Source of the DNA: Bacteroidales bacterium | Lineage (GTDB): Bacteria; Bacteroidota; Bacteroidia; Bacteroidales; JAGOPY01 | Length of the DNA stretch: 64,000 nt | Assembly: GCA_017991835.1 (NCBI GenBank) | Contig: JAGOPY010000010.1 | Coordinates: 1-64,000, forward strand | Direction: 5' to 3' | Shown: one piece after another, positions 1 to 64,000 of the stretch | Numbering within the stretch: position 1 is the stretch's first letter | How the letters are laid out: each line of letters starts with the position of its first letter | Program-made: the position numbers and the translations under genes | Notes under the pieces: model-generated | Told to the model about the DNA's origin: nothing | Database searches by the model: none | What the model saw: the letters and a program-made list of their open reading frames with translations, nothing else

Positions 1-2
1 TT

Positions 3-95
3 GATATTTCGGAATTACCCGCGGGGATTTATTTTGTTGCAATTATGGATGAAGGCAAAAGGGTTACGTCAGGCAAGATGGTTGTAACGCGATAG
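3..95 (+). CDS. 3' end of a T9SS cargo protein (sorting domain only)
   Basis: Reading from base 3 gives about 30 codons to a TAG at 93-95. The residues DISELPAGIYFVAI, then a basic turn and a hydrophobic last strand ending MVVTR, match the end of a type A T9SS C-terminal sorting domain. The rest of the gene lies left of the window, so the passenger protein is unknown. In this family the domain directs export across the outer membrane and is usually cleaved during surface anchoring. Confidence 0.75.
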   Translation, partial: DISELPAGIYFVAIMDEGKRVTSGKMVVTR

Positions 96-97
96 AA

Positions 98-175
98 CCC
101 CTCCCTTCTCCTTCCCTTGATCCCCTCCCGTGCCGGCAGAGTGCAATAAATCAGGGTTACCAGGGGAGGGGAGTA
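98..175. repeat. C/G-rich inverted repeat in the gap before the IS fragment
   Basis: CCCCTCCC at 122-129 is matched by GGGGAGGG at 163-170. Further CCCTCCC-like stretches lie on the left and a related run, AGGGGATTAAGGGGAGGGG, occurs near 45551. It could form a weak hairpin behind the preceding gene. It has no T run, so I do not call it a terminator. Confidence 0.45.
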
Positions 176-182
176 TTATAGT

Positions 183-608
183 GTGCCTAAATTGGCGATC
201 AGCCAGCGGGCTGGTGTGTCACGTAACAGCGTAAAGAGCTATATCCGGCAGTTTATTGCCATGGATCGAACGCTGGAAGAACTTTTGAGCCTGAAAGATG
301 CAGACCTGGAGAAGTTATTTTTATCCAGGCAGTTCAAAGAACCGGAACAACGATATGTGGAACTGGCGCTGCGATTTCCGGATATTGATAAGGCGTTGAA
401 GAAGAAAGGCAATACACTTTATCGCCTCTGGCAGGAGTATCTGAAAGAGCATCCGGATGGATTTAAGCACACCCAGTTTAATAAGTATTACCGGCAATGG
501 TCGGCCAGGACCAATTCCACAATGCACATTGAACACAAAGTAGGCGATAAGATGTACGTGGATTATGCAGGCGAAAAGCTGCAGATCGTCGATCCTGCTA
601 CTGATTGG
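183..608 (+). pseudogene. istA: IS21-family transposase IstA, N-terminal fragment
   Basis: From a GTG at 183 about 142 residues resemble the N-terminal half of IstA. There is a helix-turn-helix-like start (SQRAGVSRNSVKSYIR), then the linker and the stretch MHIEHKVGDKMYVDYAGEK that precedes the first catalytic Asp of the DDE core. Similarity ends near base 608, where the frame runs into unrelated sorting-domain sequence. IstA is normally about 500 residues and is followed by the ATPase IstB. Neither the rest of the core nor istB is here, so this is a dead remnant of an insertion. Confidence 0.8.
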
Positions 609-1030
609 ATTCACATCTTGTTCAGGGATATCCGGCCGAATGGATTCTTGAATAGAGATGCAGAGATATTCAAGTATTTGGGGAAAAAGGGGGTGCAACA
701 AATATTCCTAGGAATACAGAAACCTTTGATGTAAATGTTTCAAACTTATCTTCTGGCCTCTATCTTTTGGTCATAAGAGAAGGACAAAAAATGAAATATC
801 CAAATCCTGGTATTGATTATTGCAATATTAAATCCTCAATGGATGAATTACAAATCCAAATCTTTAATTCCTCCGGAGTATTATATAGTTCATCCGGATT
901 GCAAGAAGGAAATAATTTAATCCATACTGTTTCATGGCCGACTGGAATTTATCTTTATAGAATATATAATTCCAGGCAACAGTTAATTCAGACAGGGAAG
1001 TGGATAAGAACATTCTGTAAAAAGACCTAA
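609..1030 (+). pseudogene. debris of two T9SS sorting domains, frameshifted
   Basis: Directly after the istA fragment the same frame reads DIRPNGF..NRDAEIFKYLGKKG, the start of a sorting domain. Its continuation (NTETFDVNVSNLSSGLYLLV) is in the +2 frame and overlaps the end of the first. That second frame then begins another sorting domain (YPNPGIDYCNIKSS... to GIYLYRIYNSRQQLIQTG) and stops at 1030. The region is therefore two eroded tandem domains separated by a frameshift, joined to transposase sequence. No complete passenger domain is present. Confidence 0.65.
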
Positions 1031-1098
1031 TTTTAAAATCTGTCCAGTATATTGTTCCTTTTACAGACTTATTATATTTGCTGAATAATCAACCTATT

Positions 1099-2130
1099 AT
1101 GTTAAGATTAATCGCTTTGCTTACGCTGGTAGTACTTTCTCAGGATTTATATTGCCAGTCGGCCCAGGATGTCAATAAAGATAAGGAACGCTATGCTTTC
1201 GGACAAATCTATACCGGGTTCAGGTATGGATTTAAGGATACTTACAAGCCGCAGGCGGCATTTGAATTCAACCAGGGGATCATCGGCTATTTCCACCAGC
1301 TTGCGCCGAATGTAAGCGGAAAGATCATGTTTGACGTAACCCGCACGACAAACATAATCAGCATAAAGGATTCGTCGGGACAGTCGATGACCGTCACCTA
1401 TTTTGAAGGGAGCAAATACACGGCATACCTGAAAATGGCGGAGATTAAGTGGGATATCAATGATTATATTGCTTTGCGTGCCGGCCAGCTTTTGAACACA
1501 CAGTACCTCACGTTTCAGGATCCTTTCTGGGGCTACAGGTACATCGATGTGACTTTCCAGGAGAGATACCGCCTCGGTCAGCCGGCCGATTTCGGGGCAC
1601 AGTTGGATGTAAAGGTAAAAGACAAATTCCTGAACCAGTTTTCGGTGGTCAACGGGGAAGGCCCATTCCGCCACCAGGATCTCAACGGGCAATTCATCTT
1701 TTCAAACAATATCCAGTATACTCCGGTCAAAAATCTTACCCTGAAGCTTTATGCCGATTATGGCCCCGCCGTCGATACAGGCGCCTCCTATGGTGATAAG
1801 TGGGTCATATCGGGTTTTGCAGGCTATAAAACGACAAAATTCCGATTCGGGGGAGAATATGATTTTGTGAATAACTATGGATGGATAAATGGGAAGGATT
1901 ACAGCGGTTTTTCCGTTTTCGGAGGATGGAATTTCACCGGAAAGTTCGATTTACTGGCCCGGTGGGACCATCTGAAGATCAACACCGCGGGAGTAGAAGA
2001 TATTCTGAATTATTATATTGCAGGGATTCAATATGAACCGGCCAGGATGTTCACGACCTCTGTTAATTTCCGCTACCAGTCATTGGAAGACCTTCCCTCC
2101 ATCTATGCCAGCTTTGGATTGAAATTCTGA
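1099..2130 (+). CDS. Porin-like outer membrane beta-barrel protein
   Basis: About 343 residues. The start is the ATG at 1099, which puts a signal peptide (MLRLIALLTLVVLSQDLYCQS) at the very N-terminus; an upstream TTG at 1078 would add seven residues before it. After the signal the protein alternates aromatic and polar residues in short strands and ends in Phe (ASFGLKF), as expected for a C-terminal beta signal. Segments such as LRAGQLLNTQYLTFQDPFWGY resemble OprO/OprP-type porins. The substrate cannot be told from sequence. It stands alone, convergent with the downstream symporter gene. Confidence 0.65.
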   Translation: MLRLIALLTLVVLSQDLYCQSAQDVNKDKERYAFGQIYTGFRYGFKDTYKPQAAFEFNQGIIGYFHQLAPNVSGKIMFDVTRTTNIISIKDSSGQSMTVTYFEGSKYTAYLKMAEIKWDINDYIALRAGQLLNTQYLTFQDPFWGYRYIDVTFQERYRLGQPADFGAQLDVKVKDKFLNQFSVVNGEGPFRHQDLNGQFIFSNNIQYTPVKNLTLKLYADYGPAVDTGASYGDKWVISGFAGYKTTKFRFGGEYDFVNNYGWINGKDYSGFSVFGGWNFTGKFDLLARWDHLKINTAGVEDILNYYIAGIQYEPARMFTTSVNFRYQSLEDLPSIYASFGLKF

Positions 2131-2149
2131 CACTCCGGCAGATACCGGC

Positions 2150-2230
2150 TACCGACCGCCCACTGCCCACTGCCTACTGCCTACTGCCGACCGCCGACTG
2201 CCTACTGCCGACTGCCGACTGCCGACTGCC
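2150..2230. repeat. Heptamer tandem array (CTGCCGA/CTGCCTA)
   Basis: Roughly ten imperfect copies of a 7 bp unit, CTGCCGA or CTGCCTA, lie between the porin and symporter genes. The array runs into the symporter reading frame and encodes its odd last residues (a repeated SAVGSRQ). It is one of a class of 7-8 bp arrays seen throughout this window. Confidence 0.85.
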
Positions 2231-3649
2231 CGCCCAGCTCACCAAAGGCGGCACGGCAAGCGAAACGCCCATCCCGATCGTGCCCGCTTCCGGCGCCCCG
2301 AATCCGGCGATTGAAAGGCCAATGCAGGTACCCAGGCCGAGGAGCATCGAGGCAAAAGCGGCAAGGCGTGTCGTCCTTTTCCAGAACAATCCCCAGATAA
2401 ACGGGCCCAGGAATGCGGAGCCGATTGCTCCCCACGACATGGCCAGGATGGTCACGATGGTCGACGGTTTGATCAGGGCCAGGATGACCGACAGAAGTAC
2501 AAAGAATAGATTTGCTCCGCGCATCAGGTTAGTAAGCTGTTTATCGGTCACATTCCGGTTGATGAACCCTGCGTAAAAATCTTTGCAGAATGAGGAACTG
2601 GAGATCAGGACCAGCGCAGCCAGTGTCGACATCGAAGCAGCCAGGATGATGAGCAGGATGATGATCGACAAAGATTCTGGTATGACCCTCGCAAGCAACT
2701 CCGGCATCAGTGCATCGAAAACCGGTTTCCCTTCGGCAGTAAAAGCGGCCGGCGATGTTTCGGGGGCCAGGAAAATCCGCGTGGTAGAACCGAGGAAATA
2801 GGCAATACCCCCGATCAGCAGGGCGAAAATGGTCGAGGCGATCATGCCGGTACGGATCGCTTTCCGGTCTTTGATCGCATAGAACTTCTGCATGAGCTGG
2901 GGCATGGCAAAAGGCGCCACGCTTGTCAGCAGGATCAGCGAAAGCAGCGGCCACCATCCCGGGGGGCCTACCGTAGCTGTCAGCCCGGGATCGATCGATT
3001 GCAGCTTTTCGGTGATCGCAGCCAGGCCTCCTCCGGCATTAAGAGTATAGCCGAACAAAACCAGTACTCCCGTCGTCATGATGATCCCGAATACAGTATC
3101 CATCATCGCCATCGACTTATATCCTCCCAGAACAATGTAAATAGCTGTAAAAACGCCCATGAACAGCACGGCATGCCAGTATTGCAAGCCTTCGAACGAG
3201 GAGGCGAAAAGATAGGAGAGGCCGATGAAAACGGCCGCAGAGTAGGGGATCAGGAAAATGAAGATGGCTATTGAGGCAATCAGTTTCAACGCCGGACTTC
3301 CATATCTTTTTTCAAGATATTCACTGAGGGTATGAACCCCCATTTCAACCGACATTTTTTTAACTCTCCAGCCCAGCAGCGCCCAAACGGCCAGAACTCC
3401 TATCAATCCGTTCAAAACACCTATCCAGATTCCCGAATAGCCGAATCCCCATCCGATTTTTCCCGCAAAACCAATAAACACGACGGCTGAAAAATAGGTG
3501 GCCCCGTATGAAAAGGCGCTCATGATCGCCCCCACCTTTCCTCCCCCGAGGAAGAAATCGTTGAAGGACCGCGTTTTTCTCAATCCGTAAATCCCTACAA
3601 TTATAATAACGAGGGCATAAATAGCCAGAACAATAATTTTTACCACCAT
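2174..3649 (-). CDS. Sodium:solute symporter (SLC5/SSS family)
   Basis: 491 residues with about 13 hydrophobic segments. The start ([22 protein letters not shown]) and the [12 protein letters not shown] stretch after the first helix are typical of the SSS family, which imports sugars, amino acids or carboxylates with Na+. The specificity is not readable. The last 17 or so residues (repeated SAVGSRQ) are encoded by the heptamer array and are probably not part of the ancestral protein, so the original stop seems to have been lost. No partner gene is adjacent. Confidence 0.85.
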
Positions 3650-3708
3650 ACACGAAGATATTTCAAATACCGGGGCAAGTTAGCAAAAACCCGGCAGATG
3701 AGGCAGGA

Positions 3709-6700
3709 TTATTTCCTGTTTCCGCCAACGGTGATCGTAACGCCGACCGGGATGCTCAGGTTCGAGCCCTCCTGCATGTTCAACTGCTCGATTTCCAGGT
3801 CGGAATTGCCGAAAACCGACGGATAATAGCTGCCCATTAGGATTTCGGGAATGATGACTTCCGTTCCGGGCCCCGGGACCACGCCATCGCTCCAGTTCGA
3901 TACGTTAGTCCATTCATTGGTATAACCCAGCCAGCAGCCCGGGGGCATGATGTGCACATCATAATCCTCGGTTTCGCCGTAGCTATATCCTGCACAGGGA
4001 TCCAGTCCGGTAGTGCTCCATACCTCTCTGACCCTTAGCCTCAGTATCCCCTGGATAGCTGCTCCGGGAACTGTAAATGTCATCGTGCCAGTAGCGGGCG
4101 TTGGCGACATATTCGTCAGCTCGCCCAGTTTCTCGGAAGATTCAAAAGTTCCGTTCCGGTTATAATCGATCCAGGCGGCCATGTTGTTCCCCGAACCGTA
4201 GGTTCCCGGGCTAAGGGTTAGCTGGTAAGTACTTCCGGGGACTAAATGAGTCGTTTCGTCCTGGTAATAATTATAATAAGGCGAAGAAGAGGCCCCGGTA
4301 GCTTTCGATAGCGTTCCCATGGAAACCAGGCTGATATAATCGCCATATCCTGAACCAGAAGAATAAGAAGGGGTGCAATAATTGAGCATGATGCTCCGGT
4401 AGCCGGGAGGATCGGTGACAAGCGGCACCTGTGTGCCTGTCGCCCCGCTGAAAGTAACTTCTGTGCACTCTGCATCGAGCTCATTGCCCGGCCCGGCAGA
4501 AGCTGAAATATCATAGACGATCCAGAAATAATCGGTCCCTTCGGTCAGTGCCCGGTTTCCGGTTACAGTAACGACGCTGGCCGGTGCTACACTGCCGAAA
4601 AGGTTTGTTGTTGAAAACGCCGGCAGATCGGTGTAATAAACCTTTATCGCGGAAATATCATCCAAATCGGTACATTCCTGGGTGGCGACCTTGATGCCCG
4701 TCACGGTAAGGGGTAAAGGCGATCCATCGGTCGTGATCTCAAGCCGGATGATTTCGCAATTGACTGTACCGGGCGGAACAGGGCTGGTTACAGGCTGTGT
4801 GCAGGTGAGCGAAACCAGCGACATCCGGTTTATTTCCCTCTGACCGTCAGGATCGGTGATTGCTGGGACCCGGGTCAGGGCAGGATTATCGCCCAGGGCC
4901 ATACCGGTGCACTCCGCGTCGAGAAAATGACCCATAAGCGCATCTTCAGCCAGGTCGTATGCCAGCCAGAAATAATTGAAACCGCCGTTGAGAGGCTGAT
5001 TCCCGGTCACCGTGATCGATCCGGCAGAAACTACGCCCGTACCGAAAAGTGTTGCCGTCCCGAATGATCCGTTATTACCGGTATAATAAACTGCCAGACT
5101 TTCAACATCTTCCAGGTTGGTCGTCCCATTCATGTTGAATGTCAGACTAAGGAGGTTGAACGGATTTACGGAGCCTGACATCAGGATTTTTACGCCGAGC
5201 GCCTCCATATCCTGCTGACCGGGGGCCACTTCCGTGAGGTTACCATGGAAAGCCTGGCCGGAAACATAAACCATCTCAGCATTGGTTACGAACACTGTAT
5301 CGATATACGGCATACAATTGAATGCCGTAACGGTCACAATCAGCGTATCTTCCGTATTGATTTGTCCAAATTCCACCAATGCAGTGCCCCCCGAAACATA
5401 ACCGGTCCCCAGGAGCTCAAAGTCGCGGGAAACGGCCACCCTGGCTCCTTCCTGGTCGCATAAAACCGTAATCTCGTCAGAACCGACGGGCAAATCTGCC
5501 GGATGATCAACCGCCATTGTTACCGGGGCTGCTGTGCGCACCATCAGCGAAGGATCGCCGAAAATGGTCCAGGTGTCGGTCATATCTGCACCTGCCGAAC
5601 CGTAAACGTCGTTCATGCCCATGCAACCGTTCATGCAGATGCCGCCGAAAGTCCGCTTGATATTCGAGGGGAAATTCTCAACCAGGATATCCACCATTTC
5701 ATCCTGCCCCTGCATAGGCGGGTTCCAGCTCTGGTTGATGGTCGACATGATGGTGGCCACAGCGCCGGAGGGCTGGTTGTTGTAGGTTGCCCTGAGCCAG
5801 GCTTCGGCAAAACAGGTGATGCCTGCAAAGTTTCCATTCACGCACGCCACGGAAAGGATAAAGGGCAGTTTGTTGGTATTTGTCAGGCTGGTGATATTGG
5901 TATTACTGAAACCTGTCGTGCTCCAGGAAGTGTTGCTGCCATGCCCGGTGTAGGAAATGATCCCGGTGCCCGTATTGATCTCACTGGCAACCATTGTTGC
6001 TGTCGGATTCCCTGCGGCATCCTGTCCCCCCTGGCTGCCATCATAAAGTTCGGCACCATAGGTATAGGTGAATCCCATGTAATCCGTCCGGATATTCCGT
6101 TGGTGCTGCCAGTCGTATTCCCCGTCATCCCCGGGGCCCTCCGCCGACGCAATGCCCATGGCCCGCTCAAAAAAGCCCGGCGAAAGGTCCGGCTGTTTCT
6201 CATAATTCAAGGTGCGCTGAACCTGTGTTTGAACGTGGGCGTTGGTTTCAGCAGAAAATCGTCCGACAAAAATGTCGGGATAATGATCACTGCCGACGAT
6301 GTAGCCGTAGTCGTTGTCTGATGGTCCTGCCGTGGTGGATGAAACCGGGACCTGGGCCGCGTCGCCGACCAGCAGCAGGTATGTCAGCCCATTGGTGTTG
6401 TAATAGTTGGCCACATATGATTTTATTGCCGCTGCCGTTGTCCCGACACTACTGACATTGACCAACTCGGTTGGGATCCCGGACATATTTTTCCAGTCGA
6501 CAAAAGGCTGCATATCAGCCATGAATGATCCGTAGCAAATGATCAGCATGTTCCCGTCTTCCTCAAGCGGGGTATATCTCGAGGCCGTCCGGTATTCCTT
6601 GTAATTCAGCAACTTCCGCTGGTAAATTTCCTCAAAGCTTCTTACCGTCTTATCGTCCTCCCGTCTTAAAACATAAGGATTCTCCCCGTCTTCACCTGCC

Positions 6701-7347
6701 GAGGCAATATCCAGAACCAGTCGTGTGTATACCCGCAACACATTCGACACCGGATTATAGCGGAAAGGATAGGCCACGACCACCTGGGCCCTGACATCCC
6801 TGATTATATGCGGAGTGCGCAATTCGGCGGCAACACCCGGGAAAAAGGCGTCGGTGCGGTACTCCCTTCCGTATGTATAAGGGACGTCATCGGGGTTGAT
6901 ATCCCGGGTGAGATTTCCTTTTGAAGGGATTACCAGGATATTTTGAAAGTCAATGTAATCCGCCTCCACGACGGTGACAGTCATCCGGTCGAGGTCGGGG
7001 ATGGCCAGGGGGATGCTCAATTTCCCCAGGTCAGGGGCGCCTTCGATGAGAAGCGGAGTGGTGTTTTCAGCAGAGACGACAACTTCCTTGCCACCTTCAT
7101 TATCCCTGATTATTTCTTTCAGGAATCCTTCGGTGATTATTTCGATACGGTTCGTCGTAATATCCGAAGACACCAGTTTGATCCGGGATTCCATTGGTGT
7201 GTCGGAGGTAATGCCGGTCCAGACAACTGGATTATCCTGGCGACTTTGTGAATAAGTTATCTTGAAAATTAGAAGGATGAAAATAAGGATGGTGGTGTTT
7301 CTGAGCAATTTAGGCGTAAAGATCATTTTAATGGATGTTAAAATCAT
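3709..7347 (-). CDS. Gingipain-like C25 cysteine peptidase, secreted
   Basis: 1212 residues. An N-terminal hydrophobic signal (about residues 17-33) is followed by a propeptide-like region to about 255 and then the C25 catalytic domain. The expected dyad is present: His469 in SYTGHGSN and Cys502 in SVACVNGNF. Two beta-sandwich repeats follow (about 700-960) and a GEVED-type domain (about 990-1130, YCTPSYSSGSGYGDYIS... with DYNRNGTFE). The end (SNWSDGVVPGPGTEVIIP... to GGNRK) is a strand-rich segment that usually precedes a sorting domain, but no YPNP-type T9SS domain follows. Either the gene is 3'-truncated or another anchor is used. Likely acts at the cell surface or outside. Confidence 0.85.
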   Translation of the reverse strand: MILTSIKMIFTPKLLRNTTILIFILLIFKITYSQSRQDNPVVWTGITSDTPMESRIKLVSSDITTNRIEIITEGFLKEIIRDNEGGKEVVVSAENTTPLLIEGAPDLGKLSIPLAIPDLDRMTVTVVEADYIDFQNILVIPSKGNLTRDINPDDVPYTYGREYRTDAFFPGVAAELRTPHIIRDVRAQVVVAYPFRYNPVSNVLRVYTRLVLDIASAGEDGENPYVLRREDDKTVRSFEEIYQRKLLNYKEYRTASRYTPLEEDGNMLIICYGSFMADMQPFVDWKNMSGIPTELVNVSSVGTTAAAIKSYVANYYNTNGLTYLLLVGDAAQVPVSSTTAGPSDNDYGYIVGSDHYPDIFVGRFSAETNAHVQTQVQRTLNYEKQPDLSPGFFERAMGIASAEGPGDDGEYDWQHQRNIRTDYMGFTYTYGAELYDGSQGGQDAAGNPTATMVASEINTGTGIISYTGHGSNTSWSTTGFSNTNITSLTNTNKLPFILSVACVNGNFAGITCFAEAWLRATYNNQPSGAVATIMSTINQSWNPPMQGQDEMVDILVENFPSNIKRTFGGICMNGCMGMNDVYGSAGADMTDTWTIFGDPSLMVRTAAPVTMAVDHPADLPVGSDEITVLCDQEGARVAVSRDFELLGTGYVSGGTALVEFGQINTEDTLIVTVTAFNCMPYIDTVFVTNAEMVYVSGQAFHGNLTEVAPGQQDMEALGVKILMSGSVNPFNLLSLTFNMNGTTNLEDVESLAVYYTGNNGSFGTATLFGTGVVSAGSITVTGNQPLNGGFNYFWLAYDLAEDALMGHFLDAECTGMALGDNPALTRVPAITDPDGQREINRMSLVSLTCTQPVTSPVPPGTVNCEIIRLEITTDGSPLPLTVTGIKVATQECTDLDDISAIKVYYTDLPAFSTTNLFGSVAPASVVTVTGNRALTEGTDYFWIVYDISASAGPGNELDAECTEVTFSGATGTQVPLVTDPPGYRSIMLNYCTPSYSSGSGYGDYISLVSMGTLSKATGASSSPYYNYYQDETTHLVPGSTYQLTLSPGTYGSGNNMAAWIDYNRNGTFESSEKLGELTNMSPTPATGTMTFTVPGAAIQGILRLRVREVWSTTGLDPCAGYSYGETEDYDVHIMPPGCWLGYTNEWTNVSNWSDGVVPGPGTEVIIPEILMGSYYPSVFGNSDLEIEQLNMQEGSNLSIPVGVTITVGGNRK

Positions 7348-7389
7348 CCGCTAAAGATAAGCACAAATCCCGCAATTAAAACTCAAAAC

Positions 7390-8718
7390 TCAAATCCCAG
7401 CACTGTTTTGCGTTCCTCTTTTAGGCATAACAATGATGAAGAAAAGGCCGATGATAAAGAAAATAGCGATGGCTACCACACTGGCCCTCATATTACCGGT
7501 TATGGCCTCAATAAGTCCGAAACTGAAAGTTCCGCCTGCCGAAGCCATCTTTTCCATTACATCGAAGAAGCTGAAAAAAGAGGTGTGGTCAGTCGTTTCC
7601 GGGAGCATCTTGGAATATGTTGACCGGGCCAGCGCTTGTGTTCCACCCATAACGATCCCGATAAAGAATGCTGCTGTTATGAATCCGATAGCATCTGTAA
7701 TAAAGTAAGCACCGGAGCAGATCAGGATCCAGGTTATCAGGGCGATGATGAGTGCTTTCAGGTTGCCGATCTTCCCGGATAGCCTGGCAAAGAACCAGGC
7801 CCCGCCCATACCGATCAGCTGGATCAGCAGCAGTGTGGGGATCATGATCTCGTCGCCGAGGTTCACCTCTTTTTTCCCGAAAGAGGCGGCCATATACATC
7901 ACCGACAGCAAGCCCATCATGAAAAAGAAATAACTGACCAGGTAAAGGGTCAGTTTCTTTGATTTTCGTACCTGGTAATAAACAGTCCGAAGTTCTTTGT
8001 ACCCATTCAGAATGACATTTTCTTTCCCCTGTCGTTTTTTGAAGACATACTTGGGAAGCCTTGAAAAAGTAATTTGCGAAAAGCCTATCCACCAGATACC
8101 TACAGTCAGGAAAGCCAGGCGGAACTGCAGGTCGCTGCCGGCCGGGATATTGAACCAGGAAGGTTTCTGAATGACGACGAGTTGCATCAGTAAAAGCACG
8201 ACGCCTCCCAGGTAGCCCATGGAATAGCCCCGGGCGCTGATCTTGTCATGATCTTCCGGCTTTGCTATAACCGGAAGAAAAGAGTTGTAGAAAACAATAC
8301 TGCCGGCATATCCCCAGGTGCCAAAGAAAAAGGCGATGATCCCGAGTTCAATGTTGTCGCCGGTAAAGAAAAACAGCATGGAACAGCCCAGCGCGCCGAT
8401 CCAGGTGTACACCTGCATGAAAGCTTTTCGACGTCCGGTATAATCCGCTATCGACGAGAGTAATGGCGACAGCAGCGCCACCATCAGAAAAGCCGCTCCG
8501 ATCGTCCATGAATAAAGGACCGTATTGATGACTTCAGCTCCGAAAAAGCTGACCGTATAGCTCCCGCCGTTCCTGGTGATGGCATCGTAGTACAAGGGGA
8601 AAATGGCGGTAGTGATGGTCAGCTGGAATACCGAATTGGCCCAGTCGTACATCACCCAGCCTCGGATGACTTTCTTATCACCCTGGACGATTGGCCTGAT
8701 ATCTTTTAGCTTGATCAT
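7390..8718 (-). CDS. MFS transporter, UMF1 family
   Basis: 442 residues, 12 predicted membrane helices. The N-terminus has the family hallmark WVMYDWANSVFQ and the loop DYTGRRKAFM after helix 2-3 is the MFS motif A equivalent. UMF1 proteins (related to yeast Atg22) are thought to export small metabolites such as amino acids, but the bacterial substrates are not established. It lies just upstream of the C25 peptidase gene on the same strand (42 bp gap) and is separated from the propeller operon by a strong terminator. Confidence 0.85.
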   Translation of the reverse strand: MIKLKDIRPIVQGDKKVIRGWVMYDWANSVFQLTITTAIFPLYYDAITRNGGSYTVSFFGAEVINTVLYSWTIGAAFLMVALLSPLLSSIADYTGRRKAFMQVYTWIGALGCSMLFFFTGDNIELGIIAFFFGTWGYAGSIVFYNSFLPVIAKPEDHDKISARGYSMGYLGGVVLLLMQLVVIQKPSWFNIPAGSDLQFRLAFLTVGIWWIGFSQITFSRLPKYVFKKRQGKENVILNGYKELRTVYYQVRKSKKLTLYLVSYFFFMMGLLSVMYMAASFGKKEVNLGDEIMIPTLLLIQLIGMGGAWFFARLSGKIGNLKALIIALITWILICSGAYFITDAIGFITAAFFIGIVMGGTQALARSTYSKMLPETTDHTSFFSFFDVMEKMASAGGTFSFGLIEAITGNMRASVVAIAIFFIIGLFFIIVMPKRGTQNSAGI

Positions 8719-8744
8719 GGACGGGGATTTTGAGGTGAAGGTAA

Positions 8745-8784
8745 AAAAAATCGCAGGTCTGACAATTCAGCCTGCGATTTTTTT
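8745..8784 (-). terminator. Intrinsic terminator after the propeller operon
   Basis: Read on the minus strand: AAATCGCAGG, a 13-base loop, CCTGCGATTT and then an unbroken T run. On the plus strand the arms are TCGCAGG at 8751-8757 and CCTGCGA at 8771-8777, flanked by A and T runs. It lies 28 bp after the stop of the minus-strand operon that starts at 12039. Confidence 0.85.
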
Positions 8785-8811
8785 AATATGATAATCAATA
8801 AGATATGATTC

Positions 8812-10452
8812 TTATAATGTTTTTACTTTGGTAAAGACCTTATCTTCATAAATATAAACAAACTTACCATCGGTCGTCAGGGTGGTCGATGCGCCGGTCT
8901 TCGCCTTAAACTCCTTGAAAACGCCCGTATCCAGGTTGAACGAAGCGATATCCGCTTTTTCGGTCTTCATGATCAGGATATTGTCGAATACATCCTCCAG
9001 GCTGGAAGCTTTGTATTTTCCGCTGTAGATGAATTTACCGTCAACAGGATTATAGGCGGAGATTCCTTTTTCACCTACAACGATCATTTTATCCTTGTAA
9101 GGCAGGATCTTCACGGCAAGTCCGACACCGCCATCGGTAACCGGAACAGAATATTCTTCATTCCCGGTCTTGTAATCGATCTTGTAAAGTTCTTTTCCCG
9201 AAGAACAAAGAATTTTATTTTCTAACACGTAAGCATTAGTAATCCCTTTCTTGAATTTTTCCGATTCCCAGGCCAGTGAACCGTCTTTTGTGTTGAAGGC
9301 TTGTAATCCGTTGGGTTTCACGTTATCATAAAACACTCTCCAAATGGTAATAGTAGAATACTGGGTTTGTATGACCTCATAAGACTGGAATTCGACGATA
9401 CCCCCTATTTGCAGGATAACCTTATCATCTACAACATACATTCCGGGAATTGCCTTTGCCCCTTTGATTTCGGGAGAGGTCCAGATCAGTTTTCCGGTAT
9501 TGGCATCGTATTTTTTGACAAACTGGTGGGTACGGTTCGACATATCGAGCACATAGATCACGTTGTTCTCCTTGTCGAAAACCGGATCGGCAACAGCTCC
9601 GTAAACGCCCTACTGTCTTGCATTTGGAGGTCTCGACCTGACGCCGTTGGGGGTAAAGTCGAATGCGGCCGACCACAGGTTGGCGCCGGTGTTGTAATCG
9701 TAAACCTGGATACCGTTCAGCCTGAGGATGACCCGGGGGCCCTCCACGGCAATATCATACAGGAATTCCCGTGAGATGATTTTCCGCTCGGCGCGTCCGA
9801 TGTAGGTATTGCTCCATACCACATCGCCATTGTCCATATTGATCTTGGCAATCTGGTTCTTGAAACCGGTGAAAAGGGCGATCAGACCCGACGGCTGGAA
9901 ATTGACCGTGGTCAAAAAACCATCAGGAGTAAAAACATATTTACCCACAACGCCGCCGAATTTAGCGGTCGACCATAATTCTTCCCCGGTGGCGACTTTA
10001 ATGAAAACGAGCTTGTCTTTCAATGAAATGGCAAATCCCTCGCGTTCAGGGATGTACACCACATTTTCTTCCGTAACATTCTGGTATTTATCTGTATTCC
10101 AAAGCAATGAACCCGACTCCATATCCACACAGGCAATCTGGTCTTTCCCCATTTTGCGGTCGAACAGGAAAACTGTGTTCGATTCCCAGAACGGGATCAG
10201 TTCATCGATCTTGCTCAGCTTAGGGGCAATTTCTTTATAAACTTTAGTCCACTTGATCTTGCCGGTCGCGTTGTCGAATAAAGAAAATTCCTTATCGGAG
10301 GCGACATAACTGTAACCGCGCTCTTCCGTGCCGGTTCCGTTGAAGGTGATCTTGTGCGGTGATTTTGTCTCCCACACCATGGTCATGTCTTCCTGGGCAT
10401 AAATGCTCAGAAATGCAAGAACTGCGAAAAATGAAAGAATCTGTTTTTTCAT
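8812..10452 (-). pseudogene. Exported PQQ-like beta-propeller protein, interrupted by an amber stop
   Basis: One reading frame of 546 codons is cut by a single TAG at 9610-9612, with perfect PQQ-like propeller sequence on both sides and no frame change. The first part (280 residues) starts with a signal peptide (MKKQILSFFAVLAFLSIYAQ). Repeats such as DNATGKIKWTKVYKE, ESGSLLWNT, DNGDVVWSNT and NTGKLIWTS are typical blades. The ATG at 9561 is internal, not a likely new start. This is either a genuine nonsense mutation, an assembly error or, less likely, a readthrough site. It is the last gene of a three-gene operon. Confidence 0.75.
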
Positions 10453-10485
10453 GTTTAATATGGTTAAAAGATTGAAATTTCTATA

Positions 10486-10857
10486 TTAATTGAAGACAAA
10501 CGTATGCCTGAACTTATAGCTTTTCCCCTTGGGCATTTTAAAATTGAACTTAAACTCCATGAGGATGGCCCGGAGCCGGTTTTGTGCTGCCAGCGTGCCG
10601 TTATTGTTGCCGACGGCAAAAAGGGAAGTAACGGTACCTTTCTCCCAGATGCTGATATCGAAAGTGTATTCCCCTTGAATGGGATTCTTGATGGTCTGAA
10701 GGTAGATCGAGCCTTCCGGCGCCATCATCGCCGAATCCAGTTCCAGTTTTGCCCTTTCAATGATCTGATCTTTGTCTTCCAGTAAGACTTTTTTCTGGGC
10801 TGATAATCCGAGTGCCAGAAACACAAGCAGGATAAAAATCGTCGTTTTTTTCATCAT
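10486..10857 (-). CDS. Small exported protein of unknown function
   Basis: 123 residues with a clear signal peptide (MMKKTTIFILLVFLALGLSAQ). The mature part is strand-rich (GEYTFDISIWEKGTVTSLFAVG) and ends in a basic-aromatic stretch (SYKFRHTFVFN). I do not recognise a family. It sits 12 bp after the upstream propeller gene and 33 bp before the interrupted one, so all three are probably co-transcribed and all three products are exported. Confidence 0.7.
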   Translation of the reverse strand: MMKKTTIFILLVFLALGLSAQKKVLLEDKDQIIERAKLELDSAMMAPEGSIYLQTIKNPIQGEYTFDISIWEKGTVTSLFAVGNNNGTLAAQNRLRAILMEFKFNFKMPKGKSYKFRHTFVFN

Positions 10858-10869
10858 AAAATATCATTT

Positions 10870-12039
10870 TTACAAATCCATTTTCCACTTAATCAGCCGG
10901 TTCCCGAAAATGATCAGGACCTCTTCATCACCAGGAAGGAAGATAAAGGAGGCTCTGCCGTCGCCAGGGAATTCCCCTTCTTTTGTTTTTTCAAAAAGCC
11001 GGTAACTGAGCTCGAAACGTTTTAAAAGTTCATTTGTTTCGAAGTTATAAATATGCAGTTCGGGGAACATTTTGCTTAATGAAATAATCCCGAAATATTT
11101 TCCATTATGGCTTAATTTAAAGTCGGGCTCATAGTTGGCCAGCGAGCTGAACGATTGCCTCATCGGTTGTCCCGTCTTTGCATCCGCCACCTCTATGTAA
11201 CTCTTCTTTCCATTCGGCCCTTGCAGTTTAACGTGAGGGATGCTGTAAACAAAGAGGTATTTTCCATCACTGGAATAATCGAGAAGATAGATCAGATCGT
11301 AGAACGCATCGACGGTATAAAGTTTCTCGAAAGTGTTGTAGTCGTAAACCGATACCTGTTGTTTGTATTTCTCAAGTATGGGGCGGTTTTTCTTGTTGTT
11401 CTTGTAGGCCGGGTTATTGACCAGTTCTGCCTTGTTTGTCTTATGCGATACGGCAATGTATTTGCCGTCGGCACTGACGGCCACCGAGTTTGTAGCCTGC
11501 GGAACGACGAAAGACCTGAGCTCCTTTCGCGTCTCGATATCGTGAATAGCTACTTTATCGCCGCCGCTGAGAGTGACCAGGTACTTTTCATCAGGTGTGA
11601 TCTTGGCATCATGGTAATCGCCGAAATTGAGCATTGATTTGCCGGTAGCCACATCCATCACCTCGAAATTAACCTCACGGTCTTTGTTGGGGGCAAAGTC
11701 CATATAGAACAATTGCTGCAACATCAGGTATTTACCGCTTTGGGAGAATTTCGCCCTGGAGCCCGCATACCAGTTGCCGACATCAAACTGGTTATTTACC
11801 GCCTGGGTTTCCAGGTTGAACATATACAGCGGAAAGCTCTGGTGGCTGGTAATAGCCAGGGTTTTGTTGTCGGGGTGGAGGGCAAGCCAAACCAGCAGGT
11901 TCTTAACATCGCCCACCTGTATTTTCTCAAATTCATAATTGGTTCCCTGGGAAAAACTTCTGGGTATCAAAATGAAGACCAGGCTGATAACCATCAGAAA
12001 TAATCGAACGCCTGGTAAAAACTTTTCCGGCTTCATCAT
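10870..12039 (-). CDS. Exported WD40/YVTN-like beta-propeller protein
   Basis: 389 residues: signal peptide (about 12-30, ending SFSQ) and then propeller-type repeats in which a strand pair ends with a turn such as HPDNKTLAI, SQSGKYLML, TPDEKYLVTL, SADGKYIAV, SSDGKYLFV and SHNGKYFGI. The repeats give about seven blades. Such proteins are usually periplasmic scaffolds; no catalytic motif is visible. First gene of the operon. A TATTTTTG element (minus strand, 12122-12129) resembles the Bacteroidota -7 box TAnnTTTG, but I see no matching -33 box. Confidence 0.75.
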   Translation of the reverse strand: MMKPEKFLPGVRLFLMVISLVFILIPRSFSQGTNYEFEKIQVGDVKNLLVWLALHPDNKTLAITSHQSFPLYMFNLETQAVNNQFDVGNWYAGSRAKFSQSGKYLMLQQLFYMDFAPNKDREVNFEVMDVATGKSMLNFGDYHDAKITPDEKYLVTLSGGDKVAIHDIETRKELRSFVVPQATNSVAVSADGKYIAVSHKTNKAELVNNPAYKNNKKNRPILEKYKQQVSVYDYNTFEKLYTVDAFYDLIYLLDYSSDGKYLFVYSIPHVKLQGPNGKKSYIEVADAKTGQPMRQSFSSLANYEPDFKLSHNGKYFGIISLSKMFPELHIYNFETNELLKRFELSYRLFEKTKEGEFPGDGRASFIFLPGDEEVLIIFGNRLIKWKMDL

Positions 12040-12276
12040 AAAAAAAAGTTGTTAAATATTTAATTGGTTTGGAATCAAGCGTTTATGAATGATTCTGTTT
12101 GGCTTAAATGCAATCTGAATACAAAAATATAAAAAAGAAATATGAAATGCCTGTTAATGATTTCACACATTGGTTTTTAACAAACCTTTAACAAAAATCA
12201 AATTTCGGGGATTTTTCAGCCTTTGTAATAATCGCAAGATCAGCGGGATAAAAAATATTTTAAAAATATTTCCAAT

Positions 12277-12313
12277 CGACCGGGTATTTTTTAGTCAAAA
12301 ACCGGATTAATAG
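12277..12313 (+). repeat. 37 bp dispersed repeat, copy 1
   Basis: Starts CGACCGGGTATTTTT and ends CGGATTAATAG. About 33 of 37 positions match copy 2 at 43257-43293 in the same orientation; a weaker third copy is at 48213-48247. In this copy the CCGG near each end could pair across TTTTT/AAAAA. The rest of the 12040-12410 gap is AT-rich and shows nothing else I can name. Confidence 0.7.
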
Positions 12314-12413
12314 ATGGTTGGGTTTATGGGAGTTTTTTTCCATGAGTGGCTGCAGGGCGTTAAGAACCTGGCAAGTTTGCCCTGCGGCCTTCCTTTTTTC
12401 TTTTCTTTTCTTT

Positions 12414-12451
12414 CACGAAGTTACACGAAGAAGACACGAAGTTTCACGAAG
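12414..12451 (+). repeat. Upstream half of an inverted heptamer array (4 x CACGAAG)
   Basis: CACGAAG occurs at 12414, 12424, 12435 and 12445, i.e. spacings of 10, 11 and 10 bp, about one helical turn each. The last copy ends four bases before the ATG of the GxxExxY gene. The downstream half carries the reverse complement with the same spacing. Confidence 0.9.
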
Positions 12452-12454
12452 AAA

Positions 12455-12835
12455 ATGGTGCAAATGGAATTTGATGATTTATCCCGCAAGATAATAGGCT
12501 GTGCTTTGCAAGTACATAAAATCCTTGGTCCGGGAATGCTGGAATCAGCATATGAAGAATGCCTCGCTTACGAATTGACTTCAACTGGACTAATGATCCA
12601 CAGACAAAAACCAATTCCTGTAATTTATAAGGATATTAAACTTGATTGTGGTTATCGACTTGATTTGCTTGTAGACCAGAAGATAATCATTGAATTAAAA
12701 TCAGTAGAATTATTAGCGCCTGTCCATGAAGCCCAGATTCTGACTTATATGAGGTTTGCAGAAATCAGGTTAGGATTATTGATCAACTTTAATGTGACAT
12801 TTCTAAAGAGTGGTATAAAAAGATATGTTTTATAA
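12455..12835 (+). CDS. GxxExxY protein (PDDEXK-like nuclease fold)
   Basis: About 126 residues from the ATG at 12455 (a second ATG at 12464 is also possible; a longer upstream frame only translates the repeat array). The signature GPGMLESAYEECL gives the family its name. Further on are D and E-x-K in DLLVDQKIIIELK, the usual PDDEXK metal-binding core, and the end INFNVTFLKSGIKRYVL is family-typical. The function of the family is not known; nuclease activity is inferred from the fold. The gene is enclosed by mirrored CACGAAG/CTTCGTG arrays, which suggests that gene and arrays form one unit. Confidence 0.88.
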   Translation: MVQMEFDDLSRKIIGCALQVHKILGPGMLESAYEECLAYELTSTGLMIHRQKPIPVIYKDIKLDCGYRLDLLVDQKIIIELKSVELLAPVHEAQILTYMRFAEIRLGLLINFNVTFLKSGIKRYVL

Positions 12836-12836
12836 C

Positions 12837-12915
12837 CTTCGTGATCCTTCGTGACTCCTTCGTGGATCTTCGTGCAATAAATAGATATAATTCTATTACA
12901 CTAAGTTACACGAAG
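12837..12915 (-). repeat. Downstream half of the inverted heptamer array (4 x CTTCGTG)
   Basis: CTTCGTG occurs at 12837, 12847, 12858 and 12868, again with spacings 10, 11 and 10. The first copy starts two bases after the stop codon. A further direct-orientation CACGAAG is at 12909-12915 within GTTACACGAAGAAAAT, resembling the upstream flank. Confidence 0.9.
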
Positions 12916-12965
12916 AAAATAAGAAGTGATGCCAATAAAACAATACATAAAGATTGGAGTCACCA

Positions 12966-13166
12966 TCATGTTTCCTTCAAATCTTCCAGAATCTTGCTGA
13001 CATCCTCCTCCGTCGCCGTCAGCTTCTCCTTGCAGATCCTGATCAGCTCCGAAGCCCGCTTAACTTTTTCGGAAAGCGTATCGATCGTGATCTCCCCTTC
13101 TTCTATTTCACCGACGATCAGTTCAAGTTCCTTTATCGCCTCGGAATAGGTAATTTTCTTCTCCAT
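12966..13166 (-). CDS. xseB: Exodeoxyribonuclease VII small subunit
   Basis: 66 residues from the ATG at 13166 (a longer frame upstream only overlaps xseA). Residues 5-60 are the usual acidic, leucine-rich helical hairpin (ITYSEAIKELELIVGEIEEGEI... LIRICKEKLT). XseB subunits wrap the long helices of XseA and are needed for degradation of single-stranded DNA to short oligonucleotides in the cytoplasm. It begins 4 bp after the xseA stop, so the two are translated from one message. Confidence 0.95.
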   Translation of the reverse strand: MEKKITYSEAIKELELIVGEIEEGEITIDTLSEKVKRASELIRICKEKLTATEEDVSKILEDLKET

Positions 13167-13170
13167 TTGA

Positions 13171-14565
13171 TTAATCTTTAATTGATTTGACTTCACTTGA
13201 AATGTCCCCTTTAAACAACCGGGTTGTAAGGATATCCCCCGGTTTTGCCACTGCACTGTCAATTAGTGCTTTTCCGTTGAGATATGTAATGCTGTAACCT
13301 CTTTTCAATACTTGGACCGGATTCAGCAGGTCAATTTTTTGATTCAGATTTTCAAGCTCGCCGGTTTTTAGCCTCAGCAGTTGTTTCACATGCAGACAAA
13401 AACGCTCCGACCGGTTATCCAGGCCGATCCTGCTCTCCCGCAACAGTACTCCCGGCTTGATGGAGAGTTTCAATCCGGCCAGGTTGAGCAGGTGTTTCTG
13501 GCCGGTGATCATGATCCCGGTGCCATCAATCACCGATCCCGATATCTCCACTATCGCCCGCTTTTCATTTCTGACGAGATTGTCCGTTTGTGAGACAAGG
13601 TCCATGCATAATTGTTCCCACTTCTTCTTCTCCTCTTCCAGAAGATCTTTCGCCATTGTTGCCAGACTCTCATGGAGTTCGTTCAGCCTGCCCGAAAAAT
13701 TATGGAACTGCTGAATGATGAAATAAGCGACATCGGTGGGGGTGATCTTGTTGTAACCGGCGATCATTTCCACTACTGTTTCGTTGGTGGAATGCCCGAT
13801 TCCGGTCAGCACCGGCAGCGGGCAAAGAGCGACTTCCCTGGCCAGCATGTAGTTGTCGTAGCAATTCAGCCCGACCTCACCGCCACCACCCCTGATAATG
13901 GTAACCGCATCGAACAGGTGTGCGTTCCGGCCGATAATTTCCATCTGGCTCCGGATTGACTCAACCGCTTTATCCCCCTGGAGCAGCGCTGGAAAAAGGA
14001 CACAACTGATCCCGTAATGCCATGGATTGTTTTCGATGATGCTGATAAAATCGCTGAAGCCCTTGCTTGATTTTACCGAAATGACGGCAATTCTCTTCGG
14101 CAGCTCCGGTAATTCAATCTGCCTGTTCCGATCAAAAAGGCCTTCGTTTTTGAGGCGGGCCAGGGTCTTCATCTTTTCCCGGGCCATTTCGCCAAGGGTG
14201 TACGACGGGTCAATATCGATGATCTGGAGAGAAAGACCGTACACAGCATGAAACCTGACGTACGCCCGGAAGAGTATCTGTATCCCTTCCTTCAGCGGTT
14301 CGCGTGTTATTTTCAGGAAGTTACCATTGATCCTTACGTAGTCGTTAGCCCAGATCGTCCCTCTCAGCTCGGCCTTAACGCTCCCCTTTTCCTTCTCAAC
14401 CAGTGAAGGATAGCAATGACCGCTGGCCTGGTAATAGTTCAGCTTGGCTATCTCGGCTTTGATCCATAACGGTGACCGGAAGTTTTCTTCAAAAACCACC
14501 GTAATCCCTGCCGCGAGCTGCGACAAGGTCATGATTTCCGCTCCGTTCTGATTATTTTCTATCAT
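13171..14565 (-). CDS. xseA: Exodeoxyribonuclease VII large subunit
   Basis: 464 residues. It has the N-terminal OB-fold (LWIKAEIAKLNYYQASGHCYPSL), the catalytic core with the family stretches IAVISVKSSKGFSDF, IIRGGGGEVGLNCYDNYMLARE and TGIGHSTNETVVEMIA, and then the long coiled region and the C-terminal KRGYSITYLNGK segment. With XseB it forms the exonuclease that trims single-stranded DNA in both directions. The length is normal and the gene looks intact. Confidence 0.96.
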   Translation of the reverse strand: MIENNQNGAEIMTLSQLAAGITVVFEENFRSPLWIKAEIAKLNYYQASGHCYPSLVEKEKGSVKAELRGTIWANDYVRINGNFLKITREPLKEGIQILFRAYVRFHAVYGLSLQIIDIDPSYTLGEMAREKMKTLARLKNEGLFDRNRQIELPELPKRIAVISVKSSKGFSDFISIIENNPWHYGISCVLFPALLQGDKAVESIRSQMEIIGRNAHLFDAVTIIRGGGGEVGLNCYDNYMLAREVALCPLPVLTGIGHSTNETVVEMIAGYNKITPTDVAYFIIQQFHNFSGRLNELHESLATMAKDLLEEEKKKWEQLCMDLVSQTDNLVRNEKRAIVEISGSVIDGTGIMITGQKHLLNLAGLKLSIKPGVLLRESRIGLDNRSERFCLHVKQLLRLKTGELENLNQKIDLLNPVQVLKRGYSITYLNGKALIDSAVAKPGDILTTRLFKGDISSEVKSIKD

Positions 14566-14727
14566 TCAACCTTCAACCTTCAATACTCAAAAGTACCAAT
14601 AATTTCCCTTATTCACCGATTCCGGCCCGGTATTCGCCGATTTCAGATTCTCAAAAGGATAATGCGACCTTATTTTTGCCCCATCAAATTTGTGAAAACA
14701 ATGTTCAACATTCAAAATCATACGAAA

Positions 14728-15480
14728 ATGGAAAACAACACTCAACCTGCCGTAAGGCATGGCCTGAAAGGCAAATCGCTGGTATTCGGCGTCCTGGTAA
14801 TCCTGCTCGGGATCGCTCTTTTTTTCAGAAACCTGGAACCCTTTGAAGGCGCCCGGATCTGGGACGTCATTTTCTCCTGGCAAATGCTGCTGATCGCCAT
14901 CGGCCTGGTGAATATCGTGAACGACTCCTCCCGCCGCGTAGGCTGGATCCTGATCGCGATCGGCGGATTCTTCATGATCCCTGTCATCTTTGATATTGAA
15001 AATTACCGGAGCACTTTCTGGCCCGCCCTGTTGATCATTATCGGGCTGATCCTGATTTTCGGCTCATCCAGGCTCTGCAAAAGGTCTTATTCTCAGAACA
15101 AAACCTGGACCGATTCTCCAGGGTTCTCCTCCGGGACCGTCACGGATGACTTCGTGGAAGAGGTGGCTGTTTTCGGCGGCCGGGAGCGGTTCATCAATTC
15201 CCAATCGCTCAAAGGGGCCAAAGTGGTCTCAGTTTTCGGAGGATCCACGCTCGACATGACCAAAGTGGAGCTGGCACCCGGCAACGTGGAGATCGAGATC
15301 GTGGCTATTTTCGGCGGATCGACGCTGGTTGTTCCGAACGACTGGAACATCAAACTGGAAGTTTTTAATATCTTTGGTGGATACAGCGATAAACGGATCA
15401 GGGGGCAGGTCGATTTCAACAAGACGGTTATCGTAAAAGGGGTAGCCATTTTTGGCGGAGGGGAAATAAAGAGCTACTGA
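14728..15480 (+). CDS. LiaF-like membrane protein with cell-wall-stress type C-terminal domain
   Basis: About 250 residues from the ATG at 14728 (in-frame ATGs at 14662 and 14701 are possible but add no conserved sequence). Four hydrophobic segments lie within residues 15-120. The soluble C-terminal half repeats a VFGG or IFGG turn five times (EVAVFGGRERF, VVSVFGGST, VAIFGGST, VFNIFGGY, VAIFGGGE), the mark of the LiaF/DUF5668-type beta-helix domain. Related proteins modulate LytS/LiaS-type kinases. The next two genes are exactly such a kinase and regulator, so it is probably their regulatory partner. Confidence 0.8.
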   Translation: MENNTQPAVRHGLKGKSLVFGVLVILLGIALFFRNLEPFEGARIWDVIFSWQMLLIAIGLVNIVNDSSRRVGWILIAIGGFFMIPVIFDIENYRSTFWPALLIIIGLILIFGSSRLCKRSYSQNKTWTDSPGFSSGTVTDDFVEEVAVFGGRERFINSQSLKGAKVVSVFGGSTLDMTKVELAPGNVEIEIVAIFGGSTLVVPNDWNIKLEVFNIFGGYSDKRIRGQVDFNKTVIVKGVAIFGGGEIKSY

Positions 15481-15499
15481 TCCCGGACGCTGGATTGAT

Positions 15500-16555
15500 A
15501 TGGCAAGAGGAATAAAAAATCATTTGGAGATTGTTTACCTGATCATGTGGGTGGCGCTGGGCGTCATCCACTTTTCCCTTTTATATTTCGGTTATGGCCT
15601 CCGATCGGTCCATGCTTTTGCCGACAGCCTGGTTTTTAACGGGCTTTTTACGGTGATCGGCAGCGGGCTGTGGTTTATGGTCAGGTACTCCAATCTGCAG
15701 ACAAAAACCAAAGCCGAACTGGCATTATACCATATTACCGGAGCGGCCGTGGCCATTTTTGTATGGATGATGGCGGGCCACCTGATTCTGAATACATTAT
15801 TCCCTGAGGATCAGGCCTATCAATCTTTTCTAAGGAATACCGTCTTTTTGAGGATATTGGCGGGATTGATGTTTTACGCCCTGCTGGTTTCCATTTTTTA
15901 CCTGCTGATCAATTTCAGGGAGTTAAAAGAAAAGAGCCAGCGGGAAGCCAGGCTCACAGGATTGCTGAAGGAGGCCGAGCTGAACCTGCTCCGTTCGCAG
16001 ATCAGGCCTCATTTTCTATTCAACAGCCTGAACTCCATCAGCGCCCTCACGATGACCGATCCGGGAAAGGCACAGGAAATGGTTATCAAGTTATCCGAGT
16101 TTATGCGCTATTCGCTGAACTTTCCGGACAATATGACCGGTACGCTGGAAAGGGAGCTCTACAATGCCGAACTTTACCTGGATATCGAGAAGGTCCGTTT
16201 CGGCAGCCGCCTGGCATTTGAGAAGGAAATACAGCCCGAAGCGATGAGCTGGATTGTACCGGTCATGATCCTGCAACCACTGGTTGAAAACGCCGTCAAA
16301 TATGGTGTTTACGAATCTGAAGAAACGACTGTGATCCGGCTGGAGGCCCGGATCCTGGAAAGCGAGCTGGAGATCAGGATTGGCAATACCTACGGTTTCG
16401 GTACCATGGCAAAAAAGGGGACGGGGACCGGGTTGCGCAACATCCGGGGCAGGTTACTGAATCTTTATGGAACCGGCAGCCTGATGAAGATCAATCAAAC
16501 GGAGAATTATTTTGAAGTCACTATCAGAATTCCGGAATATGCAAGAAAAGATTAA
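15500..16555 (+). CDS. LytS/YehU-type membrane histidine kinase
   Basis: 351 residues. Four membrane helices in residues 10-145, a short linker, then the HisKA_7TM-less 'histidine kinase' domain with the phospho-acceptor motif RSQIRPHFLFNSLNSI (His at about 173) and an ATPase domain with VENAVKYG (N box) and a late GTGTGLRNIRGRL glycine-rich lid. It starts 19 bp after the LiaF-like gene. The response regulator start overlaps its end by 17 bp, so kinase and regulator are translationally coupled. Confidence 0.92.
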   Translation: MARGIKNHLEIVYLIMWVALGVIHFSLLYFGYGLRSVHAFADSLVFNGLFTVIGSGLWFMVRYSNLQTKTKAELALYHITGAAVAIFVWMMAGHLILNTLFPEDQAYQSFLRNTVFLRILAGLMFYALLVSIFYLLINFRELKEKSQREARLTGLLKEAELNLLRSQIRPHFLFNSLNSISALTMTDPGKAQEMVIKLSEFMRYSLNFPDNMTGTLERELYNAELYLDIEKVRFGSRLAFEKEIQPEAMSWIVPVMILQPLVENAVKYGVYESEETTVIRLEARILESELEIRIGNTYGFGTMAKKGTGTGLRNIRGRLLNLYGTGSLMKINQTENYFEVTIRIPEYARKD

Positions 16556-17285
16556 AGTGATCATTGTGGATGATGAGGATCTGGCGCGGGAATTGGTAAA
16601 GAAATACCTGACCGGGTTAGCCGATGCGGAGCTGCTTTGTGAATGCTCCAACGGTTTCGAGGCCCTGAAGGCGATACAGGAACTCAGGCCCGATCTTGTG
16701 TTCCTGGATATCCAGATGCCGAAGATCGATGGTTTTGAGTTGCTGGAGGTGCTTGATGAGAAGCCGGCCATCATATTCACTACGGCTTTTGACCAGTATG
16801 CTATCCGGGCGTTCGAGCTGAATGCGGTGGATTATCTGCTAAAGCCATTTTCGAGGGAGCGTTTCGTGCAGGCGTATGAAAAGGCGAAGCTCAGTATAGG
16901 GGCGCCATCCACCGGAGGGCGGACGCCATCCCTTTTGAAGCACCTCGACGACACCCGGCAGACCCTCGACCGGGTCATCACCCGGCTCGGCTCCAAAATT
17001 ACCGTCATACCGGTGGATAAGATCAGGTACATCGAATCGGCCGATGATTACGTCATGATCCATTCCGAGCTGGGCGACCATCTGAAAGAGAAGACCATGA
17101 AGTACTTCGAGGAGCACCTGCCGAAGGAGCAGTATATCCGCATCCACCGCAAATACATTGTCAATATCAACGAAATCCGGTCGCTGGAACTTTACACAAA
17201 AGACAGCTATGTCGCTCTGCTTAAAACCGGCGAGAAACTGAACGTGAGTTCGGAAGGGTACAGGCGGCTGAGGGAGAGGTTTTAA
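16539..17285 (+). CDS. LytTR-family response regulator
   Basis: 248 residues from the ATG at 16539, inside the end of the kinase gene. Receiver domain: acidic pair VDDED, phospho-Asp in VFLDIQMPK, conserved Thr in FTTAFDQYA and Lys in YLLKPF. After a linker, the LytTR DNA-binding domain (IRYIESADDYVMIHS... YIRIHRKYIVNINEI) follows. The linker GAPSTGGRTPSL is encoded by two GCCATCC-containing repeats (about 16905-16935) that look inserted. Targets are unknown; local autoregulation with the LiaF-like gene is the usual arrangement. Confidence 0.93.
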   Translation: MQEKIKVIIVDDEDLARELVKKYLTGLADAELLCECSNGFEALKAIQELRPDLVFLDIQMPKIDGFELLEVLDEKPAIIFTTAFDQYAIRAFELNAVDYLLKPFSRERFVQAYEKAKLSIGAPSTGGRTPSLLKHLDDTRQTLDRVITRLGSKITVIPVDKIRYIESADDYVMIHSELGDHLKEKTMKYFEEHLPKEQYIRIHRKYIVNINEIRSLELYTKDSYVALLKTGEKLNVSSEGYRRLRERF

Positions 17286-17289
17286 ATTG

Positions 17290-17325
17290 GGCGATTTGGC
17301 GATTTGGCGATTTGGCGATTTGGCG
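17290..17325. repeat. Octamer tandem array (GCGATTTG x 4)
   Basis: Four perfect copies of GCGATTTG starting at 17291, only five bases after the stop of the LytTR regulator. It fills the gap before the 3' end of the next, convergent kinase gene. Confidence 0.9.
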
Positions 17326-17375
17326 TATTTTTGATTTAACCGCGTAGCAGTGCCAGTATGGTAGGCACGCCACAG

Positions 17376-19484
17376 TCAAGGTAAAATGAAGATTCCCGCG
17401 TTAAAATCAGCAGGCACATGAATATTTACCATCGTACCTGCAGGTTTATTATCAAGATCAAATAGATCCACGATTTCCTGACGCAGCGGATTCTTATTGT
17501 TTTTGTTATAGGTATCGAAAAATTGTCCTAGGATCTTCATCCCTTTCCCGGTCGATTCAGACATGTTCTTTGACGCCATGTTCCGGCCGACGCCGTTGTC
17601 GGTAATGGTGATGACAATATTTCCCGGAAACCTGTCAACACTGATCTTCAGTATTCCACCTGATCTTTTCGGCATTAAACCGTGTTTCAGGGCATTTTCC
17701 GCATGGAGCTGGATGATCATTTTAGGGATTATTATATCCTTTTTAACCCCCTCATCAATCGAAATTTCATAAGTAAACAGGTTTGCAAAGCGCGATTTCT
17801 CCAGTTCAAGGTAGTTGGTTACGAATCCGATCTCCTCTTCGAGGGTATGGGTCAGCTTATCGGACGAGAGGAGCAGTGAACGGACCATCCCCGAGAAGTT
17901 CAGCAGAAGGCCGTAGGCCTCTTCCGGTTTTTTGCGGTATATTGATGACCCGATGGTGTTGATCGTATTCATGATGAAATGCGGCTCCATTTGCGCTTTG
18001 ATGCCTGCCAACTGCAAACGGGTGATTTTCTGTTCTGTTTCATATTTCTTTTTAAGCTGGAAAGAATAGAGCTTCCGGATTAGCAGGATAAAACCAAGGG
18101 CAGCCAGGTATATTCCCGCCCAGATAAGGAACCGGAACCGCCATACAGGATTAATGCCATAGTCGAACAGTTTCCACACCTGGTCGCCCTGCACAGAGAG
18201 CTGGGGAGGGTTGGGGCCGTTGAGCTTGACGGTGAAAATGGGAGATGATGACTGGATAGGGAAATCGATAGCGACGGGGTGAGTAAGGTTATTTCTAAAA
18301 ATGATATGTTTTTTTAAGTCAAGCGCCAAAAATATTAATTCCTCCTTAGTATCAAGGTCTAAATCAATTGAGATCGGGTTACCAAATAAGGACTTCCACC
18401 TGATGCGCTTAAGATTAAGATTTTGATCAATTTCATAAAATCCTTCTCCGTCCATTAGACCATATATTTTACCTCCTGATTTATTTTTCACGGTTGAAAA
18501 TAATCTAAGATTGATTAATTTATCACTAACCGGAATATCTTTTGTTTTTATAATCTTACCATGATTTTCGATTATATAAAATTTGCCTGGATGATCTATT
18601 TTAGAGGCATGTGTATATTTACAGAACAAAAAGGAGTCTTCTGATTTGCTTTTAATCGGCAATGACTGTAAATTACTCGTTGGCACCGGGAATACCAGTG
18701 GAGGAAAAAGAAAATTGAGGTCATGATCCAGCACCATCAGGTATGAGCAGGTATCAGTATAGGGATAAGGCTCTTTGTTAAAGTTGGAAGAAGCAAAAGT
18801 AGAAAGGATAATTTCTTTGAAATTATCTTTATCAAGGTTCTGAAGGGTTATATTTGTAATAAAAGCGCCGCTTTGGGGCGATTTCTTCAGGGAGTCATTC
18901 ATTATATCATAAATGTAAACATTACGCGGCTGACGTAAAAATCCGGTGTTAATACCAAAAACCAGATCATCCATATCATCTCCGTTCATATCGGTTACGC
19001 CGCCTTCCAGGATAAAATAATCTGGATTTTTAAGTGATTTTCCTACCCGGTCGATGAACCTGTCATGTCTTAATAATTCAGGATCATTTGAAAACTCAAG
19101 GATATGCAGGAAAATGCTGTCATTTTCAATAGTAAACAAATAGAGTTCATCAAGCAAATCATGATCAAAATCTCCAGTCATCAGACGAATTGATAAATGA
19201 CCGTAAACTCCTCTAAAGTTCCATTGCCCGTATGTTGTATTTTCCCGGTGTATTGAAACAGCTACGTTTCCGGGTTTGTTGTAAAAAGTCTGAATTCTTT
19301 CTGAAAATCCGTCATGGTCAAGGTCTTTAAAGATGCTCTGGTTTTTGTCAAACATAGAATGGGCTGAAATTTGTTCGGCTTTATACTTTGTCATTCCATG
19401 CGGAACAAAAAGGATAATGAGAAAAGCGAAAATCAGTGCCTGAAAGATTGGATTAAGGGCAATATGGATCAGGCGGCGGAGCAT
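17376..19484 (-). CDS. Histidine kinase with a periplasmic FG-GAP-like beta-propeller sensor
   Basis: 702 residues from the ATG at 19484; an upstream in-frame extension translates repeat sequence and lacks any conserved feature. Layout: membrane helix 13-28, a large periplasmic region 40-440, a second helix about 452-470, then the LytS-type kinase core with His502 in MEPHFIMNTINTIG, N box AENALKHG (Asn597) and ITDNGVGRN. The sensor region holds at least four calcium-loop-like repeats: DLDHDGFSE, GDFDHDLLDE, DMNGDDMDD and NLDKDNFKE, plus DLDLDTKEE. These are typical of FG-GAP/VCBS (integrin-alpha-like) propellers. It is divergent from a LytTR regulator gene, its likely partner. Confidence 0.88.
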   Translation of the reverse strand: MLRRLIHIALNPIFQALIFAFLIILFVPHGMTKYKAEQISAHSMFDKNQSIFKDLDHDGFSERIQTFYNKPGNVAVSIHRENTTYGQWNFRGVYGHLSIRLMTGDFDHDLLDELYLFTIENDSIFLHILEFSNDPELLRHDRFIDRVGKSLKNPDYFILEGGVTDMNGDDMDDLVFGINTGFLRQPRNVYIYDIMNDSLKKSPQSGAFITNITLQNLDKDNFKEIILSTFASSNFNKEPYPYTDTCSYLMVLDHDLNFLFPPLVFPVPTSNLQSLPIKSKSEDSFLFCKYTHASKIDHPGKFYIIENHGKIIKTKDIPVSDKLINLRLFSTVKNKSGGKIYGLMDGEGFYEIDQNLNLKRIRWKSLFGNPISIDLDLDTKEELIFLALDLKKHIIFRNNLTHPVAIDFPIQSSSPIFTVKLNGPNPPQLSVQGDQVWKLFDYGINPVWRFRFLIWAGIYLAALGFILLIRKLYSFQLKKKYETEQKITRLQLAGIKAQMEPHFIMNTINTIGSSIYRKKPEEAYGLLLNFSGMVRSLLLSSDKLTHTLEEEIGFVTNYLELEKSRFANLFTYEISIDEGVKKDIIIPKMIIQLHAENALKHGLMPKRSGGILKISVDRFPGNIVITITDNGVGRNMASKNMSESTGKGMKILGQFFDTYNKNNKNPLRQEIVDLFDLDNKPAGTMVNIHVPADFNAGIFILP

Positions 19485-19625
19485 GAAGCGAAGATAAGAA
19501 ATAAGATCAAAGTTCAAAGTGCAAAGATCAAAGTTGTCATCGGTCTTGAAGGAACTATTGCAAATTGTCTGTGAAATCTGTGAGAAAAAAACAAATATCT
19601 TTAAACCATCAAAAGTATCCATCCG
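19485..19625. promoter_or_regulatory. Divergent gap between kinase and regulator, with repeat remnants
   Basis: 141 bp hold both start regions. The 19-mer CAAAGTTCAAAGTGCAAAG at 19508-19526 is the exact reverse complement of part of the array at 23638-23695. Two CTGTG motifs at 19569 and 19578 resemble half of the 44.4 kb array. I cannot point to a convincing promoter; promoter function is inferred only from the divergent layout. Confidence 0.4.
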
Positions 19626-20345
19626 GTGCGATCTATCAAAACTATCATTATCGACGATGAAATAAGCGCCATCAGGCTGCTGGAAGAAATGGCCGGCAGG
19701 CTGGAATGTGTGACGGTATGCGGGTATGCTGAGGATGTGGAGGAGGGGATTAACCTGGTCTTGCACCATCGGCCCGATATCGTGTTCCTCGACATCCGGT
19801 TAAAGGATGAGAATGGATTTGACCTGATCCAGCGGTTAAAAGCCTACGATGTGGATCCGTTCATCGTGATGGTGACCGGCTACGGCCAGTTCGGGATACA
19901 GGCGCTCAAAGCAGGAGCTTTTGATTACCTGCTAAAGCCGGTCGATCCGTCTGAATTGCTCAAGGTCATTTCGCGGTTCAGGGAAAAGCAGGCACGTAAT
20001 TTTCAGCCGGATGATTTAAAAAGGATAAGGTTCAACACCCTGGGAGGATTTATCCTGATAAATCCTGAAGAAATCCTGTATTGTAAAGCAGAAGCCAATT
20101 ACACCGACATTTTCCTGGCTGATCAGCGGAAGCATACTATTTCCCTGAACATCGGCAGCATTGAAAGAATCCTGGCAAATCCGAGATTTTTCCGCATAAG
20201 TCGATCTAACCTTATTAATCTTAACTATTTGACCGGTATCGACCGGCGAAAGCGGCTATGCACCCTGACAGCCGACCACATTACATATTCCCTTACTATC
20301 TCTCACGACCGGATGACAGAGTTGGAGGAAGCGGTCGTACAGTAG
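19626..20345 (+). CDS. LytTR-family response regulator
   Basis: 239 residues from a GTG start, chosen because it places the receiver domain (SIKTIIIDDEISAIRLLE) at the N-terminus with no alternative ATG. Phospho-Asp is in IVFLDIRLKD, the Thr in MVTGYGQ and the Lys in YLLKPVD. The LytTR domain covers about 135-235 (EILYCKAEANYTDIFL... FFRISRSNLINLNYL). It is divergent from the beta-propeller kinase and is its obvious partner. Confidence 0.92.
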   Translation: MRSIKTIIIDDEISAIRLLEEMAGRLECVTVCGYAEDVEEGINLVLHHRPDIVFLDIRLKDENGFDLIQRLKAYDVDPFIVMVTGYGQFGIQALKAGAFDYLLKPVDPSELLKVISRFREKQARNFQPDDLKRIRFNTLGGFILINPEEILYCKAEANYTDIFLADQRKHTISLNIGSIERILANPRFFRISRSNLINLNYLTGIDRRKRLCTLTADHITYSLTISHDRMTELEEAVVQ

Positions 20346-20504
20346 ATCCCAAAGTTCGTTTTATATTCAGGCATATTCCTACATTCAAGGCTTTTAGCTA
20401 TTGTTTATTTGCTATTTAGAAGATATTTTTAGCAATTGAAAACTGTTATTTTTCAACAATTATTATAGTCAACTTGGAGATTTTTAACTTAAAAACCAAT
20501 ACCA

Positions 20505-22037
20505 ATGAAAAGAAAAATTGCTTTGTTTATATTGGCAATAGCTTGCTGGTATAATGTTGTTTTGTCGCAAAATGTATTTCAAGATGATTTCTCTGGGACA
20601 TTATCTCATTGGACAGATATGTATGGAGAAAACTGGAATGTAGTAAATAATGAACTGCATGGTCATTATTCCTTGGTCATGGGTGGTATTTACAATGAAC
20701 AAGCCGATTTAATATTAAAAGATCAATATCAGGTTAATGGTAATTGGCAAGCTTCAATAGATTTTATTAGAACTGTCGACGATGAATTTCCAGATTATTA
20801 TGCTGCGCAAGCAATATTCTCTCTTTGGCAAGATTTCGACCATAAAATACAAATAAGTGTAGGTGACGGGGGAGATAATTGGGGAGAAATGCAGGATTCA
20901 ATTTCATTTGGTGTTCAGGTATGGGATGGCTATTGGTCTTGGGCTGAAACATCGACCAATAAGGTTAAATTCAATTGGGACCCAGATACATGGCATACAG
21001 CCAGCCTTGAAAAGAGAGGAAATATTTATTCATTGTTTGTTGATGATGCCTGTATAGGTCATTATATAGACAATTATTTATATGGTCAGGGTAAAATCGG
21101 CTTGCATACATATGGGACACGAAGATTAGATAATTTTATACTTTCACCAATTTACTGTACTTCAGAATTCTCTGACAATTTTTCAGAAAATCTTTCTAAC
21201 TGGACAGATATATATGGTGATAACTGGAGTATTCAAAATAGTGAACTACATGGTTATTATTCTTTGGGAGCTGGCGGTATTTATGATGAACAAGCGGATT
21301 TAATACTAAATGATCAATACCAGATAATTGGTAATTGGCAAGCTTCAATTGATTTTACAAGAACAGCAGACGATCAATTTCCTGATTATTATGCTGCACA
21401 AGCAATGTTTTCTCTTTGGCAAGATTTTGACCATAAAATACAAATAAGTGTCGGCGACGGAGGAGATTATTGGGGAGATATGCAGGATTCAATTTCATTT
21501 GGTGTTCAAGTATGGGATGGCTATTGGTCTTGGGCTGAAACATCGACCAATAAAGTTAAATTCAATTGGGACCCAGATACATGGCATACAGCCAGCCTTG
21601 AAAAGAGAGGAAATATATATTCATTGTTTGTTGATGATGCCTGTATAGGTCATTATATCGACAATTTTTTAAATGGCCTAGGTAAGGTCGGTCTGCACAC
21701 CTATGGAACACGAAGGCTTGATAATTTTATATTGGAGACGTGTACTAACTTAAATACAGGAGTTTCAGATAATGAACAAGCTTCTAATGATTTTGAGATT
21801 CTTATTCAGCCGAATCCATGCTCCTCAAATTTATTATATGTGTATCACAATGAGAATATGGCTAAAGAGAGGTATAATATTTATATTTTAAATATCTTCG
21901 GTGTGCTTATTAAGACAATTTCTTGCAATAATCAAGATGTGATTTCAATAGATGTTTCGGATTTCAGCAGTGGGATTTATTTTTTAAATTATCAATCAGA
22001 TGATTATCATATTGCAAAGGCTTTCATCATTAACTAA
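20505..22037 (+). CDS. Secreted T9SS protein with two near-identical tandem domains
   Basis: 510 residues: signal peptide (1-22), two copies of a domain of about 195 residues (about 24-215 and 218-415) and a T9SS sorting domain (about 430-510, ILIQPNPCSSN... DVSDFSSGIYFLNY). Each copy has WTDMYGENW/WTDIYGDNW near its start and LFVDDACIGHYIDN near its end, and resembles a concanavalin/LamG-like beta-sandwich; no catalytic residue is evident. The copies match almost base for base over long stretches, so the duplication is recent. The gene is clearly more AT-rich than its neighbours, which fits later acquisition. Confidence 0.8.
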   Translation: MKRKIALFILAIACWYNVVLSQNVFQDDFSGTLSHWTDMYGENWNVVNNELHGHYSLVMGGIYNEQADLILKDQYQVNGNWQASIDFIRTVDDEFPDYYAAQAIFSLWQDFDHKIQISVGDGGDNWGEMQDSISFGVQVWDGYWSWAETSTNKVKFNWDPDTWHTASLEKRGNIYSLFVDDACIGHYIDNYLYGQGKIGLHTYGTRRLDNFILSPIYCTSEFSDNFSENLSNWTDIYGDNWSIQNSELHGYYSLGAGGIYDEQADLILNDQYQIIGNWQASIDFTRTADDQFPDYYAAQAMFSLWQDFDHKIQISVGDGGDYWGDMQDSISFGVQVWDGYWSWAETSTNKVKFNWDPDTWHTASLEKRGNIYSLFVDDACIGHYIDNFLNGLGKVGLHTYGTRRLDNFILETCTNLNTGVSDNEQASNDFEILIQPNPCSSNLLYVYHNENMAKERYNIYILNIFGVLIKTISCNNQDVISIDVSDFSSGIYFLNYQSDDYHIAKAFIIN

Positions 22038-22070
22038 TGATTGGTTGAAATTGTCATAATTATATCATAG

Positions 22071-22098
22071 AACGCCCATATGCCGTGGGCGTTTTTTT
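22071..22098 (+). terminator. Intrinsic terminator
   Basis: AACGCCCA at 22071-22078 pairs with TGGGCGTT at 22086-22093 around a 7-base loop and is followed by a T run. It lies 33 bp after the stop of the duplicated-domain protein. Confidence 0.9.
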
Positions 22099-22206
22099 AT
22101 CCCCTCCGGGGAATGAATCTCGCCCCGCAAACCCTTTCTCTACCATACTATAACCGCTACGCGGTAAAATCACCAAATTCGCCAAATTCTTGAATCGTTA
22201 AATCGT

Positions 22207-22245
22207 AAATCTCCAAATCTCCAAATCTCCAAATCTCCCAATTCC
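22207..22245. repeat. Octamer tandem array (AAATCTCC x 4)
   Basis: Four copies of AAATCTCC followed by degenerate AATTCCTCAAATC reach the base before the stop codon of the convergent gene that ends at 22246. Weaker related units (CACCAAATTCGCC, AAATCGTT) precede it from about 22170. Confidence 0.85.
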
Positions 22246-23535
22246 TCAAATCATCACCTCGCCCAGCCGGTGCCGCCATTTTACAAACCCATCAATCATA
22301 GCCGAGCCGGCATCGTCGTGGTGGATGACATGGAACACCAGGTCCTGGTCGATGTGGGAGGCGCGCCAGGCCTGCTTGTAGTTGTCGCGCCCGCTGTTGC
22401 GCACCTGGTTGATGGCGTCTTCCACCCGCCGGTACTGCCTTGCCAGCGCGCCGTCGCCTTTGTCGAGGCTCCAGATATAAGTGGCGTGGGAATTCAGCAA
22501 CTCCCAGATGAAATGGTTCATTTTCTCCCCTTCGACGGTGAATAAAAACCCGAAATAGGGATTCAGCGTGAACTTCAGCCTCGAGCCGGCCGCCTGCTTC
22601 ACGCCCGCGAGGAATTCGAGCTGTTTGCGGTTCCGCACCTTGTACTTCTCCAGGATCTGCCGGAGCATCTCCTCTTCCGTCTGGCTGAAAACATTGCCGG
22701 CCTCGCCGGGGCCAAACTCACCGAAAACTTCATCAGCCGTAAATAGACTTTTGTCGACATTGACCTTGAAGGGAGGTTTGAAAAGAGCAGCCGTCCGGAT
22801 ATTCTTGATGCTGTCGATCAGGTTTTCGTCGATCTTTTTGATCAGGATCGAGGAGGCGCTGGTTTCGACCGGTTTCCCGTGCTCCAGGAATATAGTGGCT
22901 TTGACGTCGAATTTCCGGGTCCCGAGCGCTTTCACGAAGTAGCTTTTGATGAACTCAAACTCAGGAAGGAGAAAATCATTATCAACCTTAAACCGCAGCA
23001 TTTGCTTTAGTTCCGGGATGTTCCTGTCGAAAGCCACATAGCCTAGCTTGAATTCGGCATCCTTGAACCAGGCATCGAAAGTCACTTCCAGCTTCTCTTT
23101 TTCCTGGTACGACCGGAACATGATATTTTTCTTCCGGACTTTCTCCGGGATGGGTTCCGGCTTGTCGGAAAGCTCCCGGAAAGCCTCTTCCATCGCCTGG
23201 TCCAGGTGGTTCATTCCGCTCGAATAGTAGCGTAATGCCGTCTTCAGGCTGTCTGTATCGCTGAGGTTCAGGAACCGGATTGATTTAACCAGCGATTTTG
23301 GATTTTGAGCGTTAAAAGAGGAAAAGTCCCTGAGAAAATAATCATGGATCTTCACTTCGAGCAGGCCGGTATCCTTTTCAAAAGAGACTTGCTCCAATAG
23401 CCAATAGATGTCATTTACCCGGCTGAATTTTATTTCATCGACCGGCAGGTTTGAACACTCAACCGCGATCGAGATGGTTTCATTGAACCATATCTTTTTC
23501 TGGCAGATCTTAATGATGACGCTTTTACTGCTCAT
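22246..23535 (-). CDS. Conserved-looking protein of unknown function
   Basis: 429 residues with no signal peptide and no membrane helix, so probably cytoplasmic. I recognise no family. The N-terminal 90 residues look like a beta-rich domain (VIIKICQKKIWFNETISIAVECS), the middle is acidic and helical (LDQAMEEAFRELSDKPEPIPEKVRKK) and the C-terminal part has a pattern YIWSLDKGDGALARQYRRVEDAI with FHVIHHDDAGSAM. Base composition is like the core genes. It is convergent with the T9SS gene before it and divergent from the methyltransferase gene. Confidence 0.7.
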   Translation of the reverse strand: MSSKSVIIKICQKKIWFNETISIAVECSNLPVDEIKFSRVNDIYWLLEQVSFEKDTGLLEVKIHDYFLRDFSSFNAQNPKSLVKSIRFLNLSDTDSLKTALRYYSSGMNHLDQAMEEAFRELSDKPEPIPEKVRKKNIMFRSYQEKEKLEVTFDAWFKDAEFKLGYVAFDRNIPELKQMLRFKVDNDFLLPEFEFIKSYFVKALGTRKFDVKATIFLEHGKPVETSASSILIKKIDENLIDSIKNIRTAALFKPPFKVNVDKSLFTADEVFGEFGPGEAGNVFSQTEEEMLRQILEKYKVRNRKQLEFLAGVKQAAGSRLKFTLNPYFGFLFTVEGEKMNHFIWELLNSHATYIWSLDKGDGALARQYRRVEDAINQVRNSGRDNYKQAWRASHIDQDLVFHVIHHDDAGSAMIDGFVKWRHRLGEVMI

Positions 23536-23637
23536 ACCCGATCACAGGAGATAATAACCCTTCTTAAATCCAGACCGAAATTAGAAAATTAATTCCGAAT
23601 TCTTCAAATCAACCCATCCGCCCACTAACTTTGCACT

Positions 23638-23695
23638 CTGAACTTTGAGTTTTGCACTTTGAACTTTGCACTTTGAACTTTGCACTTTGAACTTA
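23638..23695. repeat. Heptamer tandem array (ACTTTGA/ACTTTGC)
   Basis: About eight copies of ACTTTGA or ACTTTGC. The array overlaps the apparent start of the methyltransferase gene and is related, in the opposite orientation, to the sequence at 19508-19526. Confidence 0.88.
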
Positions 23696-24466
23696 TTTTA
23701 TCTCATCAGCGCTGCTCTCATCGTCCTCGTGCTCATCCTGCTGGTACGGTATGCCTGGGGCATATTCTTCGATAAAAGTTACCGTCCGGTGGAGTGGGAA
23801 CATGCCGTTAAGAGTGGATCGATCCGCAAGGAACTCGAAAGTCTGGAGCGTAATTACCCCGATAAGGTTCGATTCTTCAACTGGTGGTTCCAGGTGGAAC
23901 GGCTGAAAAGGGATGGCGTCCCTGGCGATTTCGCGGAGCTGGGCGTATACAAAGGGGAAAGTGCAAAAATTTTACACCTGATGGACCCGTCACGGACTTT
24001 TCATCTCCACGATACTTTTGAAGGCTTTAAAGAAGAAGATTTAGTGGACGAAACGGGCGAGGCCGCAACCTATACTACCCGTAATTTCGCCGACACCAGC
24101 CTGGAAGCGGTGAAGCGTTACCTGGGGGAGGAAGGGAAGTTTGTGTATCATGCGGGGAGGTTTGATTTTTCAGCCCCCACCCCGTCCCTTCCGCCAGCTG
24201 GCAGAGAGGGAGAAAAGGAGGGGGCTTACGCCCTCGTCAACCTCGACGCCGACCTGTACAACCCGACCAAAGCCGGACTGGAGTATTTTTATCCCCGGTT
24301 GTCGCCCGGCGGTGTCATTTTTATCCACGACTATACACACAAATGGCCCGGGATTAAGCGGGCCACAGATGAATTTATCAGCAAAATTCCGGAGACGCTT
24401 GTCCATGTCCCGGATATGGATGGAACGGTTATGATCGTGAAGATCAGTTCGTCGGCTTTGCAATAA
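23666..24466 (+). CDS. TylF/MycF-like methyltransferase, membrane-anchored
   Basis: About 266 residues. The only start-like codon before the conserved part is a TTG at 23666 inside a tandem repeat, so the true N-terminus is uncertain. One membrane helix (about 10-30) is followed by a TylF-type SAM domain: DFAELGVYKGESAKIL (SAM-binding loop), FHLHDTFEGF, LVNLDADLY and PGGVIFIHDYTHKWPG. The family methylates sugar or polyketide hydroxyls. Between GRFDF and YALVNLD the protein carries APTPSLPPAGREGEKEG, encoded by a palindrome-centred GC-rich repeat (24173-24224, GCCAGCTGGC at its centre) that looks inserted in frame. Its end overlaps the convergent DUF1573 gene by 23 bp. Confidence 0.75.
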   Translation: MHFELCTLNLFYLISAALIVLVLILLVRYAWGIFFDKSYRPVEWEHAVKSGSIRKELESLERNYPDKVRFFNWWFQVERLKRDGVPGDFAELGVYKGESAKILHLMDPSRTFHLHDTFEGFKEEDLVDETGEAATYTTRNFADTSLEAVKRYLGEEGKFVYHAGRFDFSAPTPSLPPAGREGEKEGAYALVNLDADLYNPTKAGLEYFYPRLSPGGVIFIHDYTHKWPGIKRATDEFISKIPETLVHVPDMDGTVMIVKISSSALQ

Positions 24467-24851
24467 CCTCGCCTTTGATGGTGAGGAGTTCACCGGAAGC
24501 GATCCCTTCAAAAGTAACGGTCACCGTTTTGGTAAAGGAGCCGGCCCTGGCTGAGTTGTAGGTAGCTTTCACAATCCCCGATTCACCCGGTTTAATGGGT
24601 TCTTTGGTGTATTCAGCCACGGTACAGCCACACGAGCTTTTAGCCGCGGTCATGAGCAAGGGTGCCGTTCCGTTGTTTTTTACCGTAAAAGTTACCGTAG
24701 CCGGATCGTTCACGACAATCTTCCCGAAATCATGGGTCGTCTCATTCCATGAATAGGTTTTGGCAGGCTGCTGCTGCACTGCCTGGGTTTGTGCTGAAAT
24801 GATCTGCACACCCACTAATACCAGAATAAATAATGCTGCAATTTTTTTCAT
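24444..24851 (-). CDS. DUF1573 protein, exported
   Basis: 135 residues from the ATG at 24851, chosen because it starts a standard signal peptide (MKKIAALFILVLVGVQIISA); the frame extends upstream without meaning. The mature part is one ASH/MSP-like immunoglobulin fold: HDFGKIVVNDPATVTFTVKNNG, then the hallmark SSCGCTVAEYTKEPIKPGESG. Such small proteins are very common in Bacteroidota and their role is unknown; a periplasmic structural or binding function is usual to assume. Confidence 0.92.
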   Translation of the reverse strand: MKKIAALFILVLVGVQIISAQTQAVQQQPAKTYSWNETTHDFGKIVVNDPATVTFTVKNNGTAPLLMTAAKSSCGCTVAEYTKEPIKPGESGIVKATYNSARAGSFTKTVTVTFEGIASGELLTIKGEVIAKPTN

Positions 24852-25004
24852 TTGATTATATTTAAATTTATTTGAAGAATCTTCGGCCAAAATTAGGGGA
24901 ACATACCGGAAGGTTTGGTTAACAAAGTCATAATTATTCTTAATGAATAGTAAATGAATTGTTAATAGAAATACCATCAGCCTCAATTTTAGTAATTTCG
25001 CTTT

Positions 25005-26273
25005 ATGACAAACCGTTCGGTACAATGGGTTATCGGCCTGGGGATCCTGGCCATTTTAGCCATCCTGGCCGGGCAGGCCTATTTTTTTTACCAGGATTTT
25101 AATCTGCGTGAACGACAAACAGTCCAATCCTTCCGGATTTCATTGCAATCGGTGGCGGAAAGCATAAGCCAGTTCAATAAAAGCACTTTGCCTGACAATA
25201 TAATCCATCAGTACAGCCCCGATTATTTTATTGTCGATATCAACAACAGGATCGATCCCTGGATCCTGGAGCATTATTTACGAACGGAATTGTCGCGCCG
25301 TCACCTGAATGTCGATTTCGAGTATGCCATATACGATTGCGATGACGACCGGATGGTTTATGGAGATTATGTCTCTCTTGATCAGAAAGAAGAGGTGCAG
25401 AACAAGCTGGAATACTGGCCAAAGTATGAAGAGGGATTGTATTATTTTGGGGTTCATTTCCCCGGGATGAGGAATTACCTGCTGGGAGAAATGGGGTTGT
25501 GGTATTTTTTCAATGCTATCCTGGTTATTGTAATCTTCTTTTTTGGATATAGTATGATGATCATCCTTCGTCAGAAAAAACTTTCAGAAGTTCAGCGGGA
25601 TTTTATCAACAACATGAGCCACGAATTCCGTACCCCCCTCACTTCCATCGGCCTCGCCTCGGATGTCATCCTGGAAGAGGGGCAAGAGGGCGATAAAGCC
25701 CGGTTCAGTAAGTATTCGGCGATCTTAAAAGACCAGATCATTCAGCTTCAGAAAAAGGTCGATAAAATCCTGGTCCATGCCGAAACGGAAAACAAATTTT
25801 TCCGGCTGAACACCCAGAAGTTATACCCGGAGGAGGTGGTTACCGAAGTGCTTGAAGAACTGAAGCCATCGGTTGAGCATTCGAACGGTGTCGTGAGATT
25901 CACCGTTCAATCGGGAAATCAACTGATCAATGCCGACCGTTACCACCTTTCAGGAGTTCTTATCAATCTGATTGATAATGCGTTAAAATATACCACCAAA
26001 CCGCCCGAAGTCGAGATCTCATTAGCGGGCAATACGAAAGAGATATTCCTGAAATTGTCGGATAACGGGACAGGAATCGATAAAAAGTACCTCAGGAAAG
26101 TTTTTATGCCCTTTTTCCGCGTCCCCAGCGGGAACATTCACAATGTCAAGGGGACCGGCCTGGGGCTGAGTTATGTGAAACAGGTGTGCGATCTGCATGG
26201 CTGGAAAGTGAAAATTGAGAGTACGCCGGGGCAGGGAACCACGGTGACGATTTCCATACCCAAAACAGATTAG
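25005..26273 (+). CDS. Membrane histidine kinase (RprX/PhoR-like)
   Basis: 422 residues: membrane helices at about 9-29 and 165-187 enclosing a periplasmic sensor of about 135 residues, then HisKA with the acceptor motif NNMSHEFRTPLTSIGL (His at about 206) and HATPase with LINLIDNALKYT, LSDNGTGIDKKYL and GTGLGLSYV. The architecture and the arrangement with an OmpR-type regulator match RprX/RprY of Bacteroides. The inducing signal is not known. The downstream regulator begins one base after the stop. Confidence 0.92.
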   Translation: MTNRSVQWVIGLGILAILAILAGQAYFFYQDFNLRERQTVQSFRISLQSVAESISQFNKSTLPDNIIHQYSPDYFIVDINNRIDPWILEHYLRTELSRRHLNVDFEYAIYDCDDDRMVYGDYVSLDQKEEVQNKLEYWPKYEEGLYYFGVHFPGMRNYLLGEMGLWYFFNAILVIVIFFFGYSMMIILRQKKLSEVQRDFINNMSHEFRTPLTSIGLASDVILEEGQEGDKARFSKYSAILKDQIIQLQKKVDKILVHAETENKFFRLNTQKLYPEEVVTEVLEELKPSVEHSNGVVRFTVQSGNQLINADRYHLSGVLINLIDNALKYTTKPPEVEISLAGNTKEIFLKLSDNGTGIDKKYLRKVFMPFFRVPSGNIHNVKGTGLGLSYVKQVCDLHGWKVKIESTPGQGTTVTISIPKTD

Positions 26274-26274
26274 A

Positions 26275-26967
26275 ATGGTAACCAGAAGCCGGATATTGTA
26301 TGTCGAAGACGACGAAACGCTCGGGTTTATCACCTCCGAGAACCTGGAGAGAAAGGGGTATGAGGTCATTTTATGCAAAGACGGAGAATCGGCATATCAT
26401 CTCTTCAAAACAGAATTCTTCGATTTATGCCTGTTTGATGTCATGCTCCCAAAACTCGACGGGTTTACGCTGGCACGCCTTGTCAGGAAGGAAAACGAGG
26501 AGATCCCGATCATTTTCATTTCAGCTAAAACACTGACGGAAGACAAGATAGAAGGGCTGTTGCTGGGCGCCGACGATTACCTGGTGAAGCCATTTAACAT
26601 TGAAGAGTTAACATTGAAGATTGAGGTGTTCCTGAGGAGGTCGAGGGTAAATAAAGCTGAATCACCTGAAAGTGAAATCCGGATCGGCAGTTGCACCCTG
26701 GACATGGGCCTGTTGCGGCTGGAATGTGGAGGAATTGTGAAAAAACTGACATTCCGCGAAGCTGAACTGATCAGTTACTTCAGCCGGAACCGGAATAAAT
26801 TGCTCAGCCGGGAGCAGATCCTGGAGGCGGTATGGGGTGGTAACGACTATTTCTCCGGCCGGAGTCTCGATGTATTCATATCGCGGTTACGAAAATATTT
26901 CCAGGATGATAAGCTGGTCAGCATCGAAAACCGGCACGGACTGGGGTACGTTTTTGAGGTGAAATAA
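26275..26967 (+). CDS. OmpR-family response regulator (RprY-like)
   Basis: 230 residues. Receiver domain with acidic pair VEDDE, phospho-Asp in LCLFDVMLPK, Thr/Ser in IFISAKT and Lys in YLVKPFN. The C-terminal winged helix (about 133-230) includes LTFREAELISYFSRNRNKLLSREQILEAVWG and ISRLRKYFQDD. It forms a tight operon with the kinase before it. In Bacteroides the homologous pair controls oxidative-stress and envelope genes; whether that holds here is inference. Confidence 0.92.
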   Translation: MVTRSRILYVEDDETLGFITSENLERKGYEVILCKDGESAYHLFKTEFFDLCLFDVMLPKLDGFTLARLVRKENEEIPIIFISAKTLTEDKIEGLLLGADDYLVKPFNIEELTLKIEVFLRRSRVNKAESPESEIRIGSCTLDMGLLRLECGGIVKKLTFREAELISYFSRNRNKLLSREQILEAVWGGNDYFSGRSLDVFISRLRKYFQDDKLVSIENRHGLGYVFEVK

Positions 26968-26974
26968 AAGCGAA

Positions 26975-27006
26975 AAAAGGGACGCCATCCTTTGGGACGC
27001 CATCCC
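26975..27006. repeat. Tandem GGGACGCCATCC pair between convergent genes
   Basis: GGGACGCCATCC occurs twice, 15 bp apart, filling the short gap between the regulator and the cation transporter genes. The same GGACGCCATCCC word appears in the coding linker of the LytTR regulator near 16920. Confidence 0.6.
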
Positions 27007-27011
27007 TGGGA

Positions 27012-27860
27012 TCATTCCTCCGGTTCGGCATGTATGGTAATACGCAGGTTGCTGATCTGTTTATTCAGCTCCTCTTCAATCCTGTCGCAGTAAGCGTGCA
27101 CTTCTTCCAGTTTCTTGTCGGGCGGCATCTCCAGGTGAAATTCCACGAAAATATAGCTGCCTGCTTTCCGGGTTTTCAGATCGTGATATTTTACACCCAT
27201 TTTTACCAGCGAATCTTCCAGTTTTTTAAGATCTGCCAGTTTAATCGAAGTATCAAGCAATGGGGAAAAGGCCCTGGCTAATAATTCATAGGCTTCTTTC
27301 AGAATAATAACAGCCACCAGGATGGCTATGATGGGGTCGATGATATGGATCTTGGTGATCCATATAAGCAGCAATCCGATTCCGACTCCAAGGGAAGTGT
27401 AAACATCGGTCTTGAGGTGCAGGGCGTCTGCTTCAAGGGCCACAGAATCGGTCTCTTTGGCTACTTTATACAGCTTCCTTGACACAAAAATATTTACCCC
27501 GGCCGAGATGAACATAACCAATGATCCAAGCCCGATCGAATCCACAGGTTCCTTGCCGGTCATTTTACGGGTTGCTTCATAAACGATCCAGGCGGCGGCG
27601 ACAAGAATCAGCAATGCTTCAAGAACGCCGGAAAGGTTTTCGAATTTTCCATGGCCATAGGGGTGCCGTTTATCGGGAGGATTGTCGGATACTCGAACCG
27701 AGAAATAGGCAATAACTGCTGCAACCAGGTCCATCAGAGAATGTATGGCTTCCGACAAAATACTGACAGAACCGCTGATCATACCTACAATAAACTTCAT
27801 GATAATCAATAAAGTATTGGAAGCGATGGAAAGACGGGCTATTCTGACTTTCTTATTCAT
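27012..27860 (-). CDS. Cation diffusion facilitator (CDF) transporter
   Basis: 282 residues, six membrane helices and a C-terminal cytoplasmic domain. The metal site motifs are present in helix 2 (SEAIHSLMDL, H-x3-D) and helix 5 (EADALHLKTDVY, H-x3-D). The loop RVSDNPPDKRHPYGHGKFENL is family-typical. The HxxxD/HxxxD pattern suggests Zn2+ or a related divalent ion, exported in exchange for protons. There is no metal-regulator gene nearby. Confidence 0.93.
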   Translation of the reverse strand: MNKKVRIARLSIASNTLLIIMKFIVGMISGSVSILSEAIHSLMDLVAAVIAYFSVRVSDNPPDKRHPYGHGKFENLSGVLEALLILVAAAWIVYEATRKMTGKEPVDSIGLGSLVMFISAGVNIFVSRKLYKVAKETDSVALEADALHLKTDVYTSLGVGIGLLLIWITKIHIIDPIIAILVAVIILKEAYELLARAFSPLLDTSIKLADLKKLEDSLVKMGVKYHDLKTRKAGSYIFVEFHLEMPPDKKLEEVHAYCDRIEEELNKQISNLRITIHAEPEE

Positions 27861-27928
27861 TAAGAATAAATTTTAAGTCAAATGTACTATTAATAAAAGG
27901 CAAGGCGAGAGGGTGTTTTTACCAATTT

Positions 27929-28981
27929 TTACCAGGGAAGACACTGATCTGTACCCAGATAATCTTTTATAGCCTCATCAAATATTTCTGCTGACACGCA
28001 ACCCGTAGCAAGCACACTTCTGTAAGACCCCTCCAGCCTTTGCCTGAGTCGTTTTTCAATCTCACCTAACCTTTCAGCAGGTAAAATATTTTGCATCTTA
28101 TCATCATCGCAAGGCCTGCCCTGAAGATCGTAGTCATAGAATCCCTTCAGGGTTTTTAATCCGAGTTCATTATTTTTGATCAGCTTTTTCATCCGGGCCA
28201 CTATCGGGAGGTAAAGACTTTTATCCGGTTCATTTTCAATGTAATTCCGGATGGAGGCCAGCATGACATCGATGCCCACATGATCAAAAAATTCAAAGAC
28301 CCCGGCCGGGAAAAATCGCTCCTTCACGAGATCATCCATCTGGCGGTACGAAATGTCGCCGTCTTTACAAATATTAAATGCTTCGGCCTGGAAATCAAGG
28401 AGAAGACGGTTCAGGATAAACGCATGTTTTTCATCCTGCAGGAAAATATTTTTATGAATAAGTCTTAGAAAATCCTTCAGTATGCCAATGGTTTCTTCCG
28501 AAGTATCAGGACCCTGAATCAGCTCGACCGTGTTCTTCAAATTTACCGGAAAGAAGAAATGCATACCTGCAAACCGCTCCTGCCTGGATTCGGAAGGGAT
28601 TAACATGGATGGGTTTATGGAGGATGAATTCGTTGTAAAAATGCATTTCCGACCCACCATGAGGTCAAGGTTGCGGAAAAATTCCTTCTTTGTTTCCAAA
28701 TCTTCTGAGATGGACTCAATCACCAGGTCGCAATCGCCCAGGTCGACAGGCATCTCCGTTATTTTCGTCTCTTCGTTCTTTTTATGAAAAGCCGCTTCGG
28801 TCAAGATCCCGCTCTTCCAAAGAATATTGATCTTTTTCGCCGCCTGCTTCGATGCCTTCTCTTTAACCACACTGCTGCTGCAAAGCCAGGTAAGCCGGAA
28901 ATCATACCCCAGGAGAAACAGGAATATGGAAGACCCCATCTTTCCTTCTCCAACAATGCCAATATGTTTTATTTTTTTCAA
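27929..28981 (-). CDS. 3-hydroxyacyl-CoA dehydrogenase
   Basis: 350 residues. N-terminal Rossmann domain (HIGIVGEGKMGSSIF, a GxGxxG variant). The expected catalytic residues are present: Ser in TTNSSSINPSML, His in GMHFFFPVNLKNT, Glu in VELIQG and Asn in HAFILNRLLLD. The C-terminal helical domain (from about 188) and a second short domain complete the fold. It interconverts 3-hydroxyacyl- and 3-oxoacyl-CoA with NAD(H). As the last gene of the thioesterase-crotonase-KAS III operon (15 bp after KAS III) it may act as the ketoreductase of this acyl-chain pathway rather than in ordinary beta-oxidation. Confidence 0.9.
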   Translation of the reverse strand: MKKIKHIGIVGEGKMGSSIFLFLLGYDFRLTWLCSSSVVKEKASKQAAKKINILWKSGILTEAAFHKKNEETKITEMPVDLGDCDLVIESISEDLETKKEFFRNLDLMVGRKCIFTTNSSSINPSMLIPSESRQERFAGMHFFFPVNLKNTVELIQGPDTSEETIGILKDFLRLIHKNIFLQDEKHAFILNRLLLDFQAEAFNICKDGDISYRQMDDLVKERFFPAGVFEFFDHVGIDVMLASIRNYIENEPDKSLYLPIVARMKKLIKNNELGLKTLKGFYDYDLQGRPCDDDKMQNILPAERLGEIEKRLRQRLEGSYRSVLATGCVSAEIFDEAIKDYLGTDQCLPW

Positions 28982-28996
28982 TCCAAAAAGTCAAAT

Positions 28997-30115
28997 TTAG
29001 CGGTATTCCATCAGATAACCCGCCTGCATGAATTTTGACACTTCGGTGACAAAACTCAGGACCAGGTCGCCCGGGAGGAGTTTTTCGTGCCTGAGGATAT
29101 TGTCGAGGCAGATAAACGCCATCGGCGGGCCGGGATAACCCAGGCCTGACATTTTCGAATACAGTTTTTCTTTCGGGATACCCAGCGTCTCACATTCTTC
29201 CATGATCAGTTCGGAGATGTGACGGGAAGGGAAATTGACCTGGAAATATTTGAGTTTCGAAAGATCCGCCGGGTATTTTCTGAGATACCGCTCCAGCCCG
29301 TGCAGGAAAACACTTCCCCCGGGTTCGTGGAAATTGCGGGCCAGCTCGTCGCGAAACATCTGTGCGAGGTGATGGTAACCTTTCTCATACTCCTCTTTCG
29401 GGTTCATCCAGTAAGCCGGCCGGCGGTTGTTCATGGCGCTGGGCTTGTCGCCTCCCACCGATTCCATATAGGTGCTCTCCAGGTAGAGCCCTTCTTCTCC
29501 TTTGCCTGCCTCAAGAAACACAGCCCCAGCTCCGTCGCCCAGGTAATACCGCAAAAAAAGCTCCTCCTTTCTCACCAACGGCTGGTTATAGTATTCCGCC
29601 CTGAGCTCCGACGACGAAATCCCCGAAGAGATGACCAGCGCGTTCCGGTATCTCCCGCTACGGATGAATTCGTGGGCGATGAGCAGTGCTTTGTAAGCGG
29701 AGGTGCAGTTGGCATGGACCGACGTCTCAGCGCACCGGCTTATGCCAAGCGCCTCCTGTATCCTGACCGATGGCGTCGGCATCTGGTCCATATGGGCGCT
29801 GCCGTAAACGATAAATTCCACATCGCCGGGTGTCTTTCCCGCCATATCCAGTGCACGTTGCGCCGCTTTCACACTCATGGTGATGTTGTCATCGTTAAAT
29901 TCCCGCGTTACCGGATCGATGGCATAGTAGTACTGCTCTATTTCCAGCAGCTCTTTCATCATCATTTTCAGCCGCTTCATCCAGGCCCTGATCTTTTCGG
30001 GTGCTTCATGCAATTCGCCGAGGACCTGTTCGGCCTCATCGATCGACAGGGGCCTGCCGGGCAGGTAGCTGCCGGTGCCGGCGACACGAACGGTTTCCGG
30101 TAGGATGTGACTCAT
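28997..30115 (-). CDS. KAS III-like condensing enzyme with altered catalytic positions
   Basis: 372 residues from the ATG at 30115, which overlaps the stop of the upstream crotonase (ATGA); a long GC-rich extension upstream is only the other strand of that gene. Thiolase fold: nucleophile Cys137 in VHANCTSAYKAL and RYYLGDGAGAVFLEAG (about 190-204). Where KAS III enzymes have His (PHQAN-like) this protein has Asn294 (YFQVNFPSRH), and where they have Asn (GNxxS) it has a GLGYPGPP loop. The C-terminus (FVTEVSKFMQAGYLMEY) fits a separate KAS III subgroup. The alignment is by eye. If right, malonyl decarboxylation may be lost and the enzyme may transfer or condense acyl groups differently. Confidence 0.8.
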   Translation of the reverse strand: MSHILPETVRVAGTGSYLPGRPLSIDEAEQVLGELHEAPEKIRAWMKRLKMMMKELLEIEQYYYAIDPVTREFNDDNITMSVKAAQRALDMAGKTPGDVEFIVYGSAHMDQMPTPSVRIQEALGISRCAETSVHANCTSAYKALLIAHEFIRSGRYRNALVISSGISSSELRAEYYNQPLVRKEELFLRYYLGDGAGAVFLEAGKGEEGLYLESTYMESVGGDKPSAMNNRRPAYWMNPKEEYEKGYHHLAQMFRDELARNFHEPGGSVFLHGLERYLRKYPADLSKLKYFQVNFPSRHISELIMEECETLGIPKEKLYSKMSGLGYPGPPMAFICLDNILRHEKLLPGDLVLSFVTEVSKFMQAGYLMEYR

Positions 30116-30747
30116 AATGATAGTGTTGAAATCATTCCCTTTGCTATTTTTAATGTCTCTTCCACGACGGTTTTTCTCGAAACGATCCGGTGGACCAGGC
30201 CCATCTCCAGGGCCTCGCCGGCGGAGAAATTCCGGCCGCCCAGGAGCAACTCGATGGCTTTTTGCCTGCCCGCTGTCTTGGTCAGCATGACTGTTCCGCC
30301 GCAACCGGGCATCAAACCGAAGGAGCTTTCCGGGAACCCGAAAACCGCACCCTCTGCACAAATCCTGAACCGGCAGGCCAGGGCCAGCTCCAGCGCCGAT
30401 CCGAGACAGACGCCCCGGATCGCAGCGAATGTCGGTACCGGAAGTTTTTCTATGTATTGAAAACAATCACGTGCCATGGAGAGAAAAGCCGGGATCTCCT
30501 GCGGGTAGTTAGACGGAAGGCTTTCCCTTACCCGCCGGCACAGGTCGCCAGGATCAGCGCCCGAGGAGAAATGGCGGCCCGTTCCATAAACCACCAGGGC
30601 CCTGATCCCGGAACCGCGAATGACCATTCGGGTCAGCACGCTCAACTCATCGAAAAACCGGCGGTCCATGGTATTCGATGGCGGCTGGTCCAGCGTCAGG
30701 TGGCCAATGCCACCCTCTACCTTCCATCTGATCGTATTAAGCTCCAT
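30112..30747 (-). CDS. Enoyl-CoA hydratase/isomerase (crotonase) A
   Basis: 211 residues, shorter than the usual 255-260, missing much of the C-terminal helical part. Both oxyanion-hole segments are present (GRHFSSGAD and GVCLGSALELALAC), and both glutamates used by hydratases are kept, in ALELALAC and in FPESSFGLMPGCGGT. It overlaps the AcpS-like gene upstream by 11 bp and the KAS III-like gene downstream by 4 bp. It may dehydrate a 3-hydroxyacyl thioester in this pathway; decarboxylation, as in HMG-type branching, is an alternative for one of the two crotonases. Confidence 0.85.
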   Translation of the reverse strand: MELNTIRWKVEGGIGHLTLDQPPSNTMDRRFFDELSVLTRMVIRGSGIRALVVYGTGRHFSSGADPGDLCRRVRESLPSNYPQEIPAFLSMARDCFQYIEKLPVPTFAAIRGVCLGSALELALACRFRICAEGAVFGFPESSFGLMPGCGGTVMLTKTAGRQKAIELLLGGRNFSAGEALEMGLVHRIVSRKTVVEETLKIAKGMISTLSL

Positions 30748-31117
30748 TTCGGGTAAAAATTGTCAGGCTGGTGATATAATTCCGGGAATGCGAAAGGGAG
30801 CAGACAACAGACCGGAAGCCGGCCCTGCTGAGAGCTGCCTGCCACAGTTCACTGAACCGGATCTCCGGTTTGCCAAAAGGATCGTTCAGAATCTCTATTT
30901 CCGTTACCGGGGTATTCATTCCAACCTGGTCAGCAATTCTTTTCCTGACCAGGTAGCGGGCAGCCAGGCTTCCCGATAACCTTTTCTGGCCAAAGGTTTC
31001 CAGTTCCTTCTCCGTAAACCAGTTTTCCTTTTCTTCCGAAGATGAAAACCGACGGAAAAAATCTTCCCTGGATATGATATCGGTGAAAATATTGTTCTCA
31101 GTAATAGTCCCCATCAT
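30737..31117 (-). CDS. AcpS-like protein with a missing metal-site glutamate
   Basis: 126 residues. It follows the AcpS fold: FTDIISREDF (Asp13 where AcpS has its Asp), WFTEKELETF, SGSLAARYLVRKRIAD, EIEILNDPFGKPEIRF and CSLSHSRNYITSL. The AcpS motif FAAKEA reads YLVRKR here, so the metal-binding Glu is Lys59. It is therefore unlikely to be a normal phosphopantetheinyl transferase. It lies between the two crotonases and overlaps both (11 and 4 bp), so it belongs to their operon; a binding or scaffolding role towards the ACP is an inference. Confidence 0.75.
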   Translation of the reverse strand: MMGTITENNIFTDIISREDFFRRFSSSEEKENWFTEKELETFGQKRLSGSLAARYLVRKRIADQVGMNTPVTEIEILNDPFGKPEIRFSELWQAALSRAGFRSVVCSLSHSRNYITSLTIFTRNGA

Positions 31118-31851
31118 CCTGAATGAAAATTATTGACAGCCAGGGCGCAGAAAAGCCGGGTCTCCTCCGCCAGGGCGCTTTCCGTATCCATCTCCCGGGC
31201 ATTGTGAATGGATCTCATGATGGAGCGGATCACTGCGGGATCACGGTCATCCGTTAGTTTATGAAGAAAATCAAGGGTGAAGGCATGAAGACCGGGAGCA
31301 GGCACAACATGATCGGCAAGGCCCATCTCCATTGCTTTCTCAGCATTGACCGTGTCACCCGAAAGGATCATTCCGGCGGCCCTGCCCTGCCCGATCAGCC
31401 GGGAAAGCATGACCGTTCCTCCCAGGCCCGGCATCAGGCCGTGGTTGATCTCAGGGAATGCAAAAAGGGCGTTCTCAGCGCAAATCCGGAAATGGCAGGC
31501 CAGGGCGATCTCCAGTCCGCCACCGAAGCAAACCCCGCTGATTTCGGCTGCAACAGGAATCTCCGTCGTATCAATAAACCGGATAATTGCTTTGCCGGCA
31601 TCCATCTTTTCCGCCAATGCAGCTTTATCCGATGCCAGCTCTTTCAAATGACTGAGGCTGGCCCCGGCTGAAAAATGACGTCCGCTTCCCCGGATGATCA
31701 CCCCTTTCAAACCGGGTTCGCCGAAAAATTCTTCTAGCAATGGCAACGGCAAAAATGCCGGTTCTTCCAGCTGATTTCCTTTGGGCCCCTGCAACGTCAG
31801 GATCCCGATCGACCCTGATCTTTCCCATATCTTTTCCCTGGAAACTTCCAT
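31114..31851 (-). CDS. Enoyl-CoA hydratase/isomerase (crotonase) B
   Basis: 245 residues. GRHFSAGASLSHL and GVCFGGGLEIALACHF form the oxyanion hole; the two glutamates are in GGGLEIALAC and FPEINHGLMPGLGGT. It is closely related to crotonase A, so the pair probably arose by duplication, with the AcpS-like gene between them. It shares one base with the thioesterase stop upstream, consistent with translational coupling. Confidence 0.88.
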   Translation of the reverse strand: MEVSREKIWERSGSIGILTLQGPKGNQLEEPAFLPLPLLEEFFGEPGLKGVIIRGSGRHFSAGASLSHLKELASDKAALAEKMDAGKAIIRFIDTTEIPVAAEISGVCFGGGLEIALACHFRICAENALFAFPEINHGLMPGLGGTVMLSRLIGQGRAAGMILSGDTVNAEKAMEMGLADHVVPAPGLHAFTLDFLHKLTDDRDPAVIRSIMRSIHNAREMDTESALAEETRLFCALAVNNFHSG

Positions 31852-32237
31852 CAGGTGATCAGTTTATCAGTAATGGCCTTCGGAATATCCCGGACCAGCT
31901 TCCCCTTGTCGGTAAAAAGTGTCTTGATAGTTGCAGAGCAGATCTTCAGGTTCGATCCTTTTAAATACATCTTATGATGAAAAACAAGATAAGGAGGTTC
32001 ACTTGTAATCCCGGTCCTGACGATCACTTCGTCGAAAAGTGAAATTTCCCGGCTGTACCTCACATGCACATCGATCACCACAAGCAACAGATCGTTTTCA
32101 TGAAAATAACCGAGGAGGCCGAGGTTCCGGAATAGCTCCCATCGCGCCTGCTCAAGATAATTCAGGTAAACGGCATGGTTTACATGACCATATGAATCAA
32201 GCTCATAGCCTCTTACGCTGAAATTATATTCGAACAT
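31851..32237 (-). CDS. Hotdog-fold acyl thioesterase (YbgC/4HBT type)
   Basis: 128 residues. The family core is clear: RGYELDSYGHVNHAVYLNYLEQARWE, where the Asp before SYGHVN is the catalytic residue, and the later strand VRYSREISLFDEVIVRTGI. Members hydrolyse acyl-CoA or acyl-ACP thioesters. It is the first gene of the five-enzyme minus-strand operon and probably releases the finished acyl chain or clears stalled intermediates. Confidence 0.88.
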   Translation of the reverse strand: MFEYNFSVRGYELDSYGHVNHAVYLNYLEQARWELFRNLGLLGYFHENDLLLVVIDVHVRYSREISLFDEVIVRTGITSEPPYLVFHHKMYLKGSNLKICSATIKTLFTDKGKLVRDIPKAITDKLIT

Positions 32238-32367
32238 AATGATGTTTAGGAACGTTCAGGTAAAAATATCTGCAAAGTATAATATGTGACAAAAATAGAA
32301 GGAAAGTTTTATTTATTTTGCCAGAAGTTGAAAACGGAATCATTTACTCAATATTAAAACCGGAAAA
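32238..32367. promoter_or_regulatory. Divergent promoter region of the acyl-carrier locus
   Basis: 130 bp separate the thioesterase (minus) and KAS II (plus) genes, so both halves of the locus can be controlled from here. On the minus strand TATTTTTG (32290-32297) matches the Bacteroidota -7 consensus TAnnTTTG. On the plus strand TTATTTTG (32313-32320) is one base off. I find no good -33 TTTG for either, so the assignments are tentative. Confidence 0.35.
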
Positions 32368-33582
32368 ATGCCGAGAAAAGTGGTCATCACGGGAATGAGC
32401 CTGATTACTTCGCTGGGATTGGATCTTCAGACAAACTGGGATAATCTGAAAGCGGGCAGAAACGGCGTAAAGCGCATTACACTTTTTGATCCCACGGATT
32501 TGCAAACGCAGGTTGCAGCGCAGGTTTCCGAAGATTTTGAGGCTTGCTCGACACAATACCTCAAGAAACGGACCGCCGACCAGATGACAAGGGTGACCCG
32601 GATGGCTTTTGTCTGTGCATCCGACGCAATCAAAGATGCCGGGTTGGATTTTGAGGCTCAGGACAGGACGAGGTGCGGTGTCATTCTCGGTGTGGTAAGC
32701 ACCGGTAATACATCCGCCGAAAAAGGTACGACGGCAAGGAACCGGGTGCTTAAAAGCATGAACAATGCCATGCCGGCCTGGATCTCGCTCGAGCACAAAC
32801 TGATGGGCCCTAATTTTACCGTATCCTCTGCCTGCTCTTCATCGGCATATGCCATTGGCCTAGGATACGACCTGATTCGCAACGGCACGGCCGATATAGT
32901 GATCACCGGCGGGGCCGACTCCATCATCAACCGAGAAGAGATCGAGGGCTTCAACGAACTGTATGCCCTGTCGGTCAATAATGATCCCGAAACCGCCAGC
33001 CGGCCTTTTTCCCTCGACCGCGACGGGTTTGTCATCGGGGAAGGCGCCGGTATCCTGATCCTCGAATCGGAAGAGTCGGCTAAAAAAAGAAATGCCCGGA
33101 TTTACGCCGAACTGGCCGGGTATGCCATCACCAGCGAAGCTTACAACATCATGGCCCCCATGAAAGACGGGGAAGGTATTTGCCACACCATCTATGAGGC
33201 GTTAAAAAATGCCGGCATTAAACCGGAGGAAGTGGAGTATATCAATGCCCACGGGACGTCGACGATCCTTAACGACCGTTACGAAACCATGGCCATCAAA
33301 AAGGTTTTCGGAGAGCGGGCTTACCGGATTCCCGTTTCATCGACAAAGTCGATGATCGGGCATACCGTGGGAGCTGCCGGCGCCATTGAAGGAATCGTGA
33401 CCATTCTGAGCATTTATCATGACGTGATCACGCCAACGATCCATCTCGATCAGCCGGATCCTGAACTGGACCTCGATTATGTGCCGCACACCTTACGTAA
33501 CCAGTTGGTAAACTGTGCCTTATCCAATTCATTTGCTTTCGGGGGACATAATGCCACACTGGTATTTAAGAAATATGCCTAA
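32368..33582 (+). CDS. Beta-ketoacyl-ACP synthase II-like (FabF family)
   Basis: 404 residues with the full Cys-His-His set: Cys156 in SSACSSSAYA, His295 in INAHGTST and His332 in KSMIGHTVGAAG, plus Lys327. It should therefore condense, not only decarboxylate. It differs from a housekeeping FabF by being placed with a dedicated ACP, AcpS and acyltransferase in one operon. It probably elongates chains on the ACP encoded 36 bp downstream. Confidence 0.92.
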   Translation: MPRKVVITGMSLITSLGLDLQTNWDNLKAGRNGVKRITLFDPTDLQTQVAAQVSEDFEACSTQYLKKRTADQMTRVTRMAFVCASDAIKDAGLDFEAQDRTRCGVILGVVSTGNTSAEKGTTARNRVLKSMNNAMPAWISLEHKLMGPNFTVSSACSSSAYAIGLGYDLIRNGTADIVITGGADSIINREEIEGFNELYALSVNNDPETASRPFSLDRDGFVIGEGAGILILESEESAKKRNARIYAELAGYAITSEAYNIMAPMKDGEGICHTIYEALKNAGIKPEEVEYINAHGTSTILNDRYETMAIKKVFGERAYRIPVSSTKSMIGHTVGAAGAIEGIVTILSIYHDVITPTIHLDQPDPELDLDYVPHTLRNQLVNCALSNSFAFGGHNATLVFKKYA

Positions 33583-33618
33583 TTTTACCCCCTTAATCCC
33601 AAAAAACTCAACCTGTAT

Positions 33619-33924
33619 ATGATCGAAATAACAGATGAAATCAGAAGTGATGTAAGAGAAATAGTCTGCCAGTTCTTTGCCGAACAGTGTGAAGTGGAGA
33701 TCGGCTCCATTAACGACCAGACCAACATCATCACCGATCTCGAAGGCGATTCGCTCATGTTCCTGGAATTGATCGAAATCTTTAAAAAGAAATACAACCT
33801 CGATATCGAACTGAAAACCGTCGGGAAATATGTCCTGAAACACCCGGTGGAAACCATTGGACAATTGATCGAAACCCAGTTGCTGATGATCCAATACGGG
33901 AACCAGATCCTGGAAATGAAATAG
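33619..33924 (+). CDS. Acyl carrier protein
   Basis: 101 residues, acidic. The phosphopantetheine serine is Ser45 in LEGDSLMFLELIE (the DSL motif). Four-helix pattern is normal to about residue 85, with a short extension (LLMIQYGNQILEMK). The gene lies between KAS II and AcpS, so it is the dedicated carrier of this locus rather than the general fatty acid ACP. Confidence 0.92.
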   Translation: MIEITDEIRSDVREIVCQFFAEQCEVEIGSINDQTNIITDLEGDSLMFLELIEIFKKKYNLDIELKTVGKYVLKHPVETIGQLIETQLLMIQYGNQILEMK

Positions 33925-33934
33925 TTGCAACCCG

Positions 33935-34333
33935 ATGAGTGAAATTGCCGGATGTGGGATAGATATTGAAGAGCTGGCCCGGTTTTCCAGGCATTTACCC
34001 GTTAACGATCCGATTCCTGATCTATGGCACATGATCTCCACCGAAGAGGAGATCAGTATCAACCGGCTGGTTTCACCTCATGTATCATTTCCCCTCTCAT
34101 TTTCCTGCAAGGAAGCCATGTTTAAAGCCCTCGGCAGGAGTTGGACCAACAGCAATATTTCCTGGAAAGAGATCGAACTGATCTTTCGGGATCATCACCT
34201 GGAGGGTAGCTATTTCATCCGACTGACAGGTCATGCCCTGGAAAGGTACCGGGCTTTAAAGTGCACGAAAATCGAGTCCGCTTTTTCCTACACGGATGAC
34301 TATGTAATTTTTCAGATAATTTTGCACTCTTAA
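33935..34333 (+). CDS. Holo-ACP synthase-like phosphopantetheinyl transferase
   Basis: 132 residues. It has both metal-site motifs of AcpS: GCGIDIEELARF (Asp10) and FSCKEAMFKALG (Glu60). It should transfer 4'-phosphopantetheine from CoA to the ACP encoded 10 bp upstream. This contrasts with the second AcpS-like protein of the locus (30737-31117), which has lost the Glu. Confidence 0.88.
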   Translation: MSEIAGCGIDIEELARFSRHLPVNDPIPDLWHMISTEEEISINRLVSPHVSFPLSFSCKEAMFKALGRSWTNSNISWKEIELIFRDHHLEGSYFIRLTGHALERYRALKCTKIESAFSYTDDYVIFQIILHS

Positions 34334-34437
34334 AATCTGGCGTTATCGGAACCTGTATCATTTTTCCTGCATTTCCGGGTGAATACACCGGCAAAGAGGG
34401 CCTGGCGCTCCGGGGCCGGGAAGCCCATTTCCGCCTG

Positions 34438-35298
34438 TTGCTCGCCCTGGCCTCCGATACCCTGGATACAGATCTTACCGGGTTTGATTTTGCTGAAAAT
34501 CCCATGCCGGATGACGAGCTGAAATCGCAGTATATCGCTTATATCTACAGTTGTGCCGTCGCTGATGGCCTTTTGGCACAAAATACTGCCCCCGTGCATG
34601 TTTCGGGCTATTCCATGGGCATTTACGCCGCGCTGTATTATTGCGGTGCCATCCGGTTCACCGACGGGCTTTTTTTGATCCGATCGGCCTGGGAGAAGAT
34701 CTCGGAGGCAACGGGTGATAATCGTTACGGTATGGGGATGATCATCGGTTTGAAGGAGGATGATATTACCCGTTTCCGGGGATATGGGGAGAATGTGGAA
34801 ATCTGTAACAGGAATAATCCCTACACCTATATCATCTCCGGCAAACGGGATGCCGTGGAGGCCATTTTATCCGCCTCGCTCGAAGAAGGAGCGCTCCGGG
34901 CCAGCCTGCTGCCGGTATCGATGCCGTATCACTCCATGATCCTGCAAACGGCATCTGCCCGTTTCGGAGATGCCATCCGCCAGACGGATATAAAAAATGG
35001 CAAACCGGTCTATTTTTCGGCGTTAAGCCAGGAAGAAATTATCACCGGGGATGGCCTCAGGAGGGAGCTTATCTGTAATATTTTCAGCCGGATGAATTGG
35101 TATGAAACGATGAAATCACTGATTGAAAAGGGAGTAACGGCTTTTTATGAGTGCGGCGCCGGCGACGGGCTCACAAAGAATTTCCGGTTTATCGGGGGTA
35201 GTTTTAAGGCATATCCGGTGGATAAATACCGGCAATTTATTGATGATCCTGAAGCTACTCACTCAGATGACATCTTTTCCCAGTTTGATCTTCCATAA
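34438..35298 (+). CDS. Malonyl-CoA:ACP transacylase-like protein (start uncertain)
   Basis: 286 residues from a TTG at 34438, the only ordinary start codon. Similarity clearly reaches further back: the same frame is open from 34300 and reads GVIGTCIIFPAFPGEY, equivalent to the FPGQG strand at the start of FabD. So either a non-standard start near 34330-34360, an overlap with AcpS by frameshift, or a sequence error is involved. Active-site Ser59 lies in SGYSMG, Arg82 in IRSAWEKI and His165 in MPYHSM. It likely loads malonyl (or another acyl) units on the ACP. Its end overlaps the convergent radical SAM gene by 36 bp. Confidence 0.75.
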   Translation: MLALASDTLDTDLTGFDFAENPMPDDELKSQYIAYIYSCAVADGLLAQNTAPVHVSGYSMGIYAALYYCGAIRFTDGLFLIRSAWEKISEATGDNRYGMGMIIGLKEDDITRFRGYGENVEICNRNNPYTYIISGKRDAVEAILSASLEEGALRASLLPVSMPYHSMILQTASARFGDAIRQTDIKNGKPVYFSALSQEEIITGDGLRRELICNIFSRMNWYETMKSLIEKGVTAFYECGAGDGLTKNFRFIGGSFKAYPVDKYRQFIDDPEATHSDDIFSQFDLP

Positions 35299-36603
35299 AC
35301 TTCCGACGCTTTCATAGAATTGATCCGGCGGGAGTTTTGTTTTCATCACACTATTGAAAAAATTGTACTTCGACAGGTCGTGGTCAACGATCTGGTCTTT
35401 AACCTCACGATAATAAACCGTCCCGGGCATGGGTGTAAGGATGGTATAACCGGCATAAACGACCGGATTTGAAGCGGAATAGGCGGCCAGGGCCTTGAAA
35501 TCGTCTTCGCCGTAGTCGTTCGGAACGATATAGTTGCCACGGATCATGATGTCGTTGCGGTGAAAGACTTCGATCGATTTTTTAATGTTGGAAGCGGCTG
35601 ACCGTTTGTTGTACTTATCCAGTTCTTCATCGCGGAACGATTCGAATCCGCAGATGACGACTTTCAGCCCTGCCAGGGCCAGTTTCTCGATCAGATCGGG
35701 ATGCCTGGCAGCCGTGTCGGGACGGATATCCATGACGTACTTTTTCACGATCCCCTCCTCGAGGATACGATCGACCAGCCTGTGGATGAACCGGATATCG
35801 ACGATAGTGTTGGCATCGGCAAACCGGACCACGCCATAGTCGTCGAGCCCTTTCAATTCTTCGATCACCGATTCCACCTCGCGCATGTAGTATTGCTTGT
35901 CGTGCTGGGGCCAGATGGCGCAGAAAGAGCATTCAAAAGGGCATCCAAGGGAGGTGAAGAGGTAGGTGACGGGCGTCGGGTCGTTGCCCACCTTGTAGGT
36001 TTGCAGCCAGCGGGTGAGATGGCTCCGGTCGGGGAGGATGAAATCTTTGCCGGCGGGATCCCAGTCCATGGCCGGTTTAGTGGTCCGGCGAAGAGTTCCG
36101 TGCTCATTCAGGATGATCCCTGCTGTATTTTCAAGAGGTAATCCTTTTTCAAAGTTGATCACCAGTTTGCGGAAGATGCCGGCGGAATGCCCCGGACACA
36201 GGATATCCACGCAAGGATCGGCGAAGTCTTCCGGGCAGATCGTCACATGCAGGCCGCCGGCGACGGTGATTATCTCCGGGTTGAATTTTTTTGCTGCCCG
36301 GAAGATATCCAGGCCTGCATAGAGCTCAGATGCAATGAAGGTGACTCCGACAATATCAGGCTGATATTCAGATAAATAACGCAGAATCAGTTGTTCCAGA
36401 GGTGGGGCATCCGGATCGAGGTCATATTCCCCTTTCAGATCGATGAGCGTCACATCGAAATCTTTGACGACGGCGGCAATAGTCAGCAATCCCAGCGGAG
36501 GCCCGATCAGCTTTTTATGGATAAACGGCCGGGCATCGGCGGGCGCATACTCCAGGATTTTGTTTTCCGGAGATCGCGGCGGATTGATAAGGAGGATCTT
36601 CAT
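35263..36603 (-). CDS. Radical SAM protein with N-terminal B12-binding-like domain
   Basis: 446 residues. N-terminal 150 residues resemble the cobalamin-binding domain of class B radical SAM enzymes (MKILLINPPRSPENK... DIVGVTFIASELYAGLDI... AGGLHVTICPEDF), although no DxHxxG motif is visible. The iron-sulphur motif is CPFECSFC (Cx3Cx2C) in TSLGCPFECSFCAIW; the later barrel strands are present (VVRFADANTI, MDIRPDTA). Such enzymes methylate or rearrange carbon skeletons, or cyclise them. Its overlap with the transacylase gene suggests membership in the acyl-chain locus, but co-function is inferred. Confidence 0.85.
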   Translation of the reverse strand: MKILLINPPRSPENKILEYAPADARPFIHKKLIGPPLGLLTIAAVVKDFDVTLIDLKGEYDLDPDAPPLEQLILRYLSEYQPDIVGVTFIASELYAGLDIFRAAKKFNPEIITVAGGLHVTICPEDFADPCVDILCPGHSAGIFRKLVINFEKGLPLENTAGIILNEHGTLRRTTKPAMDWDPAGKDFILPDRSHLTRWLQTYKVGNDPTPVTYLFTSLGCPFECSFCAIWPQHDKQYYMREVESVIEELKGLDDYGVVRFADANTIVDIRFIHRLVDRILEEGIVKKYVMDIRPDTAARHPDLIEKLALAGLKVVICGFESFRDEELDKYNKRSAASNIKKSIEVFHRNDIMIRGNYIVPNDYGEDDFKALAAYSASNPVVYAGYTILTPMPGTVYYREVKDQIVDHDLSKYNFFNSVMKTKLPPDQFYESVGSLWKIKLGKDVI

Positions 36604-36619
36604 CCCCGGAAACCGGTCA

Positions 36620-37267
36620 TCAGTTCAGTTTGATGCTCTTGTTCACCTTTTTCCAGCCGGCATTGGCAACCAGTTTGGCCACCAGGTTGTATTCCTGCCC
36701 CATTCCCCAGAGCTGAACCGGTCCGTTGCCGTGCCAAACGCTTGCCGGGCAAGAGTTATCAGGCTGCACCAGGTAGATGAAACCGAGGAAATTTCCATTG
36801 TTGTCAAAAACCGGGATCATCATCACGGGGCCGGTGTAATTCATCACCATATGGCCGTTTGGACCGAAATAATAGTCGCCTGTAGCATAGTTGAACAGTT
36901 CGCTGAAGGCCATATCCGATACGATATGCACAGTAACAGTGCCGTCGGGGTTTTCCCGGAAGAAGTCGTTTTCATCGATTACCGTAGAGAAGGAAACAAG
37001 CCTGACCATATCGTCGTCAAGGAAACCAAAACCCCATTGGGTATAGAAGGCAGGGAGGAAATGGGCACTTCGGATCGCTTCCTGTTCCTGTGCAACCTCC
37101 CTGATAGTATTGACAAGGGCTTGGCGGGCTTCCGGCGTTACAAACGGGTTGCCTGTTTTTTCGATTCCGGACGCCGCCGGATTAGAAGTTACGTCGGCCG
37201 GTTTCTGGCACGACACGATAAATAGCCCTGATAATAAGAAGATCAAAATTGCGCTGGCCCTTTTCAT
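36620..37267 (-). CDS. Lipoprotein of unknown function
   Basis: 215 residues with a lipoprotein signal (MKRASAILIFLLSGLFIVSCQ, lipobox FIVSC). The mature part includes GPNGHMVMNYTGPVMMIPVFDNNGNFLGFIYL, a strand-turn-strand pattern that I cannot assign to a family. It lies 16 bp upstream of the radical SAM gene on the same strand and may be co-transcribed. Confidence 0.7.
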   Translation of the reverse strand: MKRASAILIFLLSGLFIVSCQKPADVTSNPAASGIEKTGNPFVTPEARQALVNTIREVAQEQEAIRSAHFLPAFYTQWGFGFLDDDMVRLVSFSTVIDENDFFRENPDGTVTVHIVSDMAFSELFNYATGDYYFGPNGHMVMNYTGPVMMIPVFDNNGNFLGFIYLVQPDNSCPASVWHGNGPVQLWGMGQEYNLVAKLVANAGWKKVNKSIKLN

Positions 37268-37380
37268 AGTAGTAGTTTTAGGTTATCGGCCCAAAAATAG
37301 ATTAAAATATTGCTATTACTGAATCGGATTTCTTAAATCATTAACAATGAAATGTTAAAAGGATGGTTTGGCTGGAAAGG

Positions 37381-37420
37381 AAAAAAAATTTCGCAATACA
37401 TGTCATTGTATTTGCGAAAT
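37381..37420 (-). terminator. Intrinsic terminator of tRNA-Gln
   Basis: On the minus strand ATTTCGCA and TGCGAAAT form the base of a hairpin extended by a bulged ATACA/TGTAT stem, followed by eight T. It lies about 20 bp downstream of the tRNA. Confidence 0.85.
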
Positions 37421-37440
37421 GGTATTGTGAAATGAAGCTG

Positions 37441-37513
37441 TTGCCCGATCAGGGGTCGAACCTGAACTCTTCTGATCCAGAGTCAGACGTGTTGCCAGTT
37501 ACACCATCGGGCA
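37441..37513 (-). tRNA. tRNA-Gln (anticodon CTG)
   Basis: The minus strand folds as a full cloverleaf: acceptor TGCCCGA/TCGGGCA, anticodon stem TCTGA/TCAGA around loop CTCTGGA (anticodon CTG, decoding CAG), T arm TCAGG-TTCGACC-CCTGA, discriminator A. CCA is not encoded. The gene for glutaminyl-tRNA synthetase lies about 4 kb away on the same strand. Confidence 0.95.
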
Positions 37514-37569
37514 ATGAGAGCGCAAAAATAGTAAATTTTGAATGTTCAGGATCGAATATTGAATTATTT

Positions 37570-40500
37570 TCATTTGGAAATGATCAGTTTTTCAATGGAA
37601 GAAATGCCTTTTTCATCCGAAAACTGAGCCCAATAGATCCCCGGCCCCAGATGGCTTAATTGAATATTCGCCATATTCAGGTTTGCAGGAAGCGTTATGA
37701 CTTCAACAATCTGACCTAGGCTATTCATGAGCTTCATTGAAATATCTCCACTGTGATCAGAACAATGTATGGTCAGATAATCTGTGGCAGGATTTGGATA
37801 GAGTGTGAAAAGGATCTTCTTTCCGGCTTCCGGGAATGAGGAATCATCAACCGTTACAGGTGCTCCGTACTCGTACGGACCCATGTCGATGATGCTTATC
37901 CCATCTGCATCGCCGTCCCATACCCTGACATTACCGATCAGATCATTATAAGGCAACAAAAGCCCCGTGGTGTCGGGTGTTCCGGCATCGATGCAAGGCG
38001 ATCCGGCATCAAGTGAAAAGGGATATTCATCACCCATCGAAAACTGCGGATCTTCATTGATGTTGCCGGCGTTCCAGTCGAGCACAGCCCCGCCTGACTT
38101 AAAGATCCCGGCTTGGGCGCTCTGGATATCTGAATACGAAATGGTTAAGGTATCACTTTCGCTATAATCCACAAAGTAGTATATCTGGATCGGATTATTG
38201 TTATCCCAGAGGATACTGTTGGTCAGACTGGCTTTGCCTCCATAAATATGGAGAACCGGAGGTGTATTCTGCGTACAGGTTGCATTGTAAAAATTCACTT
38301 CAGCATCTGGCGGCGCACCATAATTGTAAATCGTACCGGCTCCGCCATAACCATCTGCTGCCGTATTTCTGACAAACAGCGTGTTTTTTGCATCCATCGA
38401 GGATGATTCGAGGCAAAAACCTCCTCCCCGGTAAGCCTGGTTCGAATCAAAGACCGCATTGGCCAGGATAAAATCTGAATTTCGCGCATAGATAGCACCG
38501 CCATAATTCTCTGCCGTATTCGAAAAACAGTAAATATGATCCATGGTTAACGTATCCGGATAAGATATGTAAATACCTCCGCCATCAGTCGCTTGATTAT
38601 GGGTAAAATCGATGTTCTTCAAATGAGCCGAGGAGTATGAAATATCAATTCCGCCTCCCGTTCCGCTTTCATTATTCTCAAAAACCACATGATTTAATTC
38701 AGCGATGCTCCCACTTCCGACATATACACCGCCACCCTGGTAGTTGCTTGTATTGTCCCTGATCTTGACGTTGAACAGGTTAAACACAGAACGGTAACCC
38801 AAGAGGCCTCCTCCATTCATGCCATGACCTCCGGTCAGAGTTAAGTTTTTAATTTCAGGGATATGATCATGATAAAGGTTAAGGACATGCGATGAATCTT
38901 CTGCATCGAGAATGGTCCCATCTCTCGTTTCGCCTTCCAGACTGCAATAATCGGATAACTGCAAAGGGAACTTCTCCCCGTTTGATGATCCGCTGTAGAT
39001 ACCATCTGCAAGGTGAATGCTGTGCTGATTAAGGCTGTCAGATCTCAATATCATCAGGGCGCGGTCGATGGTCTTCAGGGGGTTATCAGATGAAAATCCG
39101 CTGTTGGTATCACTTCCGACGGTGGATACATAAAGATCTGCATAAGCCTGTTCCACTTTTCCGGCAAGAATATCAAAAGTAAAATCATCCGGATCATTCA
39201 CAAAATAGTCGGTGGGATGCAAGACTGTGAACGTGTCAAGAATCACATTCACCATCCCGTCTTTTGTAAAAATATCTTTTGCGGTGCCGGCCCAGTTCAG
39301 GAATAAATTACAGCGGTCTGTGCTGTCGAATTGTGGAAATGCTTCGTCATCACAATAAATTCCTCCGCCATAATTATCAGCATGGTTATAAGTTATATCC
39401 GATTTTTTGATATGCAGACCGGTTGTGGCAGTAAAGATGCCGCCGGCTGTGTTATTAGATAGGTTACTATTGATTTTGACATGGTTGAGGTAAACCACTG
39501 TTTCTGTGCCGCAACACAGGCCTCCTCCGCCCCCGATAGCATGGTTTCCGGATAATTCAGATGAATCCAGAAGAGCATAGGAATTGGCATACACATAAAG
39601 TCCGCCTCCGGAACCGGATGTATTATTGACAAGGTTAGAGTTGAAAATCCAGATCGAATCTCTGGAATAAATCCCACCTCCGGCATTACCGGATACATTC
39701 GCATTGATAATGCTGTTACGAAGTTCAAGGAATCCATAATTTAAAATCCCGGCACCATTGGAAGCGTGATTTTCAAGGACGGACAATTGATCACATATAG
39801 TTCTTTCAGTGGATGTCGATAAATATAATCCGCCGCCGCTGCCGGCAGTATTATTTAAAATACAGATGTTCTGCAACACTGGCGATGAACCAGTAAAGTA
39901 CAGACCGCCGCCACTACTTTGAGCATAATTGCCGGCAATGATTATATCTTTCAGAATGGCTTCCGAATGATCACCAAATATTCCGCCCCCACTTTTATTA
40001 TAATTGCCAGCGCTGGATGAATTATCACGGATAATAAGCCGCTCCAGGCACGGATCAGAATAATAAATATAAATCCCGGCTCCATATTCTGCCAGACCGC
40101 CACACAAAGTAAGATCAGAAACATAGTTGGTATCGTTATCCCTTATTTGCATGACGCGGTCTGTACTGTCGGCATCCAGGATCACCAGGCTGTCGGCGGT
40201 TCCTGAAAGATGAACGTAATCGGGAAGAGAAACAGGGAAGAACTCCCCGTTGGTTTCGGGACTATAGATGCCGTCGAGGAGATGGATCTGCCGCTGGCCG
40301 GATTCGGATGCAAGAAGGATGGTCAGGGCATGATGAATGGTTCTCAGCGGATCATCGGCAGTCAGTCCGCTGTTGTTATTATCTCCCTCCGGCGAGATAT
40401 ACAGGTCATATTCAACCTGTTCCAGCTTGCTGTTCAGTATATCGAAGGTAAATTCTTCTATCTCCGAAGCATGAAATTCCGTAGGATTCATTACCGTGAA

Positions 40501-41304
40501 AGTATCGACGATAACATCCACATTTGCATGAGAATAAAGATCATTTCCAACCGCAGCAGAGTTCTGGTATATGTTGCATCGGTGTTCCGGATTGAATACG
40601 ACATTGCCATAATAGCCGAACAAAATACCACCGCCGGTGCCGGCTGTGTTGTGACATACGGTAATTCCATTGAAATATCCACCGATATAAAAATCCATCG
40701 CAATTCCTCCTCCGTAACCCGCATTATTGTCCTTTATGACCAGGTCGGTCAGTTGCGGAGAATCCCACGAATAGGAATCCGTCCCTAACCAAATACCTCC
40801 ACCCTGCTCTGTCGCAGTATTCCCCTGGATAAGGCAGTTGGAAATGGCAGGCTGACACCAGTATGCATAGATACCGCCTCCGCTTGAAGCGCTATTCCCA
40901 TAAATATTCAGATGATCCAGGTATGGATCCGATTCAAAGATCCTTATACCTCCTCCACTGTTTCCCTTTCCATTGGTAATTGAAAAGCCTGATATCCTGG
41001 TAGATGCATCTTCACCCTGGTATATGGTGATCACAGAGCCGTTCTGACCTCCATTAATGATCGTTGAAGAAATGTAAGAAGTATCGTTTGAGGTAAGATA
41101 ATGAGAGGCCAGGGTGATATTTACACCTGTTAAGGCGAGGTTCTCGTAATAAGTACCGGGTGAAACCAGGACCGTATCACCTTCATTTGCAGCATTGATC
41201 CCTTCCTGGATGGTCGGATAATCCTCAGGGATATAAATGACCTGGCCGGAGATCTGCAGTGCAATAAAAAACAGACTGATTATAAGGGCAGGAATTGCTT
41301 TCAT
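37570..41304 (-). CDS. Giant right-handed beta-helix protein, T9SS cargo
   Basis: 1244 residues from the ATG at 41304 (signal peptide MKAIPALIISLFFIALQISGQ). The body is a long series of beta-helix turns with GGGI/GGGL motifs, like polymorphic outer membrane proteins. Two related long blocks each begin with a DUF1565-like segment (DLYISPEGDNNNSGLTADDPL and DLYVSTVGSDTNSGFSSDNPL, followed by RTIHHAL or KTIDRAL), so the protein grew by internal duplication. It ends with a T9SS sorting domain (LFTLYPNPATDYLTI... LGPGIYWAQFSDE). Probably a surface adhesin or polysaccharide-binding protein; no lyase site is recognisable. Confidence 0.85.
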   Translation of the reverse strand: MKAIPALIISLFFIALQISGQVIYIPEDYPTIQEGINAANEGDTVLVSPGTYYENLALTGVNITLASHYLTSNDTSYISSTIINGGQNGSVITIYQGEDASTRISGFSITNGKGNSGGGIRIFESDPYLDHLNIYGNSASSGGGIYAYWCQPAISNCLIQGNTATEQGGGIWLGTDSYSWDSPQLTDLVIKDNNAGYGGGIAMDFYIGGYFNGITVCHNTAGTGGGILFGYYGNVVFNPEHRCNIYQNSAAVGNDLYSHANVDVIVDTFTVMNPTEFHASEIEEFTFDILNSKLEQVEYDLYISPEGDNNNSGLTADDPLRTIHHALTILLASESGQRQIHLLDGIYSPETNGEFFPVSLPDYVHLSGTADSLVILDADSTDRVMQIRDNDTNYVSDLTLCGGLAEYGAGIYIYYSDPCLERLIIRDNSSSAGNYNKSGGGIFGDHSEAILKDIIIAGNYAQSSGGGLYFTGSSPVLQNICILNNTAGSGGGLYLSTSTERTICDQLSVLENHASNGAGILNYGFLELRNSIINANVSGNAGGGIYSRDSIWIFNSNLVNNTSGSGGGLYVYANSYALLDSSELSGNHAIGGGGGLCCGTETVVYLNHVKINSNLSNNTAGGIFTATTGLHIKKSDITYNHADNYGGGIYCDDEAFPQFDSTDRCNLFLNWAGTAKDIFTKDGMVNVILDTFTVLHPTDYFVNDPDDFTFDILAGKVEQAYADLYVSTVGSDTNSGFSSDNPLKTIDRALMILRSDSLNQHSIHLADGIYSGSSNGEKFPLQLSDYCSLEGETRDGTILDAEDSSHVLNLYHDHIPEIKNLTLTGGHGMNGGGLLGYRSVFNLFNVKIRDNTSNYQGGGVYVGSGSIAELNHVVFENNESGTGGGIDISYSSAHLKNIDFTHNQATDGGGIYISYPDTLTMDHIYCFSNTAENYGGAIYARNSDFILANAVFDSNQAYRGGGFCLESSSMDAKNTLFVRNTAADGYGGAGTIYNYGAPPDAEVNFYNATCTQNTPPVLHIYGGKASLTNSILWDNNNPIQIYYFVDYSESDTLTISYSDIQSAQAGIFKSGGAVLDWNAGNINEDPQFSMGDEYPFSLDAGSPCIDAGTPDTTGLLLPYNDLIGNVRVWDGDADGISIIDMGPYEYGAPVTVDDSSFPEAGKKILFTLYPNPATDYLTIHCSDHSGDISMKLMNSLGQIVEVITLPANLNMANIQLSHLGPGIYWAQFSDEKGISSIEKLIISK

Positions 41305-41396
41305 TTTATTGAAAACTTGGATCTTGTAAAGATAATCAACAAAATCCAATATTGCGCCATATCAGATTACAAAGCTTTAGCCACCCCCCTCACGCT

Positions 41397-41494
41397 TCAC
41401 CGCTCACCGCTCACCGTTCACCGTTCACCGCTCACCGTTCACCGCTCACCGTTCACCGCTCACCGTTCACCGTTCACCGCTCACCGTTCACCGT

Positions 41495-41512
<18 letters not shown>
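41397..41512. repeat. Long heptamer tandem array (CACCGTT/CACCGCT)
   Basis: About 16 copies of a 7 bp unit alternating CACCGTT and CACCGCT. It begins within the last codons of glnS (the end VNGER plus stop is encoded by the repeat) and fills the gap towards the beta-helix gene. It is the longest array in the window. Confidence 0.93.
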
Positions 41513-43204
<1,692 letters not shown>

Positions 43205-43256
43205 GGATTCGCTGATTTTCAGTAATAAGGGTGCAAAATTAAAATATTTTAGGGCG

Positions 43257-43293
43257 CGACCGGGTATTTTTCAGCGAAAAAGCGGATTAATAG
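43257..43293 (+). repeat. 37 bp dispersed repeat, copy 2
   Basis: Begins CGACCGGGTATTTTT and ends CGGATTAATAG, with TTTTTC-AGC-GAAAAA as a small hairpin in the middle. Nearly identical to copy 1 at 12277. It lies between the start of glnS and the end of the anti-sigma-like gene. Confidence 0.7.
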
Positions 43294-43324
43294 GTATATG
43301 AGAAATAAAACGGATTGTCAGATC

Positions 43325-43747
43325 TCACCAGATCATCATGCCTTTGGTTTCCGAGAAGCGCTTGCGCAGGATCCGGTCGATCAGCACCAATCCCAGCGCT
43401 GCGCCGATCACCACCCAGGTAATGCTCGAAAACTCACGGAAAAAAGAGGCCATCGTCCTGAAAAATCCATCAGTAAAAATATTCATCGATATTTTCTGTA
43501 TCCTGTCGGAAGAGAAGAGATTATCAAAATAAGGTATATCCACCGTAAGAATCACCACGATCATGGCCGCAACCCCCACGATGATCGCCAGCAACGTCCC
43601 CCGGGAGATCAACGGCGAGTCATCCGCCAGCGCAGGAGAATTGATCCTCTCCATCACTTTGTCTGTAAAATGATCCGGGGCCTTTTCAATGCCTTTGCGG
43701 CGAACAAGGTTCCGGATGAGATCATCATTTTCAGCCTGGGGTTTCAT
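43325..43747 (-). CDS. Membrane protein next to ECF sigma factor, possible anti-sigma factor
   Basis: 140 residues: a cytoplasmic N-terminus of about 45 residues (IRNLVRRKGIEKAPDHFTDKVMERI), one helix at about 50-70, a middle loop and a second helix at about 108-126. No zinc-finger motif is visible, so it is not a standard ZAS anti-sigma protein. It starts 11 bp after the sigma factor gene, which is the usual position of an anti-sigma factor. The function is inferred from position only. Confidence 0.7.
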   Translation of the reverse strand: MKPQAENDDLIRNLVRRKGIEKAPDHFTDKVMERINSPALADDSPLISRGTLLAIIVGVAAMIVVILTVDIPYFDNLFSSDRIQKISMNIFTDGFFRTMASFFREFSSITWVVIGAALGLVLIDRILRKRFSETKGMMIW

Positions 43748-43758
43748 ATCAACAGATT

Positions 43759-44322
43759 TTATAGGGATAACGATTTGATTTTAAAAATATGCTGCAATTC
43801 TGAATAAATTCTTTTTCTGATCCGGTGAAGCCTCACTTTCACATTGCTTTCGCCCAGCCCGGTAATTTCGGAGATCTCCCTGACAGGGCAACTTTCCAGG
43901 TAATGCAGAGTCACGATCACCCGGTCGGTTTCAGGCAGCTTTTCCAGAACCCGTCCAATAACCTCTTTTTGCTCCGCTTCATCCATCCCTGCAATGCCTT
44001 CCTCGTATTCTTCATCCGGCAATTCATCGATGAACCGGTCGTCCAGGCTGGTCGTCACCACCTTCTTCTTCCTGACTTTCGTGATCGCTTCGTTGTAAGC
44101 GATCCGGTAAAGCCATGTCCGGAATCCCGAATCGTTCCGGAAGGTGCTTAGCTTCTGAAAGGCTTTCAGGAAAGAATCCTGTGCCACCTCTTCAGCATCT
44201 TCCCGGCTGCGTGTTATATTCAGGCACAACGTGAACACAAGGTCCTTGTGCCTGTCGATCAACACAGCGAACAACGCGCTGTTGCCGGCGATTACCTGGT
44301 TGATATAATGGTTGTCGTCCAT
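43759..44322 (-). CDS. ECF-type RNA polymerase sigma factor
   Basis: 187 residues. Region 2 (KDLVFTLCLNITRSREDAEEVAQDSFLKAFQKLSTF, with FRTWLYRIAYNEAI) and region 4 (VIGRVLEKLPETDRVIVTLHYLE... VREISEITGLGESNVKVRLHRIRKRI) are clear. An acidic linker of about 30 residues separates them. Together with the downstream membrane protein it should form an envelope-stress or nutrient-sensing switch. Its own promoter lies in the repeat-containing gap at 44323-44600, but no specific element is recognisable. Confidence 0.93.
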   Translation of the reverse strand: MDDNHYINQVIAGNSALFAVLIDRHKDLVFTLCLNITRSREDAEEVAQDSFLKAFQKLSTFRNDSGFRTWLYRIAYNEAITKVRKKKVVTTSLDDRFIDELPDEEYEEGIAGMDEAEQKEVIGRVLEKLPETDRVIVTLHYLESCPVREISEITGLGESNVKVRLHRIRKRIYSELQHIFKIKSLSL

Positions 44323-44403
44323 CGGGATTAACTGTTCATTGGACGGTGAAGTGTAGTAAAGGTTACAAAGTTAAATCGAAACCAGGTAAATTCTTTATAG
44401 GTT

Positions 44404-44495
44404 CCGTGAAATCTGTGCCCTTAATCTGTGTTAATCTGTGAGAACCAGTAGATTTCTCACAGATATTCACAGATTGAAAACACAGAAAGGCACAG
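44404..44495. repeat. Inverted 4+4 array of CTGTG / CACAG, no gene inside
   Basis: Left half: CCGTG at 44404 and CTGTG at 44413, 44426 and 44436. Right half: CACAG at 44458, 44468, 44481 and 44491. Spacings are 9-13-10 and 10-13-10. At the centre ATCTGTGAG (44434-44442) and CTCACAGAT (44456-44464) form a perfect 9 bp stem with a 13-base loop. The layout is like the arrays around the GxxExxY gene but with nothing between the halves. The rest of the gap 44323-44600 is AT-rich and otherwise empty. Confidence 0.85.
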
Positions 44496-44600
44496 ATTTA
44501 AATTGCGATTTTTACCAATAGTGTAACCTCTCCCGAATTCATGCCGTCAAATGTTCAAATCGTCAATCAAATAAAAATTAAGAATTAAAAATTTAAAATT

Positions 44601-44930
44601 ATGTTAGAACTCACTCCAATCTTCGTCCTGACCATCATCTTTGGTTTCATTTATGCGATCATTTACCTGAATATCCGCAGGAAAGAACGGATGGCCTTAC
44701 TGGAAAAAGGAGCAGATCCTTCCATCTTCCAGGAACCCAAAACTGAAAAACAAACATCGCTCCGCTATGGCTTATTCCTCATCGGGCTGGCCATCGGAAT
44801 CCTGATGGGCAACGTGCTGGAGGTCAGCACCGAGCTCGGCCCCGAAGCCTCTTACTTCTCCATGGTCTTCCTATTTGGCGGCATCGCGTTGGTGATCAGC
44901 CACTTCCTTGGCAAAAAAGTTCAAGGATAA
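44601..44930 (+). CDS. DUF6249-like small membrane protein
   Basis: 109 residues: membrane helices at about 5-24, 54-72 and 83-102. The cytoplasmic loop RRKERMALLEKGADPSIF after helix 1 is typical of a small family often found beside ECF sigma factors in Bacteroidota, as here (divergent). Its function is unknown; a role in the same stress response is an inference. Its end overlaps the convergent thpR gene by 10 bp. Confidence 0.8.
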   Translation: MLELTPIFVLTIIFGFIYAIIYLNIRRKERMALLEKGADPSIFQEPKTEKQTSLRYGLFLIGLAIGILMGNVLEVSTELGPEASYFSMVFLFGGIALVISHFLGKKVQG

Positions 44931-45481
44931 AGTCTGTAGTTCTCAATAACTTTGTAGATTGGGCCTTCCGGGCGGAGGATACTTTCGTAAAGATGGTACT
45001 CCTCTACCCGGAACTCCTGCAGCCTGTCGGTTTTGTGCATGTCAATCATCTTCTGAAATAATTGTTTGTCAGGCACATCCTTAATTCTTCCTATGGTAAG
45101 ATGCGGAACAAAATTCTGCCTGTCGGGCTCCCAGCCTATTTTTTCGACCGACTGTAAGACGTCTGTTCCCAGCTTTTTGAGTGGTTCCGGTTTGTCTATT
45201 CCAAACCAGATGACTTTAGGACTGTAGGAGCTGCCAAAGATTCCAACATTCACCAGTTCGCAGCTAAATGGTTCGTGCCGGGAGGCTGCTTCTTTCAATA
45301 CCCTGCTGATCTCCGGTATTTTCTTCTCCTCCGTCTCTCCGAAGAACTTCAGCGTAACATGGATACTTTCGGGCTTCACCCAGGTGATCCGGCAGAATCT
45401 CAACCCCGCTTTCAGACTGTTATAGGTCTTTAAGAACTCCGGTGAAGGATGGATCTTTACGGCGGCAAAGAGGCGTTTCAT
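44921..45481 (-). CDS. thpR: RNA 2',3'-cyclic phosphodiesterase
   Basis: 186 residues, the normal length. The two catalytic HxTx motifs are HVTL in ESIHVTLKFFGE and HLTI in FVPHLTIGRIKD. The N-terminal MKRLFAAVKIHPSPEF is typical of the LigT/ThpR family, which opens 2',3'-cyclic phosphates on RNA ends. No linked RNA-repair gene is present. Confidence 0.93.
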   Translation of the reverse strand: MKRLFAAVKIHPSPEFLKTYNSLKAGLRFCRITWVKPESIHVTLKFFGETEEKKIPEISRVLKEAASRHEPFSCELVNVGIFGSSYSPKVIWFGIDKPEPLKKLGTDVLQSVEKIGWEPDRQNFVPHLTIGRIKDVPDKQLFQKMIDMHKTDRLQEFRVEEYHLYESILRPEGPIYKVIENYRLYP

Positions 45482-45605
45482 AACGTTAGCAATTTCTGGT
45501 AAAAGTAGTTAATTGATGATCACAGTTTCATTTGAAACACTTTGCATGGGAGGGGATTAAGGGGAGGGGAAAGAATAATTAAATTTGAAGAATAATTGTA
45601 CGAGT

Positions 45606-47153
45606 ATGTTTTACCGAATAGGATTAGCTTTCTTCTTAATTAGTGCTTTTTTCCTGGTTCGAGCCCAAGATACCACTTATCTTCGGTATTCCCTGACAAT
45701 CACCAAGGAAGAGCTTTCCGCTCACGTTTACAAACTGGCTTCTGAAGAATTCAGCGGCCGGTACACCGGGAGCAAAGGAGAGTATGAAGCCGGGAAATAT
45801 ATTTTGGAGGAGTTTGCGGAGGATGGGTTGCAGGCCCCGGTCATCAATGGAAAGGTTACGTACAGGCAGGTGTTTGCGCTCGATAACTGCCGGTGGAAGG
45901 ATCAGAGGTTGATGGTCAATGGCGGGGAGCTGAAAGTCGGGCGTGATTTCCTTTTTTTGAGCGATCCGGTGGATATCAAAGGCAATTTCCCGGTCATTTT
46001 TGCCGGATTTGGCATAGAAGACAAAGCCTATTCCGATTTCAGCGGCCTGGATGTAAAAGGGAAGATCCTGCTGGTTTTTTCCGGAGAGCCGAGGGATAAG
46101 AAGGGCCGGTCGGTCATAACCGGGAAAGAGGAGCAGTCGAAGAAAGGGTATTATTTCAGCAAGGCGGCGCTGGCTACTGCGAAAGGCGCCGCGGGGGTCA
46201 TCATTATAGCCCGGAAGGATAGCGATTTCCGCGATTTCCTGAAGAACCGGGATCAGTATGAAACGGAGCCGAACATCTCTTACCCGGAACCGGGGGAAGA
46301 AGACGTTACAAAGAAGGAGGTCTTTTCGGCGTTTGTCGATCTGAAAACCGCGGCCATGCTGGTAGGGGAGAAGCCTGCCGTTTTATCGGCGGCGATGAAA
46401 GAGATGGAATCGTCGCTGGCTACAGCGGCAGGACGCTTTGCCGGGAGGGTGGAGATCGATGCGTCGAGCGATTGTGTGGCATTGCCGACGGCCAATATTG
46501 TCGCCATCGTGGAAGGATCGGAGAAGAAGCACGAAGCCGTGGTGGTCGTGGCCCATTACGATCACCTGGGCGAGTTTGCGGGGGATATCTATTACGGGGC
46601 CGATGATAATGCCTCGGGGACGGCGGCTGTGATGGAGCTGGCCGAAGCCTTTTCCCGGGCTGTTGCTGAAGGCGTTCGCCCGAAGCGCACCGTCATATTC
46701 CTGGCGGTATCGGCCGAAGAGCTGGGTCTTTACGGATCGCGCCATTATACCGATCACCCGCTGATTCCGCTTGACAGCACGGTCGCCTGCATCAATATCG
46801 ATATGATCGGGCGGTCGTCGGAGAAACAAGTTACATCCGATTACATTTCCGGTTATGTTTACCGCTCGCCGGAGCTATATGCCCTCACCCAGCATGCCCA
46901 CCGGCTGGCAGCGCCGGGATTGCTCGACCGGATGGAGCTGCGGCAGGCGGTGCGCGGCGGTTCGGATCATTACTATTTTGCAAAGCACGGGATCCCGTCT
47001 GTTTTTTACTTCACCGGGTTCCACGAAGATTACCATGAACCCACCGACACCCCTGACAAGATTCTTTACACCCGCATGGAGCAGATCGTCCGTGCCATCT
47101 TTGCCGTCACCTGGAAGCTGGCGAACGGCGAAGAGAAGATGGATAGTGAATAG
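45606..47153 (+). CDS. M28-family zinc aminopeptidase, exported
   Basis: 515 residues from the ATG at 45606, which starts the signal peptide (MFYRIGLAFFLISAFFLVRAQ); a TTG seven codons upstream is unlikely. A PA domain is inserted (about 115-230). The metal ligands are in VVVAHYDHLGEF (His), YYGADDNASGTA (Asp), SAEELGLYG (Glu pair), NIDMIGRS (Asp) and FHEDYHEPTDT (His). It probably removes N-terminal residues from peptides in the periplasm or outside. It stands alone. Confidence 0.92.
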   Translation: MFYRIGLAFFLISAFFLVRAQDTTYLRYSLTITKEELSAHVYKLASEEFSGRYTGSKGEYEAGKYILEEFAEDGLQAPVINGKVTYRQVFALDNCRWKDQRLMVNGGELKVGRDFLFLSDPVDIKGNFPVIFAGFGIEDKAYSDFSGLDVKGKILLVFSGEPRDKKGRSVITGKEEQSKKGYYFSKAALATAKGAAGVIIIARKDSDFRDFLKNRDQYETEPNISYPEPGEEDVTKKEVFSAFVDLKTAAMLVGEKPAVLSAAMKEMESSLATAAGRFAGRVEIDASSDCVALPTANIVAIVEGSEKKHEAVVVVAHYDHLGEFAGDIYYGADDNASGTAAVMELAEAFSRAVAEGVRPKRTVIFLAVSAEELGLYGSRHYTDHPLIPLDSTVACINIDMIGRSSEKQVTSDYISGYVYRSPELYALTQHAHRLAAPGLLDRMELRQAVRGGSDHYYFAKHGIPSVFYFTGFHEDYHEPTDTPDKILYTRMEQIVRAIFAVTWKLANGEEKMDSE

Positions 47154-47279
47154 TGATTAGGGAATAACGAATAGTGATTAGGGAAAAATGGTTAGTACTT
47201 TAAAAAAAAGTTTATTTTTGCACCGCGTTTTAGGATTTCAGGTTTTGAATTTGTTTGGAATTTGGAATTTTCGATGTGA

Positions 47280-47353
47280 GGGGTATTAGCTCAGTTGGCT
47301 AGAGTGCTTGACTGGCAGTCAAGAGGTCATCGGTTCGACTCCGATATACTCCA
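47280..47353 (+). tRNA. tRNA-Ala (anticodon GGC)
   Basis: Acceptor GGGGTAT pairs with ATACTCC and includes the alanine identity pair G3:U70. D arm GCTC...GAGT, anticodon stem CTTGA/TCAAG around loop CTGGCAG (anticodon GGC), T arm ATCGG-TTCGACT-CCGAT, discriminator A. CCA is not encoded. A truncated copy follows 11 bp downstream. Confidence 0.95.
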
Positions 47354-47364
47354 CATCTTCAATA

Positions 47365-47425
47365 AGTTGGCTAGAGTGTCCCGACTGGGTCGGGAAGGTC
47401 ATCGGTTCGACTCCGGTATACTCCA
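47365..47425 (+). pseudogene. Truncated copy of the tRNA-Ala gene with a changed anticodon arm
   Basis: AGTTGGCTAGAGTG and AGGTCATCGGTTCGACTCC repeat the upstream tRNA exactly, and the 3' acceptor strand TATACTCCA is kept. The 5' acceptor strand and the first half of the D arm are missing. The 17 bases of the anticodon arm are replaced by TCCCGACTGGGTCGGGA, which forms a strong stem but has C at position 33. It cannot make a normal tRNA. Confidence 0.8.
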
Positions 47426-47442
47426 CAGGATGCACGATTTAT

Positions 47443-47494
47443 GAAACTCGAAACACGATTGAAGAAGGAATTCGGCAATCGTGTTTCGAGTTTC
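47443..47494. repeat. Perfect 19 bp inverted repeat behind the tRNA copies
   Basis: GAAACTCGAAACACGATTG at 47443-47461 and its exact reverse complement at 47476-47494, separated by 14 bases. There is no T run after it. It could act as a transcript-end stabiliser or be another inverted short-motif element. Confidence 0.9.
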
Positions 47495-47504
47495 TGGTTT
47501 CTGG

Positions 47505-47622
47505 TTCCAGGTTCGTTTGTTCGCTGGTTCGTTTGTTCCCTTGTTCCCTTGTTCCTCATGCCCAATGCCATGAAAAATGCTAAACGCAAAACGCAAAACG
47601 GAACATGAATCGCTTTCCTGAG
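47505..47622 (+). repeat. About 110 bp dispersed repeat, copy 1
   Basis: A stretch of TTCG/TTGTTCC units followed by ATGCC..AATGCCATG, an A-rich part with GCAAAACGCAAAACGG and ending AACATGAATCGCTTTCC. The same order of elements, about 85 percent alike by eye, is found at 55913-56023; a 3' partial copy is at 57318-57358. Confidence 0.75.
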
Positions 47623-47716
47623 ATTTCATCCTGTTTCTGTTTTGGCTTAATCCGTTCGTCTTTTGATTCCCGGACTATATTTTTTATATTTATATGCTCA
47701 AATCAAAAAGCGATTG

Positions 47717-48162
47717 ATGCTCAGCAGAAGATTGATCGTATTCGGTTTTGGATTATTTGCCGGCATCGGATGCTATTCCCAATCCTGCCTTCCGGAAGGG
47801 ATAGAGTTTGTCAGGCAGGGACAGGTCGACTCTTTCCCGCTCATTTACCCGGGTTGTGAAGTCATTGAGGGAAATATTTACATCGGGGGATTATGGGAAC
47901 AACCCTGCAAGGACTCGACAACCTGGATTCGATAGGCGGTGATCTTCAGCTTGGGACGACATCCTGGCTGGCCGATTTGAAAGGATTGAACAGTCTGTTT
48001 TTTATCGGCGGCGACCTGTCGGTTGATTACAATGAAAGCCTGGCAGATATATCGGCCCTGTCGTCGCTGACCTGCCTCCATGGTGACCTGGAAAGATATA
48101 ACAATGATGTTCTGACCACGCCGTCAGGCTTGAAAGGAAGGTTACCTTTCAGCGTACGATGA
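47717..48162 (+). pseudogene. Frameshifted secreted leucine-rich-repeat-like protein
   Basis: From the ATG at 47717: signal peptide (MLSRRLIVFGFGLFAGIGCYSQ) and then CLPEGIEFVRQGQVDSF... VIEGNIYIGG, the start of a receptor-L-domain-like repeat. Near 47885 the reading continues in the next frame (LQGLDNLDSIGGDLQLG, LKGLNSLFFIGGDLSV, ISALSSLTCLHGDL), the same repeat type, to a stop at 48162. A one-base indel has broken the gene, and the rest of a normal repeat protein is missing before the 37 bp repeat. Confidence 0.7.
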
Positions 48163-48212
48163 AGGAGAACCATACAGGGTCAAAATCATCTTCAAAAAAG
48201 ATTTTTTCAACG

Positions 48213-48247
48213 GACCGGGTATTTTTTTCATTTTTTCCGATTAATAT
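48213..48247 (+). repeat. 37 bp dispersed repeat, degenerate copy 3
   Basis: GGACCGGGTATTTTTTT followed by a T-rich part and CCGATTAATAT. It matches both ends of copies 1 and 2 but has lost the internal A run. It lies between the broken repeat-protein gene and the AAA ATPase gene. Confidence 0.5.
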
Positions 48248-48343
48248 ATATCAGGAGGCCTTAACTGGAGGCATCCTCAGATATCCTGCCCGGTGCAGAG
48301 TGGCTGCGGCATATTGGCGGATCGTTGCGCAAATCTGCAGCCA

Positions 48344-50086
48344 ATGATAAAAGTAGATCATACGAAAATTATGGAAATGTTTTGTGAAACCGATCTGTTG
48401 GGACTGATCCGGCAGATAAACACAACAACCCGCAATTCCGGCATGGAAGAGAACATGATGATTGCGGCAGGGAAAGCGGCGGAGGCGCTGGCTGGCCGGC
48501 TTAATTGCAGCCCGAGGCAGGCTGTCATTTTCAGTATCGTCTTCAACCTGAATTTCAATACTGAATTGATAACGTTGACCGAACTGGCTGGATTCCTGTC
48601 ATGCGAACCAATCGACATCGCTGCTTACACCAGGGATCTTGAAGCGCTGGCTGATCTCAGGCTGATCAAAAGGGACAGGGTGGACAGGAAGATGTTTGAT
48701 TACCGGGTAAATAACCTGTCACGCTATTATGTCCCCTCCCCGATAATTCAATCCGTTTGCGAAAAGAATGAAGTACTTATGAAGGAAAGCAGTCCGGAAA
48801 CCCTTAACGAACTGCTGGTGTATCTGAATGAACTGCTGGATAGTTCTCAGGGGATGGAAAGATTACTCATTGACCTGTCATTGGAAGTCACTTCACTGAT
48901 CCTGGACAACCATGACCTTCCTTTTGCCAGAACGCTGATTAGCCAGGAACTCGGGGAAAATTCGCTGCTAATTGTTTGCTATCTCAGCTTAGCCCTTTTC
49001 AACGGCCATGAGAGCACCGGCCTGGCTGAAATGTTGAAGGAGATAGTCCCGGATGCCCGCATTCAGTTTGCAATCAAGCGGCAATTCGAAAAGGAAGAAC
49101 ATGAGCTGCTGAAAAAAGAGCTGGTTTGCTTTGTCGCCGCGTCTTTCAAAGGCGACCTTGAGGTCAGGCTCACGGAAAAGTTCGCGGCGAAGCTCTTCGA
49201 GGGCGAGCAGGACCTGCTGAAACCCGATCGTAGCCGGAAGAATTCCGGGTTAATCCTTTACGATATGATCCCGGAGAAGCAGATGTTTTACAGCATCGAA
49301 GCGAAGCGGGACCTTCAATTCCTGGAGGAAGCGCTACTGCCTGATAATTTCGGGAAGCTCATGAAGAAGCTTCAGGACAGAGGATTGCCACAGGGTATGA
49401 ACGTATTGCTTTATGGCCCACCGGGCACCGGCAAAACCGAGACGGTCTTCCAGCTTGCGCGCCGCACCGGACGGGATATCCGGCAGATCGACATCAGCGA
49501 GACCAAGAGCCACTGGTTCGGCGACTCGGAGAAGCTGATCAAGCAGATTTTCGACCAGTACCGGTATGTTGTGGACAAAAGCACGACCGCGCCTATCCTG
49601 CTGTTCAATGAGGCGGACGGCATATTCACCCGGAGGAAAGCCACCGGCAAGTCTTCCACCGACCAAACGGAGAATGCCATACAGAACATAATCCTGCAGG
49701 AGATGGAAAACCTTCGCGGCATTATGATCGCCACCACCAACATGGCCGGTAATATCGACAAGGCTTTTGAGCGCCGGTTCCTGTACAAGATCCTTTTTGA
49801 AAAGCCCGATATGGAAGCCCGGCTCAGCATTTGGAAAACGCGTCTGCCGGAGCTCGATAAGGAGATTATAAAGCACCTTTCGGAGCGTTTCGACTTTTCC
49901 GGCGGACAGATCGATAATATCGCACGGAAATATGTGATGCACCATATTCTCCGGGACAAGGACCCATTCTTGCACGACATCCTAGCCTGGTGCCGGGAAG
50001 AAGGGATGCAGGAAGGAAATGCGCGGATAGGGTTCCGTGTTCAAACGCTGACAGACACGGCCGGGGCGGAACGCTGTCAGGATTGA
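48344..50086 (+). CDS. AAA-family ATPase with N-terminal helical/winged-helix region
   Basis: 580 residues from the ATG at 48344; an in-frame TTG or similar codon upstream adds only gap sequence. The N-terminal half (about 1-330) is helical with a winged-helix-like part (DLEALADLRLIKRDRVDRKMFDYRVNN). The ATPase domain has Walker A GPPGTGKTE, Walker B ILLFNEADGIF (Asn in place of the usual Asp, Glu kept), sensor IATTNMAGNID and the arginine pair in FERRFLYKI. It is the classical AAA type that remodels or unfolds proteins; the partner is unknown. Neighbours are decayed genes and repeats, so context gives no clue. Confidence 0.85.
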   Translation: MIKVDHTKIMEMFCETDLLGLIRQINTTTRNSGMEENMMIAAGKAAEALAGRLNCSPRQAVIFSIVFNLNFNTELITLTELAGFLSCEPIDIAAYTRDLEALADLRLIKRDRVDRKMFDYRVNNLSRYYVPSPIIQSVCEKNEVLMKESSPETLNELLVYLNELLDSSQGMERLLIDLSLEVTSLILDNHDLPFARTLISQELGENSLLIVCYLSLALFNGHESTGLAEMLKEIVPDARIQFAIKRQFEKEEHELLKKELVCFVAASFKGDLEVRLTEKFAAKLFEGEQDLLKPDRSRKNSGLILYDMIPEKQMFYSIEAKRDLQFLEEALLPDNFGKLMKKLQDRGLPQGMNVLLYGPPGTGKTETVFQLARRTGRDIRQIDISETKSHWFGDSEKLIKQIFDQYRYVVDKSTTAPILLFNEADGIFTRRKATGKSSTDQTENAIQNIILQEMENLRGIMIATTNMAGNIDKAFERRFLYKILFEKPDMEARLSIWKTRLPELDKEIIKHLSERFDFSGGQIDNIARKYVMHHILRDKDPFLHDILAWCREEGMQEGNARIGFRVQTLTDTAGAERCQD

Positions 50087-50125
50087 GAGGAATATGACAT
50101 GTCAGCGTCCGCAGGTCCTGACAGC
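50073..50125. repeat. 10 bp inverted repeat across the AAA ATPase stop codon
   Basis: GCTGTCAGGA at 50073-50082 is matched by TCCTGACAGC at 50116-50125, with the palindrome GACATGTC in the 33-base loop. It may fold at the end of the transcript, but there is no T run. Confidence 0.7.
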
Positions 50126-50185
50126 ATCAAAACCAGTGTGTTGGGAAAGATTATAGAACACGAAGTGCCGAAAGGAGTTTTCAGG

Positions 50186-50272
50186 GATGGTCGATTTTCG
50201 ATGGCCGATTTTCGATTTTCGATGGGATTTTCACATCGACCATCGGCCATCTACAATCTACAATCGAAAATC
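50186..50272. repeat. Inverted 6+6 array of GAT/ATC at a 7 bp period
   Basis: GAT occurs at 50186, 50193, 50200, 50207, 50214 and 50221, every 7 bp exactly (units GATGGTC, GATTTTC, GATGGCC). After an 11 bp centre, ATC ends at 50237, 50244, 50251, 50258, 50265 and 50272, again every 7 bp. The two halves are inverted with partly matching units. Confidence 0.9.
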
Positions 50273-50898
50273 TTTCTTGAACCTGGCTCACCTGTTAATG
50301 AATTATGCGCGAAAAAAAAGGTAGTGAGATGACCCGGCAAGGTTTCATGTCATCTTATACCTGTAAAAGTGAATGAACCTACAGCTTGATCTTGCAAGGA
50401 GAAATTGAACGAATTTACCTTTGTGCATAATATTCATGATAAAGGGAGCCGCAATGCAACAGTCACATTAAGCAGGAGCAACTGGAAAATACACCCATGA
50501 ACGAAGGAGATAGAAGGCAGAAGGCCTCTGCCAAATGATAGAACTGGATCTGAGGCAAAATGCTATAAACACATGCCCGGATGATCGCCAGGGAAAAGAC
50601 AGGTCGCTCACAGAGAAAATTGCTTGCCGGGACCAGCAAGGGAAAACAAGATGACCTATGGGGATAGAGGAATCACCAGGAGGCAGATCAGAGATCATTA
50701 TCCAGAGCAAGATGTTTTCAGCCAAGTCAAACATACAAACAAATAGAACATAGTAAAAAAATTACTGGAAGTTGTTAAAAATCTGAAACAATTGATAATA
50801 AAGCTATGGCACCTTAAAATTGTCATAAAATACTTACAATAAACTTTATATATTTGTCAAACGACTTAGAAAAACTAGCCAATAAAAAATTTGAACTA
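50273..50898. other. Long non-coding stretch, purine-rich, with small hairpins
   Basis: About 620 bp without a credible gene; the one open frame of 88 codons on the minus strand has no recognisable feature. The plus strand is purine-rich to about 50740 and then AT-rich. Short stems are visible: GATGAC...GTCATC (about 50329-50355), GGCAGA-AGGCC-TCTGCC (about 50514-50530) and CTTGC...GCAAG (about 50623-50640). It could be a structured RNA or the remains of a mobile element. I cannot identify either. Confidence 0.4.
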
Positions 50899-51111
50899 AT
50901 GAAAAAATATCTTTTGTTTATCATGATCGCATCTGGAACATTTTTATTTGGTTGTTCAAAGACTGAATATTGCTGGCAATGTCAAGGCAGTACAAATGCT
51001 AGCGGTTTTTTTGATAAAGAATTTTGTGGATATACTGAAGATGAAATTGAAGCTCTAATGAATAATATGGATGATGATCAAGAATTTTTTTGGTGCAGGA
51101 AAAAGAAATAA
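50899..51111 (+). CDS. Small lipoprotein
   Basis: 70 residues from the ATG at 50899, chosen because it starts a lipoprotein signal (MKKYLLFIMIASGTFLFGCSK, lipobox LFGC). The mature part is short, acidic and cysteine-containing (YCWQCQGST, EFCGYTEDEIEALMNNMDDD, FFWCRKKK). No family is recognised. AT-rich like the next two genes. Confidence 0.6.
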   Translation: MKKYLLFIMIASGTFLFGCSKTEYCWQCQGSTNASGFFDKEFCGYTEDEIEALMNNMDDDQEFFWCRKKK

Positions 51112-51213
51112 GTGGCTATCATATTTTAGGAAAATTATATACAAGAAAGTTTCCGAATAGAGCCATCCCATGGAATGCAAGTAGTTGCTAAATAATACTT
51201 TTAATTAATAACC

Positions 51214-51876
51214 TTAGAAAGACAAAAGCAAACCGATCCCATTGTTTGTGAAACCAAAATTAATATTATATGAGGTGGCATTCTCAATTTTGGAATTGTA
51301 AATATTTACTGATTTCTTGACAGAACTTCCACCAACAATTAATAATATTTCGCCTCCAAGAAATCCTAATCCACTAACTATAAGTATTGTAGTATTAGGT
51401 TCAGCACCGGCGATTGCCAAGCCAAGACTCACTCCAAAAACGACTGCACTGGGAAAGCCTATAATTGCACCAGCAGTATATGAACGTTTACCAGAAATGT
51501 ACTTAGAAAGAGCATCGTTACAACAAGAATACAATGATCTGATTTCATTTGGACTTAGTTTTTTATTGCCATCCTTTATTTTCACATTATACACATAAGT
51601 GAGAGGCCTCAAATCATTTTCTGACTTTTCCGAGTTCTGATCATTAAAAACATCTTTACCTCCATTTTCATATTTTAACATGAAAATATCCTTTATAGGA
51701 ATACTATATATCGGACCATCCAGATTATTAAATTTTTTATACTTAACTAAATCCGGAGTGACTTCAATCACTTTGCATTGAATCTCCTCTCCATTCTTTT
51801 TGGTCATAATATCCTGTGAAAATACAACATTAAGAATGAACAATAAATTGACAAGAATCAAAAATGTCTTTTTCAT
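51214..51876 (-). CDS. Exported protein with C-terminal membrane helices, unknown function
   Basis: 220 residues: signal peptide (MKKTFLILVNLLFILNVVFSQ), a conserved-looking beta segment DIMTKKNGEEIQCKVIEVTPDLVKYKKF... PIYSIPIKDIFMLKYENG found in many Bacteroidota exported proteins, then two hydrophobic stretches at about 135-160 and 164-185. The function is unknown. The gene is AT-rich compared with the rest of the window and may be part of an acquired stretch. Confidence 0.7.
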   Translation of the reverse strand: MKKTFLILVNLLFILNVVFSQDIMTKKNGEEIQCKVIEVTPDLVKYKKFNNLDGPIYSIPIKDIFMLKYENGGKDVFNDQNSEKSENDLRPLTYVYNVKIKDGNKKLSPNEIRSLYSCCNDALSKYISGKRSYTAGAIIGFPSAVVFGVSLGLAIAGAEPNTTILIVSGLGFLGGEILLIVGGSSVKKSVNIYNSKIENATSYNINFGFTNNGIGLLLSF

Positions 51877-52014
51877 ATATGCTTGGTTAATCTATTAAAA
51901 GAGATTATATTACATTTCAATTTGCTTCTTCTTTGCCAGTTACTAAAGAAAAGGATAAGAAAAGAATAACGCAATTGTTTTTTTAATCCTTAAGCGAACA
52001 CAAATAATTAAATA

Positions 52015-52809
52015 TCAATTAATTAAAAAATATGATACCGAAAAAGAAATGACCCTGTTTTTCTGAATTACATTTTTTGTATAATCTTCATCCATATCAT
52101 AATAATCCGCATCAAATGCCGGTGTAAGATTGCCTAATCCAAGCGAATAGCCGACGTTAAATAAAACACTCTTTACCTGATAACCAATCCCGAAATTTAG
52201 TCCATAATCAAAAGCCCGATAAAGATCTATTATATCTTCATCATCTAAATAATCTTCATATATGTCATCATCCACTTTGCCATAAATAGGTTTTAATTTA
52301 TATGTATCTTCATCGAAATAATCATCACTATTAAAATCTTCTCCATCAGCTTCAAATGAAAAATCATGTTTAAATTTTCCTCCTATACCTAGAGCAACGT
52401 AAGGACCTGCAGAAACTTGAAAACCGTTAATTTTATAAACAAAATTTATCGGTAATTCAATATAATAAAAATTCATCCGGGCATATCCTTCATAATCATC
52501 CATATCTATACCTTCATCATCAAATTCATCATCGAGCATTTCCTCAAAATCAATGCTATATCCTTTGTTGCTAAAAAGCAATGAAGGTTGCAAACTTAAA
52601 GTGTTCTCTGAAAGTGAAATATCAGTAATAAGTCCAACATGAAATCCCATTTTTACTTTAGTTTCAGGTTCATCTCCGTATTCACTGTCAATATTAAATT
52701 TCATGTTACAAACGTTTCCGCCTGCTTTAAATCCAAATTTAACTTGTGAAAATGCTTGAACTGAAAAAAATAGTCCAACAACGATTAAAATAATTGGAAA
52801 TCTTTGCAT
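52015..52809 (-). CDS. PorT-like outer membrane beta-barrel protein
   Basis: 264 residues: signal peptide (to about 21, AFSQ) and an eight-stranded-type barrel (VKFGFKAGGNVCNMKF, LSLQPSLLFSNKGYSI, YYIELPINFVYKINGFQVSAGPYVALGIGGKF, YGLNFGIGYQVKSVLFNVGYSLGLGNL, ending ISFSVSYFLIN). Two loops are unusually acidic (LDDEFDDEGIDMDDYEGY and DFNSDDYFDEDTY), which could bind cations. AT-rich. Confidence 0.82.
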   Translation of the reverse strand: MQRFPIILIVVGLFFSVQAFSQVKFGFKAGGNVCNMKFNIDSEYGDEPETKVKMGFHVGLITDISLSENTLSLQPSLLFSNKGYSIDFEEMLDDEFDDEGIDMDDYEGYARMNFYYIELPINFVYKINGFQVSAGPYVALGIGGKFKHDFSFEADGEDFNSDDYFDEDTYKLKPIYGKVDDDIYEDYLDDEDIIDLYRAFDYGLNFGIGYQVKSVLFNVGYSLGLGNLTPAFDADYYDMDEDYTKNVIQKNRVISFSVSYFLIN

Positions 52810-53016
52810 TTTAAAACCATTTTAATTTCGCCTTACTTTATTTTTAGTATTGTTCAGGGCAAATTCTTATCCCTTGATTTATTAGCTTCCAATAAGTTAT
52901 TACAGACTATTTATTGAAGGCATAAATTTAAAATATTTCATTATTCAAAGAAATAGAAATGAAAAATAATTTCAGTTGCCCAGAATTGCCATTCTGCAGG
53001 AGATCATCCCTGACGG

Positions 53017-53190
53017 TTTCTCTTTGCTTCTTTATCTATGTCGTTGGTAATCCCGAGGGAACGGGATAATTCGACTTCAATTTTCAATGCACTGCGCTTT
53101 TGAAAATTGAGTCTCATTTATCAAAGAGAAAGAAGTTTTTAAGGCGTTTTCGCCCTGTTTTTACTCAAAAAAAGGTCAACGACCTATAAA
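53017..53190. ncRNA. Nested inverted repeats, candidate structured RNA
   Basis: Outer arms TTTCTCTTTG (53017-53026) and CAAAGAGAAA (53122-53131) are perfect. Inside are ATCCCG/CGGGAT (53050-53067) and TCAATTTTC/GAAAATTGA (53077-53110). After it come GGCG-TTTT-CGCC (about 53143-53154) and AGGTC/GACCT (about 53173-53185). GTCGTTG at 53040 is also complementary to CAACGAC at 53177. There is no open frame here. Direction and identity are unknown. The flanking bases 52810-53010 show nothing. Confidence 0.4.
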
Positions 53191-53253
53191 ACACGAACAT
53201 ACATTTGGGCAGGAGGGAAGGCAAGTTGCTCCCCTGGTTCTATAACTTGATGG

Positions 53254-53350
53254 CTCAATTGTTCAATTGTTCAATTGTTCAATTGTTCCAGAGTTCCAAG
53301 CCTCCCCGCCTCCATGCCTCCATGCATCCATGCTTCCCCGCTTCGCCCGC
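53254..53350. repeat. Two octamer arrays: CAATTGTT and CTCCATGC
   Basis: Four copies of CAATTGTT (53256-53287) run into GTTCCAGAGTTCC. After CCTCCCCG follow three copies of a CTCCATGC-type unit and CTTCCCCG. No gene is affected. Confidence 0.85.
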
Positions 53351-53384
53351 ATTTCCGTCAATAATTGTATCATTGTCGTATCAA

Positions 53385-53476
53385 ACCGGATCATATCGAA
53401 TCAGGGTGATCGAATATTTATCGTATTAAATCGTATCATATCGTATCATTAGTATAAAATATATTGATACTTTTGT
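53385..53476 (+). promoter_or_regulatory. Upstream region of the fic gene with TCGTATCA repeats
   Basis: TCGTATCA or close variants occur at least three times (near 53368, 53431 and 53441), among related units (ATCGAATCA, ATCGTATTA). TACTTTTG at 53468-53475 fits the -7 consensus TAnnTTTG but lies only 4 bp before the start codon, which would make the message almost leaderless. The repeats could be operators for the winged-helix end of the Fic protein or just another short-motif array. Confidence 0.35.
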
Positions 53477-53479
53477 ATT

Positions 53480-54520
53480 ATGGAAAACCTGGCATATACA
53501 TTTAAGTTAAACCTCAACTGGAAATTAATCAGTCGGATCAGTCAGATCGACCGCTTTGATGCATCCTGGTCTTCGATTGAAAAAAGAGAAGGGCAGAGCC
53601 TGACGCAATTGAAATCTGTTGCAACAGTTCGCAGTGTTGGCGCTTCAACCCGAATCGAAGGATCTCAAATGACGGATGAGGAAGTTGAAGCCTTACTCAA
53701 AGAGATAGATATTACAAAGCTTCACGACCGGGATTCGCAGGAGGTTGCAGGGTATTTTGAGGTACTCGATATTATTTCAGAATCGTACCAGGATATTATG
53801 ATCAGCGAAAGCAGTATTAAAAACCTGCATAATATTCTGATGAAATATAGCACGAAAGATGATTGGCATAAAGGAGAATATAAACAGCATAGTAATGTAG
53901 TGGAAGCTACAATGCCGGATGGGACAAGTCAGGTTATATTCAGGACGACTGATCCCGGATATCCTACGCAGGATGCTATGCGACAATTAATAGACTGGTA
54001 CAATAATGACCATCAAACTCATCCATTGGTGAAATGCGCCCTGTTTGCCTATGACTTCGTCAGTATTCATCCCTTTCAGGATGGAAATGGCAGGTTAAGC
54101 AGATTGATTTCGACCTTACTGTTATTGAAGAATGGCTATAAATGGATTGAATATGTAAGTTTTGAGCATGAAATAGAAAACCGAAAGACCGAATATTACC
54201 GGGTATTAAGGGGATGCCAGGCACAAAGGCCAAACGAGGATGTGACTGAATGGGTGAATTTTTTCTTTGATGCCCTGGCAAATATTCAGAACCAGTTAAT
54301 GAAAAAATTGGAGATCCAGGGAACAGAGATGATGTTATCACCCAGAGAGAAATCCATTTTGACTTTTATTGGAAACCATCCAGGTTGTAAATCAGGCGAA
54401 ATAGCCCGGAAATTAAAAATACCGGGGCCGACAGTAAAGAGGATCCTGCCTTTATTAATTGAGAAAAAGTTGATCGAGAAATTTGGAACCGGACCCGGGA
54501 CTAACTACTCACTGAAATAA
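53480..54520 (+). CDS. Fic-family protein with C-terminal winged helix
   Basis: 346 residues. The Fic core has the active-site loop HPFQDGNGRLSR (His at about 197), which in this family transfers AMP or another nucleotide part to a protein hydroxyl. The inhibitory helix motif S-x3-E-G is visible near the N-terminus (ASTRIEGSQMT), so this is a self-inhibited class II protein. The C-terminal 60 residues (LSPREKSILTFIGNHPGCKSGEIARKLKIPGPTVKRIL) form a winged helix, suggesting DNA binding and autoregulation. The next gene is convergent. Confidence 0.93.
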   Translation: MENLAYTFKLNLNWKLISRISQIDRFDASWSSIEKREGQSLTQLKSVATVRSVGASTRIEGSQMTDEEVEALLKEIDITKLHDRDSQEVAGYFEVLDIISESYQDIMISESSIKNLHNILMKYSTKDDWHKGEYKQHSNVVEATMPDGTSQVIFRTTDPGYPTQDAMRQLIDWYNNDHQTHPLVKCALFAYDFVSIHPFQDGNGRLSRLISTLLLLKNGYKWIEYVSFEHEIENRKTEYYRVLRGCQAQRPNEDVTEWVNFFFDALANIQNQLMKKLEIQGTEMMLSPREKSILTFIGNHPGCKSGEIARKLKIPGPTVKRILPLLIEKKLIEKFGTGPGTNYSLK

Positions 54521-54585
54521 TGTTCCAGGGTTCCAGAGTTCCAAGGTTCCAGAGTTCCATAGTTCCAAGCTCTTCGCTCAATGCT
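54521..54585. repeat. Octamer tandem array (GTTCCAGA/GTTCCAGG)
   Basis: About six 8 bp units of the type GTTCCAG(A/G) start at the base after the fic stop codon and run to about 54570, followed by CTCTTCGCT/CTCTAAGCT units up to the end of the AAA gene. Confidence 0.88.
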
Positions 54586-54596
54586 CTAAGCTCTTG

Positions 54597-55817
54597 TTAC
54601 CAGAGAAATCCGAAAAGGATCAGTGGGATTCCATTTGGTGAACCGGGTTGGGTCAGGATCAGTTTTTCTTTTCCTTCAATTCCTTTGAATTGTGATGCGC
54701 CTTTGCCTGCCCCGCCGATTTCTATGATCAGTTTCTGGTCTTTGAAGAAGACCATATAATCAGGAAGCTTCTGGCCTCGCATGCTCTTGAGGTAATTTAC
54801 CGTTAATCCGGCTCCAATAATGTGGTGAATGAAGAATTCTTCACGCATGGCGCCGGTCAGCCTGTCATCATCGACTCCCTGGGCCAGGTTCATGCGCAAG
54901 GTTGGCACAAGCATGATCTTTGGTTCTGGTGTGACATTGGCCCCGTATGGCAATACTATCTTCAGGAGTGATGCCTGCTCCATCATCTCAATGTATTGCT
55001 GCGCCTTGTATTTTGTGATCCCCGTATTCCGGGAAATGGATGAATAACCGCATCCTTCAATCCCTGCCCTGGCAACGAACAACAGTACAGTTTTGATGGA
55101 ATGGATATCTTCCATTGATAACCTGCCTACAGTAAGCATATCCTTCTGGATGACCTTGTCAACTGTCGATGTTATAATCGAGGGCAGGGGAGAGTCAAGG
55201 CAGGCGGGCAGCGCCCCAATGCCTGAATAATTCCGGAATTGCGGTTCAAAAGAATAGAGGTCCTGGTAAATCTTTTTATGTTTCAGTAAAATGTCCTCAA
55301 GCGGAATTACCGGCAAGCTGGTGTTATTCTTGAAAAAAAGAAATTCCCGGAAGGAAAAGAGCGGCAACTGAGTCAAAGTTAACCTCCTTGATAAATCATA
55401 CCTTCCTTCAGACAGCTCCAGCGAAGAAGATGAGGTAAAGATGATCCTGATTTCCTGGAAATCGTAAATCTTTTTCAGTTGACCCTGCCAATCCTTCAGG
55501 GCATGAATTTCATCGACCATCAGGTATTTAATACCAAATGTACCGGCAAGCCGGGCAGAAAGATCGAATAGGTCTGTCCCAAGCGGCAATGTATCTGCGC
55601 TGAGATAAAATGACTGGCCCAGATCTACGGCAAGTTGCCTCAGTAATATGGTCTTGCCGGTTCCCCTGAGGCCTGCAATACCAACTATTTGCCGGGTATT
55701 GGTCAGCAGGAATTTCAGATTAGGAAAAAGAAACCGTTTTAAAGGATACTTACCTGCCTGTTCTTTGGAAAGGCTGTCGAGTTTGATCAACTCCTCAATT
55801 AAGCCATTTTGAACCAT
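54597..55817 (-). CDS. ATPase of the AAA_14/DUF4143 type
   Basis: 406 residues. Walker A GLRGTGKTILLRQL, Walker B KYLMVDEIHALKDWQ and a sensor SSSSLEL, then a winged-helix-like middle (YSSISRNTGITKYKAQQYIEMMEQ) and a C-terminal PDDEXK-like fold (LPDYMVFFKDQKLIIEIGGAGKG). The usual final E-x-K of the nuclease site reads E-I-G-G, so that site may be inactive. Such P-loop proteins are common and their function is not established. The promoter side carries two matched palindromes. Confidence 0.85.
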   Translation of the reverse strand: MVQNGLIEELIKLDSLSKEQAGKYPLKRFLFPNLKFLLTNTRQIVGIAGLRGTGKTILLRQLAVDLGQSFYLSADTLPLGTDLFDLSARLAGTFGIKYLMVDEIHALKDWQGQLKKIYDFQEIRIIFTSSSSLELSEGRYDLSRRLTLTQLPLFSFREFLFFKNNTSLPVIPLEDILLKHKKIYQDLYSFEPQFRNYSGIGALPACLDSPLPSIITSTVDKVIQKDMLTVGRLSMEDIHSIKTVLLFVARAGIEGCGYSSISRNTGITKYKAQQYIEMMEQASLLKIVLPYGANVTPEPKIMLVPTLRMNLAQGVDDDRLTGAMREEFFIHHIIGAGLTVNYLKSMRGQKLPDYMVFFKDQKLIIEIGGAGKGASQFKGIEGKEKLILTQPGSPNGIPLILFGFLW

Positions 55818-55845
55818 ATAGAATAATTTTCATGTCAAAGTTATG

Positions 55846-55904
55846 CATTTTGGTAAAATAATTTTCAAAATGATATGCATTCTGGTAAAAATATTTTCAG
55901 AATG
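55846..55904 (-). promoter_or_regulatory. Two tandem palindromes upstream of the AAA ATPase gene
   Basis: CATTTTG (55846-55852) with CAAAATG (55866-55872), and CATTCTG (55878-55884) with CAGAATG (55898-55904). Each pair encloses a 13-base AT-rich core, and the two are 32 bp apart, about three helical turns. The one base that differs between the copies changes in both arms so that pairing is kept. They start 29 bp upstream of the start codon at 55817 and fit a repressor or activator site pair. Confidence 0.6.
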
Positions 55905-55912
55905 AGGGTTCC

Positions 55913-56023
55913 AGTGTTCCAGCGTTCCAGGTTCGTCTGTTCGCTTGTTCGTCTGTTCCCCATGCCAAATGCCATGTAAAATGCAAAATGCAAAACGCAA
56001 AACGGAACATGAATCGCTTTCCG
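55913..56023 (+). repeat. About 110 bp dispersed repeat, copy 2
   Basis: GTTCCAG units, then TTCGTCTGTTCGC units, CCCATGCCAAATGCCATG, an A-rich part with GCAAAACGCAAAACGG and ending AACATGAATCGCTTTCC, as in copy 1. The rest of the gap to 56099 contains GCAGATTTACGCAGAT-like units and no gene. Confidence 0.75.
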
Positions 56024-56099
56024 GTGGTAAAATATTTCTCGCGGATTTTCGCAAATGGGAAGCGCAGATTTACGCAGATAAGAATGCTGGTGTCTTCTT

Positions 56100-57236
56100 T
56101 CAGTACCGGCTGAAATACGACTGCAAATACGGCGATACCTGCCGGAAGATCGGTTTGGTGAACTCGATGAACAGGTTTTGCGGTCCTGGCGGCGGAGCGG
56201 GGACTTTGTTGCACAAGGCCAGCTGTTCTTTGCTCAGCGCTCTTTCATCGCCGTTGAATGTGGCCCATTCGATGTACCAGATGAACTGGCCGGGAAACTT
56301 GCGCTCCGTCGATACCTGGTTCAAAGGCCAGTCGATCACCGAGACGTCGAGCACCCCGTTGGAGATCACTTCCCTGCGGAATGTGCGCAGCTTCGCCTTC
56401 ACCGTGCCGTAGACTTTGTGTTCCGTTCCGTCGGGCAGTCTGACGGTGCCGGTCACTACACTGTCGCGCGACAGCTCCGTAATGGTCTCCTTATCGTAAA
56501 CCTGCCCGATGACGAACTGGTCGAAGCTCATCCGCAATACCTGGTCTGGCTTTTTGATTCCCGCTTTCTCGGCCGATTCAGGCGTGTAATACTCTACAAA
56601 TTCATTCGGCCGTTCATTCCTCAGGTATTCGATGACCTGGTTGCGGAAAAAATCGGAGGTAAGCTGGTAGGCATTGGGAACGGGGATCGGCTCGACGATG
56701 ACTTTCCAGGTGGCATTCAGGTAGGCGATCCGCATCCGTTCTTTTGCATCTTTGAAGCCGGGGACAAAACAATCGGCTTCATTAAAGTTGAGATAAGCGC
56801 TTTTCCAGGATGTCCTTGTGTTGAGCTTTTCCTGGTCAAGCCCCGCCTGGTAGTGCTCTTCGGCGGCTTTGTACTTTGCTTCGGCCAGTTCGCTCTCAAA
56901 AGATTTGGGCTGGGGAAACAGGTTCAGCGCGGCCGGACAACGCCTGATCTCATCGGCCATATGGTTCATCATGACGTAATAGTCAACAACTTCGGAGTAC
57001 CTGAACTGCCTGTTGGATCGAAGCGCATTGGCGATCTTTTCCTGGAAATACCCGAGCGCTGCGGGATAGCTGCGCCGCAGGGCATCCTGCGCTTTCTCCG
57101 ATCCGGGATTGGAGCGCAGCCGGTTCACCGCCTGGATGGTGGCATTAAAATAGTCTCCTCTTTCGTACGCTTTTTTCCCCGTTGCACAAGAGAGCAACAA
57201 AAGACTGGCCAGGATGGAAACGGTTAATAGTCTCAT
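56100..57236 (-). CDS. Lipoprotein with helical repeat region, unknown function
   Basis: 378 residues from the ATG at 57236, which starts a lipoprotein signal (MRLLTVSILASLLLLSCATG, lipobox LLSC). Residues 25-165 look like TPR-type helices (KAYERGDYFNATIQAVNRLRSNPGSEKAQDALR... AEAKYKAAEEHYQAGLDQ). The C-terminal part is beta-rich (VVTGTVRLPDGTEHKVYGTVKAKLRTFRREV). I do not recognise the family. Probably anchored in a membrane of the envelope. The last residues are followed by repeat sequence. Confidence 0.72.
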   Translation of the reverse strand: MRLLTVSILASLLLLSCATGKKAYERGDYFNATIQAVNRLRSNPGSEKAQDALRRSYPAALGYFQEKIANALRSNRQFRYSEVVDYYVMMNHMADEIRRCPAALNLFPQPKSFESELAEAKYKAAEEHYQAGLDQEKLNTRTSWKSAYLNFNEADCFVPGFKDAKERMRIAYLNATWKVIVEPIPVPNAYQLTSDFFRNQVIEYLRNERPNEFVEYYTPESAEKAGIKKPDQVLRMSFDQFVIGQVYDKETITELSRDSVVTGTVRLPDGTEHKVYGTVKAKLRTFRREVISNGVLDVSVIDWPLNQVSTERKFPGQFIWYIEWATFNGDERALSKEQLALCNKVPAPPPGPQNLFIEFTKPIFRQVSPYLQSYFSRY

Positions 57237-57317
57237 AATTCGGCAATTTTTAACAAAGTAAGCAAATTTTCTTTTTTGGGGTAAATTGCTCCCGGTTGAA
57301 CATTGAAAAAATCGTGC

Positions 57318-57358
57318 CATGAAAAATGCAAAACGCAAAACGCAAAACGGGACATGAA
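57318..57358 (+). repeat. About 110 bp dispersed repeat, 3' partial copy
   Basis: TGCCATGAAAAATGC followed by three GCAAAAC-type units and GGGACATGAA. It lies between the two minus-strand genes and matches the right half of copies 1 and 2. Confidence 0.7.
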
Positions 57359-57359
57359 A

Positions 57360-58010
57360 TTACCCCGCAAAATAGTCTCTTGCTTTCCGGCCGATATACC
57401 AGGTGAGTGTTTTGTTAGCCGTGAACCCGATAATGACGCCGACGCCAAACGGAATGGCTTTTTGCAGGGCTTTCCCCGAAACCTGTATCCCCAGTTTTTT
57501 CGTGATCTCTTTGGCGGCCTGCTGCGACCCTTTCTTCAGGTATTGGTTCATGATATTGGCGAATGCTTTAGCTCCGATCCGCTTGCCTTCATCCACCGCA
57601 AAATTCAGCTTTCCGATTCCAGCTACCAGGAAACTGGTCTGTTGTACGTATTCTTCTTCAATATCATGGCCATAAACCGCCGCAATGGCCATGACCATGT
57701 CGATCTGGAACTTCATTGAAAGGACGACGTCGGCTGAAACGCCACCCAGGGCTGCAATCGCCGTTCCTATTCCGGGAACGATCCCGGCGAGAGAGGTGGC
57801 CCCGCCCGTGAAGGCGGAGCAGTAAGAGTAGTTGGAAATGATCTTGTTCGCCGCTTTTCGGCGGATCTCTTCCTCCGTCAGCTTATCACCGTATTTTTCG
57901 CGGTAAGAGGCCAATAGTCTCAGGCTTTCTTTCTTTATCTCCGTGGGATTGCCCGACAGGGAACCGATCATCCTGGCCAGCGTTTTACTCTCTTTCTTTT
58001 GTTGCGGCAT
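57360..58010 (-). CDS. EcsC-like protein
   Basis: 216 residues. The glycine- and alanine-rich hydrophobic stretch (FTGGATSLAGIVPGIGTAIAALGGVSADVVLSMKFQIDMVMAIAAVYG) and a second one near the C-terminus (KAIPFGVGVIIGFTANKTLTWYIGRKARDYF) match EcsC/DUF697-type proteins, which are probably membrane-associated and of unknown function. Assignment is by pattern only. It precedes the lipoprotein gene on the same strand. Confidence 0.65.
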   Translation of the reverse strand: MPQQKKESKTLARMIGSLSGNPTEIKKESLRLLASYREKYGDKLTEEEIRRKAANKIISNYSYCSAFTGGATSLAGIVPGIGTAIAALGGVSADVVLSMKFQIDMVMAIAAVYGHDIEEEYVQQTSFLVAGIGKLNFAVDEGKRIGAKAFANIMNQYLKKGSQQAAKEITKKLGIQVSGKALQKAIPFGVGVIIGFTANKTLTWYIGRKARDYFAG

Positions 58011-58113
58011 TGTGTGACAATTCAGATAGCTAATTTCGCTATAATTGGAATATCAGGAAGAAATGATTTTTAAGCTTTAAAAGTTCTATTTTTACAACCC
58101 CAAATAATGCGCA

Positions 58114-60219
58114 ATGAAATTCAGGATTTTCTCCCTCTCCATTATGATGGTGTTTGCCGTCGTTACCGTTTCTTCAAAGCCGGTTAATATTCAGACTGCC
58201 CGGATCACTGCCGGAAATTTCCTCCGGCAGACGGAAAGGCTATATGGCTATAGCCCGGCCGGATCCTATGTGATCGATGACAAGCCATTTGTACAACGAA
58301 AGGACGGGTTGCCGGTTTTCTACCTGTTCAACCTGGATCCGGGATTTATCCTCATTTCGGGCGATGACGCCTATACGCCGGTGATCGGCTATTCTTTCGA
58401 AAGCGGCCTGGACCTGGAGAATGCTCCGGCCCATGTGAAAGGGTTCATCGATAACTATGCCGCCCAGATCGCCTTTATCCGCGACCGGCAGATACCGCCA
58501 TCCGAAGAGATTCAGAATGAATGGGCGGATCTGCTTTCGAACAAACAGGGAGAAGGCGCCGGTTTACGGACAAACCGGGAGGTGGAGCCGCTGCTTTTCT
58601 GCAAGTGGGACCAGGGAGCTCCTTACAATATGCTTTGCCCGGAAGATGAGGCCGGCCCGGGCGGACACGTGTGGGTGGGGTGTGTAGCTACCGCCATGGC
58701 CCAGGTGATGTACTACTGGCGCTACCCTGCAGCAGGCACGGGAAGCCATTGCTATTGGCCCGGGAACTGGCAGTACGGCCAGCAGTGCGCCGATTTCGGG
58801 AATACGTATTATAATTGGGAAGGAATGATCAACAGCATCGACCTGGTGCAGGTCTATCCGAATGCCGAGCTTCAATACCACTGCGCGGTGTCGGTTGATA
58901 TGGACTTCAGTCCCAACGGTTCGGGTTCCTATTCGCATATGGTTCCGGAGCGTCTCGCTGCGTTCTGGGGATATAGTGATGCACAAATCCTGTGGAAAGA
59001 CGACTATTCGCATTCGGAGTGGGTCGAGATCCTGCAGGAGGAGCTCGATGCGAGCCATCCGATGTACTATTCCGGCTACAGTAATGAAGGCGGCCATGCG
59101 TTCGTGTGCGATGGTTACCAGGGCGAATATTTTCACTTCAATTTCGGCTGGGGCGGCAGTGCAAATGGCTATTTCACGCTGGATAACGTCGGGGGATTTT
59201 CTTACGGGCAGGCGTGTATCCGCTATTTCGTCCCTTCCGATCCGGCGTATCCTTATTATATTGACGGCGACCATATCATGACCAGCCACAGCGGTTCTTT
59301 TACCGACGGAAGCGGGCCGGTGGGAAATTATACTGTCAACCAGAATGCCACCTGGCTGATCGACCTGGGAGACTCAGGTGATTCAATTGCCGGTATTTCG
59401 CTCTCATTCAGCATGTTCGATCTTGGACCAGGAGACACGGTTACGATATATAACGGAACGACAAGGACCGATCCCATCCTGGGTGCCTATACCGGGACGT
59501 CGGTTCCACAGCAGATCAATTCTACGGGTGATGCCATGCTGGTGGCTTTCTCATCGGATAGCCAGGTTACCGGCGGAGGGTTTTATGCCGAGTATTATGC
59601 CAACAGCGCTGTTTTTTGTACGGGGATGACAACGATGACCGATATGGAAGGATCTATGAATGACGGCAGCGGGAGTTACAATTACCATAGCAACTCCTAT
59701 TGTACCTGGTATATCCGTCCCGAAGAGGCCGGAACCATAACCCTGACTTTTCATTCGTTCGATACCGAAAGCGGAGTGGATAAGGTCACCGTTTTTGACG
59801 GAAATGTTAAAGTCGGTGAGTTTTCTGGCCAGGAAGTCCCGGAGCCGGTCGTTGCGCAGAACGGAAGCATTTTTATGACCTGGCTGACCGATGGCGACAA
59901 TACAGGCCAGGGGTGGAGTGCAAGCTACGAGGCTGAGGCTGTTGGCATTACGGAGGATCCAAGTGCCAGCGGCATAAATATTTATCCTAATCCTGCATCC
60001 GGCAAGATAAATATTGAAATAAAAGCAGACCGGGAAGAGGAAATGGAGATCCGGCTGGTGACTTTATTGGGCGTTGATAAATATAAAGGTATGATCTCGG
60101 TCAGGCCGGGAACCAACCGGATAACGATTTCCGTTGAAGACATTCCTGCCGGGCAATACTTTGTGGAACTCGGGTCGCCTCTTCAGAAGACGGTGCGGCA
60201 AATTGCTGTCATTCATTAA
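58114..60219 (+). CDS. C10 (streptopain-type) cysteine peptidase with CUB-like domains, T9SS cargo
   Basis: 701 residues. Signal peptide to about 21, an inhibitory propeptide (about 25-150, with PVFYLFNLDPGFILISGDDAYTPVIGYS), then the C10 catalytic domain: nucleophile Cys190 in HVWVGCVATAMAQVMYYW and His328 in NEGGHAFVCDGY. Two CUB-like beta-sandwiches follow (about 388-490 and 505-610), and a T9SS sorting domain closes the protein (INIYPNPASGKINIEI... DIPAGQYFVEL). A secreted protease that must mature by loss of the propeptide. It is the second large secreted cysteine peptidase of the window. Confidence 0.93.
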   Translation: MKFRIFSLSIMMVFAVVTVSSKPVNIQTARITAGNFLRQTERLYGYSPAGSYVIDDKPFVQRKDGLPVFYLFNLDPGFILISGDDAYTPVIGYSFESGLDLENAPAHVKGFIDNYAAQIAFIRDRQIPPSEEIQNEWADLLSNKQGEGAGLRTNREVEPLLFCKWDQGAPYNMLCPEDEAGPGGHVWVGCVATAMAQVMYYWRYPAAGTGSHCYWPGNWQYGQQCADFGNTYYNWEGMINSIDLVQVYPNAELQYHCAVSVDMDFSPNGSGSYSHMVPERLAAFWGYSDAQILWKDDYSHSEWVEILQEELDASHPMYYSGYSNEGGHAFVCDGYQGEYFHFNFGWGGSANGYFTLDNVGGFSYGQACIRYFVPSDPAYPYYIDGDHIMTSHSGSFTDGSGPVGNYTVNQNATWLIDLGDSGDSIAGISLSFSMFDLGPGDTVTIYNGTTRTDPILGAYTGTSVPQQINSTGDAMLVAFSSDSQVTGGGFYAEYYANSAVFCTGMTTMTDMEGSMNDGSGSYNYHSNSYCTWYIRPEEAGTITLTFHSFDTESGVDKVTVFDGNVKVGEFSGQEVPEPVVAQNGSIFMTWLTDGDNTGQGWSASYEAEAVGITEDPSASGINIYPNPASGKINIEIKADREEEMEIRLVTLLGVDKYKGMISVRPGTNRITISVEDIPAGQYFVELGSPLQKTVRQIAVIH

Positions 60220-60242
60220 CTTATATTCCGGTTGTTGATTTT

Positions 60243-60258
60243 TTCAACGGCTGTTGAA
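60243..60258 (+). terminator. Possible weak terminator after the C10 peptidase
   Basis: TTCAAC-GGCT-GTTGAA forms a perfect 6 bp stem with a 4-base loop 23 bp after the stop, followed by a T-rich but broken tail (TTTCTTTAC). The remaining gap to 60505 is AT-rich and shows no other feature. Confidence 0.4.
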
Positions 60259-60505
60259 TTTCTTTACATCCTATCCTAATAACTTTATAATCATAAGATT
60301 ACAACTGATTTGTATTTGTGTTGTTTAAATATTCAACACTACAGACTGGTTTTTATCCGCTACTTTTCCCAAAATGAATTCATAAGATATAGTAAATCAA
60401 TGTCATAGAATTACTGGCATCAAAATTGACCGGCACAGTTTCAAAACAGGTAAAATGAAATCCGGAAGCAATCAATTTTCTAAAAACATTTTAATCATCA
60501 CGATT

Positions 60506-62173
60506 ATGAAAAGGGCGATCTTATTTTTAACGGGAATTCTGTTACTCCAGTTATCCCTGGTGGCAGCAGTTAATAGCGGGAACAACGAAGAAAAGGCAGC
60601 AAATGATAATACCATCCGAGTGATCGTATCCCCGGAAATGAGGGAATTGGCCGGCAGTTGGGCCCATGACTTTACCCGGATGCAGGGGGGAGCGGATGTG
60701 GAGATTCTGCCGGTGGAGAATGGAGATTTTCAGATCATCACGGATAAGAGTGCCGACTTTGCCATTATTCCGGGTAAAGTACCCGAAGGTCTTGGAAATG
60801 AATGGGTGATGGCCATAGCGCGGAGTATTGTTGTGCCGGTCATCAATCGCGGGAATCCGTTCCTGGACAAAATCTACGGCAAAGGTATTACCCGCATGGA
60901 ATTGGCCGGTCTGCTGACCGGAAACAAACCCGGATGGGGGCAACTGATTCCGGGAGAAAGTAAACCGGCCCATGTATATGTGATTTCGGATCAATCGGCA
61001 ATGAACTCCCTGGCCCAATACACCGGAGTTGCCGCATCATCATTCAGGAATGAAAATTCGGCCGGTGCTGATGATGTGATCGCAGCGGTGGCAAAGGATC
61101 CCCTGGCCATCGGTTTTTGCCGGCTTTCGGATCTGAAGGGATCTGCGCTGGCGGGGCAGGTCACTTTTATGCCCATCGACCGCAATGAAAACGGGAAACT
61201 CGATTACATCGAGATGATCTACCATGACGCCGGATCGTTTGAGCGGGGCGTCTGGATCGGCAAGTATCCGGGAGAACTTTATTCGGAGGTATACCTGGTT
61301 GCTTTGAAACCGGCGGGCGGCGCTATTTCGTCGGCCTTTGCCAGGTACCTGGTAACAGCCGGGCAGGATGTGGCTGAGAAGGCCGGTTTTTCGGGACTGG
61401 TTGCCGGCGAGAGGCTGGCCAAGGCCGAACGCCTCATTAACCGCCAATCACCGGACGATCCTTCAGGAAACATCTTCCATTCCAATGTCGCATTGATCGT
61501 CATTTTATCGTTTCTTTTTGTTGCACTGCTGGTTTCAGCCCTGTTATTTTTTGCCAAAAAGGGAGGTGTTCAGCCTTCTCCTGAAAAAATTGCCCCGGGG
61601 CAACTGAACCCCGAATCCATAGGTATCCCGCAGGGACTGCTTTTTTCAAAATCGCACACCTGGAGTTTTATGGACCGTGACGGGAAGGTAAAAATCGGGA
61701 TCGATGATTTCATGCAACACATTGTAGGTCCGGTGACACGGGTAGAAATGAAGAAAGCCGGAGAGAAGATCCGGAAGGGCGATATCCTGGTTACGCTGGT
61801 TCAAAATGGCAAGCAGCTCCATCTTTATTCCCCGGTCTCAGGGACCATAGCCGAGTTCAATCCACTTTTAAAATCCGATCCATCGCAATTGAATGCCTCG
61901 CCCTATACATCGGGCTGGATTTACCGGGTTGAGCCGGCAAACTGGATGAAAGAGCTTCAGTTCATGGAGATGGCCGACAGCTACAGGAAGTGGATTTCGG
62001 ATGAATTTTCAAGGCTGAGGGATTTCCTGGCGACCTCAATCAAAGTAAGCCGTCCTGAATTGCAGTATGTTGTTTTGCAGGATGGAGGACATTTGAAAGA
62101 TCATGTCCTGGCCGATTTCGGGCCGGAGGTGTGGGAAGATTTCCAGACATCTTTCCTTGACAAAGCAAGGTAA
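60506..62173 (+). CDS. Periplasmic binding-protein domain fused through a membrane helix to a GcvH-like domain
   Basis: 555 residues from the ATG at 60506, which starts the signal peptide (MKRAILFLTGILLLQLSLVAA); an ATG 17 codons upstream is possible. Residues about 30-310 resemble a PstS-type phosphate-binding fold (ADFAIIPGKVPEGLGNEWVMAIARSIVVPVINRGNPF). A helix at about 327-349 follows, then a GcvH-like biotinyl/lipoyl domain on the inside (about 377-480: LLFSKSHTWSFMDRDGKVKIGIDDFMQHIVGPVTRV... YSPVSGTIAEFN). The Lys in QNGKQLHLYSPVSG sits one position off the lipoylated Lys of GcvH, so lipoylation is uncertain. Directly upstream of hybA/hybB-like genes. Confidence 0.82.
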   Translation: MKRAILFLTGILLLQLSLVAAVNSGNNEEKAANDNTIRVIVSPEMRELAGSWAHDFTRMQGGADVEILPVENGDFQIITDKSADFAIIPGKVPEGLGNEWVMAIARSIVVPVINRGNPFLDKIYGKGITRMELAGLLTGNKPGWGQLIPGESKPAHVYVISDQSAMNSLAQYTGVAASSFRNENSAGADDVIAAVAKDPLAIGFCRLSDLKGSALAGQVTFMPIDRNENGKLDYIEMIYHDAGSFERGVWIGKYPGELYSEVYLVALKPAGGAISSAFARYLVTAGQDVAEKAGFSGLVAGERLAKAERLINRQSPDDPSGNIFHSNVALIVILSFLFVALLVSALLFFAKKGGVQPSPEKIAPGQLNPESIGIPQGLLFSKSHTWSFMDRDGKVKIGIDDFMQHIVGPVTRVEMKKAGEKIRKGDILVTLVQNGKQLHLYSPVSGTIAEFNPLLKSDPSQLNASPYTSGWIYRVEPANWMKELQFMEMADSYRKWISDEFSRLRDFLATSIKVSRPELQYVVLQDGGHLKDHVLADFGPEVWEDFQTSFLDKAR

Positions 62174-62216
62174 TCACAGGTAAATAATATAGTTTCATCA
62201 TTATATTACACCCATT

Positions 62217-63092
62217 ATGCCAATTGACAGACGAAATTTTTTCAAGGTACTGGGGGTTACAGGCGTAGCGCTGGCCACCGGGAAAAAATTAAACGCCGCC
62301 ACAACAGAGGCAGCAAAAGATGCGCCGCCGGAAGAATTCATGGGGGTGCTTTACGATGCCAGCCGCTGTGTCGGATGCCAGAGCTGCGAGTATGCCTGTG
62401 CGGCGGCGCACAACCTTCCTGAGCCCGCCGATTCGCCGGAAGCGGGGATCATCCGCAAGGCGAGCGAAACACAGCAGAATGTGATCAATTTGTACAACAC
62501 GTCGAAAGGGGAGGTTTACGTCAAGCAGCAGTGCATGCATTGCAACTCGCCTGCCTGTGCTTCGGCCTGCCTGACGAATGCCATGCATAAAAACCATACC
62601 GGGCCGGTGATCTGGCGGGGCAATAAATGCATGGGGTGCCGTTATTGCATGGTTTCCTGCCCGTTTGATATTCCTAAATTCGAATATCACAGCCCCAATC
62701 CGGAAATCAGGAAATGCGACATGTGCTTTGACCGGCTTAAGGAAGGCCTTATGCCCGCCTGTGTTACCGAATGCCCGGCCGAAGCCCTGATGTTCGGAAC
62801 ACGGAGAGAGATGATCAAAGAGGCCAGGAGGAGGATCCACGACAATCCCGATGTTTACCACGATCACATTTACGGAGAGCATGAAGCAGGCGGCACAGGA
62901 TTCCTCTACCTTTCTCCCGTCCCTTTTGAAGAACTTGGATTCAATACCTCCATCCAGAACTCCTCCTATCCCGAATTATCCAAAGGGTTCCTCTACAGCG
63001 TCCCCACCATTTTCGTTCTCTGGCCGGCCATTTTGCTTGGAATAAGAGAAGCTACAAAAGATAAACCTTTAAATGAAGAGAGCCATGATTAA
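62217..63092 (+). CDS. HybA-like 4Fe-4S ferredoxin subunit, membrane-anchored
   Basis: 291 residues. A Tat-type start (DRRNFFKVLGVTGVALATG) sends the folded protein to the periplasm. Four clusters are supported by CVGCQSCEYAC, CMHCNSPACASAC, CMGCRYCMVSC and CDMCFDR...CVTEC. A C-terminal helix (SVPTIFVLWPAILLGI) anchors it. HybA-type subunits pass electrons between a periplasmic oxidoreductase (such as a NiFe hydrogenase) and the quinone-binding partner. It starts 43 bp after the fusion gene and overlaps the next gene. Confidence 0.92.
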   Translation: MPIDRRNFFKVLGVTGVALATGKKLNAATTEAAKDAPPEEFMGVLYDASRCVGCQSCEYACAAAHNLPEPADSPEAGIIRKASETQQNVINLYNTSKGEVYVKQQCMHCNSPACASACLTNAMHKNHTGPVIWRGNKCMGCRYCMVSCPFDIPKFEYHSPNPEIRKCDMCFDRLKEGLMPACVTECPAEALMFGTRREMIKEARRRIHDNPDVYHDHIYGEHEAGGTGFLYLSPVPFEELGFNTSIQNSSYPELSKGFLYSVPTIFVLWPAILLGIREATKDKPLNEESHD

Positions 63093-64000
63093 AGGCGAAT
63101 ATACTTTGGAAGCCGACCGGCAAAAAGAGGGTTTCTGGAAATTTATCCTGAAAGAGATGAAACCCAGGGGTAAGATTTTCACCCCATTCAATATTATTTC
63201 ACTTCCGATCATGCTGACCGGATTGGTGCTTATCGTCATCCGGTTCTGGAAAGGGATCGGATCGGTAACGAACCTGACGCAGGAGGTCCCGTGGGGGCTC
63301 TGGATCGGGTTTGATGTGGTCACGGGCGTGGCTTTTGCAGGTGGCGCCTACGTACTGACCTTCATGGTCTACATCCTGAACATGAAGAAATACCATTCAA
63401 TCGTAAGGGTAACCGTTTTAAACGGATTCCTGGCTTACGTATTTTATGCCGGCGCATTGCTGCTGGATCTCGGAAGGCCCTGGAACGTGATCAATCCGAT
63501 CATCGGTAACGACTTCGGGTACAGTTCGGTATTGTTCCTGGTCGCCTGGCATTTCCTGCTTTACATGCTTGCACAACTGATCGAGTTTTCGCCTGCCATA
63601 GCCGAATGGCTGGGGGCCAGGCGGGCACATAGGATCCTTTCGGGGATGACTATTGCGGCCGTCATTTTCGGTATTACCCTGTCGACGTTGCACCAGTCGG
63701 GTCTCGGTGCGCTTTACCTCATGGCGAAAGAAAAGATCCACCCGCTTTGGTACAACGAATTCATCCCGATCATGTTTTTTGTCAGCAGCATCTTTGCGGG
63801 ATTGTCGCTGGTCATTTTTGAGGGATCCATCAGTCATAAGGTATTCTTTCACCAGATCAGTGAGCCGAACCGTAAAGCCCATCACGGCATTGTGATCGGG
63901 TTGTCGAAGATATGCGCAGTGGCAATGTTTGCATATTTCTTCCTGCAGATCCTGATATTTGTGCACGGGCAGCGGTGGGAATACCTTGGAACCCCCATGG
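63085..64000 (+). CDS. HybB/NrfD-like integral membrane subunit (cut by window end)
   Basis: 305 codons to the window edge without a stop. Start at the ATG 63085 (another in frame at 63073); both overlap the end of the hybA-like gene, so translation is coupled. The protein has about eight membrane helices so far, with IPLPIM-like start ISLPIMLTGLVLIVIRFW and conserved loops EVPWGLWIGFDVVTGVAFAGGAY, LDLGRPWNVINPI and GITLSTLHQSGLGALYL, as in HybB/NrfD quinone-reactive subunits. The catalytic subunit of the complex, perhaps a hydrogenase, is expected beyond the window. Confidence 0.93.
   Translation, partial: MIKGEYTLEADRQKEGFWKFILKEMKPRGKIFTPFNIISLPIMLTGLVLIVIRFWKGIGSVTNLTQEVPWGLWIGFDVVTGVAFAGGAYVLTFMVYILNMKKYHSIVRVTVLNGFLAYVFYAGALLLDLGRPWNVINPIIGNDFGYSSVLFLVAWHFLLYMLAQLIEFSPAIAEWLGARRAHRILSGMTIAAVIFGITLSTLHQSGLGALYLMAKEKIHPLWYNEFIPIMFFVSSIFAGLSLVIFEGSISHKVFFHQISEPNRKAHHGIVIGLSKICAVAMFAYFFLQILIFVHGQRWEYLGTPM

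Follow-up and report, generated by a model that had tools for sequence, protein, structure and literature searches.

Among described systems, the one that the locus analysed here most resembles is that of the REPs, short hairpins with GTAG or CGTC ends, and the RAYTs, which are transposases of the HuH/Y1 (IS200/IS605-like) type (PMC2817692, PMC3116915). The RAYT gene is flanked by inverted REP copies, the repeat and the protein coevolve, and REPs are dispersed extragenically, being abundant where a RAYT gene is present; genomes harbor several divergent, single-copy RAYT genes, each with its own repeat flavour (PMC2817692, PMC3116915). Short repeated words have also been reported in Geobacter metallireducens, whose multicopy heptanucleotide elements were proposed to be regulatory elements or regulator-binding sites (PMC2700814).

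The subject of this report is a gene of the GxxExxY family (TIGR04256/PF13366), enclosed by heptamer arrays within a stretch of 64,000 nucleotides of Bacteroidales DNA, referred to below as the window. A full-text search of open-access PubMed Central found no published description of GxxExxY arrays and no mention of TIGR04256 or PDDEXK_3; in the same corpus, GxxExxY is named only in passing, and PF13366 appears in a microalgae paper. The analysis suggests a self-recognising type of DNA element, hitherto undescribed, that resembles the REP/RAYT system but is unrelated to it.

The GxxExxY locus of the window

The left array (positions 12,414 to 12,451, plus strand) consists of four copies of CACGAAG that begin at positions 12,414, 12,424, 12,435, and 12,445, at a spacing of 10/11/10, separated by the spacers TTA, AAGA, and TTT. 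The right array (12,837 to 12,874, minus strand) is the left one mirrored, with four copies of CTTCGTG that begin at 12,837, 12,847, 12,858, and 12,868, also spaced 10/11/10; the copy numbers and identical spacings of the preliminary description are exact. Three base pairs separate the left array from the ATG at 12,455, and a single base pair lies between the end of the stop codon (12,835) and the right array. These two arrays are the sole chains of at least four identical 7-mers at 9-12 bp spacing within the 64 kb. The window contains 18 copies of CACGAAG, compared with 5.6 expected and a maximum of 12 in 100 shuffles. The spacers of the left and right arms match at 3 of 10 letters by manual count. 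A further, outward-facing half, composed of CACTAAG and CACGAAG joined by tta (CACTAAGttaCACGAAG), is found on the plus strand at 12,899 to 12,915, 24 bp after the right array. Since the right array continues into this half, the stretch from 12,837 to 12,915 resembles a short gene-less palindrome, and the right array also looks like the left half of a gene-less palindrome of the kind present elsewhere in the genome to which the window belongs. The unit adjoins two genes on the minus strand (12,966 to 14,565) whose translations resemble, by eye, the exonuclease VII subunits XseB and XseA; their proximity is probably a coincidence.

The gene itself (12,455 to 12,835, plus strand) encodes 126 amino acids and is a full member of its family, scoring 152.6 bits against TIGR04256 (cut-off 35) and 147 bits against PF13366, PDDEXK_3 (cut-off 22), in profile searches. 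An in-frame ATG at 12,314 is an unlikely start, because reading from there would run through the left array. An AlphaFold2 model built on 75 homologues (mean pLDDT 94) contains a single long N-terminal helix, residues 2-24 (12,458 to 12,526, plus strand), which carries the two positions highlighted by the covariation described below, -18 (D7) and -15 (S10), counted from the first G of GxGxxExxY. The helix is followed by the motif GPGMLESAY and a PD-(D/E)XK core (12,527 to 12,832, plus strand) that includes E30, G66-D70, E80-x-K82, and Q94-x3-Y98. These positions vary little or not at all in an alignment of 75 GxxExxY sequences: D70, K82, and Q94 never change, while E80 and Y98 are present in at least 90%. 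This arrangement, GxxxD...ExK...QxxxY, matches the RecB-type signature. The best PDB folds detected by Foldseek were those of LHK-Exo, lambda exonuclease, the Hjc resolvase, and SSO0001, with probabilities of 0.89-0.99, TM of about 0.5, and no E value below 0.001; no solved structure with a sequence match to the window protein was found. With its active-site signature intact, and with the PD-(D/E)XK fold recovered both in the model and in the PDB matches, the PDDEXK-like core of the preliminary description holds, and GxxExxY is a predicted PD-(D/E)XK nuclease of the RecB/lambda-exonuclease/Cas4-like branch. A relationship to a known anti-phage system was also considered and rejected, with nothing beyond marginal Cas4 profile matches (E 0.011).

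Generality of the arrays and covariation with the protein

GxxExxY loci were gathered from 198 genomes of the window's class, from GTDB genomes that span many phyla (Bacteroidota, Ignavibacteria, Planctomycetota, Chloroflexota, Pseudomonadota, Acidobacteriota, Omnitrophota, and others), and from one viral contig. The gene is present in 130 of the 198 genomes, or two-thirds of those sampled in the class, and in about 16% of the genomes sampled from the phylum to which the Lysobacterales genome L187 belongs. Outside chromosomes it was encountered on that single viral contig, in none of 50,697 phages, and in 8 of 72,556 plasmids, and the idea of phage or plasmid cargo was rejected on these counts.

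A scan that presupposes no word, requiring that a given 7-mer occur two or more times upstream, 9-13 bp apart, and its reverse complement likewise downstream, detected mirrored heptamer arrays at 86 of 168 loci (51%), compared with 2 of 144 control segments taken 600-720 bp away at these loci and 3 of 336 shuffles. Flanking inverted heptamers are thus general in the sense raised by the preliminary description, which had also named GxxExxY genes lacking arrays as contrary evidence. In a looser union with a scan that presupposes the form CRCRRRK, 112 of 186 loci (60%) have an array by either method, whereas the remaining 74 (about 40%) have none that is recognisable, their catalytic motifs being nevertheless intact. 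The CRCRRRK skeleton is common to the words found, among them CACAGAG, CGCAAAG, CACGAAG, CACAGAT, CGCAGAG, CACGGAG, CACAAAG, and CGCGGAG.

The copies had been said to lie on one face of the helix, which stands for the window copy, with its 10/11/10 spacing, but only roughly for the family: the commonest spacing is 9 (149 cases), followed by 10 (105) and 11 (53), and strict helix phasing was rejected as a family rule. The most frequent four-copy patterns are 10-11-10 (15 arms) and 9-11-9 (12 arms), a preference for x-11-x that reads as if such arms were made of two pairs. When the left and right arms of one locus are compared, the heptamers are 93% alike and the spacers 56%; this retention of the heptamers and not of the spacers favours recognition of the duplex by a protein over hairpin formation or RNA pairing.

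Several lines of evidence indicate that word and protein change together. Heptamer labels placed on a tree of 95 proteins change 40 times, compared with 60 when shuffled, and none of 300 shuffles was as low. In addition, four residue-base rules were fixed in advance and applied to 27 further loci, most of them belonging to other phyla. At residue -15 of these held-out loci, T was accompanied by G at base 5 in 7/7 cases and S by A in 15/20, and at residue -18, N was accompanied by A at base 4 in 10/11 and D by G in 6/10. The rule for base 7, which through a numbering slip named residue -8 in place of -7, failed as written, holding at 1 of 8 held-out loci, and the version using column -7 is post hoc; correlates of base 7 are spread along the entire protein in a manner that is not separable from ancestry, which is probably the source of its signal. 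The fourth rule linked base 2 to T at -20; the strongest correlate of that base proved to be a C-terminal residue, +100, and not the helix.

When 121 loci were pooled, the top two columns were -18 and -19 for base 4, and -15 and -14 for base 5, well above the 95th percentile of core columns, and comparison of divergence-matched pairs over about 120 columns again placed -18 first for base 4 (z 6.7) and -15 first for base 5 (z 7.3). Residue N at -18 coincides with A at base 4 in 72 loci and with G in 4, D or E with G in 19 and with A in 12, while T at -15 coincides with G at base 5 in 46 and with A in 2. Well-supported branches offer only 5-6 phylogenetically independent pairs for these two bases, consistent in direction and not significant. 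Covariation of word and protein, the check proposed in the preliminary description, is thus borne out by the tree and by the ranking of columns. It is not a matter of the array translating itself, since the codons for -18 and -15 lie outside the array in nearly all loci, and the pairing of N with A:T and of D or E with G:C appears chemically plausible. It is therefore likely, to the extent that covariation is a guide to binding, that GxxExxY reads the heptamers, and the correlations point to a contribution of the N-terminal half of helix 1 to specificity at bases 4 and 5. One pair of paralogues that are 90% identical (L439 and L446, in genome G007) was called CACAAAG and CGCAAAG, respectively, a difference at base 2 that reflects either a switch made recently or a mistake in the labels.

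Dispersed palindromes and competing explanations

The genome of the window (G000; 3.48 Mb, 76% complete) contains five complete GxxExxY genes and fragments of at least one other, with protein identities of 60% at most among those compared. Each of the six genes has its own flanking word, and four have clear arrays on both sides by scan: CACAAAT at L001, CACGAAG at the window locus, CRCARAG (CGCAAAG-like) at L003, and CACAAAG with gcg spacers at L004. At L005 the word is CACGAAT-like and failed the array scan, and at L006 a CTATGTG-like word was read by eye only. Gene-less palindromes of these words are numerous in the same genome, which contains, in all, 36 CACGAAG pairs and 23 CGCAAAG pairs (controls, 0). 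Of 11 gene-less palindromes checked, 9 overlap no ORF of at least 120 amino acids and the other two overlap gene ends only. The CACGAAG and CGCAAAG palindromes face outward, the reverse of the orientation of the arms that enclose the gene, and several of 12 examined have GAGGTTGTCTCAAAAG-like outer ends. At L042, L043, L044, L050, L052, and L038, which have such ends, the heptamer arrays are nested in an IS-like MITE.

Dispersed arrays were surveyed in the 198 genomes with three words, and at least three phased pairs were found in 63 of 130 gene-bearing genomes compared with 2 of 68 that lack the gene (Fisher 2e-12, with no correction for phylogeny). Genomes in which a CACAGAG-type gene was seen are richer in CACAGAG arrays (p 1e-4), and CACGAAG and CGCAAAG arrays follow the same trend with their matching genes, weakly. 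The preliminary description had taken an equal frequency of the same arrays around unrelated genes as a refutation; most arrays are intergenic palindromes that enclose no gene, but they are concentrated in genomes that carry GxxExxY. Within the class, the number of palindromes per genome ranges from 0 to more than 100. Genome G028 has about 30 CGCAAAG arrays and no detectable GxxExxY gene, an exception that is expected if arrays outlive the gene; these arrays may be a relic or another protein's, and those at L425-L428 have a more elaborate, asymmetric architecture. In G115 (L421-L424) there are 266 CGCAAAG pair matches, many of which are direct, same-strand repeats with conserved flanks and not palindromes.

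Sites without the unit, which the preliminary description suggested looking for, are found in genus g20, where a single intergenic site contains a unit (L108) in three species, G059 among the genomes with GxxExxY there, and lacks it in four. The orthologous site of G626 is clean, with neither the gene nor a heptamer array, which disfavours homing of the unit into its own site at this locus. Three different, unrelated ORFs occupy the site in G189, G128, and G096 (L366, L368, and L369); by eye, one is four-helix-bundle-like and one phosphatase-like, and the site is insertion-prone.

Taken with the covariation, these distributions lead us to favour an explanation in which GxxExxY would bind DNA sequence-specifically, its cognate site being the heptamer array of form CRCRRRK. 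Each member would recognise a variant of its own, bases 4 and 5 being set in part by the N-terminal half of helix 1; the protein may nick or cut DNA at its arrays, and this cutting, together with host repair or copying, may spread or maintain them. The gene between inverted arrays and the dispersed gene-less palindromes would then constitute a REP/RAYT-like system built around a chromosomal, single-copy nuclease gene. The comparison with REP/RAYT is drawn because the gene sits between inverted arrays and because the same arrays are scattered elsewhere without it.

Binding alone would suffice for the covariation, and an autoregulatory operator, by which GxxExxY controls its own expression while the dispersed palindromes serve a global regulator as additional sites and no movement is involved, would suit both the closeness of the arrays to the start and stop codons and the intergenic position of the palindromes in G000. 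An operator does not, however, need a mirrored copy past the stop codon, nor does it call for an invariant nuclease motif; moreover, the gene and both arrays are present or absent as a block between congeneric species, and palindrome numbers differ by as much as described above among genomes of one class. We regard this explanation as rather unlikely.

The inverted arms, and the G626 site that lacks the unit, could also be those of an ordinary mobile element, namely an IS-like transposon with GxxExxY as its transposase and the palindromes as MITEs arisen by internal deletion. This possibility draws further on G059, where about a dozen gene-less copies contain both arms of the L108 unit, spacers included, joined across about 15-17 bp that replace the gene. 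(In the same genome, at L398-L400 and L404, a second miniature repeat, ATCCCGTAGGATA...TATCCAACGGGAT, is inserted inside several heptamer palindromes.) Against it, the genes within a genome are divergent and not multicopy, with paralogues mostly 66% identical or less and one pair at 90%; outer ends differ between loci; and the family is near-absent from viral contigs, phages, and plasmids. No target-site duplication was seen either: at the L108 site the arms are present, the ends are not sharply defined, and the flanks, about 77% identical, are too diverged for a duplication to be read. A transposon of this type is thus quite improbable. The arms are inverted like the ends of a mobile element, as originally proposed, but the divergent paralogues, the want of a readable duplication, and the nesting of some gene-less copies of G000 in IS-like elements do not point to a transposing unit.

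A third explanation takes that nesting as its starting point. The arrays could stem from unrelated MITE or REP families, with GxxExxY hitch-hiking by having inserted there or by using them as target (homing) sites, and in this respect the palindromes' outer ends, GAGGTTGTCTCAAAAG-like in G000, TGATGTTACGCA in G059, and different again in G026, are suggestive. Certain gene-less palindromes, those with the G000 and G059 ends, are embedded in longer miniature elements of IS-like type, so that other transposases may move them. Palindrome orientation varies, being inward in G026, as around genes, both ways in G059, and outward in G000 and some other genomes. Hitch-hiking is nevertheless a doubtful proposition, leaving unexplained why the heptamer tracks residues of the protein's helix, why array number depends on the presence of the gene, and why all these unrelated MITE families should contain CRCRRRK arrays. 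Finally, although heptamers are short and inverted arms could pair, an artefact of chance or of low sequence complexity, or an RNA element of the hairpin or terminator type, is extremely improbable, given that no four-copy 7-mer chain arose in 30 first-order Markov sequences, that the arrays have no Rfam match, that spacers complement each other far less than heptamers, and that chance was rejected by window shuffles, Markov sequences, and displaced and shuffled loci alike.

We therefore return to the sequence-specific nuclease. The preliminary description viewed the gene and arrays as one unit, either mobile or maintained by binding of the encoded protein; since array sequence covaries with the protein, binding is the best reading, and the binding idea is well supported because the fold and motifs are those of a RecB/lambda-exonuclease/Cas4-like PD-(D/E)XK protein. 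That GxxExxY is a sequence-specific PD-(D/E)XK protein with cognate heptamer arrays, the two forming a REP/RAYT-like system, appears on sequence grounds somewhat probable. Cutting at the arrays, and their spread or maintenance by it, would be a further step, and a mobile or REP/RAYT-like role would be compatible with these observations. A bolder version, in which a PD-(D/E)XK family convergently performs the RAYT job, the N-terminal helix of each member setting which array it recognises by a code, readable from covariation, that links -18 to base 4 and -15 to base 5, and the gene-less palindromes being spread and maintained by the protein and keeping it in turn, is put forward tentatively, its prospects being less than even. 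The arrays provide a family with no assigned function, distributed over many bacterial phyla, with a substrate and a testable role, and they explain intergenic repeats that recur in the genomes of groups that carry GxxExxY. Should the residue-base correlations hold, a protein of only 126 amino acids would possess a readable DNA code.

Comparison with known systems

The window protein lies fully within TIGR04256/PF13366, and the papers searched contain no account of its arrays. By predicted fold and by the motif set GxxxD, ExK, and QxxxY, it resembles RecB, lambda exonuclease, and Cas4, as well as Hjc, and it differs from them in its small size and in an added N-terminal helix that is correlated with specificity. 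IS-derived MITEs share with the GxxExxY palindromes the property of being short, dispersed, gene-less derivatives of a gene-bearing unit; in gene-bearing GxxExxY units, however, no common terminal repeat or target duplication was seen, and these units do not occur as near-identical multiple copies per genome. The elements of Geobacter metallireducens are similarly dispersed and comprise four or five heptamer copies, but their words are GGGACCG and MTYCTGA, and the passages of that report that concern them do not name an associated protein (PMC2700814).

The likeness to REP/RAYT extends further. In both systems the gene is flanked by two inverted repeat copies (at 51% of GxxExxY loci, or 60% by the looser union), repeat abundance tracks the gene, paralogues are divergent and single-copy, and repeat and protein appear to coevolve, with too few independent contrasts for significance in the case of GxxExxY. 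The differences concern the components themselves: GxxExxY matches only the PDDEXK_3 and GxxExxY profiles and has a PD-(D/E)XK model, not HuH/Y1, and its repeat consists of spaced CRCRRRK heptamers with poorly pairing spacers, not a hairpin with GTAG or CGTC ends. Because both protein and repeat architecture are unrelated, the GxxExxY system is not a member of the REP/RAYT family, and the lifestyle that the two have in common, that of a nuclease whose cognate palindromes are dispersed, may have evolved separately in nucleases of unrelated fold.
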